Assembly: GCF_011927695.1 (NCBI RefSeq)
Contig: NZ_JAATJE010000001.1
Coordinates: 682,001 to 746,000 of the forward strand
DNA length: 64,000 bases
Source of the DNA: Sphingomonas jejuensis
GTDB taxonomy: Bacteria; Pseudomonadota; Alphaproteobacteria; Sphingomonadales; Sphingomonadaceae
Direction of reading: 5' to 3'
Under the pieces are notes generated by a model that searched no databases, was not told the DNA's origin, and was given only the letters and a program-made list of their open reading frames with translations. Shown in pieces: positions 1 to 64,000 of this stretch. Numbering within the stretch: the stretch's first letter is position 1; the number at the start of each line of letters is the position of its first letter. Both the position numbers and the translations under genes were made by a program.

Positions 1-1032
1 CCCGGCGACAGCGATTATGACGACATCCAGCAGGTCCGCGCCAATTCCAACCGCGCGGCGAGCCTGACCCGCCAGCTGCTCGCCTTCTCCCGCCAGCAGA
101 CGCTGCGCCCGCAGACGTTGCAGCTGCCCGACGTGATCTCCGAGGTGTTCAACCTCCTGAAGCGCCTTTTGGGCGAGACCATCGGCCTCAACGTGACGCA
201 CGGGCGCGCGCTGGGCGCGGTGCGCGCCGACCCCGGCCAGCTGGAACAGGTGATCGTCAACCTGGTGGTGAACGCGCGCGACGCGATCCAGGCCAAGGGC
301 GAGGCCGGCACGGTGACGCTGCAGACCTTTTCGCTGTCCGCCGCCGAGGTGAAGCGGATGAACAGCGACATCCTGCCGGTCGGCGATTACACCGCGATGA
401 GCGTGACGGACACGGGCACCGGCATCCCGCCCGACATCCTGTCCAAGATCTTCGAGCCGTTCTTCACCACCAAGGAAGTGGGCAAGGGCACGGGCCTGGG
501 CCTGTCCACCGTCTACGGCATCGTGAAGCAGTCGGGCGGCTTCATCTTCGCCGAGTCCGAAGTGGGCGAGGGCACGCGGTTCGTGATCTATCTGCCCGTC
601 CACAAGGCGGAGACCGCATCGGCGCCGGCGCCGCTGAAGGAAAAGGGGCGCGCCGCGGAGCTGTGGGGGTCGGGCACCATCCTGCTGGTGGAGGACGAGG
701 ACATGGTGCGCGCGGTGGCGGAGCGCGCGCTCAGCCGGCACGGATACAAGGTGCTGACCGCCGCGCACGGCGAGGAAGCGCTTGAGATCCTGGAGGACGG
801 CGCGGAGATCGACCTGTTGGTCACCGACGTGATGATGCCGACCATGGATGGCCCGACGCTGGTCCGGCACGCCCGCGAGCGGATGCCGCACCTGCCGATC
901 CTGTTCATGTCCGGCTATGCCGAGGAGCAGTTGCGCAAGTCGATCACCATCGAGCGGGTGTCGTTCCTGCCCAAACCCTTTTCGGTCCAGCAGCTGGCTG
1001 AAGCAGCGCGGGACACTTTGGCGGCGACTTAA
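1..1032 (+). CDS. cckA: Hybrid histidine kinase CckA, C-terminal part (5' end outside window)
   Basis: The window opens inside this gene; the frame is open from base 1 and encodes 343 residues. The first 40 residues are the second HisKA helix ([14 protein letters not shown]), so the phosphoacceptor His box lies just upstream of the window. The ATPase domain follows: N box [15 protein letters not shown] near residue 82, G1 DTGTGIP near 137, F box FEPFFTTK, G2 [10 protein letters not shown] receiver domain starts near residue 226 (ILLVEDED, phosphorylated Asp in TDVMMP, conserved Lys in LPKPF). This order and the QTLRP region match CckA, the membrane kinase that feeds phosphate through ChpT to CtrA and so controls cell cycle, motility and envelope genes in alphaproteobacteria. 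The N-terminal membrane and PAS part cannot be judged. Another hybrid kinase is possible but less likely. Confidence 0.85.
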
Positions 1033-1072
1033 TCCTTTACAGGCCGCCCTCATTTTCTATTGCTCGCACGAA

Positions 1073-1429
1073 ATGAACAACTCACCGTCCATCCTCATCG
1101 TCGAGGACGAGCCCCTGATCAGCATGATGCTGGAGGACTTCCTTGATTCGCTCGGCTACCGCGTGGCGGGAACCGCCGACGGCGTCGGCAGCGCGCTGGA
1201 CCTCGTGTCCCGCGGCGAGTTCGACGCGGCCATCCTCGACGTGAACCTGCGCGGCGGGGAGCCGTCGTGGCCGGTCGCCGATGCGCTTGCCGACAAGGAT
1301 CTGCCCTTCGTGCTTGCGACCGGCGGCACCGGATCGGACCGGCCGTCGCGCCACGGCACCGTGCCCGTGCTCGCCAAGCCGTTCACCATGGACGGCGTGA
1401 AGGCCGCGGTTGAGGGCCTGCTCGCCTGA
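1073..1429 (+). CDS. Single-domain response regulator (CheY-like receiver)
   Basis: A 118-residue protein made only of a receiver domain. It has the acidic pair in ILIVEDEP (residues 6-13), the phosphorylatable Asp in AILDVNL near residue 54, the Thr in LATGG and the Lys in VLAKPF near residue 101. There is no output domain, so it probably acts by protein contact or as a phosphate sink. The start is the ATG at 1073; longer upstream reading gives no receiver homology and no good ribosome site. It begins 40 bases after cckA on the same strand, so cotranscription is likely, but whether CckA is its partner is unknown. Receivers of this short type are common in sphingomonads. Confidence 0.8.
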   Translation: MNNSPSILIVEDEPLISMMLEDFLDSLGYRVAGTADGVGSALDLVSRGEFDAAILDVNLRGGEPSWPVADALADKDLPFVLATGGTGSDRPSRHGTVPVLAKPFTMDGVKAAVEGLLA

Positions 1430-1441
1430 CGGCGGCACCAT

Positions 1442-1456
1442 GTTCTCTACTTGTTC
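1442..1456 (+). promoter_or_regulatory. LexA (SOS) box upstream of recA
   Basis: The sequence reads GTTC-TCTACTT-GTTC, an exact match to the alphaproteobacterial LexA consensus GTTC-N7-GTTC. It lies 75 bases before the recA start and 12 bases after the receiver gene, so recA has its own damage-inducible promoter. Confidence 0.9.
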
Positions 1457-1531
1457 CGCCGGAACAGATGATGTACGGTCGCTTCCTGTTTGAACGGGGT
1501 TTCGCCCCGGTCTAGGAGGAGGGACGCGAGC

Positions 1532-2614
<1,083 letters not shown>

Positions 2615-2620
2615 TCGATC

Positions 2621-2660
2621 GCAGCCGGGGCCGGATCGCGTGCGATCCGGCCCCGGCTGC
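2621..2660 (+). terminator. Perfect 19-bp inverted repeat after recA
   Basis: GCAGCCGGGGCCGGATCGC (2621-2639) is repeated as its exact reverse complement at 2642-2660 with only GT between. It starts six bases after the recA stop. No T run follows, so it is either a hairpin terminator of the type common in GC-rich genomes or an mRNA 3'-end stabiliser. Confidence 0.75.
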
Positions 2661-2706
2661 CAACCGGTGACGGCTGCGGCCGACCACCCCCAAGCGGAGC
2701 GCCCCG

Positions 2707-3336
2707 ATGAGCCTGATCGTCCACCATCTGAACGACAGCCGCTCGCAGCGCATCCTGTGGATGCTCGAGGAACTCGAGCTCCCTTATGAGATCCGGCGCT
2801 ATGCGCGCACCGCCTCCATGCTGGCGCCCGAGGCGCTGCGGCAGGTGCATCCGCTCGGCAAGTCGCCGGTGCTGGAGGACGACGGCCGCACGATCATCGA
2901 ATCGGGTGCGATCGTCGACTATCTGGTCGAAAAGACCGGCCGGCTCGGTCCGCCGCCGCATCGTGACGCCGCGCTTCGTTACCGCCAGTTCCTCCATTAT
3001 GCGGAAGGCTCGTTGATGCCGCCGCTGTTCCTGTCGCTGGTGGTCAAGAAGATGGGGCTGCTCGGCCGTCCCGTCCGGCCGACGGTGACGCGGATGATCG
3101 ACACGCATCTCGACTGGCTGGAAACCGAGATCGCCGGGCGCGAATGGTTTGCCGGCGACCGGCTGTCGGGTGCGGATGTGATGATGAGCTTCCCGCTGGA
3201 GGCGGCGCAATCGCGCGCCGGGCTCAACGACCGCAATCATCCCAACCTGGCCGCGTGGCTGGCACGTATCCATGCGCGGCCGGCCTATGCCCGGGCGCTG
3301 GAAAAAGGCGGCCCCTACCGCTTCGCGCGGGACTGA
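2707..3336 (+). CDS. Glutathione S-transferase
   Basis: A 209-residue soluble GST. The N-terminal thioredoxin fold (residues 1-80) opens with LIVHHLNDSRSQRILWMLEE, where a Ser in the SRSQR segment occupies the catalytic region. It includes the cis-Pro strand GKSPVLEDDGRTIIESGAI that binds the glutathione gamma-glutamyl group. The all-helical C-terminal domain runs from about residue 90 and includes FAGDRLSGADVMMSFPLE, the typical N-capping box of GSTs. Length is normal. It stands between recA and the Mfd-like gene and is probably transcribed alone. The last 60 bases of the gene plus the stop are copied again just downstream (see the repeat at 3271-3413). The substrate cannot be predicted. Confidence 0.9.
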   Translation: MSLIVHHLNDSRSQRILWMLEELELPYEIRRYARTASMLAPEALRQVHPLGKSPVLEDDGRTIIESGAIVDYLVEKTGRLGPPPHRDAALRYRQFLHYAEGSLMPPLFLSLVVKKMGLLGRPVRPTVTRMIDTHLDWLETEIAGREWFAGDRLSGADVMMSFPLEAAQSRAGLNDRNHPNLAAWLARIHARPAYARALEKGGPYRFARD

Positions 3337-3413
3337 CCGCTCCCATGCGCGGCCTGCCTATGCCCGGGCGCTGGGAAAGGGCGGCCCCTGCCGCTTCGCG
3401 CGGGGCTGACCGC
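3271..3413 (+). repeat. Tandem duplication of the 3' end of the GST gene
   Basis: Bases 3271-3340 (the last 22 codons of the GST, its stop and four bases) recur at 3344-3413, a period of 73 bases, with about five mismatches in 70. The second copy lies wholly after the stop codon and is not translated as part of the GST. The mismatches show that it is not a recent event or that it is drifting. Confidence 0.9.
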
Positions 3414-3421
3414 GCCGATCC

Positions 3422-3444
3422 GGCTCCGCCCGGACGGCGGAGCC
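3422..3444 (+). terminator. Hairpin terminator after GST
   Basis: GGCTCCGCC (3422-3430), a CGGAC loop, then GGCGGAGCC (3436-3444): a perfect 9-bp stem followed by ATTGCTTT. It lies between the duplicated GST tail and the next gene. Confidence 0.65.
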
Positions 3445-3528
3445 ATTGCTTTGGATCAATCGGCAGGAACAGCCGCCCCCCGCCACTGTTCTAGCTCCAC
3501 CGGCCGACAAGCGGCCTTTGGAGCCGCG

Positions 3529-6500
3529 ATGCTGAAGAAGACGACCGATGCCGCCCTGCGCGCGGCCGATGCGACGGTGCCGGTGGCGGTCGCCGCCGCC
3601 CAGCTGGTGGACAGTTCAACCAGCCGCATCCTTCTGGCGGCCGACGAGCAGCGGGCAGGCGCCATCGCCGCCATCGCCGCCGCCATGGCGCCGAATGCGG
3701 TCGTGATCCATCTTGCCGCCAGCGACGCGCTGCCGGGCGACTCAGCGCCGCCATCCCCCGCCAATGTCGGCCAGCGCGTCGCGGCGATGCGCAGGTTGCG
3801 GATGGCTGCGACGGACAAGGGCGCGGCGACCGTGCTGCTCGTCACCTCCGCCGAGGCAGGCGCGCTGCGCGTGCCAGCGCCCGAGGCGTTCGACCGGGCG
3901 CCGCCCTGCATCCGCACCGGCGACACGATCGATCTGGAGGCGTTCGCGGACACGGCGATCGAGCTCGGCTATATCGTCGACGATCGCATCGACGAGCCGG
4001 GCGAGGTGGCGGTGCGCGGGGCGGTGGTCGACATCTTCCCCGCCGATCGCGATGCGCCGGTCCGCATCGAAGCGGCGGACGGCGTGGTGGCATCGATCCG
4101 CCACTATGATCCGGTGACGCAGCTGGGCACCGACGAGGTGGCCGAGGTGGCGATCGGCCGCGCGACGGAGCCGCCCCTGGGCGACGGCGTGTCGCTCCTG
4201 GACCATGTACCCGGCGCGGGGCTGCTGATCGACGGCGATGCCGAGGCGCGACGCGACCGCTTCCTTGCGCTGGCCGGCGACGGCGGGCGCCGACGCCGCG
4301 CCGCGCGCGAGCTGGTCGACCGCGCGGCGTGGGAGAAAGCAAAGGCGGGACGCGACGCCGTGGCGATCGAGGGTGAGGCCGGCGACCCGCCGCCGCGCTT
4401 CGTCGAGCACCGCGATCCGCTGCGCGCCTTCAAGCGCTTCGCCAAGGCGGCGCTGGATGACGGCGCGCTGCTGATCGTGGGGTCGGCGCGCGACATCCGG
4501 TTCCTGGCGCCGCGGCTGGGGCTCGACCTCCAGCCGGTCGCGTCGTTCGGCGACGCGCTGACGGCCAAGCAGGGCCGCGCCATGACGCTCGTGGCTCCGG
4601 TGGAGCGCGGGTTCGTGGTCGGTGGCCTGACGGTGGTGGCGGCCAGCGACCTGCTGGGAAGCCGCGCTCTCGTCACCGAGGCGCAGACATCGGTCGTCGA
4701 TGCCGCGTTTGGCCGCGCGGGCGAGCTCCACCCCGGCGACGTGGTGGTGCACGAGGAGTTCGGCATCGGCGTGGTGCAGGGCCTGGAACCCGCACCCGGT
4801 GGCGAGGGCGACTGCATCATGCTCGAATATGCGCGTGATGCACGGCGGCTGGTGCCGGTTGCGGACGCCGGCCGCATCTGGCGTTATGGCGCGGACCGGG
4901 ATGCGGTCACGCTCGACGCGCTGGACGGGGGAAGCTGGCAGAAGCGCCGGGTCGAGATCGATGCCGCGATCGCCGAAAGCGCACGCGCGCTGTCCGAGCT
5001 GGCGGCCGAGCGCGACACGCGCCGGACCGACCCCATCGTGCCCGACACCGCTGATTACGAGAAGTTCAGCGCGGGCTTCCCCTTTGCCGAGACGCCCGAC
5101 CAGGCCCGCGCGATCGCCGCGGTGAGGAGCGACATGGCGAGCGGCCGGCCGATGGACCGGCTGGTCGTCGGCGACGTCGGCTATGGCAAGACGGAGGTCG
5201 CGATGCGCGCGGCCGCACTGGCGGCACTGGCGGGGCGCCAGGTGGCGGTGGTCGCGCCGACCACCGTGCTCGTCCGGCAGCATCTGGATGCCTTTGCCGC
5301 CCGCTTCCGGGAGAGCGGCATCGCGGTTGCCGGCCTGTCGCGCCTGTCGACCCCTGCCGAACGCAAGCGGGTGAAGGCGGGGCTGGCCGATGGATCGATC
5401 CGCGTCGTGGTCGGCACCGGCGCGATCGGCGGCAAGGGCGTGACCTTTGCGGACCTGGCGCTTGTCGTGATCGACGAGGAGCAGCGTTTCGGCGCGAAGG
5501 ACAAGGCCACCCTGCGGGCGCTGGGTGCCGGCCATGTCCTGACGCTGAGCGCGACGCCCATTCCACGCACGCTGCAGTCGGCGCTGATCGGCCTTCAGTC
5601 CATTTCCGTCATCGCGACGCCGCCGGCGCGGCGGCAGCCGATCCGCACAACCGTCGCCGCCTTCGACGACGAGCAGGTGAGAAAGGCGCTGCTGCGCGAA
5701 CATGCGCGCGGCGGCCAGAGCTTCGTCGTGGTGCCACGGATCGAGGACATCGATCCGCTGGCGACCAAGCTGGCGCGGCTGGTGCCCGACCTGTCGGTGG
5801 TCGTGGCTCACGGCAAGATGCCGGTCGACGCGCTGGACAGCGCGATGGTCGATTTCGCGGCGGGCGACGGCGACATTCTGCTGGCGACCAACATCATCGA
5901 GGCCGGGCTGGACGTGCCGCGCGCCAACACGATGATCGTCCACCGTGCCGACCGCTTCGGCCTGTCGCAGCTGCACCAGCTGCGCGGGCGGGTCGGCCGC
6001 GGCGGCCGGCGCGGGCAGATCATGCTGCTGACGGAAGGCGACGCGACCATCGGTGAGGCGACGCTGAAGCGGCTGCGCACGCTGCAGGCGTTCGACCGGC
6101 TGGGCGCCGGCTTTGCGATCAGCGCCCGCGACCTGGACCTGCGCGGAGCGGGCGATCTGATCGGCGATGCGCAGGCCGGGCACATGAAGCTGATCGGCGT
6201 CGACCTCTACCAGCATCTGCTGGGCCATGCGCTGCGGGTCGCGCGGGGGGAGGCGGAGGACCGCTGGTGGCCGACGCTGAACCTTCAGGCGGCGGGGCGC
6301 CTGCCGGAAAGCTGGGTGCCCGAGCCCGACCTGCGGCTGTCGCTCTACGGACGCCTGTCGCGCCTGGAGGAGCCGAGCGACGTGGACGCGTTCGAGGCGG
6401 AGCTGGAGGATCGCTTCGGCCCGATCCCGCCCGAGGCGGCACGTCTGCTCCGCACCGCGCGCATCGCCGCGCTGGCCGAGATCGCCGGGGTTCGGCAGGT

Positions 6501-6672
6501 CGATGCGGGACCCGGTGCCATCGCGGTGACGCCGGTGGACCGGCGGGCCGAGCCCCCCGCGCCGTTCGCGGAAGAAAAGGGCCGCTGGCTGGTGCGTGAG
6601 CGGATCGAGGATCCGGACGCGCGGGCGGAGCGGGTGATGGAACTGCTGGAGGCGCTGGCCGCCGGCGATTGA
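3529..6672 (+). CDS. Mfd-like transcription-repair coupling translocase (short, divergent)
   Basis: A 1047-residue SF2 helicase-type protein with the order of Mfd. It has a degenerate UvrB-like N-terminus with an AVRGAVVDIFPADR segment near residue 165. A CarD-type RNA-polymerase-interaction domain follows (HPGDVVVHEEFGIGVVQG, near 400). The two translocase lobes carry motif I GDVGYGKTE near 548, motif II DEEQ near 650, motif III SATPIPRT and motif VI QLRGRVGRGG near 817. A C-terminal TRCF domain starts near 930. Canonical Mfd is about 1150 residues and has DEEH in motif II, so this protein is about 100 residues short, mainly in the N-terminal UvrA-binding half. It may be the sole Mfd or a second paralogue. 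The start at 3529 is chosen over an upstream in-frame ATG (3451) that would run through the GST terminator region. Confidence 0.75.
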   Translation: MLKKTTDAALRAADATVPVAVAAAQLVDSSTSRILLAADEQRAGAIAAIAAAMAPNAVVIHLAASDALPGDSAPPSPANVGQRVAAMRRLRMAATDKGAATVLLVTSAEAGALRVPAPEAFDRAPPCIRTGDTIDLEAFADTAIELGYIVDDRIDEPGEVAVRGAVVDIFPADRDAPVRIEAADGVVASIRHYDPVTQLGTDEVAEVAIGRATEPPLGDGVSLLDHVPGAGLLIDGDAEARRDRFLALAGDGGRRRRAARELVDRAAWEKAKAGRDAVAIEGEAGDPPPRFVEHRDPLRAFKRFAKAALDDGALLIVGSARDIRFLAPRLGLDLQPVASFGDALTAKQGRAMTLVAPVERGFVVGGLTVVAASDLLGSRALVTEAQTSVVDAAFGRAGELHPGDVVVHEEFGIGVVQGLEPAPGGEGDCIMLEYARDARRLVPVADAGRIWRYGADRDAVTLDALDGGSWQKRRVEIDAAIAESARALSELAAERDTRRTDPIVPDTADYEKFSAGFPFAETPDQARAIAAVRSDMASGRPMDRLVVGDVGYGKTEVAMRAAALAALAGRQVAVVAPTTVLVRQHLDAFAARFRESGIAVAGLSRLSTPAERKRVKAGLADGSIRVVVGTGAIGGKGVTFADLALVVIDEEQRFGAKDKATLRALGAGHVLTLSATPIPRTLQSALIGLQSISVIATPPARRQPIRTTVAAFDDEQVRKALLREHARGGQSFVVVPRIEDIDPLATKLARLVPDLSVVVAHGKMPVDALDSAMVDFAAGDGDILLATNIIEAGLDVPRANTMIVHRADRFGLSQLHQLRGRVGRGGRRGQIMLLTEGDATIGEATLKRLRTLQAFDRLGAGFAISARDLDLRGAGDLIGDAQAGHMKLIGVDLYQHLLGHALRVARGEAEDRWWPTLNLQAAGRLPESWVPEPDLRLSLYGRLSRLEEPSDVDAFEAELEDRFGPIPPEAARLLRTARIAALAEIAGVRQVDAGPGAIAVTPVDRRAEPPAPFAEEKGRWLVRERIEDPDARAERVMELLEALAAGD

Positions 6673-6715
6673 GCCGGATGCTTGCGCGGGAAAGCGCGTG
6701 GTCTAGAGCAAGATC

Positions 6716-8821
6716 ATGACGTTAACCTTCCGGCCGGCCCTGATCCTCGCACTTCTGGCCGCGGCCGCCCTGCCGATCCCGGCAACGGCGCAGTCCGCCT
6801 TCTTCGACCTTGCCGGGCCGGACATGGAGGCGAGCGTCACGCGCGGGGATGACACGCTTCGGCTGGCGCAGGTGCCCGCGCTTCAGGAAGGCGACCGCAT
6901 CCGCGTGAAGCCGCTGCTGCCGCCCGACCAGTCGGAACGGTATCTGCTGGTGGTCGCGTTCCTGCGCGGCGTGACGAACCCGCCGCCCGAGAGCTGGTTT
7001 CACCGCGCGCGTACCTGGCGGCGCGGCGAGGATGCCATCGAGGTGGAGGTGCCCGAAGGCGCGCAACAGGCGATCGTCTTTCTGGCGCCGAACACGGGCG
7101 GCGGGTTCGACGCGATCCGCGACGCCGTGCGCGGACGGCCGGGCATCTTCGTGCGGGCGGCACGCGACCTTGGGCAAGCGTCGATCGACCGCACCCGGCT
7201 GGATGCGTTCGTCGCCGGCGTGCAGCGGGTGGGCGAGACCGCACCCGACCGGATCCAGGCGGCGTCCACCACGCTGGCCCGCAGCCTTGCCGTGCAGCTG
7301 GATGCGGAGTGCCTGCGGCGCCAGCCGCGAAGCCAGGCAGCCTGCCTGACGCAGAGCCGCGATTCCATCGTGCTTTACAACTCGCGGGGGACGTCGCTCG
7401 CCGAAACGCTGACCGGGGCGCCCGCGGACCTCGCCTATCGCGTCAGCACGACTCCAGCCGGCGGCGCGGGCGCGTACAGCCCTTATATCAGCGTCGTGCG
7501 CGACATCGGCCGGCTGCTGGGGGCGTTCCAGTCCGCCGACTACCAGTATATCCCGGCGCTGGCGGTGCCTAGCGCCACCGGATCGGGATTGTTGCTGAAC
7601 ACCGCGCCGTCGTTCGAGGCGCCGCAATCCGTGCTGGTGGCGGCGTTGCCGCCGGTCGGCACCGCGAGCCTTGCCGCGCCGCGGCTGGCATCGCCGCCGG
7701 GCGCGCTGTGCGCCGCCGACCCCCGGCTGATGATCCCGGTCGAGGATGCGCCGCTCCTGTTCTCGACGCCCTTGGCGCGCCAGCTGCGGCTGCGGGTGGC
7801 CGGAACGGAGGTGCCGCTGGTGGCGGACGCGCTGCGCGGCGGGCTGGTGCCGGCACCGGGCGCGCAGGTGCCGGCGGTGGAGGGCCAGGTCGAGGCCGAG
7901 TTGCGCGGCGCGTGGGGGTTCGAGCCGATGGCGCCGGTGCCGGTCATGCTGGCCGGCGGCGACGGCGGCGCATGGCGCCTGACCGCGCAACGCCGGCCGG
8001 AGCGGGGTGGCGATGTGTCGGCCGAGATGCAGGGCGGCAACCTGGCCTGCGTGGCGGCAGTGGCGGTGCAATCCGCTGATGGGACGGAGCGGGCGGTTCC
8101 GTTCACGATGTCCGGAGAGCGGCTGACCGCGACCGTGCCCGGGAGCGCGGTGGCCGGAGCATCCGCCATCCTGATCCGCCAGCACGGGCGTGCCGCGCCT
8201 GCATCGGTGCCGTTTGGCGGCGCGGTGCGCGACCGGCCGCAGATCGCGCTGCTCGCCAAGACGGTGACCGTGCCGGCCCGACCGGTGGGCATCAGGCTGA
8301 TCGGCGATGACGCGGTGCCGGCGGGCGGGCGGCTGACCTTTTCCGCGACCGTGCCGGAGGGCGCGAGCCTGCAGCCGGACGACAGCCTCGAGCTTCGCAG
8401 CGCCAGCGGGGGCGCGGCGCGGCTGTCGGCGGGCGAGGGCTATCGCCTCCAGGACCGCCGGGTCGCCGTCGCATCTGTAGAGCCCAGCGCGGTGCTGGGC
8501 GCGTCGGCGTTCGGGCTGCTCGAGTTCAGGCTGGTGCGGGGCGACGCGACGAGCGCGTGGCAGCCGCTCGGCACGCTGGTGCGCCTGCCGGTGATCAGCG
8601 CGGCGACCTGCGCGCGTGGAGGGCCGTGCCGCATCAGCGGATCGGACCTGTTCCTGATCGACGCGGTGGCGACCGACCCCGGCTTCATCCACGCCGTGCC
8701 GGTGCCATCCGGCTTCACGCAGCCGAGCATCGCCATTCCGGTCGAGACGGTGCCGGAGCGGCTGCACCTGCGGCTGCGCGACCTTCCGGACGGCGCGGCG
8801 GTGATCGACCTGCCGTCCTGA
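6716..8821 (+). CDS. Exported protein of unknown function (701 aa)
   Basis: I do not recognise a family. The protein starts with a clear Sec signal peptide (hydrophobic core LILALLAAAALPIPA, probable cut after TAQ, residue 26), so it is periplasmic or outer-membrane. After the signal there are several short beta-rich segments, a stretch of sensor-like loops and pairs of Cys (for example ATCARGGPC near residue 640) that could form disulfides. There are no membrane helices after the signal peptide, and no enzyme motif is visible. It begins 43 bases after the Mfd-like gene and ends 24 bases before a convergent gene. Large exported proteins of this style are frequent in sphingomonads. Confidence 0.7.
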   Translation: MTLTFRPALILALLAAAALPIPATAQSAFFDLAGPDMEASVTRGDDTLRLAQVPALQEGDRIRVKPLLPPDQSERYLLVVAFLRGVTNPPPESWFHRARTWRRGEDAIEVEVPEGAQQAIVFLAPNTGGGFDAIRDAVRGRPGIFVRAARDLGQASIDRTRLDAFVAGVQRVGETAPDRIQAASTTLARSLAVQLDAECLRRQPRSQAACLTQSRDSIVLYNSRGTSLAETLTGAPADLAYRVSTTPAGGAGAYSPYISVVRDIGRLLGAFQSADYQYIPALAVPSATGSGLLLNTAPSFEAPQSVLVAALPPVGTASLAAPRLASPPGALCAADPRLMIPVEDAPLLFSTPLARQLRLRVAGTEVPLVADALRGGLVPAPGAQVPAVEGQVEAELRGAWGFEPMAPVPVMLAGGDGGAWRLTAQRRPERGGDVSAEMQGGNLACVAAVAVQSADGTERAVPFTMSGERLTATVPGSAVAGASAILIRQHGRAAPASVPFGGAVRDRPQIALLAKTVTVPARPVGIRLIGDDAVPAGGRLTFSATVPEGASLQPDDSLELRSASGGAARLSAGEGYRLQDRRVAVASVEPSAVLGASAFGLLEFRLVRGDATSAWQPLGTLVRLPVISAATCARGGPCRISGSDLFLIDAVATDPGFIHAVPVPSGFTQPSIAIPVETVPERLHLRLRDLPDGAAVIDLPS

Positions 8822-8845
8822 GAGCGGCCGGCAAACGCGCGGACG

Positions 8846-9721
8846 TCAGCGCGGCTGGAGGTCGTAGTCAATCCGGATGCGGACCCATTCGCCGACCTTG
8901 AGTTCGCCGCCGACCTGCGGCGGGCGGACGCGAAACTGCCACGCCGCGGCGAGCACCGCGCGCGCGATGTTCGACCCGCGCGGCGATTCGTCGAGCGCGA
9001 CGCAATCCTCCACGCGGAACTGCGCCACCGTCCGGCAGGCGATCAGCCCCCAGCCGGGGCCGCTGGCGGTGGACAGGTAGCCGCGCAGCTCATCGGGATA
9101 GGGGCGCCGGTACCAGGCCGCGGCATAGAGCGGCTCGCCACCGGGCGCCGTGCCCACCCGTTCACTGTCGCCCGACAGGTTCGCGCCGGCGCCGGTATCC
9201 ACCGGGCCAAAGACGGGACGGCTGCGGCCGGGTGAGGACGCAGTTGGCGGGCGTTGACGCGGCGCGATGTTCGCCGCCGCCATCTGGTCGCGGGTCATCG
9301 GGATCCAGGACGGGATCGCGGGCGGCGCGGTGACGGCCGGTTCAGGCTGGGCCGGGGGCTCCACCGGCTCGGCAGGATCGGCCTGCGGCGGTGGACGATC
9401 GCTCTGCGGCTCGGCGGCGGCTTCGGGCTCGGCCGCAGCCTCGGGCTCCTGCGCGGCCGGGGGTGTGTCGGGGCTGATGCCGAAGACGGCGATCTTCTTC
9501 GGCTCTTCCTGCGGTGTCCACGGCGCCATGGTGAACAGCAGCAGGACGATCCCGGCCTCGAGCGCGACCGCGAGCAGGAAGCCGGCGGATCGCTCACCAA
9601 AGCGGTCGCGCAGGCGCCGGAGGCGCGTCGGCTCGGACAGGGCAGTCGGCTCGAGCAACGGACCTCGATTTCGGCGGGCGGGTGGCGACACCGTCCTGCC
9701 GCGCGTTTGCGTCCAAATCAT
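8846..9721 (-). CDS. TonB-like membrane-anchored protein
   Basis: A 291-residue protein with one N-terminal membrane helix (GFLLAVALEAGIVLLLF, about residues 47-63). A Pro/Glu/Ala-rich spacer covers about residues 70-140. The folded C-terminal domain (about 180-291) ends in the segment AWQFRVRPP followed by WVRIRIDYDL, which resembles the last strands of TonB C-terminal domains. The architecture suggests an energy-transducer-like or periplasm-spanning protein, but it is not clearly a functional TonB and no exbB/exbD neighbours are present. The ATG at 9721 has no good ribosome site; a GTG at 9691 preceded by GGCAGGA is a plausible alternative start. tRNA-Lys lies just upstream on the same strand. 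Confidence 0.6.
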   Translation of the reverse strand: MIWTQTRGRTVSPPARRNRGPLLEPTALSEPTRLRRLRDRFGERSAGFLLAVALEAGIVLLLFTMAPWTPQEEPKKIAVFGISPDTPPAAQEPEAAAEPEAAAEPQSDRPPPQADPAEPVEPPAQPEPAVTAPPAIPSWIPMTRDQMAAANIAPRQRPPTASSPGRSRPVFGPVDTGAGANLSGDSERVGTAPGGEPLYAAAWYRRPYPDELRGYLSTASGPGWGLIACRTVAQFRVEDCVALDESPRGSNIARAVLAAAWQFRVRPPQVGGELKVGEWVRIRIDYDLQPR

Positions 9722-9764
9722 GGAGGACCGCAGGGGCCGGGCGCAAGCGACGATGGGAGGGGAG

Positions 9765-9840
<76 letters not shown>

Positions 9841-9896
9841 ACTGAGGGGGCGCATTTGGGGGAGGGGCAGCGCCACGTCAAGCAGGTTTTCGCGCC

Positions 9897-11009
9897 CTAG
9901 CGCGCGGAACCCATGCCCCTGGCCGAGCGGTCCAGGCTCATCAGGATGCCGATGCAGATCATCACGGTCATCATCGCCGATCCGCCGAAGCTGACCAGCG
10001 GCAGCGGGATGCCGACGACGGGGGCGAGACCCATGACCATCATCAGGTTGATGGCGACGTAGAAGAAGATCGTGCTGGCGAGCCCGGCAGCGGTGAGGCG
10101 CGAAAAGCGGTTGGGCGCGCGCGCGGACACCCGCATGCCCCAGCGGATGAGGAGCAGGAAGCCGCCGATCAGCAGCACGCCGCCGACGAGGCCCCATTCC
10201 TCCGCCATGGTGGCGAATACGAAATCGGTGTGCCCTTCGGGAAGATAGTCGAGGTGGCTCTGAGTGCCGTTCAAGAAGCCCTTGCCGAACAGGCCGCCGG
10301 AGCCGATCGCGATCTTCGACTGGCTGATGTGGTAGCCGGTGCCCAGCGGATCGGCCTCCGGATCGAGGAAGATCAGCACGCGGTTGCGCTGATAGTCGTG
10401 GAGCATGCTGAACGCGATCGGGAGCGCGGCGGCGAGCGCGAGGGCGCCGCCGACGAACAGCCGCATCGGCAGCCCCGCCAGGAACATCACCACGCCGCCG
10501 CCCGCGCAGATCATCAACGCGGTGCCGAGATCGGGCTGCAGCATCACGAGCGCGGCGGGCATCCCGATGAGCAGCGCGGCCGGCCACACGGCCGTGATCG
10601 TGCGGATCTGGCCGATCGGAAGCCGCGCGTAGAAGGCGGCGAGCGCCAAGACGATGCCCGGCTTCATGAACTCGGACGGTTGCAGGCGGATGAAGCCCAG
10701 ATCGATCCAGCGCTGGCTGCCGCCGCGCACCGCGCCGGCGAGCTCGACGGCAAACAGCAGCACCAGGGTGATGGCGTAGCCGGGCAGTGCGATGGCGCTC
10801 CAGAACTCTTCGCGCAGCCGGGACAGCGCGATGGCGAGGCCGGTGAAGACGGCGAAGCGGAGCCCCTGGGTGAAGGCCCAGGGCGAGATGCTGCCGCCGG
10901 CGGCCGAGTAGAGCACGGTAAGGCCGAAGCCGCCGATGGCGAGCACCAGAAGGATGATCCGCCATGGAAAGGCGCCCGCGATCCGCGCGGGGACGATCGA
11001 CAGCCTCAT
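9897..11009 (-). CDS. rodA: Peptidoglycan glycosyltransferase RodA
   Basis: A 370-residue SEDS-family polytopic membrane protein with about ten helices. It polymerises lipid II into glycan strands during rod elongation, together with PBP2. Recognisable segments are GSQRWIDLGFIRLQPSEFMKPG, the loop with LQPDLGTALM, and the C-terminal LPLVSFGGSAM, all typical of RodA/FtsW. The start ATG at 11007-11009 overlaps the mrdA stop (ATGA), so translation is coupled; a longer in-frame start upstream would sit inside mrdA and add non-homologous sequence. It is the last gene of mreBCD-mrdA-rodA. Confidence 0.95.
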   Translation of the reverse strand: MRLSIVPARIAGAFPWRIILLVLAIGGFGLTVLYSAAGGSISPWAFTQGLRFAVFTGLAIALSRLREEFWSAIALPGYAITLVLLFAVELAGAVRGGSQRWIDLGFIRLQPSEFMKPGIVLALAAFYARLPIGQIRTITAVWPAALLIGMPAALVMLQPDLGTALMICAGGGVVMFLAGLPMRLFVGGALALAAALPIAFSMLHDYQRNRVLIFLDPEADPLGTGYHISQSKIAIGSGGLFGKGFLNGTQSHLDYLPEGHTDFVFATMAEEWGLVGGVLLIGGFLLLIRWGMRVSARAPNRFSRLTAAGLASTIFFYVAINLMMVMGLAPVVGIPLPLVSFGGSAMMTVMICIGILMSLDRSARGMGSAR

Positions 11010-12946
11010 GCCGGCCGGCGGCCGGTGTCGGCATCCGCCTCGGCCGGGGGTGGTTCCGCCTTTGCGGCCTTCCAGGCGACCGCCTGGGCCGCCATGCGGG
11101 TTTCGATGTCGCCGCCCCATTCCGCCTCGAAGCGGGAGAGCGTTTCCATCGCCTGTGGTGGATCGAACAGATAGGTGAGGACGTCGCGGGCGACGGGTGC
11201 GGCCGCGCCCGACCCAGACATGCCATGTTCAATGACGACGGACGCGGCGTAGCGCGGATTGTCGACGGGCGCGAAGCCAATGAAGAGACCGTGATCCCGA
11301 TACTTCCACGGCACGTTCAGCCCGCCGCGCGCGCCGCCGGCGATGCGGCGGACCTGCGCGGTGCCGGTCTTTCCGCCCATGCGGATGCCGTCGAGCTGGA
11401 GCCGGCTGCGCACCGCGGTGCCGGCACCGTTCACGACCTCGTCCATGCCCGAGCGGATCAGCCCGATGCGTTCGGTCGGCACGTCGAGCGGGGGCGCCAC
11501 GATCGGCGCGTTCGCCAGGATGCGGGGCACGAGCGCGCGGCCGGATGCGATGCGCGCCGCCTGCACGGCGAGCTGCAGCGGACTGGTGAGGATATAGCCC
11601 TGACCGATGGAGGCATTGAGCGTGTCCGACTGCGTCCAGGCCTGATCGAAGCGGCGCTGCTTCCACGCCGGATCCGGCACGGTGCCGTAGCGCTGGGACG
11701 GGAAGGGCAGCGGATATTCCGCACCCAAGCCCAGTTCGCGCGCGGCCGCCGCCACGCCGTCCATCCCGACTTCCCGCCCCATCGTGTAGAAGTAGGTGTT
11801 GCAGCTTTTCGCGATCGCGCGGTGCAGATTGACGGGTCCGTGCCGTCCCAGGCAGCGGAAGAAGCGGTTGCCGAGCTGATAGCCGCCGGGGCAATTGACC
11901 GTGCGTTCGGGATCAACGCCGGCACGCAGGGCGGCGAGGGCGGTTGCCGGCTTGAAGGTGGAGCCCGGCGGGTAGAGCCCCTGCACCGTCTTGTTGGTGA
12001 GCGGGATGCGCTCGTCGGACGAGAGCATGTCCCATTCGTCGTGACTGATCCCGTCGGAGAAGCTGTTGGGATCGTAGGACGGCATCGACACCATCGCCAG
12101 GATGTCGCCCGACAGGGTGTCGATGACCACGACCGACCCGGACGTGTTGCCGAGGCGGCGCGCGGCATAAAGCTGCAGCCCGGCGTCGATCGTGAGCTTC
12201 AGCTGCTGCCCGGCGACATCGGGCCGGTCGGTGAGTTCGCGCACGGGCCGGCCGCGCGCGGTGACCTCCACGCGCTTCGCGCCGGGTCTTCCGCGCAGCC
12301 GATCCTCCAGGACCTTCTCGATCCCATCCTTGCCGATCTTGAAGCCGGGCGTGATGTAGAGCGGGTCGCGGGTTTCCTCATACTGTTTGGCAGAGGCCGG
12401 GCCGACATAGCCGATCAGGTGGCCGACCGCCGCGCCGTCCGGATAATGACGGGACCATCCGCGCACGGGCGCGACACCGGGCAGATCGGCCTGACGGACG
12501 CTGACGGCGGCGAAGCGATCCCAATCGAGGTTGGTTGCGACCTGCACCGGCTGATAGCCGCGCGCGTCCTCCAGATCCTGAAGGATGCGCGCGACGTCCT
12601 CGTCGGTGAGGCCGATGAGGCGGCGGAGCGCCGCGATCGTGGCGTCCCTGTCGCGGAGCCGTTCCGGAATGAGGTCGATGCGGAAATCGGCGCGATTGGT
12701 GGCGATCGGCTGTCCGTAGCGGTCGACGATCCACCCGCGCCGGGGCGGCACCAGCGTCATGTTGACGCGGTTGCTTTCGGCCAGGAGCGAATAGCGTTCG
12801 TTCTCGGCGACCGACAGCCAGCCCATCCGGCCGACGAGAAGCGCACCGAGCCCGAGCTGGGCGCCGCCGAGCACGAAGGATCGCCGCGCGAAACTGAACG
12901 CCTGCGTCGCTTCCGTCACCACGCGCGGCGGCCGCGTGCGCTTCAT
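11006..12946 (-). CDS. mrdA: Penicillin-binding protein 2 (elongasome transpeptidase)
   Basis: A 646-residue class B PBP that cross-links new glycan strands in the elongation complex with RodA. It has one N-terminal membrane anchor (about residues 25-45) and a pedestal domain. The transpeptidase carries the catalytic STFK at 329-332, SCN at 381-383 and KTGTAQ at 526-531. Length matches the family. It overlaps mreD upstream and rodA downstream by four bases each, so the three are translationally coupled. It is an expected beta-lactam target. Confidence 0.96.
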   Translation of the reverse strand: MKRTRPPRVVTEATQAFSFARRSFVLGGAQLGLGALLVGRMGWLSVAENERYSLLAESNRVNMTLVPPRRGWIVDRYGQPIATNRADFRIDLIPERLRDRDATIAALRRLIGLTDEDVARILQDLEDARGYQPVQVATNLDWDRFAAVSVRQADLPGVAPVRGWSRHYPDGAAVGHLIGYVGPASAKQYEETRDPLYITPGFKIGKDGIEKVLEDRLRGRPGAKRVEVTARGRPVRELTDRPDVAGQQLKLTIDAGLQLYAARRLGNTSGSVVVIDTLSGDILAMVSMPSYDPNSFSDGISHDEWDMLSSDERIPLTNKTVQGLYPPGSTFKPATALAALRAGVDPERTVNCPGGYQLGNRFFRCLGRHGPVNLHRAIAKSCNTYFYTMGREVGMDGVAAAARELGLGAEYPLPFPSQRYGTVPDPAWKQRRFDQAWTQSDTLNASIGQGYILTSPLQLAVQAARIASGRALVPRILANAPIVAPPLDVPTERIGLIRSGMDEVVNGAGTAVRSRLQLDGIRMGGKTGTAQVRRIAGGARGGLNVPWKYRDHGLFIGFAPVDNPRYAASVVIEHGMSGSGAAAPVARDVLTYLFDPPQAMETLSRFEAEWGGDIETRMAAQAVAWKAAKAEPPPAEADADTGRRPA

Positions 12947-13458
12947 CCCAGGAGCCGCCAGCGATCAAGAACCGCGCACAGCCGCTGGGCCAGCGGGAAC
13001 AGCAGGATGGATGCGGCAAGTTGCGGCATGATCCCGATTATAGTGCCGCCGCCGCCCGTTGCGAGAGCGAGCCCGAAGGCGGCCATAAGCGCGAAGGCGA
13101 GCGCGACCGCGGCGATCATCCAGTCCTGCAGATGGCTGCGCCACACGATCCAGCGATCGGCGGCATCGATGGCGATCAGGATCGGCGTCCAGATGAGCGG
13201 CGCGGTCCCGATCGGCTGACCGGTCGCAAGGTCGTCCCAGAGGCCGAGCGGCAAGGCCATCCAGGCGGGCCACAATTCGGGCCGGAGCAAACGCCAGCCG
13301 AGCAGCATCAGGAGGCCGACGGGCGGCATCAGCGGCCACACCGCCACCACGGGGAAGGTCGCAACGAACGATCCGGCCATCGTCGACAGGATCGGCACCA
13401 GCCGGGCGCGCTGCCGCATGCGCCGCGGCGTCATGGTCATGGAGACGATGCGGCTCAT
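12943..13458 (-). CDS. mreD: Rod-shape-determining membrane protein MreD
   Basis: A 171-residue membrane protein with five or six predicted helices (for example WPLMPPVGLLMLLGW and MIAAVALAFALMAAFGLAL). MreD is the small integral-membrane partner that links MreC and MreB to the synthases. The start at 13458 overlaps the mreC stop (TGATG), and the stop overlaps the mrdA start (ATGA). Sequence conservation is low in this family, so the assignment rests on position between mreC and mrdA together with size and topology. A second in-frame ATG seven codons on is possible. Confidence 0.88.
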   Translation of the reverse strand: MSRIVSMTMTPRRMRQRARLVPILSTMAGSFVATFPVVAVWPLMPPVGLLMLLGWRLLRPELWPAWMALPLGLWDDLATGQPIGTAPLIWTPILIAIDAADRWIVWRSHLQDWMIAAVALAFALMAAFGLALATGGGGTIIGIMPQLAASILLFPLAQRLCAVLDRWRLLG

Positions 13459-14330
13459 CAGTCGGCCGGCGGCGGTGGGGGCGGGGGCAGCGGCTGCAGG
13501 TAGAGCGGGTAGACGAGCGCGAAGTCGATGGCCGACGGATCGGCGCGCGGGCGGACAAGCGCGCCGTCCGGGGTGAGGCGCGACACGGTGCCGATCGGAA
13601 TGCCGGGGGCATAGACGCCGCCGACCCCTGATGTGACGATGACGTCCCCCTGACGAAACGGGTTGGCGCCCGAGACGAGCGGGCGCACGTCGATAGCGCC
13701 GTCGCCGGTGCCGGTGGCGATGCCGGCGAGCCCGTCGGTCGCGCGGCGCACGGGAACGACGTTGCCGCCGTCGGTCAGCAGCTGGACGCGGGCGCTCCAT
13801 TGCCCGACGGCCTCGACGCGGCCGACCAGCCCCGGCGCCGCGAGCACCGGCTGCCCCGGCCTGACGCCGCTGCTCGCCCCCGCATCGATCGTCGCGAACC
13901 GGCGTCCGCCGACCGGGGTCGAGCCGACGATCCGGGCCGCTGCCACCGGATCGGGCCGGGCGGCGGAGATGCCGAGAAGGGCGCGCAGTTCCCGGTTCTG
14001 CCGTTCGGTCGCGGCCGCCGCAATCAGGCGGGTGCGGCTGTCGGCAAGCTCCCGCGTGAGCAGGCGGTTCTTGGACCCGGCCTCGACATAGGCGGCGATG
14101 CCGTCCACGGCGTCCTGAAGCGCACGCCCCACGCCGCGGCCGCCGCCCTGCAGCGGTGCGGTGACATCGGTCGCGGCCGTCGCAATCGCGTTGTAGCCGC
14201 GTGGATCCAGCACCGATGCCACCAGCAGCAGCGCGGCCACGAGCATGCCCGTGACCGCGGCGACATAGCCGAAGAACAACCCATATTGCGCACGGCGCGA
14301 ATGGCCGGGGCGGGAGCGGGGCGGGGGCAT
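13458..14330 (-). CDS. mreC: Rod-shape-determining protein MreC
   Basis: A 290-residue periplasmic scaffold with a short cytoplasmic N-terminus, one membrane helix (about residues 18-40) and a helical dimerisation region to about residue 110. The beta-barrel domain includes DAGASSGVRPGQPVLAAPG and GDVIVTSGVGGVYAPGIPIG, the usual MreC signature. MreC binds PBP2 and activates the elongasome. The C-terminus ends in a short poly-Pro tail. It lies 59 bases after mreB; a weak hairpin in that gap (14348-14381) may tune expression relative to mreB. Confidence 0.93.
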   Translation of the reverse strand: MPPPRSRPGHSRRAQYGLFFGYVAAVTGMLVAALLLVASVLDPRGYNAIATAATDVTAPLQGGGRGVGRALQDAVDGIAAYVEAGSKNRLLTRELADSRTRLIAAAATERQNRELRALLGISAARPDPVAAARIVGSTPVGGRRFATIDAGASSGVRPGQPVLAAPGLVGRVEAVGQWSARVQLLTDGGNVVPVRRATDGLAGIATGTGDGAIDVRPLVSGANPFRQGDVIVTSGVGGVYAPGIPIGTVSRLTPDGALVRPRADPSAIDFALVYPLYLQPLPPPPPPPAD

Positions 14331-14389
14331 CGTGCCCTCTCCTCAGGCGACCCCACCGCGCTCCGAAGGCCGGCGGGGTCGAAGCGTGA

Positions 14390-15442
<1,053 letters not shown>

Positions 15443-15522
15443 TCAGTCGGCGCGGCAGAAGAAGCGCGGCCGGGCCCGCCACCGGCTCGCGAGATGGCGT
15501 CGATTGGGCTAGAGGCTGCGCC

Positions 15523-17283
15523 ATGTCAATACGGCGCCTCCCCAGTCACCTGGTCAACCGCATCGCGGCCGGAGAGGTGGTCGAACGGCCGGCCAGCGCC
15601 GTGAAGGAGCTGGTCGAAAACGCGTTGGACGCAGGTGCGACACGGATCGTCGTGCGGATCGCCGCCGGAGGGCGCGACGGCATCGAGGTGGTGGACGACG
15701 GCTGCGGCCTGTCGGCGGATGAAATGCCGATCGCACTGGAGCGGCATGCCACATCGAAGCTTCCCGACGACGCCATCGAAGCTGTCGAAACGCTCGGTTT
15801 TCGCGGCGAGGCGTTGCCGTCCATCGCGAGCGTGGCGCGGCTGACCATCGCCAGCCGGACCGGCGGCGACCATGGCTGGTCGTTGCAGGTGGACAATGGC
15901 GCCGCCGGCGCCGTTCACCCGGCCGCGATGCCGCCCGGCACGTCGGTGCGCGTGGAGGATCTGTTCGGCCTTGTGCCGGCGCGTCGCAAGTTCCTGCGAT
16001 CGCCTCGATCCGAATATGCAGCATGTCTGGATGTCGTGCGCCGCCTGGCAATGGCGCGCGCGGACGTCGGCTTTACGCTTATTCATGACGGCCGGACGAG
16101 CCTGACCGTGCCGCCGGGCGACGACCGACCCACGCGCGTCGCCGCGCTGACCGATCCGCAGCTGCGCCCCAACAGCGTGGTGGTGGAAGCCGAGCGCGAC
16201 GGCATCCGGCTTGGCGGGATCGCCGGGCTGCCGACCTTCAACCGCGGCATCGCCGACCACCAGTATCTGTTCGTGAATGGCCGGCCGGTGAAGGACCGGT
16301 TGCTGGCCGGTGCGGTGCGCGGCGCCTATGCCGACCTGATCCCGCGGGACCGCCATGCCGTGGTCGCGCTGTTCATCGACATTCCGAGCGGCGAGGTGGA
16401 CGTGAACGTGCACCCCGCCAAGACGGAGGTGCGGTTCCGCGACCCAGCCATCGTCCGCGGGCTGATCGTGGGTGGGCTGAAGCGCGCGCTGGAGGCGGAG
16501 GCGCGCCGGACCGCGCAGCCGGCGGCGGCGTCAACCGTGGCGCTGTGGCAGCGCGAGCCGGGCTTCATGGCCGCACCGTTGTCTGCGGCGGCATCGGAGT
16601 TTCAGCCGGCGGTGTGGGATGTGCGGCAGGAGTTCGCCCCGGCGCCGGCGGCACGCGCGGAGCCGGCCGCGCTGCCGCCGCCGGAGGGCGACGCCGCCGC
16701 CCGGCACCCGCTGGGCGTGGCGCGTGGGCAGGTGGCGGCGACATATATCGTCGCGGAAACCGAGGACGGCCTGATCCTGGTCGACCAGCATGCCGCGCAC
16801 GAGCGACTGGTGCTGGAGCGGATGCGCGCGGCGCGGATCGGCGGGACGGTCGCCGCCCAGACGCTGTTGTTGCCGGAGGTGGTCGATCTGGACGAGCCGG
16901 CGTGCGACCGGCTGGAGCAACGGGCGGACGAGCTTGGCAGGCTGGGGCTGGCGGTGGAGCGGTTCGGGGCGACCGCGATGCTGGTGCGTGCGGTGCCGGC
17001 GCTGCTCGGATTTCCCGACGTCGCCGGATTGCTGCAGGACCTGGCCGACGAGCTTGGCGCCTACGACCATGCGACCGCGCTCAGCGACCGGCTGGATCAT
17101 GTCGCGGCGACGATGGCGTGCCATGGATCGGTGCGGGCCGGCCGGGTGCTGTCAGTCGCGGAGATGAACGCCCTGTTGCGCGAGATGGAGGTGACGCCGA
17201 ACAGCGGCCAGTGCAACCATGGGCGACCGACATGGATCAAGCTGGCGAATGCAGACATCGAGAAGATGTTCGGGCGTCGCTGA
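15523..17283 (+). CDS. mutL: DNA mismatch repair protein MutL
   Basis: A 586-residue MutL. The GHKL ATPase domain opens with VNRIAAGEVVERP (residue 10 on), then DDGCGL and FRGEALPSIASV. The variable linker is Pro/Ala-rich. The C-terminal dimerisation domain holds DQHAAHERLVLE at 421-432, which fits the DQHA-X2-E-X4-E endonuclease motif. That means this MutL nicks DNA itself, as expected in bacteria lacking MutH. The start at 15523 begins the conserved IRRLP segment; an earlier ATG at 15424 would run across mreB's promoter region. Confidence 0.95.
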   Translation: MSIRRLPSHLVNRIAAGEVVERPASAVKELVENALDAGATRIVVRIAAGGRDGIEVVDDGCGLSADEMPIALERHATSKLPDDAIEAVETLGFRGEALPSIASVARLTIASRTGGDHGWSLQVDNGAAGAVHPAAMPPGTSVRVEDLFGLVPARRKFLRSPRSEYAACLDVVRRLAMARADVGFTLIHDGRTSLTVPPGDDRPTRVAALTDPQLRPNSVVVEAERDGIRLGGIAGLPTFNRGIADHQYLFVNGRPVKDRLLAGAVRGAYADLIPRDRHAVVALFIDIPSGEVDVNVHPAKTEVRFRDPAIVRGLIVGGLKRALEAEARRTAQPAAASTVALWQREPGFMAAPLSAAASEFQPAVWDVRQEFAPAPAARAEPAALPPPEGDAAARHPLGVARGQVAATYIVAETEDGLILVDQHAAHERLVLERMRAARIGGTVAAQTLLLPEVVDLDEPACDRLEQRADELGRLGLAVERFGATAMLVRAVPALLGFPDVAGLLQDLADELGAYDHATALSDRLDHVAATMACHGSVRAGRVLSVAEMNALLREMEVTPNSGQCNHGRPTWIKLANADIEKMFGRR

Positions 17284-17359
17284 CCTGCATGACGATCATG
17301 TTGACGGGGCGTTAAGCTTCATCCGCCAAGACACCACCCGCCACGTGCGGAGACCGTTC

Positions 17360-17764
17360 ATGCTTCAATACTGCTATATCAGCTCCGCACGACCCGGTCA
17401 GCCGGTCGATGTCGACGAGATCCTGGCGACGTCGCGTCGCAACAACCAGCAGGCCGGCCTGTCGGGGCTGTTGATCTTCGACGGGCGCCGCTTCCTCCAG
17501 GTGCTGGAGGGCGAGGGTGCGGCGGTGCGGAGCACGGTGGAGCGGATCCAGGCAGACCCGCGGCACCGCGCGATCGTGAAGCTGAGCGAGCGCCGGATCG
17601 AGGCGCGAGAGTTCGGCGACTGGGCGATGGCCTGCAACCGCGTCGCCGATGCGGGCGACAGCCGCAATCTCGCAAGCACGGTCGACGCGCTGACCGAAGG
17701 CGTTGCCGACGCCAATACGCGCGCACTGTTCCGCAGCTTCGCCCGGATCGATCGCGCCGCCTGA
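17360..17764 (+). CDS. BLUF-domain blue-light photoreceptor (single domain)
   Basis: A 134-residue protein that is almost wholly a BLUF domain, which binds FAD and senses blue light through a Tyr-Gln hydrogen-bond network. The expected residues are present: Tyr6 in QYCYISSA, Asn29 in SRRNNQQAG and Gln47 in RFLQVLEG. The C-terminal 40 residues are short helices like those that cap stand-alone BLUF proteins of the PixD type. No effector domain is attached, so it must signal by protein contact, and the partner is not evident here. The start at 17360 follows GTGCGGAGA. It is 76 bases after mutL and on the same strand. Confidence 0.88.
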   Translation: MLQYCYISSARPGQPVDVDEILATSRRNNQQAGLSGLLIFDGRRFLQVLEGEGAAVRSTVERIQADPRHRAIVKLSERRIEAREFGDWAMACNRVADAGDSRNLASTVDALTEGVADANTRALFRSFARIDRAA

Positions 17765-17788
17765 TCCCGGACGGCGCGACCCGGGAGG

Positions 17789-18439
17789 TCAGTTGCGCTC
17801 GAACGCGGCGGTGATGCGGAGCTCCACATCGTCGGACACGCCGGGCACGGCATAGTTGATGCCGAACTCGCTGCGCTTGACGACAGCGGTCGCCTCGAAA
17901 CCGACCGTTGCCTTCTGATTCATGGGATTGGCGCCCGCACCCGACAGCCGCGCGTCGAGCACGACCGGGCGCGTCTGGCCACGCAGCGTGAGGTTGCCCG
18001 CGATCCGCGCGCGCTGCCCCTGAACCTGCACGGAGGTCGAGCGGAACGTTGCCGTCGGGTGGGTCGCGGCATCAAAGAAGTCGGCGGTCTGCAGATGCTG
18101 GTTCAGCTGCGGGCTGGTCGTCTGCACCTGCGCGATCGGGATGGTGATCGACACCTGCGCACGGCCCGGCTGGGCCGGATCAAGCGTCAGCGTGCCGGAC
18201 GATCCCTGGCCAAAAAGACCCCAGTAGCTGTTGAACCCGAAATGCTCGACGCGGAAGAGCACCTGCGTGTGCGCGCCATCGAGCGTGTAGCTGCCGGCGC
18301 GGATGGAGGACGTGTCGACGGGGCGCGGCGGCTGCGGCGCCGGGCGGCCGGCGGCCGGCGGCGGGGGCGGCTGAAGCGCGAGCGCGGCCGCGGGCAGCGC
18401 AACGGCGGAGGCAAGGGCGGCAAGGTGCTTCATGTGCAT
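17789..18439 (-). CDS. YceI family periplasmic lipid-binding-like protein
   Basis: A 216-residue exported protein. A signal peptide (LAALASAVALPAAALAL) is followed by a Pro-rich linker and a YceI lipocalin-like barrel from about residue 46. Family signatures are YTLDGAHTQVLFRVEHFGFN, FFDAATHPTATFRST, LTLRGQTRPVVLDARL and KRSEFGINYAVPGVSDDVEL. YceI proteins bind isoprenoid-type lipids in the periplasm, and their physiological role is unsettled. A second ATG two codons on (18433) is an equally good start. It is convergent with the BLUF gene, with a 24-base gap. Confidence 0.9.
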   Translation of the reverse strand: MHMKHLAALASAVALPAAALALQPPPPPAAGRPAPQPPRPVDTSSIRAGSYTLDGAHTQVLFRVEHFGFNSYWGLFGQGSSGTLTLDPAQPGRAQVSITIPIAQVQTTSPQLNQHLQTADFFDAATHPTATFRSTSVQVQGQRARIAGNLTLRGQTRPVVLDARLSGAGANPMNQKATVGFEATAVVKRSEFGINYAVPGVSDDVELRITAAFERN

Positions 18440-18471
18440 GGCGTGCTCCCGAGACGAGGTTCGGTTCCCGC

Positions 18472-19449
18472 CTAGGCAAGACCGGCGTCATCGTCGAGCG
18501 TCGAATTGGCGCCCGCCGGCCAACCCATCGTTTCCGCCTGCGCGATCATCTGGTCGACGTCCGTGTCGGTCGCCGGACCGCCCAGCCGTGGCCACGTGGC
18601 CGGCGGCTGATGGGCGAACCAGGTATACTGGCGCTTGGCATATTGGCGGGTGGCGCGCTGCCCGGCGGCAAGCGCATCAGCGCGTGCGAGGCGCCCGCCG
18701 ATATAGCCGGCGATCTCGCGAACGCCGATCGCGCGCATCGCGGGAAGGTCCGGGGACAGGTCGCGCGCGACCAGGGCCGCGACCTCCGCCTGGCCCCCGT
18801 CGAGCATGGCCGCGAAGCGTGCGTCGCAGCGGGCGGCCAGCCAGTCGCGCGGCGGCAGCAGAATGCGGGGCACCAGCCGAATGCGATCGGCGATGCCGCC
18901 GGAGCGATCGGCCTGCCAGGCCGCGAGCGGACGGCCGGTGGAGCGGATCACCTCTAGCGCGCGCGCGACACGGGTGGTGTCGGCGGGGGCGAGCCGGGCT
19001 GCGGCGGGCGCATCCTCCTCCTGCAGGCAGGCATGCGCCTGCGCGACGGGAAGGGCGCGGACCGCCTGGCGAATGGCAGGATCGATGTCCGGCACCGGTG
19101 CGATCCCGTCGAGCAGGGTGCGAAGGTAAAGCCCCGTGCCGCCGACCAGGATCGGAAGCCGGCCGGCGGCGTGGGCGCGGCCGATTTCCGCCTTGGCATC
19201 GGCGGCCCAGGCGGCGGCCGAACAGGCATCGCCCGCATCGACATGGCCGAACAGTTGGTGTTCGGCCGCCGCCTCGTCCTCCACCGTTGGACGCGCGGTG
19301 ACGACGCGTAGATCACGATAGACCTGCGCCGAGTCGGCGTTGATGATGACGCCGCCGGTCTTCTGCGCGAGACGGAGCGCGAGCGCCGACTTGCCGCTGG
19401 CGGTTGCGCCCGCAATAAGCGCGACCGGCGGCAGGGAAGGGGACGGCAT
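18472..19449 (-). CDS. miaA: tRNA dimethylallyltransferase MiaA
   Basis: A 325-residue enzyme that transfers an isopentenyl group to A37 of tRNAs reading UNN codons. It has the P-loop GATASGKS at residues 14-21, the DSAQVYRDL motif that contacts the t[14 protein letters not shown] and [10 protein letters not shown] near the C-terminus. The start is taken at 19449, where the ATG shares the tetranucleotide CATG with the oppositely oriented serB start; an ATG at 19455 is the alternative. A much longer upstream extension is open but has no MiaA homology and runs inside serB. Confidence 0.93.
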
Positions 19450-20335
19450 GCACATCGCGACGCTGATAGCAGCCGAACGCCTGTCGGCGGGAGAGCTGTC
19501 GGAAGCGCTCGATCGGCTGGCGGCGGCAGGCATCCCGGTCGGGCCGGTCGACAGCTTCGATCCGGACCGCGCGTGCGACATCCAGCTGCCCGGCGGCCCG
19601 GCGGGCGTCCGAACCGCGCTGGACGGAGCGATCGCGGGGATCGACGTGGTGGTGCAGCTGGCAGACGGCCGCGCGAAGCGGCTGCTGGTGGCCGACATGG
19701 ATTCGACCATGATCACGGTCGAATGCATCGACGAGCTGGCGGACTATGCCGGGCTGAAGGCCGAGGTCGCCGCCGTGACTGAGCGGGCGATGCGCGGGGA
19801 GCTGGATTTTGCCGAGGCGCTGAAGGCCAGGGTCGCGCTGCTCGCCGACATGCCGGTGGAGACGCTGGACCGTTGCCGGCGCGAGCGGGTGCGGCTGATG
19901 CCGGGCGCACGGACGCTGGTCGGGACGATGCGCGCCGCGGGCGGGCGGGCGGTGCTTGTGTCGGGCGGCTTCACGGCCTTTGCCGATCCGGTGGCGGCCG
20001 AGATCGGGTTCGACCGGGCGGTCGCGAACCGCCTGCAGGTGGCGGACGGGCGGCTGACCGGCGAAGTCGACCAGCCGATCGTGGATGCGGCGACCAAGAC
20101 GTCAGTCCTGCAGCAGGAAGCGGCAGCGATGGCCCTCGCGCGCGAGCAGGTGATGGCGGTCGGCGACGGGGCGAACGACGTCCCGATGCTGCAGGCGGCG
20201 GGCCTGGGCATCGCCTATCATGCCAAGCCCGTGGCCGAAGCGGGTGCTGCGGCGGCGATCCGCTATGGCGACTTGACGGCATTGCTTCACGCGCAGGGCA
20301 TTCGCCGCGACCGGTGGATCGACGTCACCCATTAA
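19448..20335 (+). CDS. serB: Phosphoserine phosphatase SerB
   Basis: A 295-residue HAD phosphatase catalysing the last step of serine synthesis. The regulatory N-terminal domain covers residues 1-75. HAD motif I DMDST (nucleophile Asp83, acid Asp85) is at 83-87, motif [10 protein letters not shown] near 175, and motif [12 protein letters not shown] near 240. The start at 19448 gives [11 protein letters not shown], the typical sphingomonad SerB N-terminus. Its start codon overlaps the divergent miaA start. It is followed 66 bases later by a parA-like gene. Confidence 0.95.
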
Positions 20336-20346
20336 CCCGATCTTAG
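20332..20346 (+). promoter_or_regulatory. Possible CtrA box upstream of the parA-like gene
   Basis: TTAA-CCCGATC-TTAG matches the CtrA consensus TTAA-N7-TTAA with one mismatch. It overlaps the serB stop codon and lies 55 bases before the ParA-like start. Such a match can occur by chance, but TTAA is rare in this GC-rich sequence. Confidence 0.3.
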
Positions 20347-20401
20347 GTCCAACCGTGCGACCCCCCTGCTCAACGCTTTTCGCGACGCAAGGGATTAAAG
20401 C

Positions 20402-21118
20402 ATGCGGGTTCTGGCCTTGGCTTCGCAGAAGGGGGGATCGGGCAAGACGACGCTGTCCGGCCATCTGGCCGTACAGGCGCAACTGGCGGGGGCCGGTCCG
20501 GTCGTCCTGATCGACATCGACCCGCAGGGGTCGCTTGCCGACTGGTGGAACGAGCGCGAGCCGGAGTTCCCGGCCTTTGCGCAGACAACGGTGGCCCGGC
20601 TGGCCGCCGACCTCGAGTCGCTGCGCCAGCAGGGCTTCCGCCTCGCCATCATCGACACGCCGCCCGCCATCACCATGGCGATCCAGAGCGTGATCCAGGT
20701 GGCCGAGCTGATCGTCATTCCCACCCGCCCGAGCCCGCACGACCTGCGCGCCGTCGGTGCCACCGTCGACCTGTGCGAGCGCGCGGGCAAGCCGCTGATC
20801 TTCGTGGTCAACGCGGCGACGCCCAAGGCCAAGATCACGTCGGAAGCGGCGGTCGCGCTGTCGCAGCACGGCACGGTCGCGCCCGTTACCCTTCATCACC
20901 GCACCGATTACGCGGCGTCGATGATCGACGGCCGCACGGTCATGGAAGTCGATCCCAAGGGCAAGTCGGCCGCCGAGGTTGTCGACCTGTGGGGCTATAT
21001 CGCCGATCGCCTCGAGAAGAATTTCCGCCGCACCGTGTTCAGCGCTCCGGGTGTCCACCCGGCCGCCTACCACCGTCCGGCCGCAGGCGGCTTCGGCCGC
21101 CGGGTGGTGGGCCAGTGA
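20402..21118 (+). CDS. ParA/MinD-type partitioning ATPase
   Basis: A 238-residue deviant-Walker ATPase. The Walker A motif QKGGSGKTT (signature Lys10 and Lys15) opens the protein. DIDPQGSLADWW (switch I) and IIDTPPAIT (Walker B) follow. The C-terminal 35 residues are an extra Ala/Gly/Arg tail. It lacks the N-terminal DNA-binding domain of plasmid ParA and is not next to parB, so it is probably an orphan ParA that positions some cargo other than the chromosome origin. It overlaps the next gene (GTGA), so that product is the likely partner. A possible CtrA site lies upstream. Confidence 0.85.
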   Translation: MRVLALASQKGGSGKTTLSGHLAVQAQLAGAGPVVLIDIDPQGSLADWWNEREPEFPAFAQTTVARLAADLESLRQQGFRLAIIDTPPAITMAIQSVIQVAELIVIPTRPSPHDLRAVGATVDLCERAGKPLIFVVNAATPKAKITSEAAVALSQHGTVAPVTLHHRTDYAASMIDGRTVMEVDPKGKSAAEVVDLWGYIADRLEKNFRRTVFSAPGVHPAAYHRPAAGGFGRRVVGQ

Positions 21119-21810
21119 CAGGGCTCAGCAAGGCGATCGAACCGCGGCCTTTCGCGTCGCTGTCGTCCGGGCTCCTGGCCAGGAAGGGCCAGGCGAAGCC
21201 GGCGATGCGTCCGCAGGGTTTCGGCGGGTTCGGCAACATGACCATGGGTCATGAGGATCTGGGCTGGAACGACATGGGCTACGACACGCCCGCGCCGTCG
21301 CAAGCACCGGTGGAGCAGCCGAGCGAGCAGCGGATGGTGCCCGCCGAGCGCTTCAATGGCGCCGTGCCGCCGCCACCGCCCGTGCTGGAACAGCGCCAGT
21401 CGCTGGCCGAGCAGTTCGACGAGGACGGCGAGAGCGAGGCGGAGGAGCCGACCACGGGATCGTTGCTGTCGGTCAAGCCGCGCGCGCGTGCTGCAGCCGT
21501 GGAAGCCGCGGCGTCCACGCCCGAGCCTGCCGCCGTCGACCCCGTCGATGTCCGGCCGGCGATCGTCGAGGCGGAGCAGCCCGCGGGTCCAGCGGTGACG
21601 GCGGAGGTCGCGCCTGCGGCTGCCACTGGTCGCAAGGCGGCGTTCACGCTGCGGCTGGACCAGCAGCGCCACCTGAAACTGCGCCTGGCCTGCGCGGTGG
21701 ACAATCGGTCCGCCCAGCAGATCGTGACGGCGGCGCTCGACGCCTATCTGAACGCGATCGACGCGCTTGACGATCTTGCCGGGCGCGTTCCGGGTCGATC
21801 CACCAGCTGA
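21115..21810 (+). CDS. Unknown ParA partner with disordered N-terminus and small C-terminal domain
   Basis: A 231-residue protein with no family I can name. The start is a GTG at 21115 that overlaps the ParA stop, so the two are translationally coupled. Residues 1-170 are low in predicted structure: a Gly/Met-rich stretch (GFGGFGNMTMG), then Pro/Glu/Ala-rich sequence. The last 50 residues (FTLRLDQQRHLKLRLACAVD, then a helix ending LNAIDAL) look like a compact helical or ribbon-helix-helix-like fold. Small, mostly disordered proteins of this kind often act as adaptors that stimulate a ParA ATPase. That role is an inference from the gene pair. Confidence 0.6.
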   Translation: MTGLSKAIEPRPFASLSSGLLARKGQAKPAMRPQGFGGFGNMTMGHEDLGWNDMGYDTPAPSQAPVEQPSEQRMVPAERFNGAVPPPPPVLEQRQSLAEQFDEDGESEAEEPTTGSLLSVKPRARAAAVEAAASTPEPAAVDPVDVRPAIVEAEQPAGPAVTAEVAPAAATGRKAAFTLRLDQQRHLKLRLACAVDNRSAQQIVTAALDAYLNAIDALDDLAGRVPGRSTS

Positions 21811-21822
21811 GGGGCAGCAGCC

Positions 21823-23094
21823 ATGTGCGCCATCGCCATCTTCACCCGGGCGGCGGTGTCGTCGCTGTTGCTGGCGTCCACGATGATCGCGTCGACCAGC
21901 CTGGCGGGCGAGCTGCCGGCCGGGCAGGCGAGCGCCATCGCGGCCGACCGCGCGCTCGCCGCCGGTGACGGGGCCGCGGCAGTTGCAGCCGCCGAGGAGG
22001 CGGTCGCGCGGTCACCCGACCGGGCGCATTACCGCACGCTTTTGGGGCGCGCTTATCTGGCGTCGGGACGGTACCGGTCGGCGGAGACCGCGTTCACCGA
22101 GGCGCTGACGCTGGAGACCACCGACGGCCGCGCGGCCGGCGGGCTGGTGCTGTGCCAGCTTGCGCTCGGACGGCCGGGTGCCGCGCGGGCGAGCCTGGGC
22201 GATTACGCCCGCATCATCCAGCCGACCGACTTGGGGCTGCTGGTGGCGCTGGCCGGCGATCCGGCCACGGGCATCATGCTGCTGGAGCAGGAAGCACGCC
22301 GCGCCGGCGGATCGCCGCGGCTGCGCCAGAACCTCTCGCTGGCCTATGCGCTGGCGGGACGCTGGCCCGACGCGCGGGCGATGGCGGCAGCGGATCTTGG
22401 CGACGAGGCCGCGCGCGCGCGGATGCTGGAATGGTCGGCGGCGACGGGACCAGCGATGGCGACTGCACGGATCGCCGCGATGACGGCGCCGGCCGCGCCC
22501 TACGACCCCGGTCGTCCGGTGGCGCTGGCGCTGGGCGCGGCGCCGGCGGGCATCGCCACGGCGGCGGTGGAGCCGACAGGTGAAGCCAAGCCGCTGACGA
22601 TCGAGAGCGCTCCCCCGGCGCCCATCCAGTTCGCGGGCTTTGGTGGCGTGCAGTTCGCGCCCCGGCGTGAGGTTGTCCAGGCACTGCCGGCGAACTACCG
22701 ATCGGCCGCGCCGACCGTGCGCGCCTCCGTCGCGGTTGCGATCGCTGCGGCCGAGCGGCGTCGGCAGCCGCGCCCGAGCGCCGCACCCTCCGCCCAAGCC
22801 ATCGTGCAGATCGGCGCGTTCGCCAGCCCCGCGCTGGCGCGGATGGGCTGGGAAACGGCGCGCCGGCGCATGCCCGAACTCGCGAGGTTCTCATCGACCG
22901 GTGCGACGCTGAGCCGGCCGGGCGCGACATTGTACCGCCTGGGCGTCAGCGGCTTTGCCGGACGTGGCGAGGCGGTTGCGCTCTGCGAGCGGTTTCGGCG
23001 CACCGGCGGCAGCTGCTTCGTGCGGCAGGCCGCCGGCGACCGGCCGCTGGAACAGGCCTTCGCACCGCAGCCGGTGCGGATGGCCGCCCGCTAG
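21823..23094 (+). CDS. TPR and SPOR domain exported protein
   Basis: A 423-residue exported protein. The signal peptide ends near ASTSLAG (residue 29). Tetratricopeptide-like helices cover about residues 35-215 (for example HYRTLLGRAYLASGRYRSAE). A variable linker follows. A C-terminal SPOR domain (about 325-405) starts at AIVQIGAFASPALA and contains LYRLGVSGFAGRGEAVALCERF. SPOR domains bind glycan stripped of peptide side chains at division sites, so the protein probably sits at the septum or pole. It follows the ParA pair by 12 bases and is likely in the same operon. Its stop shares CTAG with the convergent pyrC' gene. Confidence 0.8.
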   Translation: MCAIAIFTRAAVSSLLLASTMIASTSLAGELPAGQASAIAADRALAAGDGAAAVAAAEEAVARSPDRAHYRTLLGRAYLASGRYRSAETAFTEALTLETTDGRAAGGLVLCQLALGRPGAARASLGDYARIIQPTDLGLLVALAGDPATGIMLLEQEARRAGGSPRLRQNLSLAYALAGRWPDARAMAAADLGDEAARARMLEWSAATGPAMATARIAAMTAPAAPYDPGRPVALALGAAPAGIATAAVEPTGEAKPLTIESAPPAPIQFAGFGGVQFAPRREVVQALPANYRSAAPTVRASVAVAIAAAERRRQPRPSAAPSAQAIVQIGAFASPALARMGWETARRRMPELARFSSTGATLSRPGATLYRLGVSGFAGRGEAVALCERFRRTGGSCFVRQAAGDRPLEQAFAPQPVRMAAR

Positions 23095-24290
23095 GACAGC
23101 CAGCGGCCGCCTTTCATCACGCGGCGCACGCGGCCCTGGACCGGCAAGCCGTCGAACGGCGTGTTGCCGGCCTGACTTGGCATCCGGTCCGACGAGATCT
23201 GCCACGGCGCGTCCGGATCGAACAGGATGAGGTCGGCGGGTCCGCCGTCGCCGAGATGGCCGGCATCGATGCCGAGCAGCCGCGCCGGGTTCCGCGCCAG
23301 CAGATCGAACAAGCGCGCCATGCCGACATGGCCATCGCGAACCAGGCCGAGGCCGAGCGCAAGGAGGTGGCCGGCCGCCGCCATACCCGGCGCTGAGTCG
23401 GCAAAGGGCAAGCGCTTGTCTTCAGGACCGCGCGGATCATGGCCGCTGTGGAGCACATCGACCGTGCCGTCGGCGAGCGCGTCCAGTGCGGCGTGGCGGT
23501 CCCGCTCGTCCCGCAGCGGGGGCGAGAGATGGGCAAAGGTGCGGAAATCGCCGATCGCGGTGTCGGACAGCAGCAGGTGCGCCGGCGTGATGCCGCAGGT
23601 GACCGCAAGGCCGCGATCCTTGGCGCGGCGGACGAGATCGAAGCCGGCCCCCGTGGTGACCTGTCGCAGGTGGAGGCGTGCGCCCGTCACCTCCGCAAGC
23701 GCGATGTCGCGGGCGATCGCGATCGCCTCAGCGCAGGACGGGGCGGCGGGAAGGCCGAGCCGGGTTGCCGCCTCGCCTGCGGTCGCCACCGCGCCTGCCA
23801 CCAGCCCGTCATCCTCGGCATGCGTGACGACGGTGAGGTCGAGCGCGGCGGAATAGGCGAGCACCGACTGCATCAGCCCCGAATCGGCGATCCAGCGCCG
23901 CCCGGTCGCGACGGCCCGCGCACCCGCGCCCTTCATCAGGCCGATCTCCGCCAGCGCGGTGCCCTCCAGCCGCTGGGTGGCGGCGGCAAGCGGATGCACC
24001 CACAGGTGCGGCTTGGCGGCGATGGCCGCACGCTGGATCAACCCCGGACCGTCGAGCGGCGGGTTGCCGTCCGGCATCAAGGCGACCCGCGTGATGCCGC
24101 CGAACAGGCAGGCCTGCAGATCGACCGCGAACGCGCCGAGATCGACGATGCCGGGAGCGAGATGAAGCTCGGTCGCGTCGATCCGATCGGCACCGTCCAG
24201 ATCGCCGCCGATGCGGTCGCCGCTGACGAGCAGCGGCCGGTCGACCCCGTCAACGCGCTGGGCGCCGGTGATGAGCACCGACCCGCTCAT
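23091..24290 (-). CDS. Non-catalytic dihydroorotase-like subunit (PyrC')
   Basis: A 399-residue amidohydrolase-fold protein of the class I dihydroorotase family. The usual zinc-binding HxH after the PG-(I/V)-D turn is absent: the sequence is [14 protein letters not shown]. The later metal-site segments are also altered (HLRQVTT, and [12 protein letters not shown] where an active enzyme has DHAPH). THAEDDGLV is kept. This matches the inactive PyrC' that stabilises the aspartate carbamoyltransferase dodecamer in many bacteria. It overlaps the pyrB stop by four bases, which supports that role. An active dihydroorotase must be encoded elsewhere. Confidence 0.85.
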
Positions 24291-25276
24291 GCCCAGCCCG
24301 GCGTGCCGCGTCGGCGGCGGGTGAGCACGTCAAGGCAGGCCATGCGCACGGCAACGCCCATTTCGACCTGTTCGGTGATGGCGGAGCGGGTGGGGTCGTC
24401 CGCGACGCTCGACGCAATCTCGACCCCGCGGTTCATGGGGCCGGGGTGCATGACCAGCGCGTCGGGGGCGGCGCGGGCGAGCCGTTCGGGCGTGAGGCCC
24501 CAGAGCGCATGATATTCGCGCGGCGACGGGATGAGGCCGCCCGCCATCCGCTCACTTTGCAGGCGCAGCATCATGACGACGTCCGCGCCTTCGAGCCCGC
24601 GATCCATGTCGGTGAAGGCTTCCACATGCATCCGGTCGAGCGCCGGCGGCAGCAGGGTGGGCGGACCGACGACGCGGACGCGCGCGGCGAGCGAGGTGAG
24701 CGCCAGGATGTTGGAGCGCGCGACGCGGCTGTGCAGCACGTCGCCGCAGATCGCGACCGTCAGCCCCTCCACACGTCCCTTGCGGCGGCGGATCGTGAGC
24801 GCGTCGAGCAGCGCCTGCGTCGGATGTTCGTGCCGGCCGTCTCCGGCGTTGATCACGGGGCAGTCGACCTTGTCCGCGATCAGCCCGACCGCGCCCGAAC
24901 TCGCATGGCGGATGACGATCGCGTCCGCGCGCATGGCGTTGAGGGTGACCGCCGTGTCGATCAGCGTCTCCCCCTTTTTCACGCTGCTGGTGGAGCCGTG
25001 CATGGCGACCGTGTCCGCGCCGAGGCGCTTGCCCGCGATCTCGAACGACAAGAGCGTGCGGGTCGACGCCTCGAAGAAGGCATTGATGACGGTCAGTCCG
25101 GCAAGGCGCCCGTCATGCTTGGTCGCCGATCGGTTGAGGTCCACCCATTGTTCGGCCTCGTCGAGGAGAAAGGCGATCTCATGCGGCTGGAGCCCGGCGA
25201 TGCCGGTCAGGTGGCGGTGCGGGAACGCCGCTGCCCCGGCCGGATAGCGGTCGAGATGAGAGGCGGCGGCCGACAT
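24287..25276 (-). CDS. pyrB: Aspartate carbamoyltransferase catalytic subunit
   Basis: A 329-residue enzyme for the committed step of pyrimidine synthesis. The carbamoyl-phosphate loop [13 protein letters not shown], the 80s loop [10 protein letters not shown] (from the neighbouring subunit) and HPTQALLD are all present. The C-terminal aspartate-binding domain includes MLRLQSERM and [11 protein letters not shown]. No pyrI is adjacent; the partner is PyrC', encoded immediately downstream with an ATGA overlap. The start at 25276 is preferred over an in-frame ATG 12 codons upstream because it fits the family N-terminus. Confidence 0.95.
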
Positions 25277-25557
25277 GGCGGAGCGACTAGCCCGTGAGCG
25301 TCTGGCCGACAAGCCGGCGGCGGAACCTTGATGCTCGCCCGCGCGTATTAGGCGTTACCCTGCGGCGCACTGCGCCGCGGGGACCAGCGCCATCGAAGAC
25401 TTTGTCGGCTGCGATCCAGTCCACGACGGATCTTTTTAAAATAAATTGTCTTTGCCTCCAAATGGAGGGATCGGCCGCCGATTGATCCATCATAAGCTCC
25501 CACGGCAAGCGTGCGGCCTCGAGCTGCACGACCGGACGACAAGAGGGAGAGCCCGTG

Positions 25558-26520
25558 ATGGAAGACAGTAGCCGGGTCGTCGAACTGTTCGACGAACGTG
25601 CGCGGCAGCGCAGCGAGCGCCGTGAATTCTTTCGCATTCTGGCAACGGGGGCAGCGGCCGCAGGATCGGTCGGGCTGACCGCAACGGCCGCGGTGGCGCA
25701 GTCGACGATCTCCGAAGCGGACGTCCTGAACTTCGCGCTCAACCTCGAATATCTGGAGGCGCAATTCTATTATCAGGCGGCGTTCGGCCAACCGCTGCCG
25801 AACAGCTCGCTGACCGGCACCGGCACGCAGGGTGCGGCCACGGGTGGCCGGCAGGTGCAGTTCACCGATCAGTCGGTCGCGCTCTACGCCCGCGAGATCG
25901 CCAGTGACGAGCGCGCGCATGTCGAGTTCCTGCGCACGGCGCTCGGCGGATCGGCGGTGTCGCAGCCGCGGATCGACATCGGAACGGATCCGAACGGCGC
26001 CTTCTCCAGTGCCGCGCGGGCGGCCGGGCTGGTCGGACAGGGACAATCGTTCGATCCCTACGCCTCGGACGAGGCGTTTCTTCTCGGCGCCTTCATCTTC
26101 GAGGATGTGGGCGTGACCGCCTACAAGGGCGGTGCATCGGCATTGATCAACAACAAGGTGTTCCTGGAGGCCGCAGCCGGCATCCTCGCCGTGGAGGCCT
26201 ACCACGCCGCCATCGTGCGCACGACGCTCTACGCCAAGGGCATCTCCACCTCGCCGCCACCGACGCTGGACCTTGTGGGTGCGACGGAGGCGATCTCCAA
26301 CGCTCGCGACAGCCTGGACGGAGCGGACGACCGCGACCAGGGCGTTCGCCCGATCGGCACCGCCAGCAACATCGTGCCGCTGGACGGTGACGGCCTCGCC
26401 TACACCCGCTCCCCCGGTCAGGTGCTGAACATCGTCTACCTCAATCGCGCGTCGGTGACGGCCGGTGGGTTCTTCCCCAACGGGATGAACGGCACGATCC
26501 GCACCAGTGCCGCCAGCTGA
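25558..26520 (+). CDS. Tat-exported ferritin-like protein (soluble)
   Basis: A 320-residue protein. The N-terminus has a Tat motif (RREFFRI, residues 21-27), a hydrophobic stretch and a signal peptidase I site (AVAQS near residue 49), so a folded, probably metal-loaded protein reaches the periplasm. Residues 53-235 form a ferritin-like four-helix domain (Ferritin_2 type). Candidate metal ligands are in LNLEYLEAQFY, SDERAHVEFL, FLEAAAGILAVEAYHA and IFEDVG. The C-terminal 85 residues (GADDRDQG, NRASVTAGGFFP) are a conserved extension of unknown function. The ATG at 25558 follows GAGGGAGAG; a GTG one codon earlier is possible. It lies 16 bases before a close paralogue. Confidence 0.82.
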   Translation: MEDSSRVVELFDERARQRSERREFFRILATGAAAAGSVGLTATAAVAQSTISEADVLNFALNLEYLEAQFYYQAAFGQPLPNSSLTGTGTQGAATGGRQVQFTDQSVALYAREIASDERAHVEFLRTALGGSAVSQPRIDIGTDPNGAFSSAARAAGLVGQGQSFDPYASDEAFLLGAFIFEDVGVTAYKGGASALINNKVFLEAAAGILAVEAYHAAIVRTTLYAKGISTSPPPTLDLVGATEAISNARDSLDGADDRDQGVRPIGTASNIVPLDGDGLAYTRSPGQVLNIVYLNRASVTAGGFFPNGMNGTIRTSAAS

Positions 26521-26536
26521 TCCAGGGAGAGGGACA

Positions 26537-27559
26537 ATGACAATGATCGAAGATGACAAGTTCGCTCCCGTACTGGACGCGATCGCCGAGCGGCAGCGTG
26601 AGCGCAGACGGTTTCTGAAGGTGGCAGGCGGCGCTTCTGCCGCGATCGCCGGTGCATCGCTGCTGGCTGCGTGCGGCGACGACGATGACGACGATAACAT
26701 CTCGGCACCCGCGCCGACGCCGACCCCCACATCGCCGACGCCGTCGCCCACGGCCTCCGAAGGCGACGTGCTGAACTTCGCGCTGAACCTCGAATATCTC
26801 GAAGCGCAGTTCTATTCCTATGCGGCGACCGGCGCCGGCCTGCCGGCGGCGTTGCTGAGCGGGACGGGAACGGCGGGCCAGGTCACTGGCGGGCAGCAGG
26901 TGCAGTTCCGCGACCCGCTGGTGCGGCAATATGCACTTGAGATCGCGGCCGACGAGCGGGCGCACGTCGCGTTCCTGCGGAGGGCGATCGGCAACACGGC
27001 CGTGGCGCAGCCGGCGATCGACATCAGCGGATCCGCCACCGGCGCCTTTTCGGCGGCGGCGCGTGCGGCCGGGCTGGTCGGCGCAGGACAGGCCTTCGAT
27101 CCCTACGCATCGGACGAGGCCTTCCTGCTGGGCGCCTATATCTTCGAGGATGTCGGGGTGACCGCATACAAGCGCGCGTCGATCCTGATCAACACGCCCG
27201 CCTTCCTGGAAGCGGCAGCCGGGATCCTGGCGGCTGAGGCCTACCACGCCGGCCTGGTCCGCACGGTGCTCTACCAAAAGGGGATCGCGGCGCCGAACGC
27301 GGCGCTGAACCTGATCGCCGCGTCCGAGTCGATCTCGACCGCGCGCGACAGCCTCGACGGTGCCGACGACCGCGACCAGGGGATCCAGGCGGTTGGCGGC
27401 GCGGCCAACCTGGTGCCGACCGATCCGAACGGCATCGCCTTCGGCCGGGATGCCGCGCAGGTGTTGAACATCGTCTACCTGAACCGCGCCTCGGTCTCGT
27501 CGGGCGGGTTCTTCCCGAGCGGGCTGAACGGCACGATCCGGACCAGCGCGGCGTCCTGA
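26537..27559 (+). CDS. Tat-exported ferritin-like lipoprotein
   Basis: A 340-residue paralogue of the preceding protein, closely similar from DVLNFALNLEYLEAQFY to the identical C-terminal TIRTSAAS. It differs at the N-terminus. The Tat motif RRRFLKVAGG is followed by a lipobox (SLLAAC, Cys near residue 52), an acidic run (GDDDDDDN) and a Thr/Pro spacer. It is therefore exported folded and anchored to a membrane by lipid, with the ferritin-like domain on a tether. Metal-ligand helices are kept (ADERAHVAFL, EAAAGILAAEAYHA). It is preceded by GGGAGAGGGA and followed by a strong terminator at 27583-27606. It is certainly an operon partner of the first copy. Confidence 0.82.
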   Translation: MTMIEDDKFAPVLDAIAERQRERRRFLKVAGGASAAIAGASLLAACGDDDDDDNISAPAPTPTPTSPTPSPTASEGDVLNFALNLEYLEAQFYSYAATGAGLPAALLSGTGTAGQVTGGQQVQFRDPLVRQYALEIAADERAHVAFLRRAIGNTAVAQPAIDISGSATGAFSAAARAAGLVGAGQAFDPYASDEAFLLGAYIFEDVGVTAYKRASILINTPAFLEAAAGILAAEAYHAGLVRTVLYQKGIAAPNAALNLIAASESISTARDSLDGADDRDQGIQAVGGAANLVPTDPNGIAFGRDAAQVLNIVYLNRASVSSGGFFPSGLNGTIRTSAAS

Positions 27560-27582
27560 TCCACTCTCCAAGCGTATCGGGC

Positions 27583-27606
27583 GGGGCGGCCGGCGACGGC
27601 CGCCCC
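27583..27606. terminator. Bidirectional terminator between ferritin-like and dehydrogenase genes
   Basis: GGGGCGGCCG (27583-27592), loop GCGA, then CGGCCGCCCC (27597-27606), a perfect 10-bp stem followed by GTTGTTGTT on the plus strand. It separates two convergent genes and probably serves both. Confidence 0.8.
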
Positions 27607-27614
27607 GTTGTTGT

Positions 27615-28682
27615 TCAGGCCGCGTCGCGCAGCGACTGCATGTCGATGACGAACCGGTACTTCACATCGCTTTTCAGCATGCGGTCGTAGGCGGTGTTGA
27701 TCTCCTGCATGGGGATCATCTCGACGTCGGCGGTCAGCCCATGCTGATGACAGAAGTCGAGCATCTCCTGCGTTTCGGGAATGCCGCCGATCAGCGACCC
27801 CGCGAGCGACCGCCGGCCGAAGACAAGCGTACCGACATTGGGGGCAGGGTGCGGCTCCGCCGGCACGCCCACCAGCGTCATCGTCCCATCGCGCTTCAGC
27901 AACGCCAGAAACGCATCGAGGTCGTGCGGAGCGGCGACGGTGTTCAAGATGAAGTCAAACGTGCCCCGGTGCGTGGCCATTCGATCCTCGTCCCGCGACA
28001 CGACGACATCGTGAGCGCCCAGCCGCAGCGCATCGTCGCGCTTGTCCGGCGAGGTGGTGAACACCGTAACGTGCGCGCCCATGGCGGCAGCAATCTTCAC
28101 GCCCATGTGGCCAAGGCCGCCGAGGCCGACGATCCCGACCTTCTGTCCCGGCCCGACCTTCCAATGCCGCAGCGGCGAATAGGTGGTGATGCCGGCGCAC
28201 AGCAGCGGCGCGACCGCGGCGAGATCCTTTTCATCGTGCCTGACCTTCAGGACGAAGCCCTGATCGACGACGATATGGTCCGAATAGCCGCCAAAGGTGT
28301 GGCCGCCGGACTGCGGGTCGGGACCGTTATAGGTGCCGACCATGCCGGTGGTCTCGCAATATTGCTGTTCACCGTCCCGGCATGACGGGCAGTGCCCGCA
28401 GCTGCCGACCATGCAGCCGACACCGGCGATGTCGCCGACGGCGAAGCGATCGACGCGATCCCCGACGGCGACGACACGGCCGACGATCTCGTGCCCCGGA
28501 ACGCAAGGGTAGAGCGTGCCCGGCCATTCGCCGCGCGCGGTGTGAAGATCGGAATGGCAGACGCCGCAGAACAGGATGTCGATGGCAACATCGTCGGGTC
28601 CCGGATCGCGACGATCGAAGGAGAAGGGCGCAAGCGGCGTATCGGCAGCCTGAGCGGCAAAGGACTTGGTGGGGGTGGGCAT
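27615..28682 (-). CDS. Zinc-dependent NAD(P) alcohol dehydrogenase
   Basis: A 355-residue medium-chain dehydrogenase of the cinnamyl alcohol / YahK-like branch. Catalytic zinc ligands are Cys39 (CGVCHSDLH) and the GHE at 63-65. The structural zinc lobe has Cys95, 98, 101 and 109 (GSCGHCPSCRDGEQQYC). The Rossmann segment is VGIVGLGGLGHMGVK. It reduces or oxidises short or aromatic aldehydes and alcohols; the exact substrate cannot be read from sequence. It is monocistronic: convergent with the ferritin-like operon, and 69 bases downstream of ruvX. Confidence 0.92.
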   Translation of the reverse strand: MPTPTKSFAAQAADTPLAPFSFDRRDPGPDDVAIDILFCGVCHSDLHTARGEWPGTLYPCVPGHEIVGRVVAVGDRVDRFAVGDIAGVGCMVGSCGHCPSCRDGEQQYCETTGMVGTYNGPDPQSGGHTFGGYSDHIVVDQGFVLKVRHDEKDLAAVAPLLCAGITTYSPLRHWKVGPGQKVGIVGLGGLGHMGVKIAAAMGAHVTVFTTSPDKRDDALRLGAHDVVVSRDEDRMATHRGTFDFILNTVAAPHDLDAFLALLKRDGTMTLVGVPAEPHPAPNVGTLVFGRRSLAGSLIGGIPETQEMLDFCHQHGLTADVEMIPMQEINTAYDRMLKSDVKYRFVIDMQSLRDAA

Positions 28683-28751
28683 AATGGCTCCTGCAGGGTG
28701 CAGTGCAGCATGTAGGGCGCGGAGGTCCTCAGACCAGAGACGCTGGGCGCG

Positions 28752-29216
28752 TCAGGCGCGGACGAGTGCGTCGATGGCGCCTTGGAGGATGTGCGCCGCC
28801 GCCAGCGTGTCCACCCGCTCGGCCCGCTTCGCGCGGCTGAGATCGGCGTCCACCATCATCCGTTCGACCGCCTGCGTGGACCAGCGTTCATCCCAGAGCA
28901 GGATCGGCCGGCCGAGATCGACGATGTTGCGTGCGAACGCCCGCGTGGCCTGAACGCGGGGGCCGGCCGTGCCGTCGAGGTTGAGCGGCAACCCGACAAC
29001 GATGCCGGCGACGGACTGTGCCGCGACGAGCTGGGTCAGCGCCGCCTTGTCGCTGGCGAACTTCGTCGCGCGGCGGATGGTGCCGGCCGGGCTCGCGAAG
29101 CTCCACCCCGCATCGCAGAGCGCGGTGCCGATCGTCTTGGTGCCGACATCGAGGCCGAGCAGCCGGCCGCCATCCGGCAGCAGCGCCCGGAACGCGGCGG
29201 CATCGGCGACGATCAT
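28752..29216 (-). CDS. ruvX: Putative Holliday junction resolvase RuvX (YqgF)
   Basis: A 154-residue RNase H-like protein. It has [17 protein letters not shown] (first catalytic Asp), the central [19 protein letters not shown] with the acidic pair, and the last conserved Asp in [11 protein letters not shown]. The family is essential in some bacteria and processes RNA (16S rRNA maturation) and possibly junction DNA. The start at 29216 overlaps the upstream hydrolase gene by four bases (ATGA). A longer in-frame reading upstream lies inside that gene and has no homology. Confidence 0.92.
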
Positions 29217-30325
29217 CGCGCCAGGAAGGAGCGCAAGCGTGCTGCCGCATCGGCACGCGTGTTGGCCCAGAACAGGGCATAGTCGAACACATGGTAGTTG
29301 TTGCCGGGCATGACATAGTTGCCATAGCCCTCCGGCTCCGGCCCGATCAGCAGCAAGCCCATGGGATTGCAGCGCGCCGGCACGCGGCCCGGCACGATTT
29401 CCGCCGTGGTCAGGTCCGCGCTGGGAACGAGCGAGCCGAGGTTGGCCGAGGCCGGCGCGGCGCCGCCCGGCGACCCGGTCAGCGGGTTGCTGCAAAGCGC
29501 GGGCGTGCCGCGGCGGGTCTGGCCGGTGTAGCCGGTGGTGCCGTCATAGACCTCCATCAGCTGGCTGGCGTCGGCAGGTTCCGCAAAGCTCATCCACGAC
29601 AGAATGCAGCCCGCCTCGCCAGGATCCCGACAGGCGGGGAGGCCAAGTGCGGGAAGGTCGGCGGCGATCGAGAGTGGCCAGCCGATCACATAGGCGGCGG
29701 CGATGCGGTCCGCGACCGGCGTGCCGGCGACATGATCGCGCAACAGGCGGGACAGGTGGAGCGCCCCCTGGCTGTGACCCGCAAGGATGATGGGACGGCC
29801 CGCCGGCATTTGCGCAAGAAACGCGTCAAAGGCACGTTCGACATCGGCATAGGCGAAATCGAGCGCCTTCAGCGCGTCGGGCGAGGAGGTGAGGAAGGCA
29901 CCGATCGTTGCCTGGCGGTAGCGCGGCGCCCAGACCCGACCGATGCCGTTGAACGCGCTCGCCTGGCTGGAGACGAACAGGCGGAGCCGGTAGTTCGCCT
30001 CGCCGTCCTCGGTGCCGGCGTTCCAGCGGTCGCGGTTGAGCGCGGTCGTCGGATGGATGAAGAAGACTTCCGCCTGGGGATCGGCGGTCGGTTCGAAGCC
30101 GGGCGCGCTCCACCGCGAGGGGTCGTCCGGAAGGTCGGGACGCGCGAGCCACGAAGATGGCTGGCGATAGTCGAGCGCCGTGCGATCGGGTGCGGGCTCG
30201 AACGCCACCGTGGGCACCAGCGCGGCGCGCATGATGTCCTGCTGAAACAGCGTCCAGGCGACGCCCGCCGCCAGGATCAGCACGATGACCGCAGCGATGA
30301 AGTAAAGGAAGCGACGGGCGAGCAA
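29213..30325 (-). CDS. DUF3089 alpha/beta-hydrolase, membrane-anchored
   Basis: A 370-residue protein. Its N-terminal helix ([19 protein letters not shown], residues 7-25) is a signal anchor or uncleaved signal. The rest is an alpha/beta-hydrolase fold with the nucleophile elbow [11 protein letters not shown]3089 hallmarks are [13 protein letters not shown] near the start and the C-terminal HVFDYALFW. The active site would face the periplasm. The substrate is unknown. It lies directly upstream of ruvX and is translationally coupled to it, although the two functions look unrelated. Confidence 0.82.
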
Positions 30326-30420
30326 CGGAAACTCCGGCAGGGGGCGACCCGCCCGTAGAGGATGGGCGCCGATCGCGCAAAGGCTGGCGAGGCGGCTTTG
30401 CGGCAGCGAAGCGACGGGGC

Positions 30421-32091
30421 ATGATGACGCGCATGCCTTTCAAGCGCCTGCTCCGCTTCGACACCGATGCCTCCCCGGACTGGCCGCAGCGGCCGTGGCT
30501 GCTTGCCGCAACGGGGGCGGGCGCGGGCCTGCTGATCCACCTGCTGACGCAGGCGGGAACGACCGGGCCGGCGGTGTCCGCGCGCGGCGCGGCCGTGCTG
30601 TTCATCGGCATCGCCGCGCTGCTGATCGCGTTCACCTTCGAGCGTCCGCGCGCCGCATGGGGCGTCGCCTTCGCCTTGGGCGGCGCGGGGGCGGTCGCGC
30701 TGGTGTCGCTGCTGCTGGGCGGGCCGCTTGCTTGGTGGGAGGAGCTGTGGCGGCTGATCTGCATCCTCTTGGCGGTGGCGATCGCCGCGCCGCTGTTCCA
30801 GGCGGCGCGCGACGAGGGGCGGCTGGGCTTCCCGTACCGGTCGGTTCACGACCATGCTTGGACCAACGTGCTGCTGGCTGCAGCAGCCGTGAGCTTCACC
30901 GGCGTCGTGTTCCTGGTCCTGTTCCTGCTGGCGGCACTGTTCCGCCTGATCGGGATCGAGGCGCCGTGGGCGGTGGTGACCGCGCCGGCGTTCGGCTGGA
31001 CGCTGGGCGGCGCTGCATCGCTGGGCGCGGTCGGGTGGCTGCGCGAGCGGGTGGGGGTGATGCGCGGCACGGTGGGCATCCTGGCGCTGCTGGCGCCGGT
31101 GATGGGCGCGGGGCTGGCCATCTTTCTGCTGTCGGTGCCATTTACCGGCCTTGCCCCGCTGTGGGAGGCGACCCGCTCGACAACGCCTATCCTGTTGGCG
31201 TGCATCGCCGGCGGGCTGGTGATCGCCAACGCCGTGATCGGCGCGGACGGCGACGAGGCGCGACCGCCGGCGATGCTGTGGGGAGCGATCGCCATCTGCC
31301 TGTCGCTGCTGCCGCTGGCGGCGATCGCGGTGGCGTCGGTCGCGGCTCGCATCAGCCAATATGGCCTGCTGCCGGAACGACTTTGGGCAGTCGTGTTCGT
31401 GGGGATCGCGGCGGCCTATGGCATCGGATATCTGGGCGCCCTGGCGCGGGGACGGCGCGGTTGGGCGCCGCGGGTGCGCGAGGCGAACCTGGTGCTGGCG
31501 GTGGGCGTGGGCGCGGTGGCGCTGGTGCTGGCGCTCCCCATTGTCGACTTCAACGCGATCTCCGCCCGATCGCAGGTCGCGCGGTTGCGCAGCGGCGGCG
31601 TGCCGGCTGACCGCTTCGACTTCGGCGCGTTGCGCTTCGCCATGGGCGCGCCGGGGCGGGTGGCGCTTGCGCAGCTCGCCGCAGATGCCGCGCCGACGAT
31701 CCGCGAGCCGGCCGCCCGGGCGCAGGCGAGTCGCTGGCCCCAGCAGCTTGAATCGATCGAGCGGGTGGCGGCGGCCGGAGCGATCCGGGTGGTGCCGGTC
31801 GCGTTGCCCGTGCCCGGCGCGTTGCAGAGCGCCATTGCCGACTTCGGCATGACGGGCACCATGGCCCTGATCTATTCGCCGGGCGCGACGGAGGCGATCC
31901 TGGTGTCGTCCGGCTGCGAAGGCTGCCCGTCAAACGCGGTTCGGTTCATCCTGGCCGACGGAGAGTGGACCACGGTCCAGCGCGATGCCCAGCCGACCGC
32001 GTCGCCGGCGCGCGCGCGCATCGAACTGAGGCGGGTCGAGCGGCGACAGGTGTTCGTGGATGGGGTGCCCGCGGGCGAGCCGTTCGAGTGA
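30421..32091 (+). CDS. DUF4153 multi-pass membrane protein
   Basis: A 556-residue protein with about ten to eleven membrane helices in the first 365 residues (for example ALLIAFTFERPRAAWGVAFA, LLAAAAVSFTGVVFLVLFLL). A C-terminal soluble part of about 190 residues includes RSQVARLRSGGVPADRFDFG and GCEGCPSNAVRF. The membrane part and the DFNAISARSQVARL junction match DUF4153, often encoded as a homologue of yeast-type inner-membrane proteins and of unknown function. Two adjacent ATGs (30421 and 30424) are candidate starts. It is divergent from the DUF3089 hydrolase and 41 bases ahead of gatC. Confidence 0.78.
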   Translation: MMTRMPFKRLLRFDTDASPDWPQRPWLLAATGAGAGLLIHLLTQAGTTGPAVSARGAAVLFIGIAALLIAFTFERPRAAWGVAFALGGAGAVALVSLLLGGPLAWWEELWRLICILLAVAIAAPLFQAARDEGRLGFPYRSVHDHAWTNVLLAAAAVSFTGVVFLVLFLLAALFRLIGIEAPWAVVTAPAFGWTLGGAASLGAVGWLRERVGVMRGTVGILALLAPVMGAGLAIFLLSVPFTGLAPLWEATRSTTPILLACIAGGLVIANAVIGADGDEARPPAMLWGAIAICLSLLPLAAIAVASVAARISQYGLLPERLWAVVFVGIAAAYGIGYLGALARGRRGWAPRVREANLVLAVGVGAVALVLALPIVDFNAISARSQVARLRSGGVPADRFDFGALRFAMGAPGRVALAQLAADAAPTIREPAARAQASRWPQQLESIERVAAAGAIRVVPVALPVPGALQSAIADFGMTGTMALIYSPGATEAILVSSGCEGCPSNAVRFILADGEWTTVQRDAQPTASPARARIELRRVERRQVFVDGVPAGEPFE

Positions 32092-32132
32092 GGTCGCTTG
32101 AAGGCTCCCCGCGTCGCTGCTAGCCGCAGGCC

Positions 32133-32420
32133 ATGTCCGTCGACACCGATACCGTTCGCAAGATCAGCCGGCTCGCGCGCATCCAGATGAGCGATGCCGA
32201 GATCGAGGCGCTCGCGCCCGAGTTCAACAAGATCCTCGGCTGGATCGACCAGCTGGGCGAGGTCGATACCAGCGGCGTGGAGCCGATGGCGGCGGTGGTG
32301 CCCAACACACTTCGTCTGCGCGACGATGTGGTGACCGAGGGCGGGGACCGCGACCGGGTGCTGGCGAACGCGCCGCAGGCGGAACATGGCTTCTTCGCAG
32401 TGCCGAAGGTGATCGAATAG
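32133..32420 (+). CDS. gatC: Asp-tRNA(Asn)/Glu-tRNA(Gln) amidotransferase subunit C
   Basis: A 95-residue subunit that clamps GatA and GatB together. It shows the family pattern: [20 protein letters not shown] at the start, [18 protein letters not shown] in the middle and a C-terminal [20 protein letters not shown]. GatCAB converts misacylated Glu-tRNA(Gln) or Asp-tRNA(Asn) to the correct aminoacyl-tRNA. The stop TAG shares one base with the gatA GTG start. Confidence 0.96.
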
Positions 32421-33901
32421 TGAGCGAGCTGACCAACCTGGGCGTCGCGGAGATCCGCGACGGCGTGAAGGCGGGCGACTTTTCTGCGCGCGAGGTGGCG
32501 GAAGCGCATGTGGAGGCGGTGGCCGCGGCCAAGGCGCTGAACGCGTTCTTGGTGGAGACGCCGGACCATGTGCTGGCGGCGGCCGATGCGGCGGACCAGG
32601 CGCGCGCGGCGGGAACGCTGAAGCCGTTGTCCGGTGTGCCGATAGGCATGAAGGACCTGTTCTGCACGGTCGGCGTGCAGACCACTGCGGCCAGCCACAT
32701 CCTGGAAGGCTTCACCCCAACCTATGAGTCGGGCGTGTCGCAGCGCCTGTTCGATGCCGGCGCGGGGATGCTCGGCAAGCTCAACATGGACCAGTTCGCG
32801 ATGGGATCGTCGAACGAGACCAGCGCGTTCGGCAACGTCATCTCGCCGTGGCGGCGCGGCGGCGGCGACAACGCGGCGCTGGCCCCCGGCGGCTCCTCCG
32901 GCGGGTCGTCCGCGGCGATCGCGGCACGGCTGTGTCCGGCCGCGACCGGCACCGACACCGGCGGTTCGATCCGCCAGCCGGCGGCCTTCACCGGTATTTC
33001 CGGCATCAAGCCGACCTATGGGCGCTGTTCGCGCTGGGGCACGGTCGCGTTCGCGTCCTCGCTCGACCAGGCGGGGCCCATGGCGCGGTCGGTCCGCGAC
33101 TGCGCGATCATGCTGGAGGCGATGGCGGGGCTCGATCCGCGCGACGCGACCTCCCTGGATGCGCCGGTGCCGGCGTGGGAGCAGGGGCTGAACGCTGACC
33201 TGAAGGGCAAGAAGGTCGGAATCCCGCGCGAATATCGTGTCGAGTCGATGCCGGCCGAGATCGACGCGTTGTGGAAGCGCGGGGCGGAGTGGCTGCAGGA
33301 CGCCGGCGCCGAAATCGTCGACGTGTCGCTGCCGCACACGAAATATGCGCTGCCGGCCTATTACATCATCGCGCCGGCGGAGGCTTCGTCCAACCTCGCC
33401 CGCTACGACGGGGTGCGGTACGGCCAGCGCGAACTGCCGGATGGCGCGAACCTGCAGGAAATGTACGCGGCGACGCGCGCGGCCGGCTTCGGGCCCGAGG
33501 TGAAGCGGCGCATCATGATCGGCACCTATGTGCTGTCGGCCGGCTTCTACGACGCCTACTACACGCAGGCGCAGCGGGTGCGCGCGCTGATCTCGCGCGA
33601 TTTCGACGAGGCCTTTGCCAAGGTCGACGTGCTGCTGACGCCGACCGCGCCGTCCGCCGCGTTTGCGCTTGGCGACAAGAGCGACGATCCGCTGGCCATG
33701 TACCTGAACGACGTCTTCACCGTGCCGTCGTCGCTGGCAGGCCTGCCGGCCATGTCGGTGCCGGGCGGGCTGGATGATGCCGGCCTGCCGCTTGGCCTGC
33801 AGATCATCGGGCGCGCGATGGACGAACAGGGCGTCCTGAACGCCGGCCTGGCGCTGGAGCAGCATGCCGGCTTCACGGCCCGCCCGGACCGCTGGTGGTG
33901 A
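32420..33901 (+). CDS. gatA: Asp-tRNA(Asn)/Glu-tRNA(Gln) amidotransferase subunit A
   Basis: A 493-residue amidase-signature enzyme that releases ammonia from glutamine. The Ser-cisSer-Lys triad lies in the segments [10 protein letters not shown] (Lys), [16 protein letters not shown] (cis-Ser region) and [13 protein letters not shown] (nucleophile Ser). The C-terminal [11 protein letters not shown] and [15 protein letters not shown] are standard GatA. The start is GTG at 32420, overlapping the gatC stop by one base. The end overlaps the glycosyltransferase gene that separates it from gatB. Confidence 0.97.
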
Positions 33902-34857
33902 ACGCGCCGGACGTCGAGCTGAGCCTCGTCGTCCCCGTTTACAACGAGGCGCCGTCGATCGACCTGTTCCTGGTCGAGGCGGCACCGGTGCTGGAGGCGA
34001 TCACCCCCGCCTGGGAAGTGGTGTTCGTCAACGACGGCAGCCGGGACGGCACGCTGGAGGCGATCATCGCCGCGCACGGCCGCGATCCCCGGGTGAAGCT
34101 GATCGACCTGTCGCGCAACTTCGGCAAGGAGCTGGCGCTGACCGCCGGGCTGGACCATGCCCGCGGCCGCGCGGTGATCCCGATGGACGTCGATCTTCAG
34201 GACCCGGTCGCCGTCCTGCCGCGGCTGGTCGATGCGTGGCGGGGCGGCGCCGACATGGTGCTCGCCAAGCGCGTCGACCGGAAGACCGACAGCCTTGCCA
34301 AGCGCTGGTCGGCAACGGCCTTCTACGGCGTGCTCAACCGGGCCTCCACCGTCGACATCCCGCACAATGTCGGCGATTTCCGGCTGATGGACAGGAAGGT
34401 GGTGGATGCACTTGGCAGCTACCGCGAGCGCGAGCGCTTCATGAAGGGGCTGTTCGCGCACCTGGGTTTCCGACAGGCGGTCGTGGAATATACCCGCGCG
34501 CCGCGCGCCGCCGGCCAGTCCAAGTTCCGGTTCGTCCGGCTGTGGGCGCTGGGCCTGGAGGGGATCATCTCCTTTTCGACCCGGCCGCTGAAGGTGTGGA
34601 CCTATATCGGCGTGGCGGTGGCGGCGGTATCGCTGGCGTACATGGTGTGGATCGTGGTGCGCACCATCATCTTCGGAATCGACCTGCCCGGCTATGCATC
34701 GCTGCTGACGGTGATGCTGTTCATGAACGGGCTGGTGCTGACCGGGCTGGGTGTGATCGGCGAATATGTCGCGCGCATCTTCTCGGAAGTGAAGGGCCGG
34801 CCGCTGTACCTGGTGCGCGGGCGGCTTGGTGTTGAGGATGCGCGCGGGCGCAGCTAG
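33895..34857 (+). CDS. Family 2 glycosyltransferase, polyprenyl-phosphate type (GtrB/DPM-like)
   Basis: A 320-residue enzyme. The GT2 domain (residues 8-235) has [22 protein letters not shown], the metal-binding DVDLQDP and [12 protein letters not shown]. Two C-terminal membrane helices (about 235-258 and 272-295) match bactoprenol-phosphate sugar transferases. It probably loads a hexose onto undecaprenyl phosphate on the cytoplasmic face for surface-glycan modification. Starts are GTG at 33895 or the next GTG at 33898, both inside the end of gatA. It lies between gatA and gatB and must be cotranscribed with them. No flippase or acceptor transferase is adjacent. Confidence 0.85.
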
Positions 34858-34866
34858 GCAAGAGCG

Positions 34867-36342
34867 ATGAGCGAGACGAGCTACAGGATCGAAGGCGCGA
34901 CGGGCGCGTGGGAAGTGGTCATCGGGCTGGAGGTCCACGCCCAGGTGACGAGCAACGCCAAGCTGTTCTCCGGCGCCGCCACCGCGTTCGGCGCGGAGCC
35001 CAATGCGCAGGTCTCGCTGATCGATGCGGCGATGCCGGGCATGCTGCCGGTGCCGAACAAGGAGTGCATCCGCCAGGCGGTGCGCACCGGTATGGCGCTG
35101 GACGCGGTGATCAACCGGTGGAGCCGGTTCGACCGCAAGAACTACTTCTATGCCGATCTGCCGCAGGGTTATCAGATCAGCCAGCTCTACCATCCGCTGG
35201 TGGGCGAGGGGTCGATCGAGATCGAGCCTGACGGCGACGCGCCCAAGACGATCGGTATCGAGCGCATCCATGTCGAGCAGGATGCCGGCAAGCTGATGCA
35301 CGACCAGCATCCGACGCGGTCCTATGTCGACCTCAACCGCGCGGGCGTCGCGCTGATGGAGATCGTGTCGCGACCGGACATGCGGTCGCCGGCGGAGGCG
35401 GGCGCCTATGTCCGCAAGCTTCGATCGATCCTGCGTTACGTCGGCAGCTGCGACGGCAACATGGAGGAAGGATCCATGCGTGCCGACGTCAACGTGTCCG
35501 TGCGCAAGCCCGGCGCGCCGTTCGGCACCCGGACGGAGACCAAGAACGTCAATTCGGTGCGCTTCGTCATGGCGGCGATCGAACATGAGGCCCGGCGCCA
35601 GATCGACGTGCTGGAGGCCGGCGGCACCATCGTCCAGGAAACCCGCCTGTTCGATCCCGACCAGGGGGTGACGCGGTCGATGCGGTCCAAGGAGGACGCG
35701 CACGATTACCGCTATTTCCCGGACCCGGACCTGCTGCCGCTGGAGCTTGACGAGGCGTTCCTGGCAGAATGCCGGGACAGCCTGCCGGAACTGCCGGACG
35801 CGAAGCGCAGACGGTACCAGGAAGGGCTGGGCCTCAGCGCCTACAATGCCGACGTGCTGACCGCCGAGGTGGAGACCGCGCGCTGGTTCGAGGCGTTGCT
35901 GGCGGAGATCGGCGACGACAGCCGGGCCAAGGCGGCGGCCAACTGGGTGATCTCCGAACTGTTCGGGGCGCTCAACAGGCTCGGCCGATCGCTTGATGAT
36001 TCCCCCGTGACGCCGAAGGATGCCGCGACGCTGCTCGGCCTGGTCGCCGACGGCACGCTGTCGAACACGCTGGCGAAGCAGGTGTTCGAGATCATGCTGG
36101 AGACGGGCGAGGCCCCGGATGTCATCGTCGAGGCACGCGGGTTGAAGCAGACCAGCGATACGGGCGAGATCGACCGGGTGATCGGCGAGGTGCTCAGCGC
36201 AAACGCCGACAAGGTCGCTGATTACCGCGGCGGCAAGGACAAGCTGTTCGGTTTCTTCGTGGGCCAGACCATGAAGGCGATGGCCGGCAAGGCCAACCCG
36301 GCGCTGGTCAACGAGCGGTTGAAGGCGTTGCTGGACGGCTAA
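34867..36342 (+). CDS. gatB: Asp-tRNA(Asn)/Glu-tRNA(Gln) amidotransferase subunit B
   Basis: A 491-residue subunit that phosphorylates the misacylated tRNA and completes amidation. It has the GatB cradle motifs [59 protein letters not shown] and KNVNSVRF. The C-terminal helical and YqeY-like tail extends to the end ([14 protein letters not shown]). It begins nine bases after the glycosyltransferase stop, so the order is gatC-gatA-GT2-gatB. Confidence 0.97.
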
Positions 36343-36428
36343 CCATCTATCCTCCTTGTGCTGCCAAGATTGCTGCGGCAGCATCTGCAGCGGAGCCGTG
36401 AGGGCTCCGGCATCCTGGGGGGGATCTG

Positions 36429-36935
36429 ATGAAGAGGTTGGTGCCGGCGATCATGTCGGTGGGCGGTCTGTGCCTGGCCATGCCTGCGGCCGCGCAGGAC
36501 AGCGCGCCCGACGATTCAAACCATTCCAAGTATTTCGTCTTCCACCAAGCCAATGTCGCGCCTGACCTTGCGCTTGCCGACGTTTCCGAGTGCATGGATT
36601 ATTCCCGCGTCGTCGTGAACATGCGGCCTTCCGGCCCGACGTTCATTCCGGTGAACGTGCCGGCCGGGCTGTCGCCGGCAGCCGCCGGGCTTGCCGGCGG
36701 GCTGGGTGGCCTGATCGGCGGTGCGATTGTCGAGGCGACTGTGCACGCGCCGCAGCGCCGCCAGATGCGCCGCGCGAGCATGCGCCAGTGCATGGCGTTC
36801 AAGGGGTATAACCGGTTCGGCGTCACCGAGGAGCGGTGGGAGGAGCTGCACGACGGCGAGGAGCGCGAGATCGCGCTGCGGCTGGCGGCGATCGCCAGCG
36901 GGCCTGCGCCGGAAGGCACGGAGGTGGTGCGATGA
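36429..36935 (+). CDS. Exported protein of unknown function (168 aa)
   Basis: I do not recognise a family. The signal peptide (VPAIMSVGGLCLAMPAAAQ, cut near residue 23) is followed by a mostly polar protein. A Gly-rich hydrophobic stretch near residues 83-100 (AAGLAGGLGGLIGGAIVE) resembles glycine-zipper segments that insert into or span membranes. A basic RRQMRRASMRQ segment follows. Two Cys (SECMDY and RQCMAF) could pair. A GGGGGGA ribosome site precedes the ATG. It overlaps the next gene by four bases, so the two are a unit. Confidence 0.65.
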   Translation: MKRLVPAIMSVGGLCLAMPAAAQDSAPDDSNHSKYFVFHQANVAPDLALADVSECMDYSRVVVNMRPSGPTFIPVNVPAGLSPAAAGLAGGLGGLIGGAIVEATVHAPQRRQMRRASMRQCMAFKGYNRFGVTEERWEELHDGEEREIALRLAAIASGPAPEGTEVVR

Positions 36936-37873
36936 GGATGTTCCTGGTGGCTGCCGCAGCGGCCATGCTGGTGACCACGCCCGCGAACGCCGGCCGGCAG
37001 TTGAAGATGCGCGACACGCTGACGGTGGCGCCCGACAAATCCTATCTGCTGTTCCGGACGGTTGGCGAGGACCCTGATGCGTTCGACATCAGCTTCTTGC
37101 GTGAGTTGAGCGCAGCCGAGCAGCAGCAGGCGCGGGCGGCGCTCGACGAGGCGTTCGCGCGTGACGAGGCCCGGCGGGCGCGTCGGCAGGAAAGCGAGGT
37201 CGCGGCGCTTCAGCGGCGTGGCGTGAACGAGGCGGCTGCGCGGCGGCATGTCGCGGCTGAGCGCGGCGAGCGAGAGCCGAGCGTCACCGCGCCCTTGCTT
37301 CCGCTCAACATGATCCACGGCCCGGTGCCGCGGCGATGGGAGGGGGCGGAAGTCGGCATCCGGTCCATGTCCGGTCGCGCTCTCGATCGCGGGGAGCGGC
37401 TTCGCACCTACCTGATCGAGGTTGCGCCGGGCGGCTATGTCGTGGCCGGCATCGCGCCGCGCGACATGTCCGGCGGCACCTGCCTGTGCATGGGAAGCGT
37501 GCGGTTCGATGCCCCGGCGGGCCAGGTGGTCGACCTGGGCACGTTCCGCTTCAACGGTGATGCGGTGCCCGACGACCGGCGGGCAGCGGCCGGGTTCCTG
37601 GCCGATCCGGAATTGTCGCTGCGCCCGACTCTCATGGCGATAGAGCCTTCGGGCATGATGACCGAACGGCCGCAGCATGTCGCCGGCGCGACGGTGGTGC
37701 CGGCAAGGTACACGGCGTCCGGTCGCTTCCCCAACCTGTACGGCATGATGGTGAGCCGGCTGGCGCCGATTCCCGGCGTGCTGGCCTATGACCGGGACCG
37801 GCCCTTCACGCCGACAGCGACGGCCGCCGGATCAGTCGCGCCGACCACGATCACGGCCTCCGCACCGCGGTAA
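36932..37873 (+). CDS. Exported protein of unknown function (313 aa), partner of the preceding gene
   Basis: No family recognised. The start at 36932 overlaps the previous stop (ATGA) and gives a signal peptide (MFLVAAAAAMLVTTPANA). A charged helical region (about 60-110, with RDEARRARRQESEV and a long Glu/Arg run) may be a coiled coil. The second half is beta-rich, with TYLIEVAPGGYVVAGIAPR and a Cys pair in TCLCMGSVRF. Coupled expression and export with the glycine-zipper protein suggest that the two act together in the envelope. It ends at the terminator at 37876-37898. Confidence 0.65.
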   Translation: MRMFLVAAAAAMLVTTPANAGRQLKMRDTLTVAPDKSYLLFRTVGEDPDAFDISFLRELSAAEQQQARAALDEAFARDEARRARRQESEVAALQRRGVNEAAARRHVAAERGEREPSVTAPLLPLNMIHGPVPRRWEGAEVGIRSMSGRALDRGERLRTYLIEVAPGGYVVAGIAPRDMSGGTCLCMGSVRFDAPAGQVVDLGTFRFNGDAVPDDRRAAAGFLADPELSLRPTLMAIEPSGMMTERPQHVAGATVVPARYTASGRFPNLYGMMVSRLAPIPGVLAYDRDRPFTPTATAAGSVAPTTITASAPR

Positions 37874-37875
37874 CC

Positions 37876-37898
37876 GGGAGCCGGCAGTGCCGGCTCCC
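37876..37898. terminator. Terminator between convergent genes
   Basis: GGGAGCCGGC (37876-37885), loop AGT, then GCCGGCTCCC (37889-37898), a perfect 10-bp stem just after the stop of the 313-residue gene and eight bases before the end of the small minus-strand gene. Confidence 0.75.
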
Positions 37899-37905
37899 CC
37901 CGACG

Positions 37906-38079
37906 TCAGCCGTTATTCTGGCCGCCGCCGGGCTCGTCCTGCGACTTGTTGACGCCGCCCGTGCCGGCGGTGCCGCCCTCGATGCCGGGACCGTCGAGCG
38001 GCGAGGCGCGGTCGTCGTCGCGACGCTTGCCGTCCGGTGAATCGATGATGTGATGGTCGTCCTTGCGGTCGTCGGTCAT
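37906..38079 (-). CDS. Small hydrophilic protein (57 aa), unknown
   Basis: A short gene with a strong ribosome site: AAAGGAGAAGAAAGC stands directly before the ATG at 38079. It encodes 57 residues with no hydrophobic stretch. The sequence begins TDDRKDDHHIIDSPDGKRRD and continues with Gly/Asn-rich sequence that is probably disordered. The good start signal and clean stop next to a shared terminator make it a real gene. The family is unknown; similar short acidic proteins in this group are sometimes stress-induced, which is only a guess here. Confidence 0.65.
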   Translation of the reverse strand: MTDDRKDDHHIIDSPDGKRRDDDRASPLDGPGIEGGTAGTGGVNKSQDEPGGGQNNG

Positions 38080-38180
38080 GCTTTCTTCTCCTTTATCGTG
38101 CCAACGTGCGCCGGCGCGCGCCGATCCCTGATTGAGGGTGGCAGGCAGCCGGCCTAGCGTCCGGCAACGGTGAAGGAGCG

Positions 38181-38891
38181 GTGCGGGTGAGGCGGCTGTT
38201 CATCCTGGTGGCGATGATGGCGCTGTGCGGGTGTACCACCGTGCGGTCCTTCGCCGCCCCCGAGCACCGGCTTCCCGACCGGCCGCTGACCATCGTGGTC
38301 ATGCGACCGGATGTTGAGGTGTCGTGGCTGACGGCCGGCGGTGTGGCCCAGCCGAACGCCGACTGGACGGCATCGGCGCGGACCGCGCTGATCGGGGCGC
38401 TCACCGCCGAGCAGGGCGCGCGCGGCAACAGCGTGCGGTTGCTGGGCGAGCAGAGCGGCGAGGCGGCCCGGCTGGTCGCGGATTATGAAGCGTTGCACCG
38501 GACGGTCGCCGACCAGATCGCGCAGTTCAAATATGCAGGCATGATCCTGCCGACCAAGCGCGGAAAGTTCGACTGGACGCTGGGGCCGGGTGTCCGGCAG
38601 CTTGGCGAGATGGCCGGTGGCGGCGATTACGCCCTGTTCCTGTATGCGCGTGACAGCTTTGCCAGCGACGGGCGGCTGGCATTGCAGATCGTGGGGGCGG
38701 CGCTGGGTGGCTATGTTCCCGGCGGCGAGCGCTTCGTCTACCTGTCGCTGATCGACCTTCGCACCGGCGACATCATCTGGTTCAACCTCCTGGCGTCTGC
38801 GCGAGGGGACCTGCGCGATCCCGAAGGCGCGAGGGCGACCATCGACACGTTGATGCGCACGCTGCCGGCGCGGGCAGGCGCGCGGCCATGA
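38181..38891 (+). CDS. Lipoprotein of unknown function, first gene of an M48 peptidase operon
   Basis: A 236-residue protein starting at GTG 38181 after GAAGGAGC. It has a basic N-terminus, a hydrophobic core and a lipobox (MALCGC, Cys near residue 18), so it is a lipoprotein. The mature part has IVVMRPDVEVSWLTAGG, a long helix and LIDLRTGDIIWFN near the C-terminus; the last motif is common in small proteins that report on or bind envelope partners. It overlaps the M48 peptidase gene by four bases. No catalytic motif is seen. Confidence 0.68.
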   Translation: MRVRRLFILVAMMALCGCTTVRSFAAPEHRLPDRPLTIVVMRPDVEVSWLTAGGVAQPNADWTASARTALIGALTAEQGARGNSVRLLGEQSGEAARLVADYEALHRTVADQIAQFKYAGMILPTKRGKFDWTLGPGVRQLGEMAGGGDYALFLYARDSFASDGRLALQIVGAALGGYVPGGERFVYLSLIDLRTGDIIWFNLLASARGDLRDPEGARATIDTLMRTLPARAGARP

Positions 38892-40042
38892 AGCGCATCG
38901 CCCACGCCGCGGCGGCTGTCGCGATGCTGTGCCAGCCGCCGGCTGTAGCCAGCGGGCAGGTGCCGGTCGGCTACCAGCCGGTCGACAGCGACGAGCGCGG
39001 CTTGTGGATGGTGATGGCGGAAGAAGAACGCCGGGTCCGTGACAGCAACTTCGTCATCCAGGATCCGGCGCTCAATGCATATGTCCGGCAGGTGCTCTGC
39101 CGGACCGTCGGGCCGCGCTGCGCCGAAGTTCGGATCTATCTGATGCGGACGCCGTACTTCAATGCGTCCATGGCGCCGAATGGGATGATGCAGGTCTGGT
39201 CCGGCCTGTTCCTGCGCACGCGGAACGAAGCGCAGCTCGCCGCCGTGCTGGCCCATGAATATACCCATTACGAGGAGCAGCATTCGCTGCGCATCTTCCG
39301 CGACGTGCGCGACAAGTCGACCGTGCTGAGCTTCCTTTCGCTGCCGCTCTCCATTCTGGGCGGGATGGCCGCGACGACCGCGGCGCAGTTCGTGACGCTG
39401 GCGACCATCTTCGGCTTCAGTCGGGAGAACGAGCGCGCGGCCGACCGCGGATCGGTCACGCTGCTGACGCGGGCGGGCTATGATCCGGCTGCGGCGGCGG
39501 CGATCTGGGAGGGCATCGAAGCGGAACGGGAAGCAGCGGCCGCAGCGCGCGGACGCTCGGTCCGACCGGAGATCGCGCTGTTCGGCACGCATCCGACATC
39601 GCGGGCGCGCATGGAGGAGCTTCGCGCACAGGCGGCGGCGGCGCCAGCAGGGGCGCGCGAGAGCGGGGAGGGCCCTTACCAGGCCGCGCTCGCCGGCAGT
39701 TGGGCGATGCTGGTCGACGACCAGATCAAGCTCAACGACTATGGTGCAACGGAGCTGCTGCTGACCCGGCTGGCCGCAGACGGGTGGACGGGATCGCTGA
39801 TCTATGCGCGGGCCGAGCTGATGCGGGCACGTGGGACGGCGGACGACCTTCGGCATGCCGAGGCGTGGTACCAGGCCGCCATCGTAAGACCGGACGCGCC
39901 GGCGGAGGCGCGGCGCGGGCTTGGCCTCACTCTGCTCCGTCGCGGCGAGGTGGCGGCAGGGCGGGCGGCGATCGCCAGCTATCTTGAGCACCGCCCGAAT
40001 GCCTCCGACGGCGCCATGCTGCGGGCGATGACGGGCGCATGA
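38888..40042 (+). CDS. Periplasmic M48-family zinc metalloprotease
   Basis: A 384-residue exported protease. The signal peptide (HAAAAVAMLCQPPAVASG) is followed by the peptidase domain with zinc motif HEYTHYEEQH near residue 122 and the third ligand in ENERAADRGS near 182. The conserved NASMAPNGMMQVWSGLF precedes the active site. The last 130 residues have helical repeats that may be TPR-like. This arrangement is close to BepA/YfgC-type enzymes that monitor outer-membrane protein assembly. It lies between two lipoprotein genes, with four-base overlaps on both sides. Confidence 0.85.
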   Translation: MKRIAHAAAAVAMLCQPPAVASGQVPVGYQPVDSDERGLWMVMAEEERRVRDSNFVIQDPALNAYVRQVLCRTVGPRCAEVRIYLMRTPYFNASMAPNGMMQVWSGLFLRTRNEAQLAAVLAHEYTHYEEQHSLRIFRDVRDKSTVLSFLSLPLSILGGMAATTAAQFVTLATIFGFSRENERAADRGSVTLLTRAGYDPAAAAAIWEGIEAEREAAAAARGRSVRPEIALFGTHPTSRARMEELRAQAAAAPAGARESGEGPYQAALAGSWAMLVDDQIKLNDYGATELLLTRLAADGWTGSLIYARAELMRARGTADDLRHAEAWYQAAIVRPDAPAEARRGLGLTLLRRGEVAAGRAAIASYLEHRPNASDGAMLRAMTGA

Positions 40043-40680
40043 TGTGGCGGTGGGTGCTGATCGCGGTTGCGGCCGTGGGGCCGAGCGGCTGTGCGGTGTT
40101 CGGCTATACTCTGGTGCGGCCGGGCGCGGCGGTGGATGTCGCCGGATCGGGCCTGATCGTCTCCCCGGATCGGGCCTGGAACCGGGCGGGCAGCATCAAC
40201 GGCCCCGGCAAGGACGCCGAACGGTGGACGCTGGACGGCCCCGCGCTGAACGAACTGACGCTTTATGCCGGCATTCGGGACGGCAGGCCGCTATTCCGGG
40301 AGGAGGACCGGCGTGACCGGCCGCTGCCGCGCTTTTCGGCGACGATGCTTCCCGTGGACGTCGCCGCGCTGTTCGAGGCGAGCTACCGCGTGGCGAGCGG
40401 AACGTCGCTGTTCACCATCGATGCGATTGCGCCGGACAGCCTGGCCGGGCGGCCGGGGTTCAGGTTCGACTACAGCTATGTGCTGCCGGGCGAGGAGGTC
40501 CGCAGAAAGGGTGCCGCGACCGGGGCGATCGTGGGCGGAAAGCTCTACCTGATCAGTTTCGAGGCGCCGGCGATCCATTATTTCGATCGGGACGTCGGCG
40601 CATACCGGGCGATCGTCGCGGCTGCCCGCCTGAAGGACGATGCCCGGGATGTCGGTGACATCCCGGGCCCATTGACCTAG
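40039..40680 (+). CDS. Lipoprotein of unknown function, last gene of the M48 operon
   Basis: A 213-residue protein with a short hydrophobic N-terminus and lipobox-like GPSGC (Cys near residue 18), so probably lipid-anchored. The mature part is a beta-rich single domain (SGLIVSPDRAWNRAG, FRFDYSYVLPGEEV, GGKLYLISFEAP) like small lipoproteins that assess membrane or protein state. A perfect 12-bp hairpin lies inside its last codons (40642-40668). Its stop shares CTAG with a convergent small gene. Confidence 0.7.
   Translation: MMWRWVLIAVAAVGPSGCAVFGYTLVRPGAAVDVAGSGLIVSPDRAWNRAGSINGPGKDAERWTLDGPALNELTLYAGIRDGRPLFREEDRRDRPLPRFSATMLPVDVAALFEASYRVASGTSLFTIDAIAPDSLAGRPGFRFDYSYVLPGEEVRRKGAATGAIVGGKLYLISFEAPAIHYFDRDVGAYRAIVAAARLKDDARDVGDIPGPLT
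40642..40668 (+). terminator. Hairpin inside the 3' end of a coding sequence
   Basis: GCCCGGGATGTC (40642-40653), loop GGT, then GACATCCCGGGC (40657-40668). The 12-bp stem is perfect and ends 12 bases before the end of the CDS, overlapping codons for DARDVGDIPG. It probably acts as the terminator of the lipoprotein-M48-lipoprotein operon, since no other one follows. Confidence 0.6.
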
Positions 40681-40928
40681 CGGCTTGTGCCGGCGAGGCC
40701 GCCGGTCTCCGCCTCCATGCCGTCGGTGCCGCCGGTGGCGACCGCCTCTGCCGGGGCGCGCTCCCCCACCGATGTGGACGGGGCGTGGAAGCCCGGCGGA
40801 TTACTGTCCGGCGTTGGATCCGGCACGTCGATGTCGCCCGGCGTGGGGCCGACCTCGTCCGGACGCGGGGTGGTGTCGGGCAGGCTGTCAGGCGTGGTGG
40901 TATCCGGCTGTGGGGGAACGGTCGCCAT
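40677..40928 (-). CDS. Small Pro/Thr/Asp-rich protein (83 aa), unknown
   Basis: A short gene starting at 40928 with a good ribosome site (AAGGAGATCGAGG before ATG). The product has no hydrophobic segment. It is rich in Pro, Thr, Asp and Gly (for example PDTTTPDSLPDTTPRPDEVG) and is surely disordered. Its stop overlaps the stop of the convergent lipoprotein gene by four bases. I can assign no function. It resembles the 57-residue gene at 37906-38079 in style but not in sequence. Confidence 0.55.
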   Translation of the reverse strand: MATVPPQPDTTTPDSLPDTTPRPDEVGPTPGDIDVPDPTPDSNPPGFHAPSTSVGERAPAEAVATGGTDGMEAETGGLAGTSR

Positions 40929-41045
40929 CCTCGATCTCCTTGATGAAACGCGGCTTTGAGAGGAACGCGGGGCGGGCGTCCGCGATCCGCCTTGCCCTTG
41001 CCCGGGGGCTGCGGTAGGACCCCCGCCGACCGGCGGCTCAGCCAG

Positions 41046-41130
41046 GCGGGCGTGGCGGAACTGGTAGACGCAGCAGGTTTAGGTCCTGCCATCGCAAGAT
41101 GTGGGGGTTCGAGTCCCTTCGCCCGCACCA
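41046..41130 (+). tRNA. tRNA-Leu (anticodon TAG)
   Basis: 85 bases from GCGGGCG to an encoded CCA. The acceptor is GCGGGCG/CGCCCGC and the anticodon stem GCAGG/CCTGC with loop TTTAGGT. The long variable arm is that of a class II tRNA, and the T arm has GGTTCGAGTCC. The anticodon TAG reads CUA and related leucine codons. It lies 58 bases before the trigger factor gene on the same strand. Confidence 0.94.
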
Positions 41131-41188
41131 GCTTCCGCCCGAACGGATGGCGGACACCACCCAGGATCCAGACCAAGAAGGCATCGAA

Positions 41189-42847
41189 ATGCAGGCTGTC
41201 GAGACGTTGAACGAGGGGCTGAAGCGGGCCTACACGCTGACCATCGCGCGCAAGGACATCGACGCGATCGTCGATCGGGAGCTGAAGAAGGCCGCGCCGC
41301 GCATGCGCATGCCCGGTTTCCGCCCCGGCAAGGTTCCCGCCAACCTCGTCCGCAAGATGCATGGCGCCGCGTTCGAGCAGGACGCGCTCAACAATTCCAT
41401 CCAGCAGAGCGTCCAGCAGCTGCTTGCCGACAAGAAGCTGCGTCCCGCGATGCAGCCGTCGGTTGAGCTCGGCGGCGATTTCGGCCCCGGCCAGGATGCC
41501 GAGGTGAAGGTCGAGCTGGAAGTGCTGCCCGACGTTCCCGCACCCTCGATTGACGGGCTGAAGCTGGAACGGCTGATCGTGCCGGTGACGGACGAGGCCG
41601 TCGACGAGCAGGTCGAGCGGCTGGCCAATCAGAACAAGCGCTTCGCGCCGGCCGACGAGGGCCATGCGGCGGTCGATGGCGACCAGCTGGTGATCGATTT
41701 CCTCGGCAAGGTCGACGGAACGCCGTTCGAGGGCGGCAAGGGCGAGGGCATGGCGATCGTGCTCGGCTCCGGCCAGCTGATCCCCGGTTTCGAGAGCGCG
41801 CTGGTGGGTGCGACCGCCGGTGAAGAGCGCGTCATCGACGTGACCTTCCCGGAGGATTACGGCGCCAAGGAGCTGGCGGGCAAGCCGGCGACCTTCGACA
41901 TCACCGTGCACGAGGTGAAGGTCGCGGCCGAAGGCGCGGCGGACGACGAGTTCGCCAAGTCGCTCGGCCTGACCGGGCTCGACCAGCTCAAGGAGCTGCT
42001 CAAGGGCCAGATCGAGCAGGAGCACAACAACCTCACGCGCACGCACATGAAGCGCAAGCTGCTCGACCAGCTGGCCGACAGCCACAGCTTCGACGTGCCG
42101 CCGTCGATGGTGGATGCCGAGTTCACTCAGATCTGGGCGCAGCTGGAGCATGAAGCGAGCCACGAGGCCGATCCCGATGCCGCGCGCGCGGACATGGAAA
42201 AGGAACGCGACGATTATCGCGCCATCGCCGAGCGGCGGGTGCGGCTGGGCCTGCTCCTGTCCGAGATCGGCCAGGCCAACGGCATCGCGGTGAGCGACCA
42301 GGAAATGAACCGCCTGATCGCAGAAGCGTCGCAGCGTTACGCACCGGAGGACCGGCAGCGGTTCGCCCAGTATATCCAGCAGGAGCCGATGGCCGCCGCC
42401 CAGCTGCGCGCGCCGCTGTACGAGGACAAGGTCGTCGACTTCCTGTTCGGCAAGGCGGAGATCAGCGAGCGTGAGGTGACCCGCGCCGACATCGAAGCGG
42501 CGATCGAGGCCGATCTGGGCGAGGAAGGCCATGTCCACGGCCCCGGTTGCGGCCATGACCATGACCATGACCATGCGCACGACGAGGCCCCGGAGGCCGC
42601 GCCTGCGAAGAAGAAGGCCACCAAGAAGGCCGCTGCCGAGCCCGAGGCTGTGACCGAGAGCGAGGCTGCCGACGCGACGCCGTCCGGGGAGCCCGCGCCG
42701 GCCAAGCCGAAGAAGAAGGCGGCGACCCGCAAGGCCGCAGAGCCAGAGCAGGCCGAGGCGGCTGCAGACGCTGCACCCGAGGCCGAAGCCGCCGAGAAGC
42801 CGAAGCGCAAGCCGGCGGCGAAGAAGGCGAAGCCCACCGAGGCGTAA
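41189..42847 (+). CDS. tig: Trigger factor with long charged C-terminal extension
   Basis: A 552-residue ribosome-associated chaperone. The N-terminal ribosome-binding domain has PRMRMPGFRPGKVPANLVRK, the signature loop. A PPIase domain (about 155-245, LVIDFLGKVDGTPFEGG to LIPGFE) and the helical chaperone arms follow to about 445. Normal length is 430-450; here 105 more residues follow. First comes a His-rich stretch (seven His and one Cys between residues 447 and 465), then alternating Lys/Ala and Glu/Ala blocks. An ATG at 41147 is a possible earlier start, but 41189 fits the conserved N-terminus. It lies upstream of a terminator at 42867-42897. Confidence 0.95.
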   Translation: MQAVETLNEGLKRAYTLTIARKDIDAIVDRELKKAAPRMRMPGFRPGKVPANLVRKMHGAAFEQDALNNSIQQSVQQLLADKKLRPAMQPSVELGGDFGPGQDAEVKVELEVLPDVPAPSIDGLKLERLIVPVTDEAVDEQVERLANQNKRFAPADEGHAAVDGDQLVIDFLGKVDGTPFEGGKGEGMAIVLGSGQLIPGFESALVGATAGEERVIDVTFPEDYGAKELAGKPATFDITVHEVKVAAEGAADDEFAKSLGLTGLDQLKELLKGQIEQEHNNLTRTHMKRKLLDQLADSHSFDVPPSMVDAEFTQIWAQLEHEASHEADPDAARADMEKERDDYRAIAERRVRLGLLLSEIGQANGIAVSDQEMNRLIAEASQRYAPEDRQRFAQYIQQEPMAAAQLRAPLYEDKVVDFLFGKAEISEREVTRADIEAAIEADLGEEGHVHGPGCGHDHDHDHAHDEAPEAAPAKKKATKKAAAEPEAVTESEAADATPSGEPAPAKPKKKAATRKAAEPEQAEAAADAAPEAEAAEKPKRKPAAKKAKPTEA

Positions 42848-42866
42848 GGCTTCTTTCGTTCAGCAG

Positions 42867-42897
42867 GGGGAAGTGAACGGCATGCGTTCGCTTCCCC
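42867..42897 (+). terminator. Terminator after trigger factor gene
   Basis: GGGGAAGTGAACG (42867-42879), loop GCATG, CGTTCGCTTCCCC (42885-42897): 13 bp with one G-T pair, followed by a T-rich stretch. Confidence 0.8.
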
Positions 42898-42949
42898 GAA
42901 TGCCTTGATTGCTTCTATTTCGCTCGCGACCGGCTCGCCGCGACGCGCT

Positions 42950-44437
42950 TCAAGCTGCGGGCTCGGAAATCCGTTGATCGAGATTGGTGGCGCGCCATGC
43001 GAGCAGCGCCACCAGAGGGATGAGCCAGATAAGACGAGCCTGGTAGCGCCCATGCGGCGTCGATAGAGCGCCGCAGATCGCGGCGTTTGCGGCGACGCCC
43101 AGCACGACCGTCACGATCATGACGCGCAAGTTTGCTGGAAGTGCCCGGCGCTTGGCCGACCCAAGCAGAAGCGCGATGAGGACGATCGATCCGACGAGTG
43201 TCGTCAGCACGGACAAGCCTGTCACAATCTGCGTCGGCATGCCGTTCGTAGAGGCGCGCGTTCCGTTCAGGGCGTCAGCGTAGGGCTGCGGAACTGCCTT
43301 TGAAGGCGGGCTCCGGCCGGCAGCCCCGTAGTTGAAATCGTCAAGTTCGATCGATGTCACCTGGCGGCCCATCGCGGCAAGTGTGCTGGATGCAACAGCC
43401 AGAGGCCGATCGCTTACGGTCCGCCAGACCAGAGAGGATTGCTCAGTGCTCACCGCGCGACGTTCGTCGGGCGGCAGGGCCATGAAGATGCCCTTCGCGG
43501 GATCCCGGCTCCACAACATGACATCGCTGTTGTCGTTCAGCCGATTGAGATGCCGGCAGAGCGTATAGCCAGCTACCGGGCAATCTTCTTCAAGAACCTG
43601 TCTCGCTGGACCATCCGCGATCAGCCGCGCTGCGACGAACGGCGGCCGGACCGGGGGCGCGCCAGTGAGTCTCGTCACGCCGGCCGAGAAGAGGATTTCG
43701 CCGGCCATACCGACCACGATGGCGAGCGACACGACGGTCAAACCGGTTCGAGAAACGCTGCCGCGCTGAAGAAAAATGCGGGCAAACAGGACAAGGAGCG
43801 CGACCGTGACAATCAGCAAGAGTGTCGCGCTGTGGAAGAGAACTCCTGCGGTCAGGCAGGCGAGCCAGAAAGAGCGCTCAAACCGAGTGGACGTTGTCCA
43901 GTAGCCGACGAGCATCGCTGCAGCGAGGAGCGCAAGGGCGGCAAAGATGTCCGGCATCATGAAGACAGCGAAGAAAGCGACAGGTGTTGCGGCCGCCAGG
44001 AGGACGATCAGGACCGTTGCGTCACGCAGGCTGGGAGAAATCCCGGCCGCGAGCATGACACGCCTGCCAGCAAGACCGACAGCGAGAACCGTCACCGCGC
44101 TTTGGAGTAGCGCAGTCGTCCACAGGGCTTCGATCGCCCAACCCAAATAAAGGAACGCGCCGTAAAAGACGGACCGACCAGCGAGAACCACTTCCTGGCT
44201 CTCGGCGGCGGCGAACGGGACGCCGGCGCCGCCAGCCGTTGCGGCTCCCGGCGCGCCGGCGATCCCCGTCCAGTCGCTGGTCACGCCGAACAGCCGGTAC
44301 ATGCCGGCATCCGCACCGCGGATGTAGGCGGTCGTGTCCGCAAAGATGAACGGAGCCCCGTTGAGGAGGGCGGGCCAGAGGAGCAGGGCAACCGCGGCGG
44401 CGAACATCAATCCCAGAGCCAGACGCGATACCGCCAC
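42950..44437 (-). CDS. Multi-pass membrane protein, possibly a GT-C type glycosyltransferase
   Basis: A 495-residue integral membrane protein with about eleven helices. After the first helix there is a long periplasmic loop (about residues 30-95) with FADTTAYIRGADAGMY; another large loop follows near 255-380. A loop bearing an acidic pair after the first helix, followed by many helices, is typical of GT-C glycosyltransferases that use polyprenyl-linked sugars, but I cannot assign a family. Base composition is clearly lower in G+C than its neighbours (57-60 per cent in the lines sampled). It is divergent from a GT2 gene, with 87 bases between the starts. Confidence 0.6.
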   Translation of the reverse strand: MAVSRLALGLMFAAAVALLLWPALLNGAPFIFADTTAYIRGADAGMYRLFGVTSDWTGIAGAPGAATAGGAGVPFAAAESQEVVLAGRSVFYGAFLYLGWAIEALWTTALLQSAVTVLAVGLAGRRVMLAAGISPSLRDATVLIVLLAAATPVAFFAVFMMPDIFAALALLAAAMLVGYWTTSTRFERSFWLACLTAGVLFHSATLLLIVTVALLVLFARIFLQRGSVSRTGLTVVSLAIVVGMAGEILFSAGVTRLTGAPPVRPPFVAARLIADGPARQVLEEDCPVAGYTLCRHLNRLNDNSDVMLWSRDPAKGIFMALPPDERRAVSTEQSSLVWRTVSDRPLAVASSTLAAMGRQVTSIELDDFNYGAAGRSPPSKAVPQPYADALNGTRASTNGMPTQIVTGLSVLTTLVGSIVLIALLLGSAKRRALPANLRVMIVTVVLGVAANAAICGALSTPHGRYQARLIWLIPLVALLAWRATNLDQRISEPAA

Positions 44438-44524
44438 CTAAACGCCCCGATGCTTAACGTATTGCGCTGCACAAGCAGTGATCGATAAGGCGAGGGTCGT
44501 CAATTACGGTCAGGTCTTCGAACA

Positions 44525-45577
44525 ATGACGCCATCGTCGCTCGGCACTTCGGCCTTGCCTGACCGATCGCCCGAACCGAGCCTGCGCGTCGCCGTGCTCC
44601 TGCCTTGTTATAATGAGGAAGCGGCGATCGGGCGGACGGTGGCGGCGTTCCGGGCGGCGCTGCCGGGCGCCACTGTTTACGTCTATGACAACAACAGCCG
44701 AGACCGGACCGTGGCCGTGGCGGAGGCTGCGGGCGCGGTGGTGAGGCGGGAGCGCATGCAGGGCAAGGGCCATGTGGTGCGGCGCATGTTCGCCGATATC
44801 GATGCCGACGTCTATGTCATGGCGGACGGGGACGAGACCTATGAGGCGGCGGCCGCGCCGCGCATGGTCGCCACGCTGGTCGACGAGCAGCTCGACATGG
44901 TGGTCGGTGCGCGCCGCGACGAGGTGGAGGCGGCCTACCGCCGGGGGCATCGGTTCGGGAATGCGATGCTGACCGGGCTGCTCGCCTGGCTGTTCGGGCG
45001 CAGCTTCTCCGACATACTGTCGGGCTACCGCGTGTTCTCTCGCCGGTTCGTGAAGAGCTTTCCCGTCCTTTCGGGCGGGTTCGAGATCGAGACTGAAATC
45101 AGCGTCCACGCGCTGGAGCTGAAGATGCCGGTTGCCGAGCAGGTCACCGCCTATGGCGCACGTCCTGAGGGATCGGCGTCGAAGCTGTCCACCTATCGAG
45201 ACGGATTCCGGATCCTGGGGCTGATCCTGACGCTGTTCCGGATCGAGCGGCCTGTGCTGTTCTTCGGTGCGATCGCCGGGGCGCTGCTTCTGCTTGCTGT
45301 CGGGCTCAGCATTCCGCTGATCATCACTTATCTGGACACGGGGCTGGTGCCGCGCGTGCCGACGGCGATCCTGGCCACGGGACTGTCGATCGTGGCGGTG
45401 CTGAGCTTCTTTGCCGGGTTGATCCTGGACACGGTGGTCCGCGGCAGGCGCGAGGTGCGGCGGCTCGCCTACCTCTCGCACCCGGCACCCGCACGCACGC
45501 ACGGCGCATCAGCCTTGAAGTCGGCGGCTGCAGGGGCGATGTTGCCGGCCTCAACCGAAGGATCCTTCCCCCTATGA
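44525..45577 (+). CDS. Family 2 glycosyltransferase, polyprenyl-phosphate type
   Basis: A 350-residue protein. The GT2 domain has [28 protein letters not shown], the metal motif in MADGDETYE and [14 protein letters not shown]. Two C-terminal helices (about 245-270 and 282-308) follow. It is likely a dolichol/undecaprenyl-phosphate hexose transferase like the one at 33895-34857, but only distantly related. Its stop overlaps the clpP start by four bases, so any promoter for clpP lies inside it or upstream. The adjacent divergent membrane protein may be its partner. Confidence 0.8.
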
Positions 45578-46215
45578 GCCTCGACCACGCCGACATCCTT
45601 GGCGGCCTTGTTCCCATCGTCATCGAGCAATCGAACCGCGGGGAACGCTCGTTCGACATCTATTCGCGCCTGCTGCGCGAGCGCATCGTGTTCATCACGG
45701 GCGGTGTCGAGGATCACATGGCATCGCTCGTCACGGCCCAGCTGCTCTTCCTCGAGTCCGAGAACCCGAAGAAGGACATCTATATGTACATCAACTCGCC
45801 GGGTGGCGTGGTGACGGCGGGCATGGCGATCCACGACACCATGCAGTACATCCGCCCGCGCGTCGGCACCGTGTGCATCGGGCAGGCGGCATCGATGGGC
45901 AGCTTTTTGCTCGCGGCGGGCGAGCCGGGTATGCGGGTGGCGCTGACCAACGCGCGGATCATGATCCATCAGCCGTCGGGCGGCGCGCAGGGCATGGCAT
46001 CGGACATCGAGATCCAGGCCAAGGAAATCCTGCGCATCCGGCAGCGGATGAACGAGCTTTATTCGAAGTACACGGGACAGCCGATCGACGAGATCGAGCG
46101 CCGCATGGACCGCGACACCTTCCTGTCGGCGGACGAGTCAAAGGCGTTCGGCTTGGTCGACGAGGTGTTCGACAAGCGCCCGACACCTGCGGACGAGGCA
46201 GCCCAGGCGGCCTGA
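45574..46215 (+). CDS. clpP: ATP-dependent Clp protease proteolytic subunit
   Basis: A 213-residue serine protease that forms the degradation chamber. The triad residues are Ser107 (GQAASMGSF), His132 (MIHQPSGG) and Asp181 (MDRDTFLS). The N-terminal processing region is short and ordinary. Its ATG overlaps the upstream glycosyltransferase stop. It is followed by a hairpin at 46225-46247 and, 147 bases on, by clpX. Confidence 0.97.
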
Positions 46216-46224
46216 ACCGTGCCG

Positions 46225-46247
46225 GCGGCGGCCCGGTGGGCCGCCGC
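46225..46247 (+). terminator. Hairpin between clpP and clpX
   Basis: GCGGCGGCCC (46225-46234), loop GGT, GGGCCGCCGC (46238-46247), a perfect 10-bp stem with no T run after it. It probably attenuates read-through from clpP into clpX or protects the clpP mRNA 3' end. Confidence 0.55.
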
Positions 46248-46330
46248 ACCGATACTTCAAATGAGCGCCACACACTCTATTTAGGTAATTGTCCCATAGG
46301 AGGTCGGGTGTAGACTGACCGGTGGGCTTC

Positions 46331-46347
46331 ACGCCCTTTGCGGGCGT
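46331..46347 (+). promoter_or_regulatory. Small hairpin just upstream of the clpX ribosome site
   Basis: ACGCCC (46331-46336), loop TTTGC, GGGCGT (46342-46347), ending a few bases before the Shine-Dalgarno AGAGGTGA and 16 bases before the clpX ATG. It may affect translation of clpX. Confidence 0.3.
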
Positions 46348-46362
46348 CCGAGAGGTGATTGA

Positions 46363-47634
46363 ATGACGAAGCTGAGCGGTGGCGACTCCAAGAGCACGCT
46401 CTATTGCTCCTTCTGCGGCAAGTCGCAGCACGAGGTCAGGAAGCTGATCGCAGGCCCCACGGTGTTCATCTGCGACGAGTGCGTGGAGCTGTGCAACGAC
46501 ATCATCCGCGAGGAGACCAAGTCGGCACTGGTGAGCAAGAAGGACGGCGGCGTGCCCACGCCGCTGGAGATCTGCGACGTGCTCGACCAGTATGTAATCG
46601 GGCAGAGCCAAGCCAAGCGCGTTCTGTCCGTCGCGGTGCACAACCATTACAAGCGGCTGGCGCACGGTCAGAAGGGCGCTGACGTCGAACTGGCCAAGTC
46701 CAACATCCTGCTGGTCGGGCCGACCGGCTGCGGCAAGACCCTGCTTGCGCAGACGCTGGCGCGCATTCTGGACGTGCCGTTCACGATGGCCGACGCGACG
46801 ACGCTGACCGAAGCCGGCTATGTCGGCGAGGATGTCGAGAACATCATCCTGAAGCTGCTCCAGGCGTCCGACTATAATGTTGAGCGGGCGCAGCGCGGGA
46901 TCGTCTATATCGACGAGATCGACAAGATCAGCCGCAAGGCCGAGAACCCGTCGATCACGCGCGACGTGTCGGGCGAAGGCGTGCAGCAGGCCCTGCTGAA
47001 GCTGATGGAAGGCACCACCGCCTCCGTGCCGCCGCAGGGTGGCCGCAAGCATCCGCAACAGGAGTTCCTGCAGGTCGACACGACCAACATCCTGTTCATC
47101 TGCGGCGGTGCGTTCTCCGGCCTTGAGAAGATCATCGCGGACCGCCTGCAGGGCAAGTCGATCGGTTTCGGCGCCTATGTCGCCGCGCCCGAGGAGCGGC
47201 GCACGGGCGAAGTGCTTCGCCAGTGCGAGCCCGAGGACCTGTTAAAGTTCGGCCTGATCCCGGAGTTTGTCGGCCGTCTGCCGGTGATCGCGACGCTTGA
47301 GGATCTGGACGAGACGGCGCTGGTGAAGATCTTGGGCGAACCGAAGAACGCCCTCGTCAAGCAGTACCAGAAGCTGTTCGACATGGAGGACGTGAAGCTG
47401 GGCTTCACCGACGAGGCGCTTGTCGCGGTCGCGCGCAAGGGCATCGAGCGCAAGACGGGCGCGCGTGGCCTTCGGTCCATCCTCGAGGGCATATTGCTCG
47501 ACACGATGTTCGACCTGCCCGGAATGGACGGCGTCGACGAGGTGATGATCGACAAGGACGTCGTCGAGGGGCGCAAGGAGCCGGTCAGGGTCTACGCCAA
47601 GAAGGCGAAGGAAACGGCGGGCGACGCCGCGTGA
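46363..47634 (+). CDS. clpX: ATP-dependent Clp protease ATP-binding subunit ClpX
   Basis: A 423-residue unfoldase that feeds substrates to ClpP. The N-terminal zinc finger has four Cys (LYCSFCGKS and [10 protein letters not shown], about residues 16-45) for adaptor and substrate binding. The AAA+ domain has Walker A GPTGCGKT at 119-126, Walker [10 protein letters not shown], the pore loop region GYVGED and the IGF-type loop SIGFGAYV near 270 for docking on ClpP. In alphaproteobacteria ClpXP degrades CtrA, which links this locus to the CckA pathway. The end overlaps the next gene (GTGA). Confidence 0.97.
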
Positions 47635-48206
47635 TCGCGGGGCGGTTTCCGCTCCTCCTGATGTCTCTTGCGGTGCTGTCGCTCTTCGGAGTGACGGCAC
47701 CGCCTGTTTCGGCGCAGCAGACGTCGCCTCTCGTCTCCGAGGGCAGCGAGCTTGTCCATCCCGGCTCGGGCTATCGCTTCCCGGAAGCGTATGGCGATCT
47801 GCGGCGCACTGGCACGACCAGCTACGCGCCCGACAATCTGTCCGTCCGCTACGGACAGTTCGACGAGCAAATCTCGGCGCCTTACCTCGATGTGTTCATC
47901 TATCCGGCGACGGTGCCGATCCATATGGAGAGGGCCGGCGTCGAACAGGCCCTGGTTGCGCGCCTGAACGCCCGGCCGATCGAGGAAGATGCGGATGGCG
48001 AGCCGACCGGCACCGGACGCTGGTTCGAAGGCGAGTTCAACGGCGTGCCGGTCCTGACCGGATACCTGCTGCAGCAAGGGCGCGGGTGGCTGGTGAAGGT
48101 GAGGGCGACCGGACCGCGGGATGCGGGCGACATCGACCGCCTGCGTGCGGCGGTGGCGGCGATCGACATGGACGGCACACGCCGGCCCTACAAGGCGCCG
48201 CGCTGA
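47631..48206 (+). CDS. Exported protein of unknown function downstream of clpX
   Basis: A 191-residue protein starting at GTG 47631, which overlaps the clpX stop. The signal peptide ([21 protein letters not shown], cut near residue 28) is followed by one compact domain, with [20 protein letters not shown] and [13 protein letters not shown] can name no family. Coupling to clpX is probably a matter of shared transcription, since the protein is exported. Confidence 0.68.
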
Positions 48207-48283
48207 GCGCTCGGCCGCAGCGATGCGCGCCGCCTTACTCGCCGGCCTTAACCCTCTGCCGAGGCCCGCACGATGGGCGCCAC

Positions 48284-48311
48284 GTTGATGCGGCCCGTCC
48301 AGTCACCATAT
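48284..48311 (+). promoter_or_regulatory. Possible heat-shock-type promoter for lon
   Basis: GTTGAT (48284-48289) and CCATAT (48306-48311) with a 16-base spacer resemble RpoH -35 (CTTGA) and -10 (CCCATNT) elements. They lie about 50 bases upstream of the lon start. The match is only partial. Confidence 0.3.
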
Positions 48312-48321
48312 GTTGATCAAT

Positions 48322-48347
48322 GCCGCTGCGGCTGTCTTCGCAGCGGC
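48322..48347 (+). promoter_or_regulatory. Leader hairpin immediately before the lon ribosome site
   Basis: GCCGCTGCG (48322-48330), loop GCTGTCTT, CGCAGCGGC (48339-48347), a perfect 9-bp stem. The next bases, CTGGAG, are the likely Shine-Dalgarno sequence, with the ATG at 48359. It could set translation of lon. Confidence 0.45.
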
Positions 48348-48358
48348 CTGGAGCTTAC

Positions 48359-50752
48359 ATGACCATTACCCTTCCTGTTCTTCCGCTTCGCGACATTGTC
48401 GTTTTCCCGCAGATGATCGTGCCCTTGTTCGTCGGTCGCGATCCGTCGGTGGCTGCGCTGGAGGCGGCCATGACGGCGGACAAGGAGATCTTCCTCGTCT
48501 CGCAGCTCGACCCGACGGAGGATGATCCCGCGCGCGAGGATCTCTACGACCTGGGCGTCGTGGCGACCGTGCTGCAGCTGCTGAAGCTGCCGGACGGGAC
48601 CGTGCGCGTCCTGGTCGAGGGCAAGGCGCGTGCAAGCCTGGCTGAGCTGCAGCCGGGAGAGACCTTCCTGTCGGCGTCGATCGAGCGCATCGAGGAACAG
48701 GCCGGAGAGACTCCGGAGACCGGCCCGCTGATGCGGTCGGTCGTGGAGCAATTCGGCAAATATGCGAAGCTGAACAAGAAGCTGTCCGACGAGGTCGCCG
48801 GGCAGCTCGCGGAGATCGACGACGCCGGCCGGCTGGCCGACGCGGTCGCGGCCAACCTGCAGATCAAGGTGTCCGAGAAGCAGGCGCTGCTCGCCGAGCT
48901 GGACCCGGCCAAGCGCATGGAGATGCTGTTCGGCTACATGGAAGGCGAGCTGGGCGTCCTGCAGGTCGAAAAGAAGATCCGCAGCCGCGTGAAGCGCCAG
49001 ATGGAAAAGACGCAGCGTGAATATTACCTCAACGAGCAGCTGAAGGCGATCCAACGCGAGCTGGGCAACGAGGACGCGGAGAACGGCGATGAGATTGCCG
49101 AGCTGACCCAGAAGATCGCACGATTGAAGCTGTCCAAGGAAGCGCGCAGCAAGGCCACGGCCGAGCTGAAGAAGCTGAAGACCATGCAGCCGATGTCGGC
49201 CGAGGCGACGGTCGTGCGCAATTACCTGGACGTGCTGCTCGGCCTGCCATGGGGCAAGAAGTCGAAGCTGAAGCGCGACCTGGGCGATGCGCAGGCGGTG
49301 CTGGACCAGGACCATTATGCGCTGGAGAAGGTCAAGGATCGGATCGTCGAGTATCTGGCGGTGCAGGCCCGGACCAACAAGCTGAAGGGGCCGATCCTGT
49401 GCCTGGTGGGGCCGCCGGGTGTGGGCAAGACCTCGCTCGGTCGGTCGATCGCGAAGGCTACCGGTCGTGAGTTCGTGCGCCAGTCGCTGGGCGGCGTGCG
49501 TGACGAGGCGGAAATCCGCGGTCACCGGCGCACCTACATCGGGTCGCTGCCGGGCAAGATCGTGTCCAACCTGAAGAAGGCCGGCACGTCCAATCCGCTC
49601 TTCCTGCTCGACGAGATCGACAAGCTCGGTCAGGATTTCCGCGGTGATCCCGCCTCGGCGCTGCTCGAGGTGCTGGATCCGGAGCAGAACGCCAAGTTCC
49701 AGGACCATTACCTGGAGATCGACGTCGATCTGTCGGACGTGATGTTCGTCACCACGGCGAACACATTGAACCTGCCGCAGCCGCTTCTGGATCGCATGGA
49801 GATTATCCGGCTGGAGGGCTACACCGAGGACGAGAAGGTCGAGATCGCCGAGCGGCACTTGCTGCCCAAGGTGATTGGCGAGCACGGCCTGAAGGATGGC
49901 GAGTTTGTGCTGACCCAGGAAGGTCTGCGCGCGCTGATCCAGCGCTACACGCGCGAGGCCGGTGTCCGCACGCTTGAGCGCGAGATCGCCAAGCTGGCGC
50001 GCAAGGCACTTCGCCGGATCCTGGAGGGCAAGGCGGAGAGTGTCACGGTGACGCCGGAGAACCTGGCCGACTTCGCGGGCGTGCAGAAGTTCCGCCACGG
50101 CCTGTCGGAAACCGAGCACCAGATCGGCGCTGTGACCGGGCTGGCATGGACCGAGGTCGGCGGAGAACTCCTGACGATCGAGGCCGTGACGGTGCCGGGC
50201 AAGGGGGTGGTGTCGACCACCGGCAAGCTCGGCGACGTGATGAAGGAGAGCGTGCAGGCCGGCTTCTCGTTCGTGAAGGCCAGGGCGCCTGCCTATGGCA
50301 TCAAGCCGAGCCTGTTCGGGCGCAAGGACATCCATATCCACCTGCCCGAGGGCGCGGTGCCGAAGGATGGACCGTCCGCCGGTATCGCGGTGGTCACCGC
50401 CATTGTCTCGACGCTGACCGGCATCCCCGTGCGGCGCGAGGTGGCAATGACAGGCGAGGTCACGCTGCGCGGCCGCGTGCTACCGATCGGTGGGTTGAAG
50501 GAAAAGCTGCTGGCGGCGCTGCGCGGCGGGATCACGACCGTGCTGATCCCTGAGGAGAACGAGAAGGACCTGGCCGAGATCCCCGCGCGGATCCGCGAAG
50601 GCCTGTCGATCATCCCGGTCGCCCATGTGGACGAGGTGCTGAAGCTGGCGCTGACGGAGCCGACGGTGGCTATCGACTGGACCGAAGCGGACGAACTGGC
50701 GGCGGTGCCGCCGGCAGCGATCGGCATGGGTACCGAGCCGTTGCGGCACTGA
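48359..50752 (+). CDS. lon: Lon ATP-dependent protease
   Basis: A 797-residue AAA+ protease that removes misfolded and regulatory proteins. The N-terminal substrate domain (to about 300) is followed by the ATPase with Walker A GPPGVGKT at 351-358 and [16 protein letters not shown]. The protease domain carries Ser673 ([10 protein letters not shown]) and Lys716 (GGLKEKLLA). The start at 48359 gives [16 protein letters not shown], the usual Lon N-terminus; an ATG 13 codons upstream lies in the leader hairpin. Order lon-hup-tRNA-Val is typical of related genomes. A terminator follows at 50760-50797. Confidence 0.97.
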
Positions 50753-50759
50753 TGACAAG

Positions 50760-50797
50760 GGGGTGCGGGCGCGTTCAGCCGGTCGCGTCCGCGCCCC
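50760..50797 (+). terminator. Terminator after lon
   Basis: GGGGTGCGGGCGCG (50760-50773) pairs with CGCGTCCGCGCCCC (50784-50797) around a 10-base loop, 14 bp with two wobble pairs, followed by TTTCTCTTT. Confidence 0.85.
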
Positions 50798-50889
50798 TTT
50801 CTCTTTGACAGCGGCAGGCGTGATCGCCTTACATGCCTGCCATGTTCTACAGGCGACTCGGGAATCGCCGCGTAAAAGGGGATCAAGGG

Positions 50890-51162
50890 ATGAATAAGCA
50901 GGAGCTGATCGGGGCCGTCGCTGAGACGTCCGGCCTCGGCAGGGCCGATGCGGTGAAAGCCGTGGAAGCGGTTTTCGAGCACATCTCGACGACCTTGAAG
51001 AATGGCGAAGAAGTTCGACTGGTTGGTTTCGGCACCTTCTCCGTGTCGAAGCGCAAGGCATCCACCGGGCGCAATCCGCGGACCGGCGAGCCGATGACGA
51101 TCAAGGCATCGTCGCAGCCCAAGTTCAAGGCAGGCAAGGGGCTGAAGGACAGCGTCAACTAA
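50890..51162 (+). CDS. hup: DNA-binding protein HU
   Basis: A 90-residue nucleoid protein. It has MNKQELIGAVAE at the start, the beta-arm segment KRKASTGRNPRTGEP with the intercalating Pro, and FKAGKGLKDSVN at the end. HU bends DNA and compacts the chromosome. The start at 50890 is the standard one; an earlier ATG at 50833 would add 19 non-conserved residues. It has its own transcript after the lon terminator and is followed by a hairpin near 51173-51201. Confidence 0.95.
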   Translation: MNKQELIGAVAETSGLGRADAVKAVEAVFEHISTTLKNGEEVRLVGFGTFSVSKRKASTGRNPRTGEPMTIKASSQPKFKAGKGLKDSVN

Positions 51163-51172
51163 ACACCGGGCG

Positions 51173-51201
51173 CGGTGCGGGCTGGACAAGCTGCCGCACC
51201 G
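51173..51201 (+). terminator. Hairpin after hup
   Basis: CGGTGCGG (51173-51180) pairs with CCGCACCG (51194-51201) across a 13-base loop; it starts 11 bases after the hup stop. No clear T run follows. Confidence 0.5.
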
Positions 51202-51279
51202 TCGCTTATGGCCCTCCGCGGTCCAGCGCCACGGCGCTCGCGGCGAATACCACCGCCGCACTGGACCGCATCCATGATC

Positions 51280-51354
51280 GGGCGCGTAGCTCAGTGGTAG
51301 AGCACTGTGTTCACACCGCAGGGGTCGCAGGTTCAATCCCTGCCGCGCCCACCA
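51280..51354 (+). tRNA. tRNA-Val (anticodon CAC)
   Basis: 75 bases from GGGCGCG to an encoded CCA. The acceptor is GGGCGCG/CGCGCCC, the D arm GCTC/GAGC, the anticodon stem CTGTG/CGCAG with loop TTCACAC, and the T arm GCAGG/CCTGC with TTCAATC. Anticodon CAC reads GUG valine codons. A perfect terminator follows three bases later. Confidence 0.95.
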
Positions 51355-51356
51355 TG

Positions 51357-51394
51357 ACAAAGGCCCCGCCGGAGCGATCCGGCGGGGCCTTTGT
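51357..51394 (+). terminator. Terminator after tRNA-Val
   Basis: A perfect 17-bp inverted repeat: ACAAAGGCCCCGCCGGA (51357-51373), loop GCGA, and its reverse complement at 51378-51394, ending in CCTTTGT. It isolates the tRNA from the metabolic operon downstream. Confidence 0.85.
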
Positions 51395-51431
51395 CGTTGG
51401 AAGCCTCGCGGCATCAAGCTGCGTTTGGCGA

Positions 51432-51491
51432 GTGCATAGAAAAGCTGTGCACGGCCCGCTGGCTGCCATCAGCCCCATCCCCTAAGCGGGC
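51432..51491 (+). promoter_or_regulatory. Structured leader before the ATP-grasp/monooxygenase/MetNIQ operon
   Basis: Two foldable elements lie between the tRNA terminator and the ATG at 51498. One is a hairpin GTGCA (51432-51436) with TGCAC (51448-51452). The other is an outer stem CCCGCT/AGCGGG (51455-51460 with 51485-51490) enclosing GGCT/AGCC (51461-51464 with 51471-51474). The second ends seven bases before the start and would limit ribosome access. It could be a regulatory RNA, but it matches no riboswitch class that I can recognise. Confidence 0.3.
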
Positions 51492-51497
51492 GGCCGC

Positions 51498-52409
51498 ATG
51501 ACAGACCTCGCCATCTTCTACGAACATCCGACCTGGTTCGAACCGCTGTTCGCCGCGCTTGAAAGACGCGGGATCGCGGCAACGCGGCTGACACCTGCCG
51601 GGCTTGCCTATGATCCGGCAGACCCCACGCCGCCGGCGCGCATGATCGTCAACCGGATCTCCATGTCGAGTGGATCACGCGCCACCGACACCCCGATCTT
51701 CTTCACCGCTTCGCTGCTCGATCATTGGAGCCAGCATGCGCGGGTCGTGAACGGGCGTCCGTTCCTGCTCGATGCGTCGAAAGCGCGGCAGCTTTCGCTC
51801 CTCTCCAGCCTCGGCATCGATGCGCCAGCCACGCGGATCGTTCACCGCCCGCAGGATGTGGCCGCAGCGGCCGAAGCCATCGGCTTTCCCCTGATCGTCA
51901 AGGCGAACATCGGCGGGGCGGGCGCGGGGATCGTCCGCTATGACGATATGGGCGCGCTGCAGGACGCGGTCGCCGACGGCACCCTGCCGACGAGCAGCGA
52001 CGGCGTGCTGCTGGTGCAGGATCTGGTGAGCGCGCGAGACGGGCGCGTGATCCGCATCGAGACCCTGGGCGGGCGTTTCCTTTATGCTCTCTCGGTGCTG
52101 TCGGACGGTGGGTTCGACCTTTGCCCGGCGGACGCCTGCGTGGCGACGCCGGGACGCGCCGCCGTTCGGATGGAAGCGATCACGCCCCCGGACGCTCTGA
52201 TCGAGGCTGCCGAGCGCATCGTTCAGGCCGCCGGGATCGAGGTCGGCGGTGTCGAGGTGATGATCGACGATCGCGATGGCACCCCGCGCTTCTACGACAT
52301 CAATGCGCTCAGCAACTTCGTGGCGAAACCGCTGGACGTGCTGGGGTGGGACCCGCACGACCGCTTCGTTGATTATCTGAGCCAGGTGATGGCGGAGGCG
52401 CGGGCGTGA
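51498..52409 (+). CDS. ATP-grasp domain protein (RimK-like), unknown substrate
   Basis: A 303-residue protein with an ATP-grasp fold. The nucleotide-binding Lys strand and glycine loop are FPLIVKANIGGAGAGIVRYD near residue 132. A lid-and-metal segment includes GVEVMIDDRDGTPRFYDINA near 250-265, where the usual E-x-N is D-x-N. ATP-grasp enzymes form amide or thioester bonds from a carboxylate and a nucleophile through an acyl phosphate; RimK relatives add amino acids to peptides or small molecules. The substrate cannot be predicted. It is the first gene of a five-gene operon and overlaps the flavin monooxygenase (GTGA). Its pairing with a methionine-type importer suggests a role in sulfur or amino-acid metabolism. 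Confidence 0.75.
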   Translation: MTDLAIFYEHPTWFEPLFAALERRGIAATRLTPAGLAYDPADPTPPARMIVNRISMSSGSRATDTPIFFTASLLDHWSQHARVVNGRPFLLDASKARQLSLLSSLGIDAPATRIVHRPQDVAAAAEAIGFPLIVKANIGGAGAGIVRYDDMGALQDAVADGTLPTSSDGVLLVQDLVSARDGRVIRIETLGGRFLYALSVLSDGGFDLCPADACVATPGRAAVRMEAITPPDALIEAAERIVQAAGIEVGGVEVMIDDRDGTPRFYDINALSNFVAKPLDVLGWDPHDRFVDYLSQVMAEARA

Positions 52410-53425
52410 GGTTCGGTTACTGGATGCCGGTCTTTGGCGGCTGGCTGCGCAACATTCCGGACGAGGGGATGGAGGCGAGCTGGGACTATGTGAAGCGGCT
52501 GGCGCAACGATCGGAGCAGATCGGCTATGATCTCTCGCTGATCGCGGAGCTCAACCTCAACGACATCAAGGGCACGGACGCGCCCGCGCTGGACGCCTGG
52601 TCGACGGCGGCGGCGCTTGCGGCGGTGACGGAGCGTCTCGAGCTGATGGTCGCGGTGCGCCCCAACTTCCACCAGCCGGCGCTCTTCGCGAAGGCGGCCG
52701 CCAATATCGACCGGATCGCGGGCGAAGGGCGGCTGTCGCTGAACGTGGTATCCTCCTGGTGGGCGGACGAGGCGCGGCAATATGGCCTTCAGTTCGACCA
52801 GCATGACGATCGCTATGCACGAACCGACGAGTGGCTGCAGGTCGTCGACGGATTGTGGACGGAGGATCGCTTCACCTTCGACGGGCGCTTCTACCGAATG
52901 GAAGATGCCATCGTCTCGCCCAAGCCCGCCACCCGGCCGACCGTCTATGCCGGCGGCGAGAGCGAGGCCGCCAAGACGATGATCGCCACGCGCTGCGATG
53001 CGTATGTCATGCACGGTGATCCGCCCGAGGCGATCGCCCCCAAGATCGCCGACATGAGCGCGCGGCGCGACGCAGCCGGCGGTGCGCCGATGCAATATGG
53101 CATGGCCGCCTACGCGATCGTGCGCGACAGCGAGGCGGAGGCGAAGGCCGAGCTGGACCGGATCACCACGGTCAGCGAGCTTCCCAAAGGCTATGCCAAT
53201 TTCGATCAATGGCTGTCGGGCACGCAGCTGGAGCGTGAGCTGAAGATCCAGGAATATTCGGTGTCCAACCGTGGCCTGCGGCCGAACCTGGTCGGCACGC
53301 CCGAGCAGCTGAAGCAGCGCATCGCCGATTATGAGGGCGCGGGGCTGGACTTGCTGCTGTTGCAGATGAGTCCGCAGGCTGAGGAGATGGAGCGCTTCGC
53401 CGCCCAGGTGATGGGCACGACATGA
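52406..53425 (+). CDS. Luciferase-like (LLM class) flavin-dependent monooxygenase
   Basis: A 339-residue TIM-barrel enzyme of the bacterial-luciferase/SsuD group. Segments are FGYWMPVFGGWLRNIPDEGM at the N-terminus, GYDLSLIAELNLNDIKG, VAVRPNFHQPALFAK, LSLNVVSSWWADEARQYGL and PTVYAGGESEAAKTM. These enzymes use reduced FMN from a separate reductase to oxidise small compounds, and many release sulfite from alkanesulfonates or sulfones. It starts at GTG 52406 within the end of the ATP-grasp gene and overlaps metN by four bases. No reductase is encoded next to it. The operon with a MetNIQ importer points to an organosulfur substrate. Confidence 0.85.
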   Translation: MRFGYWMPVFGGWLRNIPDEGMEASWDYVKRLAQRSEQIGYDLSLIAELNLNDIKGTDAPALDAWSTAAALAAVTERLELMVAVRPNFHQPALFAKAAANIDRIAGEGRLSLNVVSSWWADEARQYGLQFDQHDDRYARTDEWLQVVDGLWTEDRFTFDGRFYRMEDAIVSPKPATRPTVYAGGESEAAKTMIATRCDAYVMHGDPPEAIAPKIADMSARRDAAGGAPMQYGMAAYAIVRDSEAEAKAELDRITTVSELPKGYANFDQWLSGTQLERELKIQEYSVSNRGLRPNLVGTPEQLKQRIADYEGAGLDLLLLQMSPQAEEMERFAAQVMGTT

Positions 53426-54360
53426 TCCGTTTCGAAGGTGTGTCCAAGCGTTTCGCCGGAACGGGTGGCGAGGCGCTGCGCGCGATCGACCTCGATGTGG
53501 CGGCAGGCGAGATCTTCGGCGTGATCGGTGCCTCCGGCGCAGGAAAGTCCACGCTGGTACGGCTGGTGAATGCGCTGGAGCGGCCTACCTCCGGGCGCGT
53601 GCTGGTGGACGGTGTCGATGTCGCGGCCCTCGATGCCGCCGGGCTGCGCGGGCTTCGTCGCAAGGTTGGCATGATCTTCCAGAGCTTCGGACTGCATTCC
53701 TCGCTGACCGTTGCTGACAATGTCGGGTTGCCGCTGCGGCTGGCGGGACGCGAGGCGCGGGAGCGGCAGGAACGCGTGGCCGTCCTGATCGATCGCGTCG
53801 GCCTGGCCGTACATGAGGCCAAATATCCCGCCCAGCTGTCCGGCGGGCAGAAGCAGCGCGTGGGGATCGCTCGCGCGCTGGCGACCGGCCCGTCCATCCT
53901 GCTGTGCGACGAGCCGACAAGCGCGCTGGACCCGGAGACGACGCGGTCGGTGCTGCGATTGCTGCGCGAGCTGAACCGGGAGCTGGGCCTCACCATCATG
54001 CTCATCACGCACGAGATGGAGGTCGTGCGGGAGGTGTGCGACCGGGTGGCGGTGATCGATGGCGGCACGGTGGTGGAGATGGGCGCGGCGGCTGACATCT
54101 TCCTGGACGGACAGCATCCAGCGACGCGGCGTCTGATCTCCGAGGCGGGCGAGGGCGCTCCGGCGGTCGCGCCCGAGGGAATGGCGCTGGTCCGACTGAC
54201 CCGCCGTGGTGCCGGGTCGGCGGCGCCGATCGACGGGGCGGAGGTGCTGGAAGGGCGGATCGGGCGCATCGGTGGCGAAAGCTACAGCGATCTGGTGCTC
54301 GCTGTTCAACCGTCGGAGGTCGAGCGGCTCTCCAGCCTCGGCCGCGCGGATCGGATTTGA
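53422..54360 (+). CDS. metN: Methionine-type ABC importer ATPase MetN
   Basis: A 312-residue ABC ATPase. It has Walker A GASGAGKST near residue 36, a Q-loop in IFQSFGLHSSLTV, signature LSGGQKQRVGIARAL and Walker B ILLCDEPTSALDPE. The C-terminal NIL domain that binds methionine and shuts the transporter in E. coli is short here (about 55 residues, from ALVRLTRRG) and lacks the usual central helix. The assignment to the Met/NlpA importer family rests on the following permease and lipoprotein. The gene is tightly coupled to both neighbours. Confidence 0.9.
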   Translation: MIRFEGVSKRFAGTGGEALRAIDLDVAAGEIFGVIGASGAGKSTLVRLVNALERPTSGRVLVDGVDVAALDAAGLRGLRRKVGMIFQSFGLHSSLTVADNVGLPLRLAGREARERQERVAVLIDRVGLAVHEAKYPAQLSGGQKQRVGIARALATGPSILLCDEPTSALDPETTRSVLRLLRELNRELGLTIMLITHEMEVVREVCDRVAVIDGGTVVEMGAAADIFLDGQHPATRRLISEAGEGAPAVAPEGMALVRLTRRGAGSAAPIDGAEVLEGRIGRIGGESYSDLVLAVQPSEVERLSSLGRADRI

Positions 54361-54361
54361 C

Positions 54362-55018
54362 ATGTTCGAGAATGTGGATCCTGCGGAGATCGCGCAGGCG
54401 TGCATCGACACGCTTGTCATGCTGGGCGCATCGCTCGCCCTGACGGTTCTGATCGGCATACCGCTGGGCGTGCTGCTGTACCTGACGGACCGGCGGCGAC
54501 CGCTTGCCCGGCCGTGGGCGAACCTGGCCGTCGGCACGATCGTAAACGTGCTGCGATCGGTGCCGTTCATCATCCTTTTGATCGTGATGATCCCGGTGAC
54601 GGTGCTGATCGTCGGAACCTCGCTGGGCGTCGCAGGGGCGATCCCGCCGTTGGTGGTGGGGGCGGCGCCCTTCTATGCCCGGCTGGTGGAGACGAGCCTC
54701 CGCGAGGTCGATCGCGGCACGGTGGAGGCAACTCAGGCGATGGGTGCGACCACATGGCAGCTGGTGACGCGCACCTTGCTGCCGGAAGCGCGCCCGGGCC
54801 TGATCGCCGGCGGCACGGTGACCGCAATCGCGCTCGTCTCCTTCACGGCCATGGCAGGAGTCGTCGGCGCAGGCGGGTTGGGAGACCTGGCGATCCGGTT
54901 CGGCTATCAGCGGTTCCAAACCGACGTGATGCTGGTGACCGTGCTGTTGCTGGTGGTGCTGGTGCAGGCGCTCCAATGGTTGGGCGACATGCTCGTTCGG
55001 CGCACGACGCGCCGCTAG
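54362..55018 (+). CDS. metI: Methionine-type ABC importer permease MetI
   Basis: A 218-residue permease with five membrane helices. It has the EAA coupling loop (EATQAMGATTWQLVTRTLLPEA) that docks on MetN. The start at 54362 lies one base after the metN stop. Sequence such as LGVAGAIPPLVVGAAPFYARL and TAMAGVVGAGGLGDLAIRFGY is typical of MetI. The substrate may be D- or L-methionine or a related sulfur compound. Confidence 0.92.
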   Translation: MFENVDPAEIAQACIDTLVMLGASLALTVLIGIPLGVLLYLTDRRRPLARPWANLAVGTIVNVLRSVPFIILLIVMIPVTVLIVGTSLGVAGAIPPLVVGAAPFYARLVETSLREVDRGTVEATQAMGATTWQLVTRTLLPEARPGLIAGGTVTAIALVSFTAMAGVVGAGGLGDLAIRFGYQRFQTDVMLVTVLLLVVLVQALQWLGDMLVRRTTRR

Positions 55019-55038
55019 CTTTTCAGGGGATGAGACGC

Positions 55039-55839
55039 ATGAAGAGACGCAGCTTTCTGGGCGCAGGCCTCGCCCTGACGCTGGCTGCCTGTTCCGGCAG
55101 TGGCGACGACCAGACGGATGGCACCACGCTGAGCGTCGCCGCGACAGCCGTGCCGCACGCGGAGATCCTGGAGCATGTGAAGCCTGTGCTCGCACGCGAG
55201 GGCGTGAACCTGGAGGTGCGCGTCTTCAACGATTACGTCCAGCCGAACGTCCAGGTCGCCGAGGGGCGGATGGACGTGAATTATTTCCAGACCAAGCCGT
55301 ACCTGGACGATTTCAACCGCAACCGCGGGACCCAGCTGCAGACGATCGCGGGGGTCCATGTCGAGCCGCTTGGCGGATATTCGCGCAAGCACCGGACGCT
55401 GAACGATCTGCCGCAGGGTGCGACTGTCGCGATCCCGAGCGAGGCGAGCAACAACGGGCGTGCCTTGCTGGTGATGCAGAAGGCCGGCCTCATCCGGTTG
55501 CGTGATCCGGCCAACCCGCTGGCGAGCGTGCGCGACATCGTCGCGAACCCGAAGAACCTGCAGATCCGGGAACTGGAGGCGGCGACGCTGCCGCGGGTGC
55601 TGGGCGAGGTCGATCTCGCGCTGATCAACACGAACTATGCTCTCGATGCCGGGCTAAGCCCGGTGCGCGACGCGCTGATGATCGAGGGCGCCGACAGTCC
55701 GTACGTCAACTATGTCGTGGGTCAGCCTGGCGCTGCCGACGACGAGCGGGTGCAAAAGCTGATGGCGGCGTTGCGGAGCCCGGAGACGCGCGCCTTTATC
55801 GAGCGGACTTACAGCGGCGCCGTCCTGCCGGCCTTCTAA
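55039..55839 (+). CDS. metQ: Methionine-type ABC importer substrate-binding lipoprotein MetQ
   Basis: A 266-residue NlpA-family binding protein. It has a twin-arginine-like start (KRRSFLGAG) and lipobox LTLAAC, so the mature protein is lipid-anchored in the periplasm. Then come AVPHAEILEHVKPVLAREG, GRMDVNYFQTKPYLDDFN and IPSEASNNGRALLVMQKAGL, all NlpA hallmarks. The start at 55039 is preferred because AGGGG lies about 10 bases upstream; an in-frame ATG at 55030 is also present but too close to it. It is the last gene of the operon, before the hairpin at 55853-55884. Confidence 0.92.
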   Translation: MKRRSFLGAGLALTLAACSGSGDDQTDGTTLSVAATAVPHAEILEHVKPVLAREGVNLEVRVFNDYVQPNVQVAEGRMDVNYFQTKPYLDDFNRNRGTQLQTIAGVHVEPLGGYSRKHRTLNDLPQGATVAIPSEASNNGRALLVMQKAGLIRLRDPANPLASVRDIVANPKNLQIRELEAATLPRVLGEVDLALINTNYALDAGLSPVRDALMIEGADSPYVNYVVGQPGAADDERVQKLMAALRSPETRAFIERTYSGAVLPAF

Positions 55840-55852
55840 GCCGCCGCCGCGC

Positions 55853-55884
55853 CCCCGCACGTTCCAGACGGAAGACGTGCGGGG
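55853..55884. terminator. Terminator between metQ and ggt
   Basis: CCCCGCACGT (55853-55862) pairs with ACGTGCGGGG (55875-55884), with an inner TCC/GGA pairing in the loop. It separates convergent genes and lacks a T run. Confidence 0.7.
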
Positions 55885-55911
55885 TGCCGGGATCCGGCCA
55901 GGATCAGGTGC

Positions 55912-57720
55912 TCAATAGGCCAGCGCCGCGCCATCGGCGCGAGGATCGCTGGCAGCGGCATAGACCATGGGGCCGTCCTGTCGGAGCCGTTCCACATTGT
56001 GGTAGCGGCCAAAGCCGCCGTCCGATCGGCCGATCGACCATCCCATGCGCTCCAGCTCGGCCCGAACCGCGTCCGGAACCCCTGCCTCCAGGTGCAGGAG
56101 GCCGGTCGCCGGCATGTCGGGATCGTCCTCCCCCATCGACTCCGACGATCCTTCGTGCCGCCAGCGGGGCGCGTCTCCCGCGGCCTGCACGTCAAGGCCA
56201 TGGTCCACCATGTTCATCAGGACCTGCGCCTGTCCCTGCGGCTGCATCGCGCCGCCCATGACGCCGAACGACATCCAGGGCGTGCCATCCTTTGTCGCGA
56301 AGCCGGGAATGATGGTCTGGAACGGGCGCTTGCCGGGGGCATAGATGTTGGGGTGGCCGTCCTGCAGGCTGAAGAGCTGCCCGCGGTCCTGGAACATGAA
56401 GCCGAGGCCGTCGGGCACCAGCCCCGACCCCATCCCGCGGAAGTTGGACTGGATCAGCGACACCATCATGCCATCCTTGTCGGCGGCCGTAAGGTAGGTC
56501 GTGTCGCCCTGCGCCGGTGCGTTGCCGGGACGGACGTCGGGGTTGATGCGGTCCGGGCGGATCAGGCGGGCGCGTTCCCGCGCATAATCCTTCGACGCGA
56601 GCCAAGCGAAGGGGACGGGCGACGCGGTGGGATCTGCATAGAAGCGAGCACGATCCTCGAAGGCGAGCCGTTTCGCCTCGGCGCCCAGATGGATCGAGCG
56701 CGCCGACTGGAAGCCGGCACCTGCCATGTCGAAGGTTTCGAGCATGTTGAGGATCTGCAGCGTGGCAACCCCCTGCGTGTTCTCGCCAATCGCGTGCACG
56801 GTCACGCCACGATAGTCGGTGGTGATCGGGTCGGTCATTGTCGCGCGGTGGGCACGCAGATCCGCCCGCGTCATCCAGCCGCCGATACGCCTGAAATAGC
56901 GTTCGATCGTGGCGGCGATCTCGCCGTCGTAGAAGGCGTCTGCCCCGCCCTCCGCGATGGCGCGGTAGGTGCGCGCGAGGTCGGCGTTGCGGAAAATCTC
57001 GCCGGTGTTGGGCGCATTGCCGCCCGGCGCATAGGTGCGGATCGCGTTCTCGGTTTCCTCGATGCCGTTGTTGGCGCGGCGGAATGCGACAATGCTGCGG
57101 CCGACATAATAAGCGATGATCGGCGCCATCGGACGGCCTTCCTCCGCCATGGCGATGGCGGGGGCGAGCACGTCATGCCACGGCAGCTTGCCGTAGCGGC
57201 GGTGCAGTTCCTGCCAGCCGGCGACCGTGCCAGGCACGGACACGCTGACGGCGCCGAGCGGCGGTAGCGTGCCGTTCGGCCGGGCGCGCGAGCGGACGGT
57301 GTCGAGCGACAGGCCGCGCGGGGAGCGCCCGGAACTCTGCACGCCGACCACCTTCCGTTCGGCCGGGGACCACAGCATGGCATAAAGATCGCCGCCGATG
57401 CCGCATGAGGTCGGCTCCAGGAAGCCGAGGCAGGCATTGATGGCGATGGCCGCGTCGGCGGCCGACCCGCCTGCCTTCAGGATCTCTATGCCGGCCAGCG
57501 TGGCCAGGGGTTGCGCGGAAGCGGCGGCCCCCCCGCTGCCATAGACTGCCGAGCGGGAGCCGTAGCTTGCACCAACCGGCCGGTCGCCCGACCGAAGATC
57601 GGGCCGGCGCAGATTGTCGGGTGCCGCCTGGGGGCGCGCGGAAATACGCGTTTCGGTCTGGGCGAGGAGGGGGGCCGCGGCGGCGGCGGGAAGGGCGGCA
57701 AGAAAGGTGCGACGGCGCAA
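55912..57720 (-). CDS. ggt: Gamma-glutamyltransferase
   Basis: A 602-residue exported enzyme that cleaves or transfers the gamma-glutamyl group of glutathione and related peptides. The N-terminus RRRTFLAALPAAAAAPLLA looks like a Tat or Sec signal. The self-cleaving precursor has the nucleophile Thr407 (GDTTYL) that starts the small subunit. SSGRSPR and GSGLVPDGLGFMFQDRG are substrate-site segments. The last residue is a plain AY end. In this setting it would recover Cys and Glu from external glutathione. Convergent with the metNIQ operon. Confidence 0.93.
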   Translation of the reverse strand: MRRRTFLAALPAAAAAPLLAQTETRISARPQAAPDNLRRPDLRSGDRPVGASYGSRSAVYGSGGAAASAQPLATLAGIEILKAGGSAADAAIAINACLGFLEPTSCGIGGDLYAMLWSPAERKVVGVQSSGRSPRGLSLDTVRSRARPNGTLPPLGAVSVSVPGTVAGWQELHRRYGKLPWHDVLAPAIAMAEEGRPMAPIIAYYVGRSIVAFRRANNGIEETENAIRTYAPGGNAPNTGEIFRNADLARTYRAIAEGGADAFYDGEIAATIERYFRRIGGWMTRADLRAHRATMTDPITTDYRGVTVHAIGENTQGVATLQILNMLETFDMAGAGFQSARSIHLGAEAKRLAFEDRARFYADPTASPVPFAWLASKDYARERARLIRPDRINPDVRPGNAPAQGDTTYLTAADKDGMMVSLIQSNFRGMGSGLVPDGLGFMFQDRGQLFSLQDGHPNIYAPGKRPFQTIIPGFATKDGTPWMSFGVMGGAMQPQGQAQVLMNMVDHGLDVQAAGDAPRWRHEGSSESMGEDDPDMPATGLLHLEAGVPDAVRAELERMGWSIGRSDGGFGRYHNVERLRQDGPMVYAAASDPRADGAALAY

Positions 57721-57811
57721 AGGGCAGGCTCCGGCTGTGAAGCCGTCAGCCTAGCCGGATTGCTGCGACGCGCCAGCCCCTTGCCCACCAGCCGAGCGCC
57801 GGCGGAGGGGA

Positions 57812-59374
57812 TCAACTGCCGTGGATCTCCGGAGAGCCATGTTCGAGTACGAAGGTGGAGCGCGTGCGCACCGGCGCGCCCGGTGTCGTCACCTGGTCGA
57901 CCACCCGCCACTGCGTCTGGAAGGTCTGGGGCGTGACCTCGCACAGCGCGTAGCCGCGCTGGTCGTTGGTATCGAGGAGATAAGGATTGCGCGCCTTCAG
58001 CCGGTCGGTGAAGGCGCGGCGGTCGGAGCCGTTGCCGCCCGAGCTCATCGAGGTGGTGACGAATTCGGCGCCGACCGGATCGCCCTGGCCACGGTCCCGG
58101 CGAAGCTGCCCTGCGAAGTTCTGATGCTCGTCACCCGTCAGGACCACGACATTACCGGTGCGGCCGAAGCGCTCCAGCATCCGCTCGCGCGGGGCCGTGT
58201 AGGCGGCCCAGCTGTCCATGTTGCGGATCGGCTCCGGCTCGTCGCCGGTGCGCCGATCGAGCGGCATAACCATGATCTGCTGTCCGATGAGGTTCCAGCG
58301 GGCGCGGCTGGCACCCAGCCCTTCGTTCAGCCAGCGCTCCTGCACCTGGCCGAGGACGGCCGCATCGGGATCGTCGACGCCTGCGCAATCCGGCCGGAAG
58401 CCATCCTGGCAGGGCTGGTCCGTGCGGCTGCCGCGGGTGTCGAGGAAATGAGCCGACATCAGCGAGCCATAGGTCTGGCGACGATGGTAGATCGGCTTGT
58501 CCGCGCCGAGCGCGAGCGCGGCACGGCGGAGCGGCATGTGCTCATAATAGGCCTGAAGCGCCATCCGCTTGCGAAGCGCGAACAGCTCTGGCGGAACATC
58601 GTCCTGCGGGATGCCGTCCACCCAGTTGTTCTCGACCTCATGATCGTCGGGCGTGATGAACCAGGCGGCGGCGGCATGCGCCAGCATCAGGTTCGGGTCG
58701 CTCTTCACCTCCGTGTAGCGGAGACGATAGTCGTCGATCGACTGAAGCTCCGTCGGGCGGCGATGTTCGCGCACCCGCTCCCGAAGGTTGCCATAGGCGA
58801 TGCGAACAGGAGACGAGGAGTATTCGTAAATATAGTCGCCGTAGTGGTAGACGAAATCGAGGTCCGGCTCGGCCGCGAGGTGGCGATAGCCTGTGTAGAG
58901 GCCGTCCTCGAAATGCTGGCAGCCGGCAACGGCGAAGCGGACGCGGTCAAGAGCGGCACCGGCCGCAGGCACGGTCTGGGCGCGGCCGACGAAGGAGCGG
59001 GCGCTACCGACCTGGAAGCGGTAGAAATAAGGGCGACCAGGCTGCAGCCCGTCGACCTCGACATGGACGCTGTGCGCGAGCTCCGGACGGGCGAGCGCCG
59101 TTCCGCTCCTCGCGATGGTCCGGAAGCCTTCATCCTCGGCCACCGACCACTCCACCTCGACCGCCGCCATCGGCATTCCGCCGCCGGGAGCATCCGCATC
59201 GGCAATCAGCCGGGTCCAGATGACGAAGCCGTCCGGTGCGGGATCGCCGGCCGCGACGCCGAGCACGAACGGATCGCGAAGGAACAGCGGCTGGGCGCGA
59301 AGGATGGCGGGAGCGGCCAGCATCGAAGCTGCGCCTGCGCCGAGCAGCTGCCGGCGACCGATCAGAAGAGTCAT
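57812..59374 (-). CDS. phoD: PhoD-family alkaline phosphatase/phosphodiesterase
   Basis: A 520-residue exported enzyme. A Tat signal (IGRRQLLGAG) ends near ILRAQ. The N-terminal beta-sandwich has LGVAAGDPAPDGFVIWTRL, the family signature. The metal site is spread over VAGCQHFE, YHYGDYIYEY, TPDDHEVENNW and LTGDEHQNF, which hold Fe and Ca in PhoD. It releases phosphate from phosphomono- and diesters in the periplasm. A Pho half-site, TTGTCAC on the minus strand, lies about 30 bases upstream of the start. It sits in a scavenging block with peptidases. Confidence 0.92.
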   Translation of the reverse strand: MTLLIGRRQLLGAGAASMLAAPAILRAQPLFLRDPFVLGVAAGDPAPDGFVIWTRLIADADAPGGGMPMAAVEVEWSVAEDEGFRTIARSGTALARPELAHSVHVEVDGLQPGRPYFYRFQVGSARSFVGRAQTVPAAGAALDRVRFAVAGCQHFEDGLYTGYRHLAAEPDLDFVYHYGDYIYEYSSSPVRIAYGNLRERVREHRRPTELQSIDDYRLRYTEVKSDPNLMLAHAAAAWFITPDDHEVENNWVDGIPQDDVPPELFALRKRMALQAYYEHMPLRRAALALGADKPIYHRRQTYGSLMSAHFLDTRGSRTDQPCQDGFRPDCAGVDDPDAAVLGQVQERWLNEGLGASRARWNLIGQQIMVMPLDRRTGDEPEPIRNMDSWAAYTAPRERMLERFGRTGNVVVLTGDEHQNFAGQLRRDRGQGDPVGAEFVTTSMSSGGNGSDRRAFTDRLKARNPYLLDTNDQRGYALCEVTPQTFQTQWRVVDQVTTPGAPVRTRSTFVLEHGSPEIHGS

Positions 59375-59406
59375 GACGGGGCCTTGGGAGCCTTGTGTGT
59401 TGATTT

Positions 59407-59413
59407 CGTGACA
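59407..59413 (-). promoter_or_regulatory. Possible Pho half-site upstream of phoD
   Basis: On the minus strand TTGTCAC (plus-strand GTGACAA) lies about 33 bases before the phoD start. It matches one half of the CTGTCAY-N4-CTGTCAY Pho box well, while the second half (TCAACAC) matches poorly. Confidence 0.3.
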
Positions 59414-59459
59414 ATCTTCCGGTCGCCGGCCCGTCCCTCAGGCCGGCGACCGGTCCCTG

Positions 59460-61601
59460 TCAGCGGCGGACGCCCATCTCTTCGAGCAGACGGTCGGCAC
59501 CGTCGACCTTGTCCATCGTCCACAGCATGAAGCGGCTGTCGACATGGATCGTGCGGTTGATGGTCGGGTCGTAGGACCAGTCGGAGATCACGCCGTCGAG
59601 CGTGCCGTCGAATGCAAGGCCGACGAACTCGCCGCGCGCGTTGAGCGTGGCCGAACCCGAATTGCCGTTGGTGATGTCCACCGTCGACAGATAGTCGACG
59701 GGCAGGGTGCCGAGCGACGGGGCCACGTATCGGCCATAGTCGCGGTCGCGGATCAGCTCGACCGCACGGTCCGGCAGGTCGAACTCGCCTTCACCAGTGT
59801 GCTTGGCGAGAAGGCCTTCGGCGGTGGTGAACGGGGTCCAGATCAAGCCGTCGCGCTGACGCCCCGTCACCTTGCCATAGGTGAAGCGCAAAGAGCCGTT
59901 TGCGTCCGGGTAGAGGGGGCGGCCGTTCGCGTCTGCCCATTCCCGCATGCCCTGAAGATAGACTGAGCGCGCCGCCTGCGTACGGCCGGCCCGCGTCTTC
60001 GCTTCCGTCTCGCGGCGGAGACCCCAGTCGTAGGACGCGACAGCAAGCCGGATGAACGGATCGGTGGACCGCTCGAAATCGGCCACCGGACGGTCGAGCC
60101 AGGCGAGCCGGGCTGCCGTTTCGTCAAGCTCCGTATCGGCATAGAGGCGATCGAGCCCGATCTGCTCCAGCGTCCGTTCAAAGGCGGCGTCGCGGCTGGC
60201 GGCATCGACCTTCCTATATTCAACAAGAGCCTGCTCCAGCACGGCGCGATCGACGCGGGCGTCGTACCGGCGTTCGATCTGCTGCAGCCGCTGCTGGATC
60301 GGCAGCCGGTCGCGCTGCTGGTAGCCGCTCTCGCGCTCGGCATCCGGCTTCTGCTGCTCCTGCGCATACCGGTAGAGGAGCTTGGCGGCGGCATAGAGCT
60401 GCGCCCGATTGATGGTGCCGAGGCGCGTGTCGGCGAGCGCCGTGGCGTTCGCCTCCTGAACCAGCGCGTCGAGATCCCGTGCGGCGGTGGCATATGGCTG
60501 GCGCCGGCGTCCGCCTTCGCGGATCCAGCTGCGATAGGCATTCTGCTGCTCGGTCTTGCGCGCGGCGAGATCGATCGCCTTGGCGCCGGCGATCTCCCCC
60601 TGTGACTTCTTCTCGTAATTCTCGACGCCCGCCAGGATCGAGGCATATTTGATCTGGGCGGCCTGATCCCCCTCCGTGCGCTGCTCGATCAGGTTGGCGT
60701 AGTCGGTGAGCAGCCGAGTCTGGACCGGGTAGAGCTGATCGAACTGGAAGATCGCCTCCTCTGCCGTGACGAGGCGGGAGGTGGTGCCGGGGAAGCCCGC
60801 TACCATCACGAAGTCGCCGTCGGTGACCCCTTCGGTCGCGATGCGCAGGTGTGAGCGCGGACGGTAAGGCACGTTGGCCTCCGAATAGTCCGCCGAGGAG
60901 CCGTCGGGTGCGACATAGGCACGGTAGAAGCCGAAGTCGCCCGTGTGGCGCGGCCACATCCAGTTGTCCGTCTCGCCGCCGAAGTTGCCGATGCCCATGG
61001 CTGGCGCGTAAACGAGGCGGACGTCCTTGATCTCAAGCTGCTGCTGCAGGAAGTAGGTGGAGCCGCCATAATAGGCGCGCACGTCGCAGCGCCGGCTCGG
61101 CTGGCGCTCGCACGCGGCGATGAGGCTCTTCCGGTTTTCCTCGAGCCGGTTGTAGCGGTCGATGCCGGTGGTGCGCGCGGTCAGGCCACGGTTCATGTCG
61201 GCCGTGACGTCGCGCAGTTCTTCGATCACGAAGATGCGGCTTCCGGGCGCAGCGCGCACCTCGTCCTGCAGACGGCGGGCCAGGAAACCGTTGGTGAGGC
61301 GATCCTGATCCGGGCTCGAGTTATACTGAAGCGAGCCCTGCACGCAGTGGTGATTGGTGGCAACGAGGCCCTGCGGCGAGACAAAGCTGGCCGAGCAACC
61401 ACCAAGCGAGACGATCGCGTTCAGCGGTGCGGCCTGCAGGTTCGACAAGAGCGCCGGATCGATCTCCAGCCCTGCCGCACGCACCTGGGCGGCGATATCC
61501 TGCGTCTGGCGGGGGAGCCACATGCCCTCATCCGCCCACGCCGCCGTCGCGATCATCGTCGCCGACAGTGCGGCCGCCCCACCCAACACCCAAGCCTTCA
61601 T
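59460..61601 (-). CDS. S46-family dipeptidyl peptidase (DPP7/DPP11-like)
   Basis: A 713-residue exported exopeptidase that cuts dipeptides from free N-termini. The signal peptide ends near ATAAWADEG. The chymotrypsin-like domain has His85 (TNHHCVQG) and Ser648 (NGNSGSATL), with the catalytic Asp expected in the DFGFYRAY region. DNWMWPRHTGDF is an S46 signature. The position that is Gly in DPP7 and Arg in DPP11 appears to be Ser here (LDGVISDW), so P1 preference is uncertain. The start at 61601 gives the signal peptide; an ATG at 61631 adds ten polar residues. Divergent from the M14 peptidase. Confidence 0.9.
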   Translation of the reverse strand: MKAWVLGGAAALSATMIATAAWADEGMWLPRQTQDIAAQVRAAGLEIDPALLSNLQAAPLNAIVSLGGCSASFVSPQGLVATNHHCVQGSLQYNSSPDQDRLTNGFLARRLQDEVRAAPGSRIFVIEELRDVTADMNRGLTARTTGIDRYNRLEENRKSLIAACERQPSRRCDVRAYYGGSTYFLQQQLEIKDVRLVYAPAMGIGNFGGETDNWMWPRHTGDFGFYRAYVAPDGSSADYSEANVPYRPRSHLRIATEGVTDGDFVMVAGFPGTTSRLVTAEEAIFQFDQLYPVQTRLLTDYANLIEQRTEGDQAAQIKYASILAGVENYEKKSQGEIAGAKAIDLAARKTEQQNAYRSWIREGGRRRQPYATAARDLDALVQEANATALADTRLGTINRAQLYAAAKLLYRYAQEQQKPDAERESGYQQRDRLPIQQRLQQIERRYDARVDRAVLEQALVEYRKVDAASRDAAFERTLEQIGLDRLYADTELDETAARLAWLDRPVADFERSTDPFIRLAVASYDWGLRRETEAKTRAGRTQAARSVYLQGMREWADANGRPLYPDANGSLRFTYGKVTGRQRDGLIWTPFTTAEGLLAKHTGEGEFDLPDRAVELIRDRDYGRYVAPSLGTLPVDYLSTVDITNGNSGSATLNARGEFVGLAFDGTLDGVISDWSYDPTINRTIHVDSRFMLWTMDKVDGADRLLEEMGVRR

Positions 61602-61671
61602 GTTCCGGTCATCCTTGTCACTTTGTCTCATGCTGATTAGCCATCGGCGATCTGCCCCGCAAGGAACGCCA

Positions 61672-63456
61672 ATGATCCTCGCCACAATGTTGTTTGCCGC
61701 CCAGGCCGCCGTGCCGCCGGCCCCAGCGCTGCCGATGGCGGCGCCTCTGCCGCCGGCGCTGCCCTGGTCAGGCCGAAGCGAAGGCCTGATCGCGCGTCCG
61801 GACGACCCGTGGATCACGCCGGCGGAGCGCGCACGTTTTGAGGCAACGCCGAACCTTGCCGACAGCTACGCCTGGCTCCAGCGGCTGGATGCCGCATCCG
61901 ACCTCGTCTCGATCGAGCGGATCGGCACCAGTCCGGAAGGCCGGCCGCTGATCGCGGTCACGGCGCGCAAGGGGAGCGCGGCCAAGCCGGTGGTGCTGAT
62001 CCAGGCGGGCATCCACGCCGGCGAGATCGACGGCAAGGACGCCGGCATGATGTTGCTGCGCGACATCGCGCTGCGCGGCAAGGACGGGTTGCTGGACGAC
62101 GCCACCTTCGTCTTCGTGCCGGTCTTCAACGTCGACGGGCATGAGCGGTCATCGCGCTGGAGCCGTCCCAACCAGCGCGGCCCGCGCGAGCAGGGGTGGC
62201 GAACCACGGCGCAGAACCTCAATCTCAATCGCGATTACCTGAAGGCGGACGCGCCCGAGATGCAGGCGATGATCGCCCTGATCCGCAGGCTTGATCCCGC
62301 GCTCTACATCGACGTGCACGTCACCGACGGCATCGATTACCAGTATGACATCACCTACGGCTTCAACGGCTGGGGCGGGGAAGATGCCTATTCGCCCGCG
62401 ATCGCCCGCTGGATGGACGGCCGCTTGCGCCCTGCCTTTGATCGGGCTCTCATACGGGGCGGGCACATTCCGGGGCCGCTGATCTTTGCGACCGACGACC
62501 GCGATCCTGCCGTCGGCTTGTCCGCCGGACCATCGAGCGGACGCTTCTCGCAAGGCTATGGCGACCTGCGTCACATGCCCTCGATCCTGGTCGAGAACCA
62601 CAGCCTGAAGCCTTACCGCCAGCGAGTGCTCGGCACCTATGTCTTGATGGAAGAAGCGCTGCGCCTGGTCGGCGCGGAGCGAAGCGCGGTGCAGCGCGCC
62701 GTGGCGGAGGATCGAGCGGCCCGGCCGACAGAGATGTCGCACGGATGGCAGGCGGAAGAACAGCCAACCACCCGTCGCTGGCGAGGCGTTGCGTGGGAAC
62801 GGTACCGTTCGGCCGCGTCCGGCCGCGACGAGATCCGGTGGCTTGGACAGGCTCGCGATGGTGAGATCGCGTCGACCGGGCAACGGTTCGCGCCGGCCGC
62901 GCCGCTGCCGTCGGCCTGGTGGGTGCCGGCCACCAAGCCGGACCTGATCGCGGTGCTTCGCCTGCATGGCGTGGAGATGACGGAGGCCGCCGGGTCGACG
63001 GCGCTCGACCTCGACATGGTGCGGCTGCCGCTTGCGCGGCTGTCACAAAGGGCAAGCGAGGGGCGCGTGCCGATGAACGTCGGGGAGGGGCGCCACGAGC
63101 GACGCCGCGTCGTCATGCCGCCCGGGTCAGTTCGGGTGCCGGCGGACCAGCCGCTCGGCCTCGTCGCGGCCGCGCTGCTGGAGCCGGACAGCCGCGAGTC
63201 CCTCCTGGCGTGGGGAGCGTTTCCGGAGATCCTCGAGCGCACGGAGTATATCGAGGGCTATGCGATCGCGCCGCTGGCCGACCGCATGCTGGAAGCGGAT
63301 CCGGCGCTTCGCGCGGCGTTCGAGGAGCGGATTGCGGCGGATCCGGCCTTTGCAGCGGACGGCGACGCGCGGCTGGCCTGGTTCTATGCGCGCACGCCTT
63401 ACTACGACGACCGCTACCTTCTTTATCCGGTCGGCCGGGAGACTGTGGAACGCTGA
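61672..63456 (+). CDS. M14-family zinc carboxypeptidase, exported
   Basis: A 594-residue protein. It has a hydrophobic signal (LATMLFAAQAAVPPA) and a Pro-rich stretch, then an M14 domain with the zinc motif HAGE (His115, Glu118) and third ligand His216 (YIDVHVTDG). The substrate and catalytic part is GWRTTAQNLNLNRDYLKA. Residues 350-594 are extra C-terminal domains, longer than classic carboxypeptidases. The start at 61672 follows AAGGAACGCC. It is divergent from the S46 gene with 70 bases between, and the two peptidases together would break external peptides into usable units. Confidence 0.88.
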   Translation: MILATMLFAAQAAVPPAPALPMAAPLPPALPWSGRSEGLIARPDDPWITPAERARFEATPNLADSYAWLQRLDAASDLVSIERIGTSPEGRPLIAVTARKGSAAKPVVLIQAGIHAGEIDGKDAGMMLLRDIALRGKDGLLDDATFVFVPVFNVDGHERSSRWSRPNQRGPREQGWRTTAQNLNLNRDYLKADAPEMQAMIALIRRLDPALYIDVHVTDGIDYQYDITYGFNGWGGEDAYSPAIARWMDGRLRPAFDRALIRGGHIPGPLIFATDDRDPAVGLSAGPSSGRFSQGYGDLRHMPSILVENHSLKPYRQRVLGTYVLMEEALRLVGAERSAVQRAVAEDRAARPTEMSHGWQAEEQPTTRRWRGVAWERYRSAASGRDEIRWLGQARDGEIASTGQRFAPAAPLPSAWWVPATKPDLIAVLRLHGVEMTEAAGSTALDLDMVRLPLARLSQRASEGRVPMNVGEGRHERRRVVMPPGSVRVPADQPLGLVAAALLEPDSRESLLAWGAFPEILERTEYIEGYAIAPLADRMLEADPALRAAFEERIAADPAFAADGDARLAWFYARTPYYDDRYLLYPVGRETVER

Positions 63457-63458
63457 GG

Positions 63459-63520
63459 TTGTCACAAAAGCGTCTCGCGGCTGTCTCGCATCTGTAACGG
63501 ATGCGTCATCAAACCATCAT
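63459..63520 (+). promoter_or_regulatory. Probable multi-unit Pho box (PhoB-binding array)
   Basis: Six 7-base units follow each other with an 11-base period: TTGTCAC, GCGTCTC, CTGTCTC, CTGTAAC, GCGTCAT and CCATCAT, each separated by four bases. The PhoB consensus is CTGTCAT-N4-CTGTCAT. The array starts just after the M14 peptidase stop and ends 75 bases before the next gene. A small hairpin (CCGGGG at 63546 with CCCCGG at 63558) lies between them. Confidence 0.7.
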
Positions 63521-63594
63521 CGCGCAGGCCTAGGCGCCCCTCAAGCCGGGGGCGGAACCCCGGTGCCGACTCCGTCGACCAAGGGGAATATTCG

Positions 63595-64000
63595 ATGACG
63601 CGCACCCGCCTGTTGCTCCTTATGGGAGCCGCTCTTCCGCTCGCCGCCTGCGGTGCCGACGACGTCGCCTCCCCCGGCGAGGGTGTGATTGTGGTGCCGG
63701 CGCCGACGCCGACCACCCCCACTCCGACGACCCCAACGCCGACCACGCCGACCCCGACCCCGGGAACGCCGGCGGCTGACTGCCCCACCGGCACGACCGA
63801 CGCTGGCGTGATCGGCAGCGTCCGCGCCTGCCGCCTGCCGACCCAGATCCTGAGCGACCTGACGCTAGCGCGTCGTGCCGGCACCGCCTACATGATCGAC
63901 GGCCGCGTCGACGTGGGCATCGACGTCGGCGGCGCCTCCACTCCTGCCTCCACTGGTCGCTCGGCGATCCTGACTGTTCAGCCGGGTGTGGTGCTGTTCG
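63595..64000 (+). CDS. Lipoprotein with Thr/Pro repeats, 5' part (runs off the window)
   Basis: The first 135 codons are visible and the frame is open to the end. The start ATG at 63595 follows AAGGGGAATATTCG. A signal peptide with lipobox LPLAAC (Cys19) is followed by GADD and a Thr/Pro repeat spacer (about residues 36-60, many TPTPT units). A folded domain then begins, with GTTDAGVIGSVRACRLPTQ and YMIDGRVDVGIDVGG. This resembles large sphingomonad surface lipoproteins that accompany TonB-dependent receptors. The probable Pho box upstream suggests phosphate-starvation expression. Confidence 0.7.
   Translation, partial: MTRTRLLLLMGAALPLAACGADDVASPGEGVIVVPAPTPTTPTPTTPTPTTPTPTPGTPAADCPTGTTDAGVIGSVRACRLPTQILSDLTLARRAGTAYMIDGRVDVGIDVGGASTPASTGRSAILTVQPGVVLF

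Follow-up and report, generated by a model that had tools for sequence, protein, structure and literature searches.

The window (64,000 nucleotides of Sphingomonas jejuensis, contig NZ_JAATJE010000001.1, positions 682,001 to 746,000) contains a compact run of five genes at 51498-55839, all on the plus strand and in the order ATP-grasp ligase, LLM monooxygenase, MetN, MetI and MetQ. The first gene (51498..52409, +) was assigned by reading frame, domain and fold. It encodes a LysX/RimK-like ATP-grasp amino-acid ligase of 303 aa from the FDLCPADAC-signature family, and the signature F-x-L-C-P-A-[DE]-x-C occupies its residues 206-214 (52113..52139, +; coordinates checked). It is followed by a luciferase-like (LLM), presumably FMNH2-dependent monooxygenase of 339 aa with a GTG start (52406..53425, +), which is a relative of the structures 3rao and 8vw6. 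Domain matches define the remaining genes as a MetN-type ABC ATPase of 312 aa (53422..54360, +), a MetI-type ABC permease of 218 aa (54362..55018, +) and a MetQ/NlpA-type lipoprotein (55030..55839, +) with 269 aa if counted from 55030 and an alternative start at 55039. Ligase stop and LLM start share the four bases GTGA (52406..52409, +), LLM stop and metN start the four bases ATGA (53422..53425, +), both as described in the original prediction. The one-base overlap it placed at 54361 is actually a one-base gap before metI, and metQ indeed follows within 20 bases, at a distance of 11 or 20 depending on its start (55030 or 55039).

From this spacing we infer a single transcript for all five genes. 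A consensus scan returned one promoter-like site, located on the opposite strand, together with two terminator-like sites, which is roughly the number obtained with shuffled sequence. No shared regulatory motif was obvious from k-mer counts in the upstream regions of the window and of 27 of the 80 loci introduced below (28 regions in total), and an Rfam scan of the window gave nothing but tRNAs at gathering score. The neighbouring GGT gene (55912-57720, minus strand) is convergent with the operon and was rejected as a member of the system, since none of the best 80 of 235 loci contains a match that covers more than 30% of GGT.

The set used for comparison comprises the best 80 of 235 relatives, mostly from Sphingomonas. 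MetN matches below 45% identity and any match below 30% of the query were dropped, and some genomes in the locus sets overlap (L079 and L106 with L025 and L026, L032 with L023). Three loci are labelled Microvirga (L060), Arthrobacter (L061) and an actinobacterium (L108); these labels are probably wrong. In 79 of these best 80 loci the LLM gene lies directly 3' of the ligase gene. The junction was measured in 78 of these 79 loci (L074, with its LLM in two pieces, was left out), and in all 78 the ligase stop overlaps the LLM start, by 1 base in 50 loci and by 4 bases in 28. Such a coupling exceeds chance. Among 204 genomes of the family the LLM is present in 17, our own included, and the ligase is adjacent by coordinates in each of them. 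A search of 398 Pseudomonadota genomes with strict cut-offs for occurrences outside the family detected it only in our own genome and one same-family genome, and a second, largely coinciding sample in that same-family genome only.

The same LLM (61-63%) also occurs on two Deinococcus plasmids behind a different ATP-grasp ligase, and in D. deserti it adjoins genes annotated as D-cysteine desulfhydrase and amino acid racemase. The ligase stands without the LLM at L094, at L029 and in 4 of 20 further loci. None of 19 loci with distant ligase relatives contains an LLM of our type nearby; this ligase family therefore serves other purposes as well. An all-against-all comparison of open reading frames of at least 60 aa across the best 80 of 235 loci revealed no other conserved partner: only the pair itself and the frames overlapping it reach more loci than MetNIQ. 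Neither a deacylase nor an acetyltransferase was found as conserved neighbour across the 80 loci. Flanking families common to 14 to 21 of the 80 loci (among them cyclophilin, CorA, DUF2171, alcohol dehydrogenase-type and ALAD) look like local synteny, and four of nine tested neighbour families are without Pfam match.

Typical domains are found in all three importer proteins, namely ABC_tran in MetN (119.4 bits), BPD_transp_1 in MetI (69.1 bits) and Lipoprotein_9/NlpA PF03180 in MetQ (302.4 bits). The narrower NCBIfam cut-offs are not reached by MetN (equivalog, 293.9 of 499.7), MetI (202.6 of 212) or MetQ (MetQ/NlpA subfamilies, 209.4 of 374 and 200.7 of 228.85). The NIL domain is a C-terminal feature of MetN proteins; its model PF09383 matches neither the MetN of the window nor that of L033, and it is present in L027 and L036. 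MetQ is the sole NlpA-family match in the genome, and 4 of its 22 PDB matches are named MetQ or methionine-binding, with most others called just lipoprotein.

Of the best 80 of 235 loci, 33 have MetNIQ beside the pair, 30 of them downstream and 3 upstream, and because contig ends cut some loci this count is a lower bound. The same gene order as in the window thus recurs in relatives and, as was originally predicted, the genes belong together and the system includes an importer. A system specifically built on MetNIQ, as proposed at the same time, does not agree with the loci that lack this transporter. In nine of the 80, all without MetNIQ, an SDF symporter directly adjoins the pair instead; such symporters were first spotted by eye among the immediate neighbours of 35 loci. 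An SDF symporter also stands beside the pair in 3 of 20 further loci and immediately 5' of a distant ligase in Pediococcus and in L162. In 38 of the 80 loci, some of them cut by contig ends, both MetNIQ and an SDF symporter beside the pair are missing. In Spirosoma a ligase relative is followed by two amino-acid permeases and an LLM, and in L207 the ligase likewise precedes permeases by 297 bases. The Spirosoma LLM was rejected as a member of the window LLM family (25% identical, sulfonatase-like). It is close to 7olf (E 1e-127) and 7oh2 (E 3e-125), named methanesulfonate sulfonatase and alkanesulfonate monooxygenase, so that Spirosoma supports the link between ligase and importer more than the exact pair. 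The core of the system is ligase and monooxygenase, and the amino-acid importer is exchangeable.

It could be argued that MetNIQ acts on its own as a methionine importer and only happens to lie in the same operon. Three sphingomonad genomes have MetNIQ without ligase or LLM match in the surrounding 15 kb, and on the LLM tree (built by a quick method from the window, 52 of the 80 loci and two Deinococcus rows) MetNIQ comes and goes with 8 changes by parsimony, 2 of them forced by well-supported branches. We nevertheless regard this as quite improbable. MetQ exceeds its cut-off in 8 of 204 genomes and the LLM is found in 17; five genomes have both (p 1.1e-4 in a Fisher test that takes genomes as independent and ignores relatedness), and in 5 of the 8 MetQ lies in the ligase-LLM locus. 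Two arrangements exist, downstream and upstream of the pair, and the nine loci with an SDF symporter beside the pair are all free of MetNIQ. The arrangement clusters on the tree (none of 200 shuffles is as low), which means that the counts of 30 and 33 do not represent independent cases.

The LLM matches Bac_luciferase PF00296 with 195.5 bits over residues 1-315 (gathering score 27.9) and belongs to the same subfamily as 3rao (E 7e-120) and 8vw6 (E 3e-116), which are listed merely as putative luciferase-like or alkanesulfonate monooxygenase. Its PDB matches include structures of SfnG, MsuD and SsuD as well as the pyrimidine monooxygenase RutA. The original prediction assumed oxidation of sulfonates or sulfones; sulfite would then be released from an imported sulfonate by the LLM, and the carbon product handled by the ligase. 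Apart from the structures just mentioned, the Spirosoma ligase relative grouped with a sulfonatase-like LLM speaks for such a desulfonation, as this LLM keeps the W/R/R sulfonate residues in alignment to MsuD. The window enzyme, however, remains below the cut-offs of SsuD/MsuD TIGR03565 (167.9 vs 518.2 bits) and SfnG TIGR04021 (237 vs 382.95 bits). The sulfonate-binding residues of MsuD given in the available part of PMC8234197, namely W195, R225 and an RGGA loop with R296, align with H203, A234 and N288, although the alignment around R296 is gapped and R289 adjoins N288. Moreover, no sulfite reductase match was obtained in the genome. Sulfite would accordingly be of little use as a source of sulfur, and a route in which sulfur stays reduced fits. 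These missing residues and the missing reductase make it unlikely that sulfur nutrition runs from sulfonate to sulfite, and desulfonation as the function of the whole gene set appears highly improbable to us. The Pseudomonas sfn/msu systems share with the locus LLM monooxygenases of the same superfamily, and predicted ABC transporter genes lie near P. putida sfn; they differ in the sulfonate-binding residues and, in the available part of PMC8234197, an ATP-grasp ligase is not mentioned for them. The substrate may instead be an organosulfur compound that is not a sulfonate.

The ligase matches the RimK-like ATP-grasp model PF08443 (33.5 bits, cut-off 21) in residues 94-206 only and stays below the RimK family alpha-L-glutamate ligase model TIGR00768 (49.3 vs 143.4 bits); no scanned curated model names its family at its cut-off. 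The signature is found in 30 of 32 members of a hand-made alignment and is seen in Alphaproteobacteria, Bacteroidota and Bacillota, and part of it forms a low-confidence loop (211-218) in the structure model. The closest ligase fold is that of ArgX/LysX (3vpb with Z 26.9, rmsd 2.4, 272 aligned residues and 16% identity; 3vpd with Z 26.7). RimK follows slightly below with Z 25.4, and with values so nearly equal the fold by itself does not dictate a blocking of the amino group of a free amino acid. LysX and ArgX, which attach an amino acid through its amino group to a carrier carboxyl and recognise LysW by a GSWGR motif (PMC10433800, available part), are alike in fold and presumed reaction but act in a biosynthetic setting. 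A ligase of this type with a carrier protein is unsupported here: GSWGR is absent from the 303-aa ligase, and a relaxed form of the LysW-type EDWGE C-terminus was found in none of 17005 stop-to-stop segments of at least 40 aa from the window and the 80 loci.

The ATP-grasp ligases PsnB and DcsG are also among the fold neighbours, and the pair often occurs without importer (38 of 80 loci). This would be compatible with biosynthesis, in which a dipeptide-like ligase product is tailored by the LLM to a signal, antimetabolite or metal ligand and the importer supplies the precursor. We consider this rather improbable, because comparison of the 80 loci revealed no additional conserved gene family next to the pair, whose recurrent neighbours are importers.

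The occurrence of the pair beside unrelated importers suggests that unusual amino acids are tapped as a sulfur or carbon source in a way not yet described; as anticipated in the original prediction, no pathway combining these genes was found in the open-access literature. Our tentative reading, to which we give somewhat less than an even chance, is that an amino acid, most likely a methionine- or S-alkyl-cysteine-like one, is taken up and broken down by oxidation. MetNIQ would, to judge from its family and gene order, bring the amino acid in. The ligase, which has the fold and conserved catalytic-type residues, would use ATP to form an amide on the amino group of the putative substrate, so that a conjugate with blocked amine results, for instance a dipeptide. 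The LLM, with FMNH2 presumably supplied by a reductase encoded elsewhere, would then oxidise this conjugate and break its C-S bond, with sulfur probably kept at the thiol or sulfenate level. General dipeptidases may finally free the product, which would account for the missing dedicated deacylase gene. The presumed order of steps would thus be acylation, oxidation and deacylation, with the ligase substituting for an acetyltransferase.

The model for this scheme is the yxe (scm) operon of Bacillus subtilis for breakdown of S-(2-succino)cysteine (PMC9706529, available part), where an amine-blocking enzyme is likewise followed by an FMN-dependent monooxygenase and sulfur stays reduced. YxeL/YxeK/YxeP and CmoJ act on N-acetylated S-alkyl cysteines (PMC9706529, PMC10863075, available parts). 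In contrast with the N-acetyltransferase YxeL and the dedicated deacetylase YxeP, our locus encodes an ATP-grasp ligase, and a conserved deacylase was not found; a domain search detected neither N-acetyltransferase nor deacetylase in the five-gene run, and the LLM is from another subfamily. Similarly, the CmoO/CmoJ salvage of soil bacteria breaks the C-S bond of N-blocked cysteine derivatives in a flavin-dependent manner, but with two flavoenzymes instead of one, and CmoJ groups with YxeK and DszA (PMC10863075, available part). The window LLM is far from NtaA/DmoA-type monooxygenases (101.7 bits, cut-off 279.7), so its proposed cleavage of N-acylated thioethers is argued by analogy.

Alternatively, the system could serve the catabolism or detoxification of a non-sulfur amino acid imported by SDF, APC or MetNIQ transporters; after its ligation, the LLM would hydroxylate it or open its ring. 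The one SDF symporter for which solved structures were consulted, that of L061, lies closest to transporters of aspartate and glutamate and hence gives no pointer to sulfur, and RutA among the LLM matches fits as well. We hold this to be unlikely, given that the importer seen most often is MetNIQ (33 of 80), that some MetQ matches bear methionine-related names (4 of 22), that cysteine-type enzymes adjoin the D. deserti LLM and that sulfate reduction is not visible in the genome. In its general form, the preferred reading states that ligases with the F-x-L-C-P-A-[DE]-x-C signature prime amino acids after their import by forming an amide, and that in sphingomonads the coupled LLM then cleaves the conjugate; this wider claim is possible, yet we consider it doubtful.

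If the scheme is true, amine blocking before flavin-dependent cleavage would be a general strategy of amino-acid salvage for which at least two unrelated blocking enzymes evolved, acetyltransferases and ATP-grasp ligases. Both the ligase family and the LLM subfamily that includes 3rao and 8vw6 would gain a function, and there would be a hint how a sphingomonad without visible sulfite reductase gets its sulfur. With ligase-primed oxidative C-S cleavage, an organism without visible sulfate reduction could live on organic sulfur, with its importers being exchangeable.

Gene calling bore out the five co-directional genes of the original prediction at 51498-55839 (plus strand), which encode an ATP-grasp ligase, a luciferase-like monooxygenase (LLM) and the importer components MetN, MetI and MetQ. 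The predicted spacing stands elsewhere in the run, but metN and metI are separated by a one-base gap and do not overlap; for metQ two starts (55030 or 55039) are possible. A tRNA-Val gene (51280-51354) is located upstream and a convergent gamma-glutamyltransferase gene (minus strand) downstream. Pattern scans around the run gave no convincing promoter or terminator, so it is the spacing and the conservation that argue for an operon. On the minus strand (55912-61817) the genes of gamma-glutamyltransferase, a PhoD-like phosphatase and peptidase S46 stand in succession, none of them being found beside the operon in the best 80 of 235 related loci that were examined.

In these 80 loci the LLM gene lies directly downstream of the ligase gene in 79 cases, and the stop codon of the first gene and the start codon of the second share bases in all 78 measurable ones, either one base (n=50) or four bases (n=28). 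MetNIQ genes lie 3' of the ligase–LLM pair in 30 of the 80 loci and 5' of it in three. A search of 397 family genomes (own included) at a threshold of E 1e-25 gave 35 with the ligase, of which one has a fragment. The LLM is present in 17 of 204 sampled genomes (own included), always adjacent to the ligase. MetQ exceeds the cut-off in eight of these 204 genomes (ten at E 0.001) and in five of the eight it belongs to the pair locus; for the remaining three, the 15 kb retrieved around MetNIQ contained neither a ligase match nor an LLM match. In 20 further loci the LLM adjoins the ligase 16 times. Ligase copies without LLM neighbour occur in L029, L189, L190, L196 and L197. A second, larger RimK-type ATP-grasp gene follows straight after the LLM gene, itself in two pieces, in L074 (9981-11345), and L025 (1631-5364) shows genes for a glutathione-synthetase-like ATP-grasp protein, a MATCAP-domain protein and an N-formylglutamate amidohydrolase beside the pair. 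Three entries titled Microvirga, Arthrobacter and actinobacterium (L060, L061 and L108) have the locus in its sphingomonad form, and their titles are probably wrong.

The ligase matches RimK-like ATP-grasp (PF08443) with residues 94-206 and reached no NCBIfam cut-off in the profile scan. Its AlphaFold model (mean pLDDT 86.9, built from a 48-row alignment) is nearest in fold to ArgX (Z 26.9) and LysX (Z 26.7), followed by RimK (25.4), and Foldseek likewise ranked LysX/ArgX first. In an alignment of 32 members picked from sphingomonads, other Alphaproteobacteria, Spirosoma and Pediococcus, residues K135, E253, D267 and N269, which we take to be ATP-grasp ligand positions, are conserved in 31 or 32. 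The signature F-x-L-C-P-A-[DE]-x-C is found in 30 of the 32, the exceptions being L179, which is truncated where its contig ends, and L029, where the LLM neighbour is missing together with the cysteine signature. Distant ligases of L163 (5987-6967) and L165 (6682-7662), which share a genus code and a similar-looking arrangement, have the same orientation as the preceding genes with overlapping or touching ends; in L163 these encode a PLP enzyme of Cys/Met metabolism and an OsmC-like protein, a hint towards sulfur.

The LLM is a full-length Bac_luciferase protein with 3rao and 8vw6 as nearest structures. Its proposed role in sulfonate oxidation is disfavoured: the sulfonate-binding residues W195, R225 and R296 of MsuD, as named in excerpts of PMC8234197, align with H203, A234 and N288, and the sulfite reductase model (NIR_SIR; one model per step), which matches in 11 of 14 control genomes, has no match in the window's genome (99.71% complete, 10 contigs). 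A single weak PAPS-reductase-domain match (38 bits, cut-off 22.5) in a 373-aa protein was accepted neither as CysH nor as CysD; assimilatory sulfate reduction is not visible in this genome (G000; L213: C4:28883-29461). Therefore, judged from one genome and one model per step, sulfite would be a poor sulfur source for this organism. Versions of the system elsewhere may be different, since the Spirosoma LLM is sulfonatase-like. The importer is MetNIQ-like, all three components scoring below the NCBIfam cut-offs. A NIL domain was undetected in MetN of the window (53422-54360) and of L033, and is present in the operon MetNs of L027 and L036.

In the simplest combination the ligase would block an imported amino acid and the LLM would then cleave the conjugate. 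FMNH2 could come from reductases encoded elsewhere in the genome, where four FMN-reductase-domain matches are found. Blocking before oxidation has a parallel in the Bacillus 2SC pathway, described in excerpts of PMC9706529 as N-acetylation, oxidation by an FMN-dependent monooxygenase with strong preference for the acetylated form, and deacetylation; the substrates of CmoJ are N-acetyl-S-alkyl cysteine sulfoxides (excerpts of PMC10863075). LysX/ArgX join the amino group of an amino acid to the carboxyl group of a carrier (PMC10433800, in excerpt). As no carrier-type tail was found near the ligase in the window or the 80 loci, a small molecule is the more likely ligase partner. Open-access papers gave no account joining an ATP-grasp enzyme with an LLM or flavin monooxygenase, MetNIQ with an LLM, or Sphingomonas with both, which is weak evidence of absence; a further literature search brought up one Bacillus pumilus genome paper.

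Both importer and ligase are exchanged between versions of the system. An SDF-family symporter gene stands directly beside the pair in nine of the 80, either downstream (L061, L080, L092, L093, L097, L099) or divergent and upstream (L041, L048, L086), and none of the nine is among the 33 MetNIQ loci. These symporters were located with three SDF queries, and Pfam was applied to L061, L080 and L093 and NCBIfam to L041 and L099. The same neighbour occurs directly beside the pair in L186, L193 and L198, and it directly precedes the distant ligase of L162 and, closely spaced, that of the Pediococcus acidilactici plasmids L208 and L209. Spirosoma has consecutive genes for the ligase, two amino-acid permeases and an LLM. 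Two Deinococcus plasmids keep the LLM (61-63% identity) after another ATP-grasp ligase, which has no significant match with that of the window, and the D. deserti run also holds genes annotated as D-cysteine desulfhydrase and amino acid racemase. Unrelated importers and unrelated ligases fill the same slots, and this exchange points most strongly to a system whose chemistry consists of amino-acid import, ligation and oxidation.
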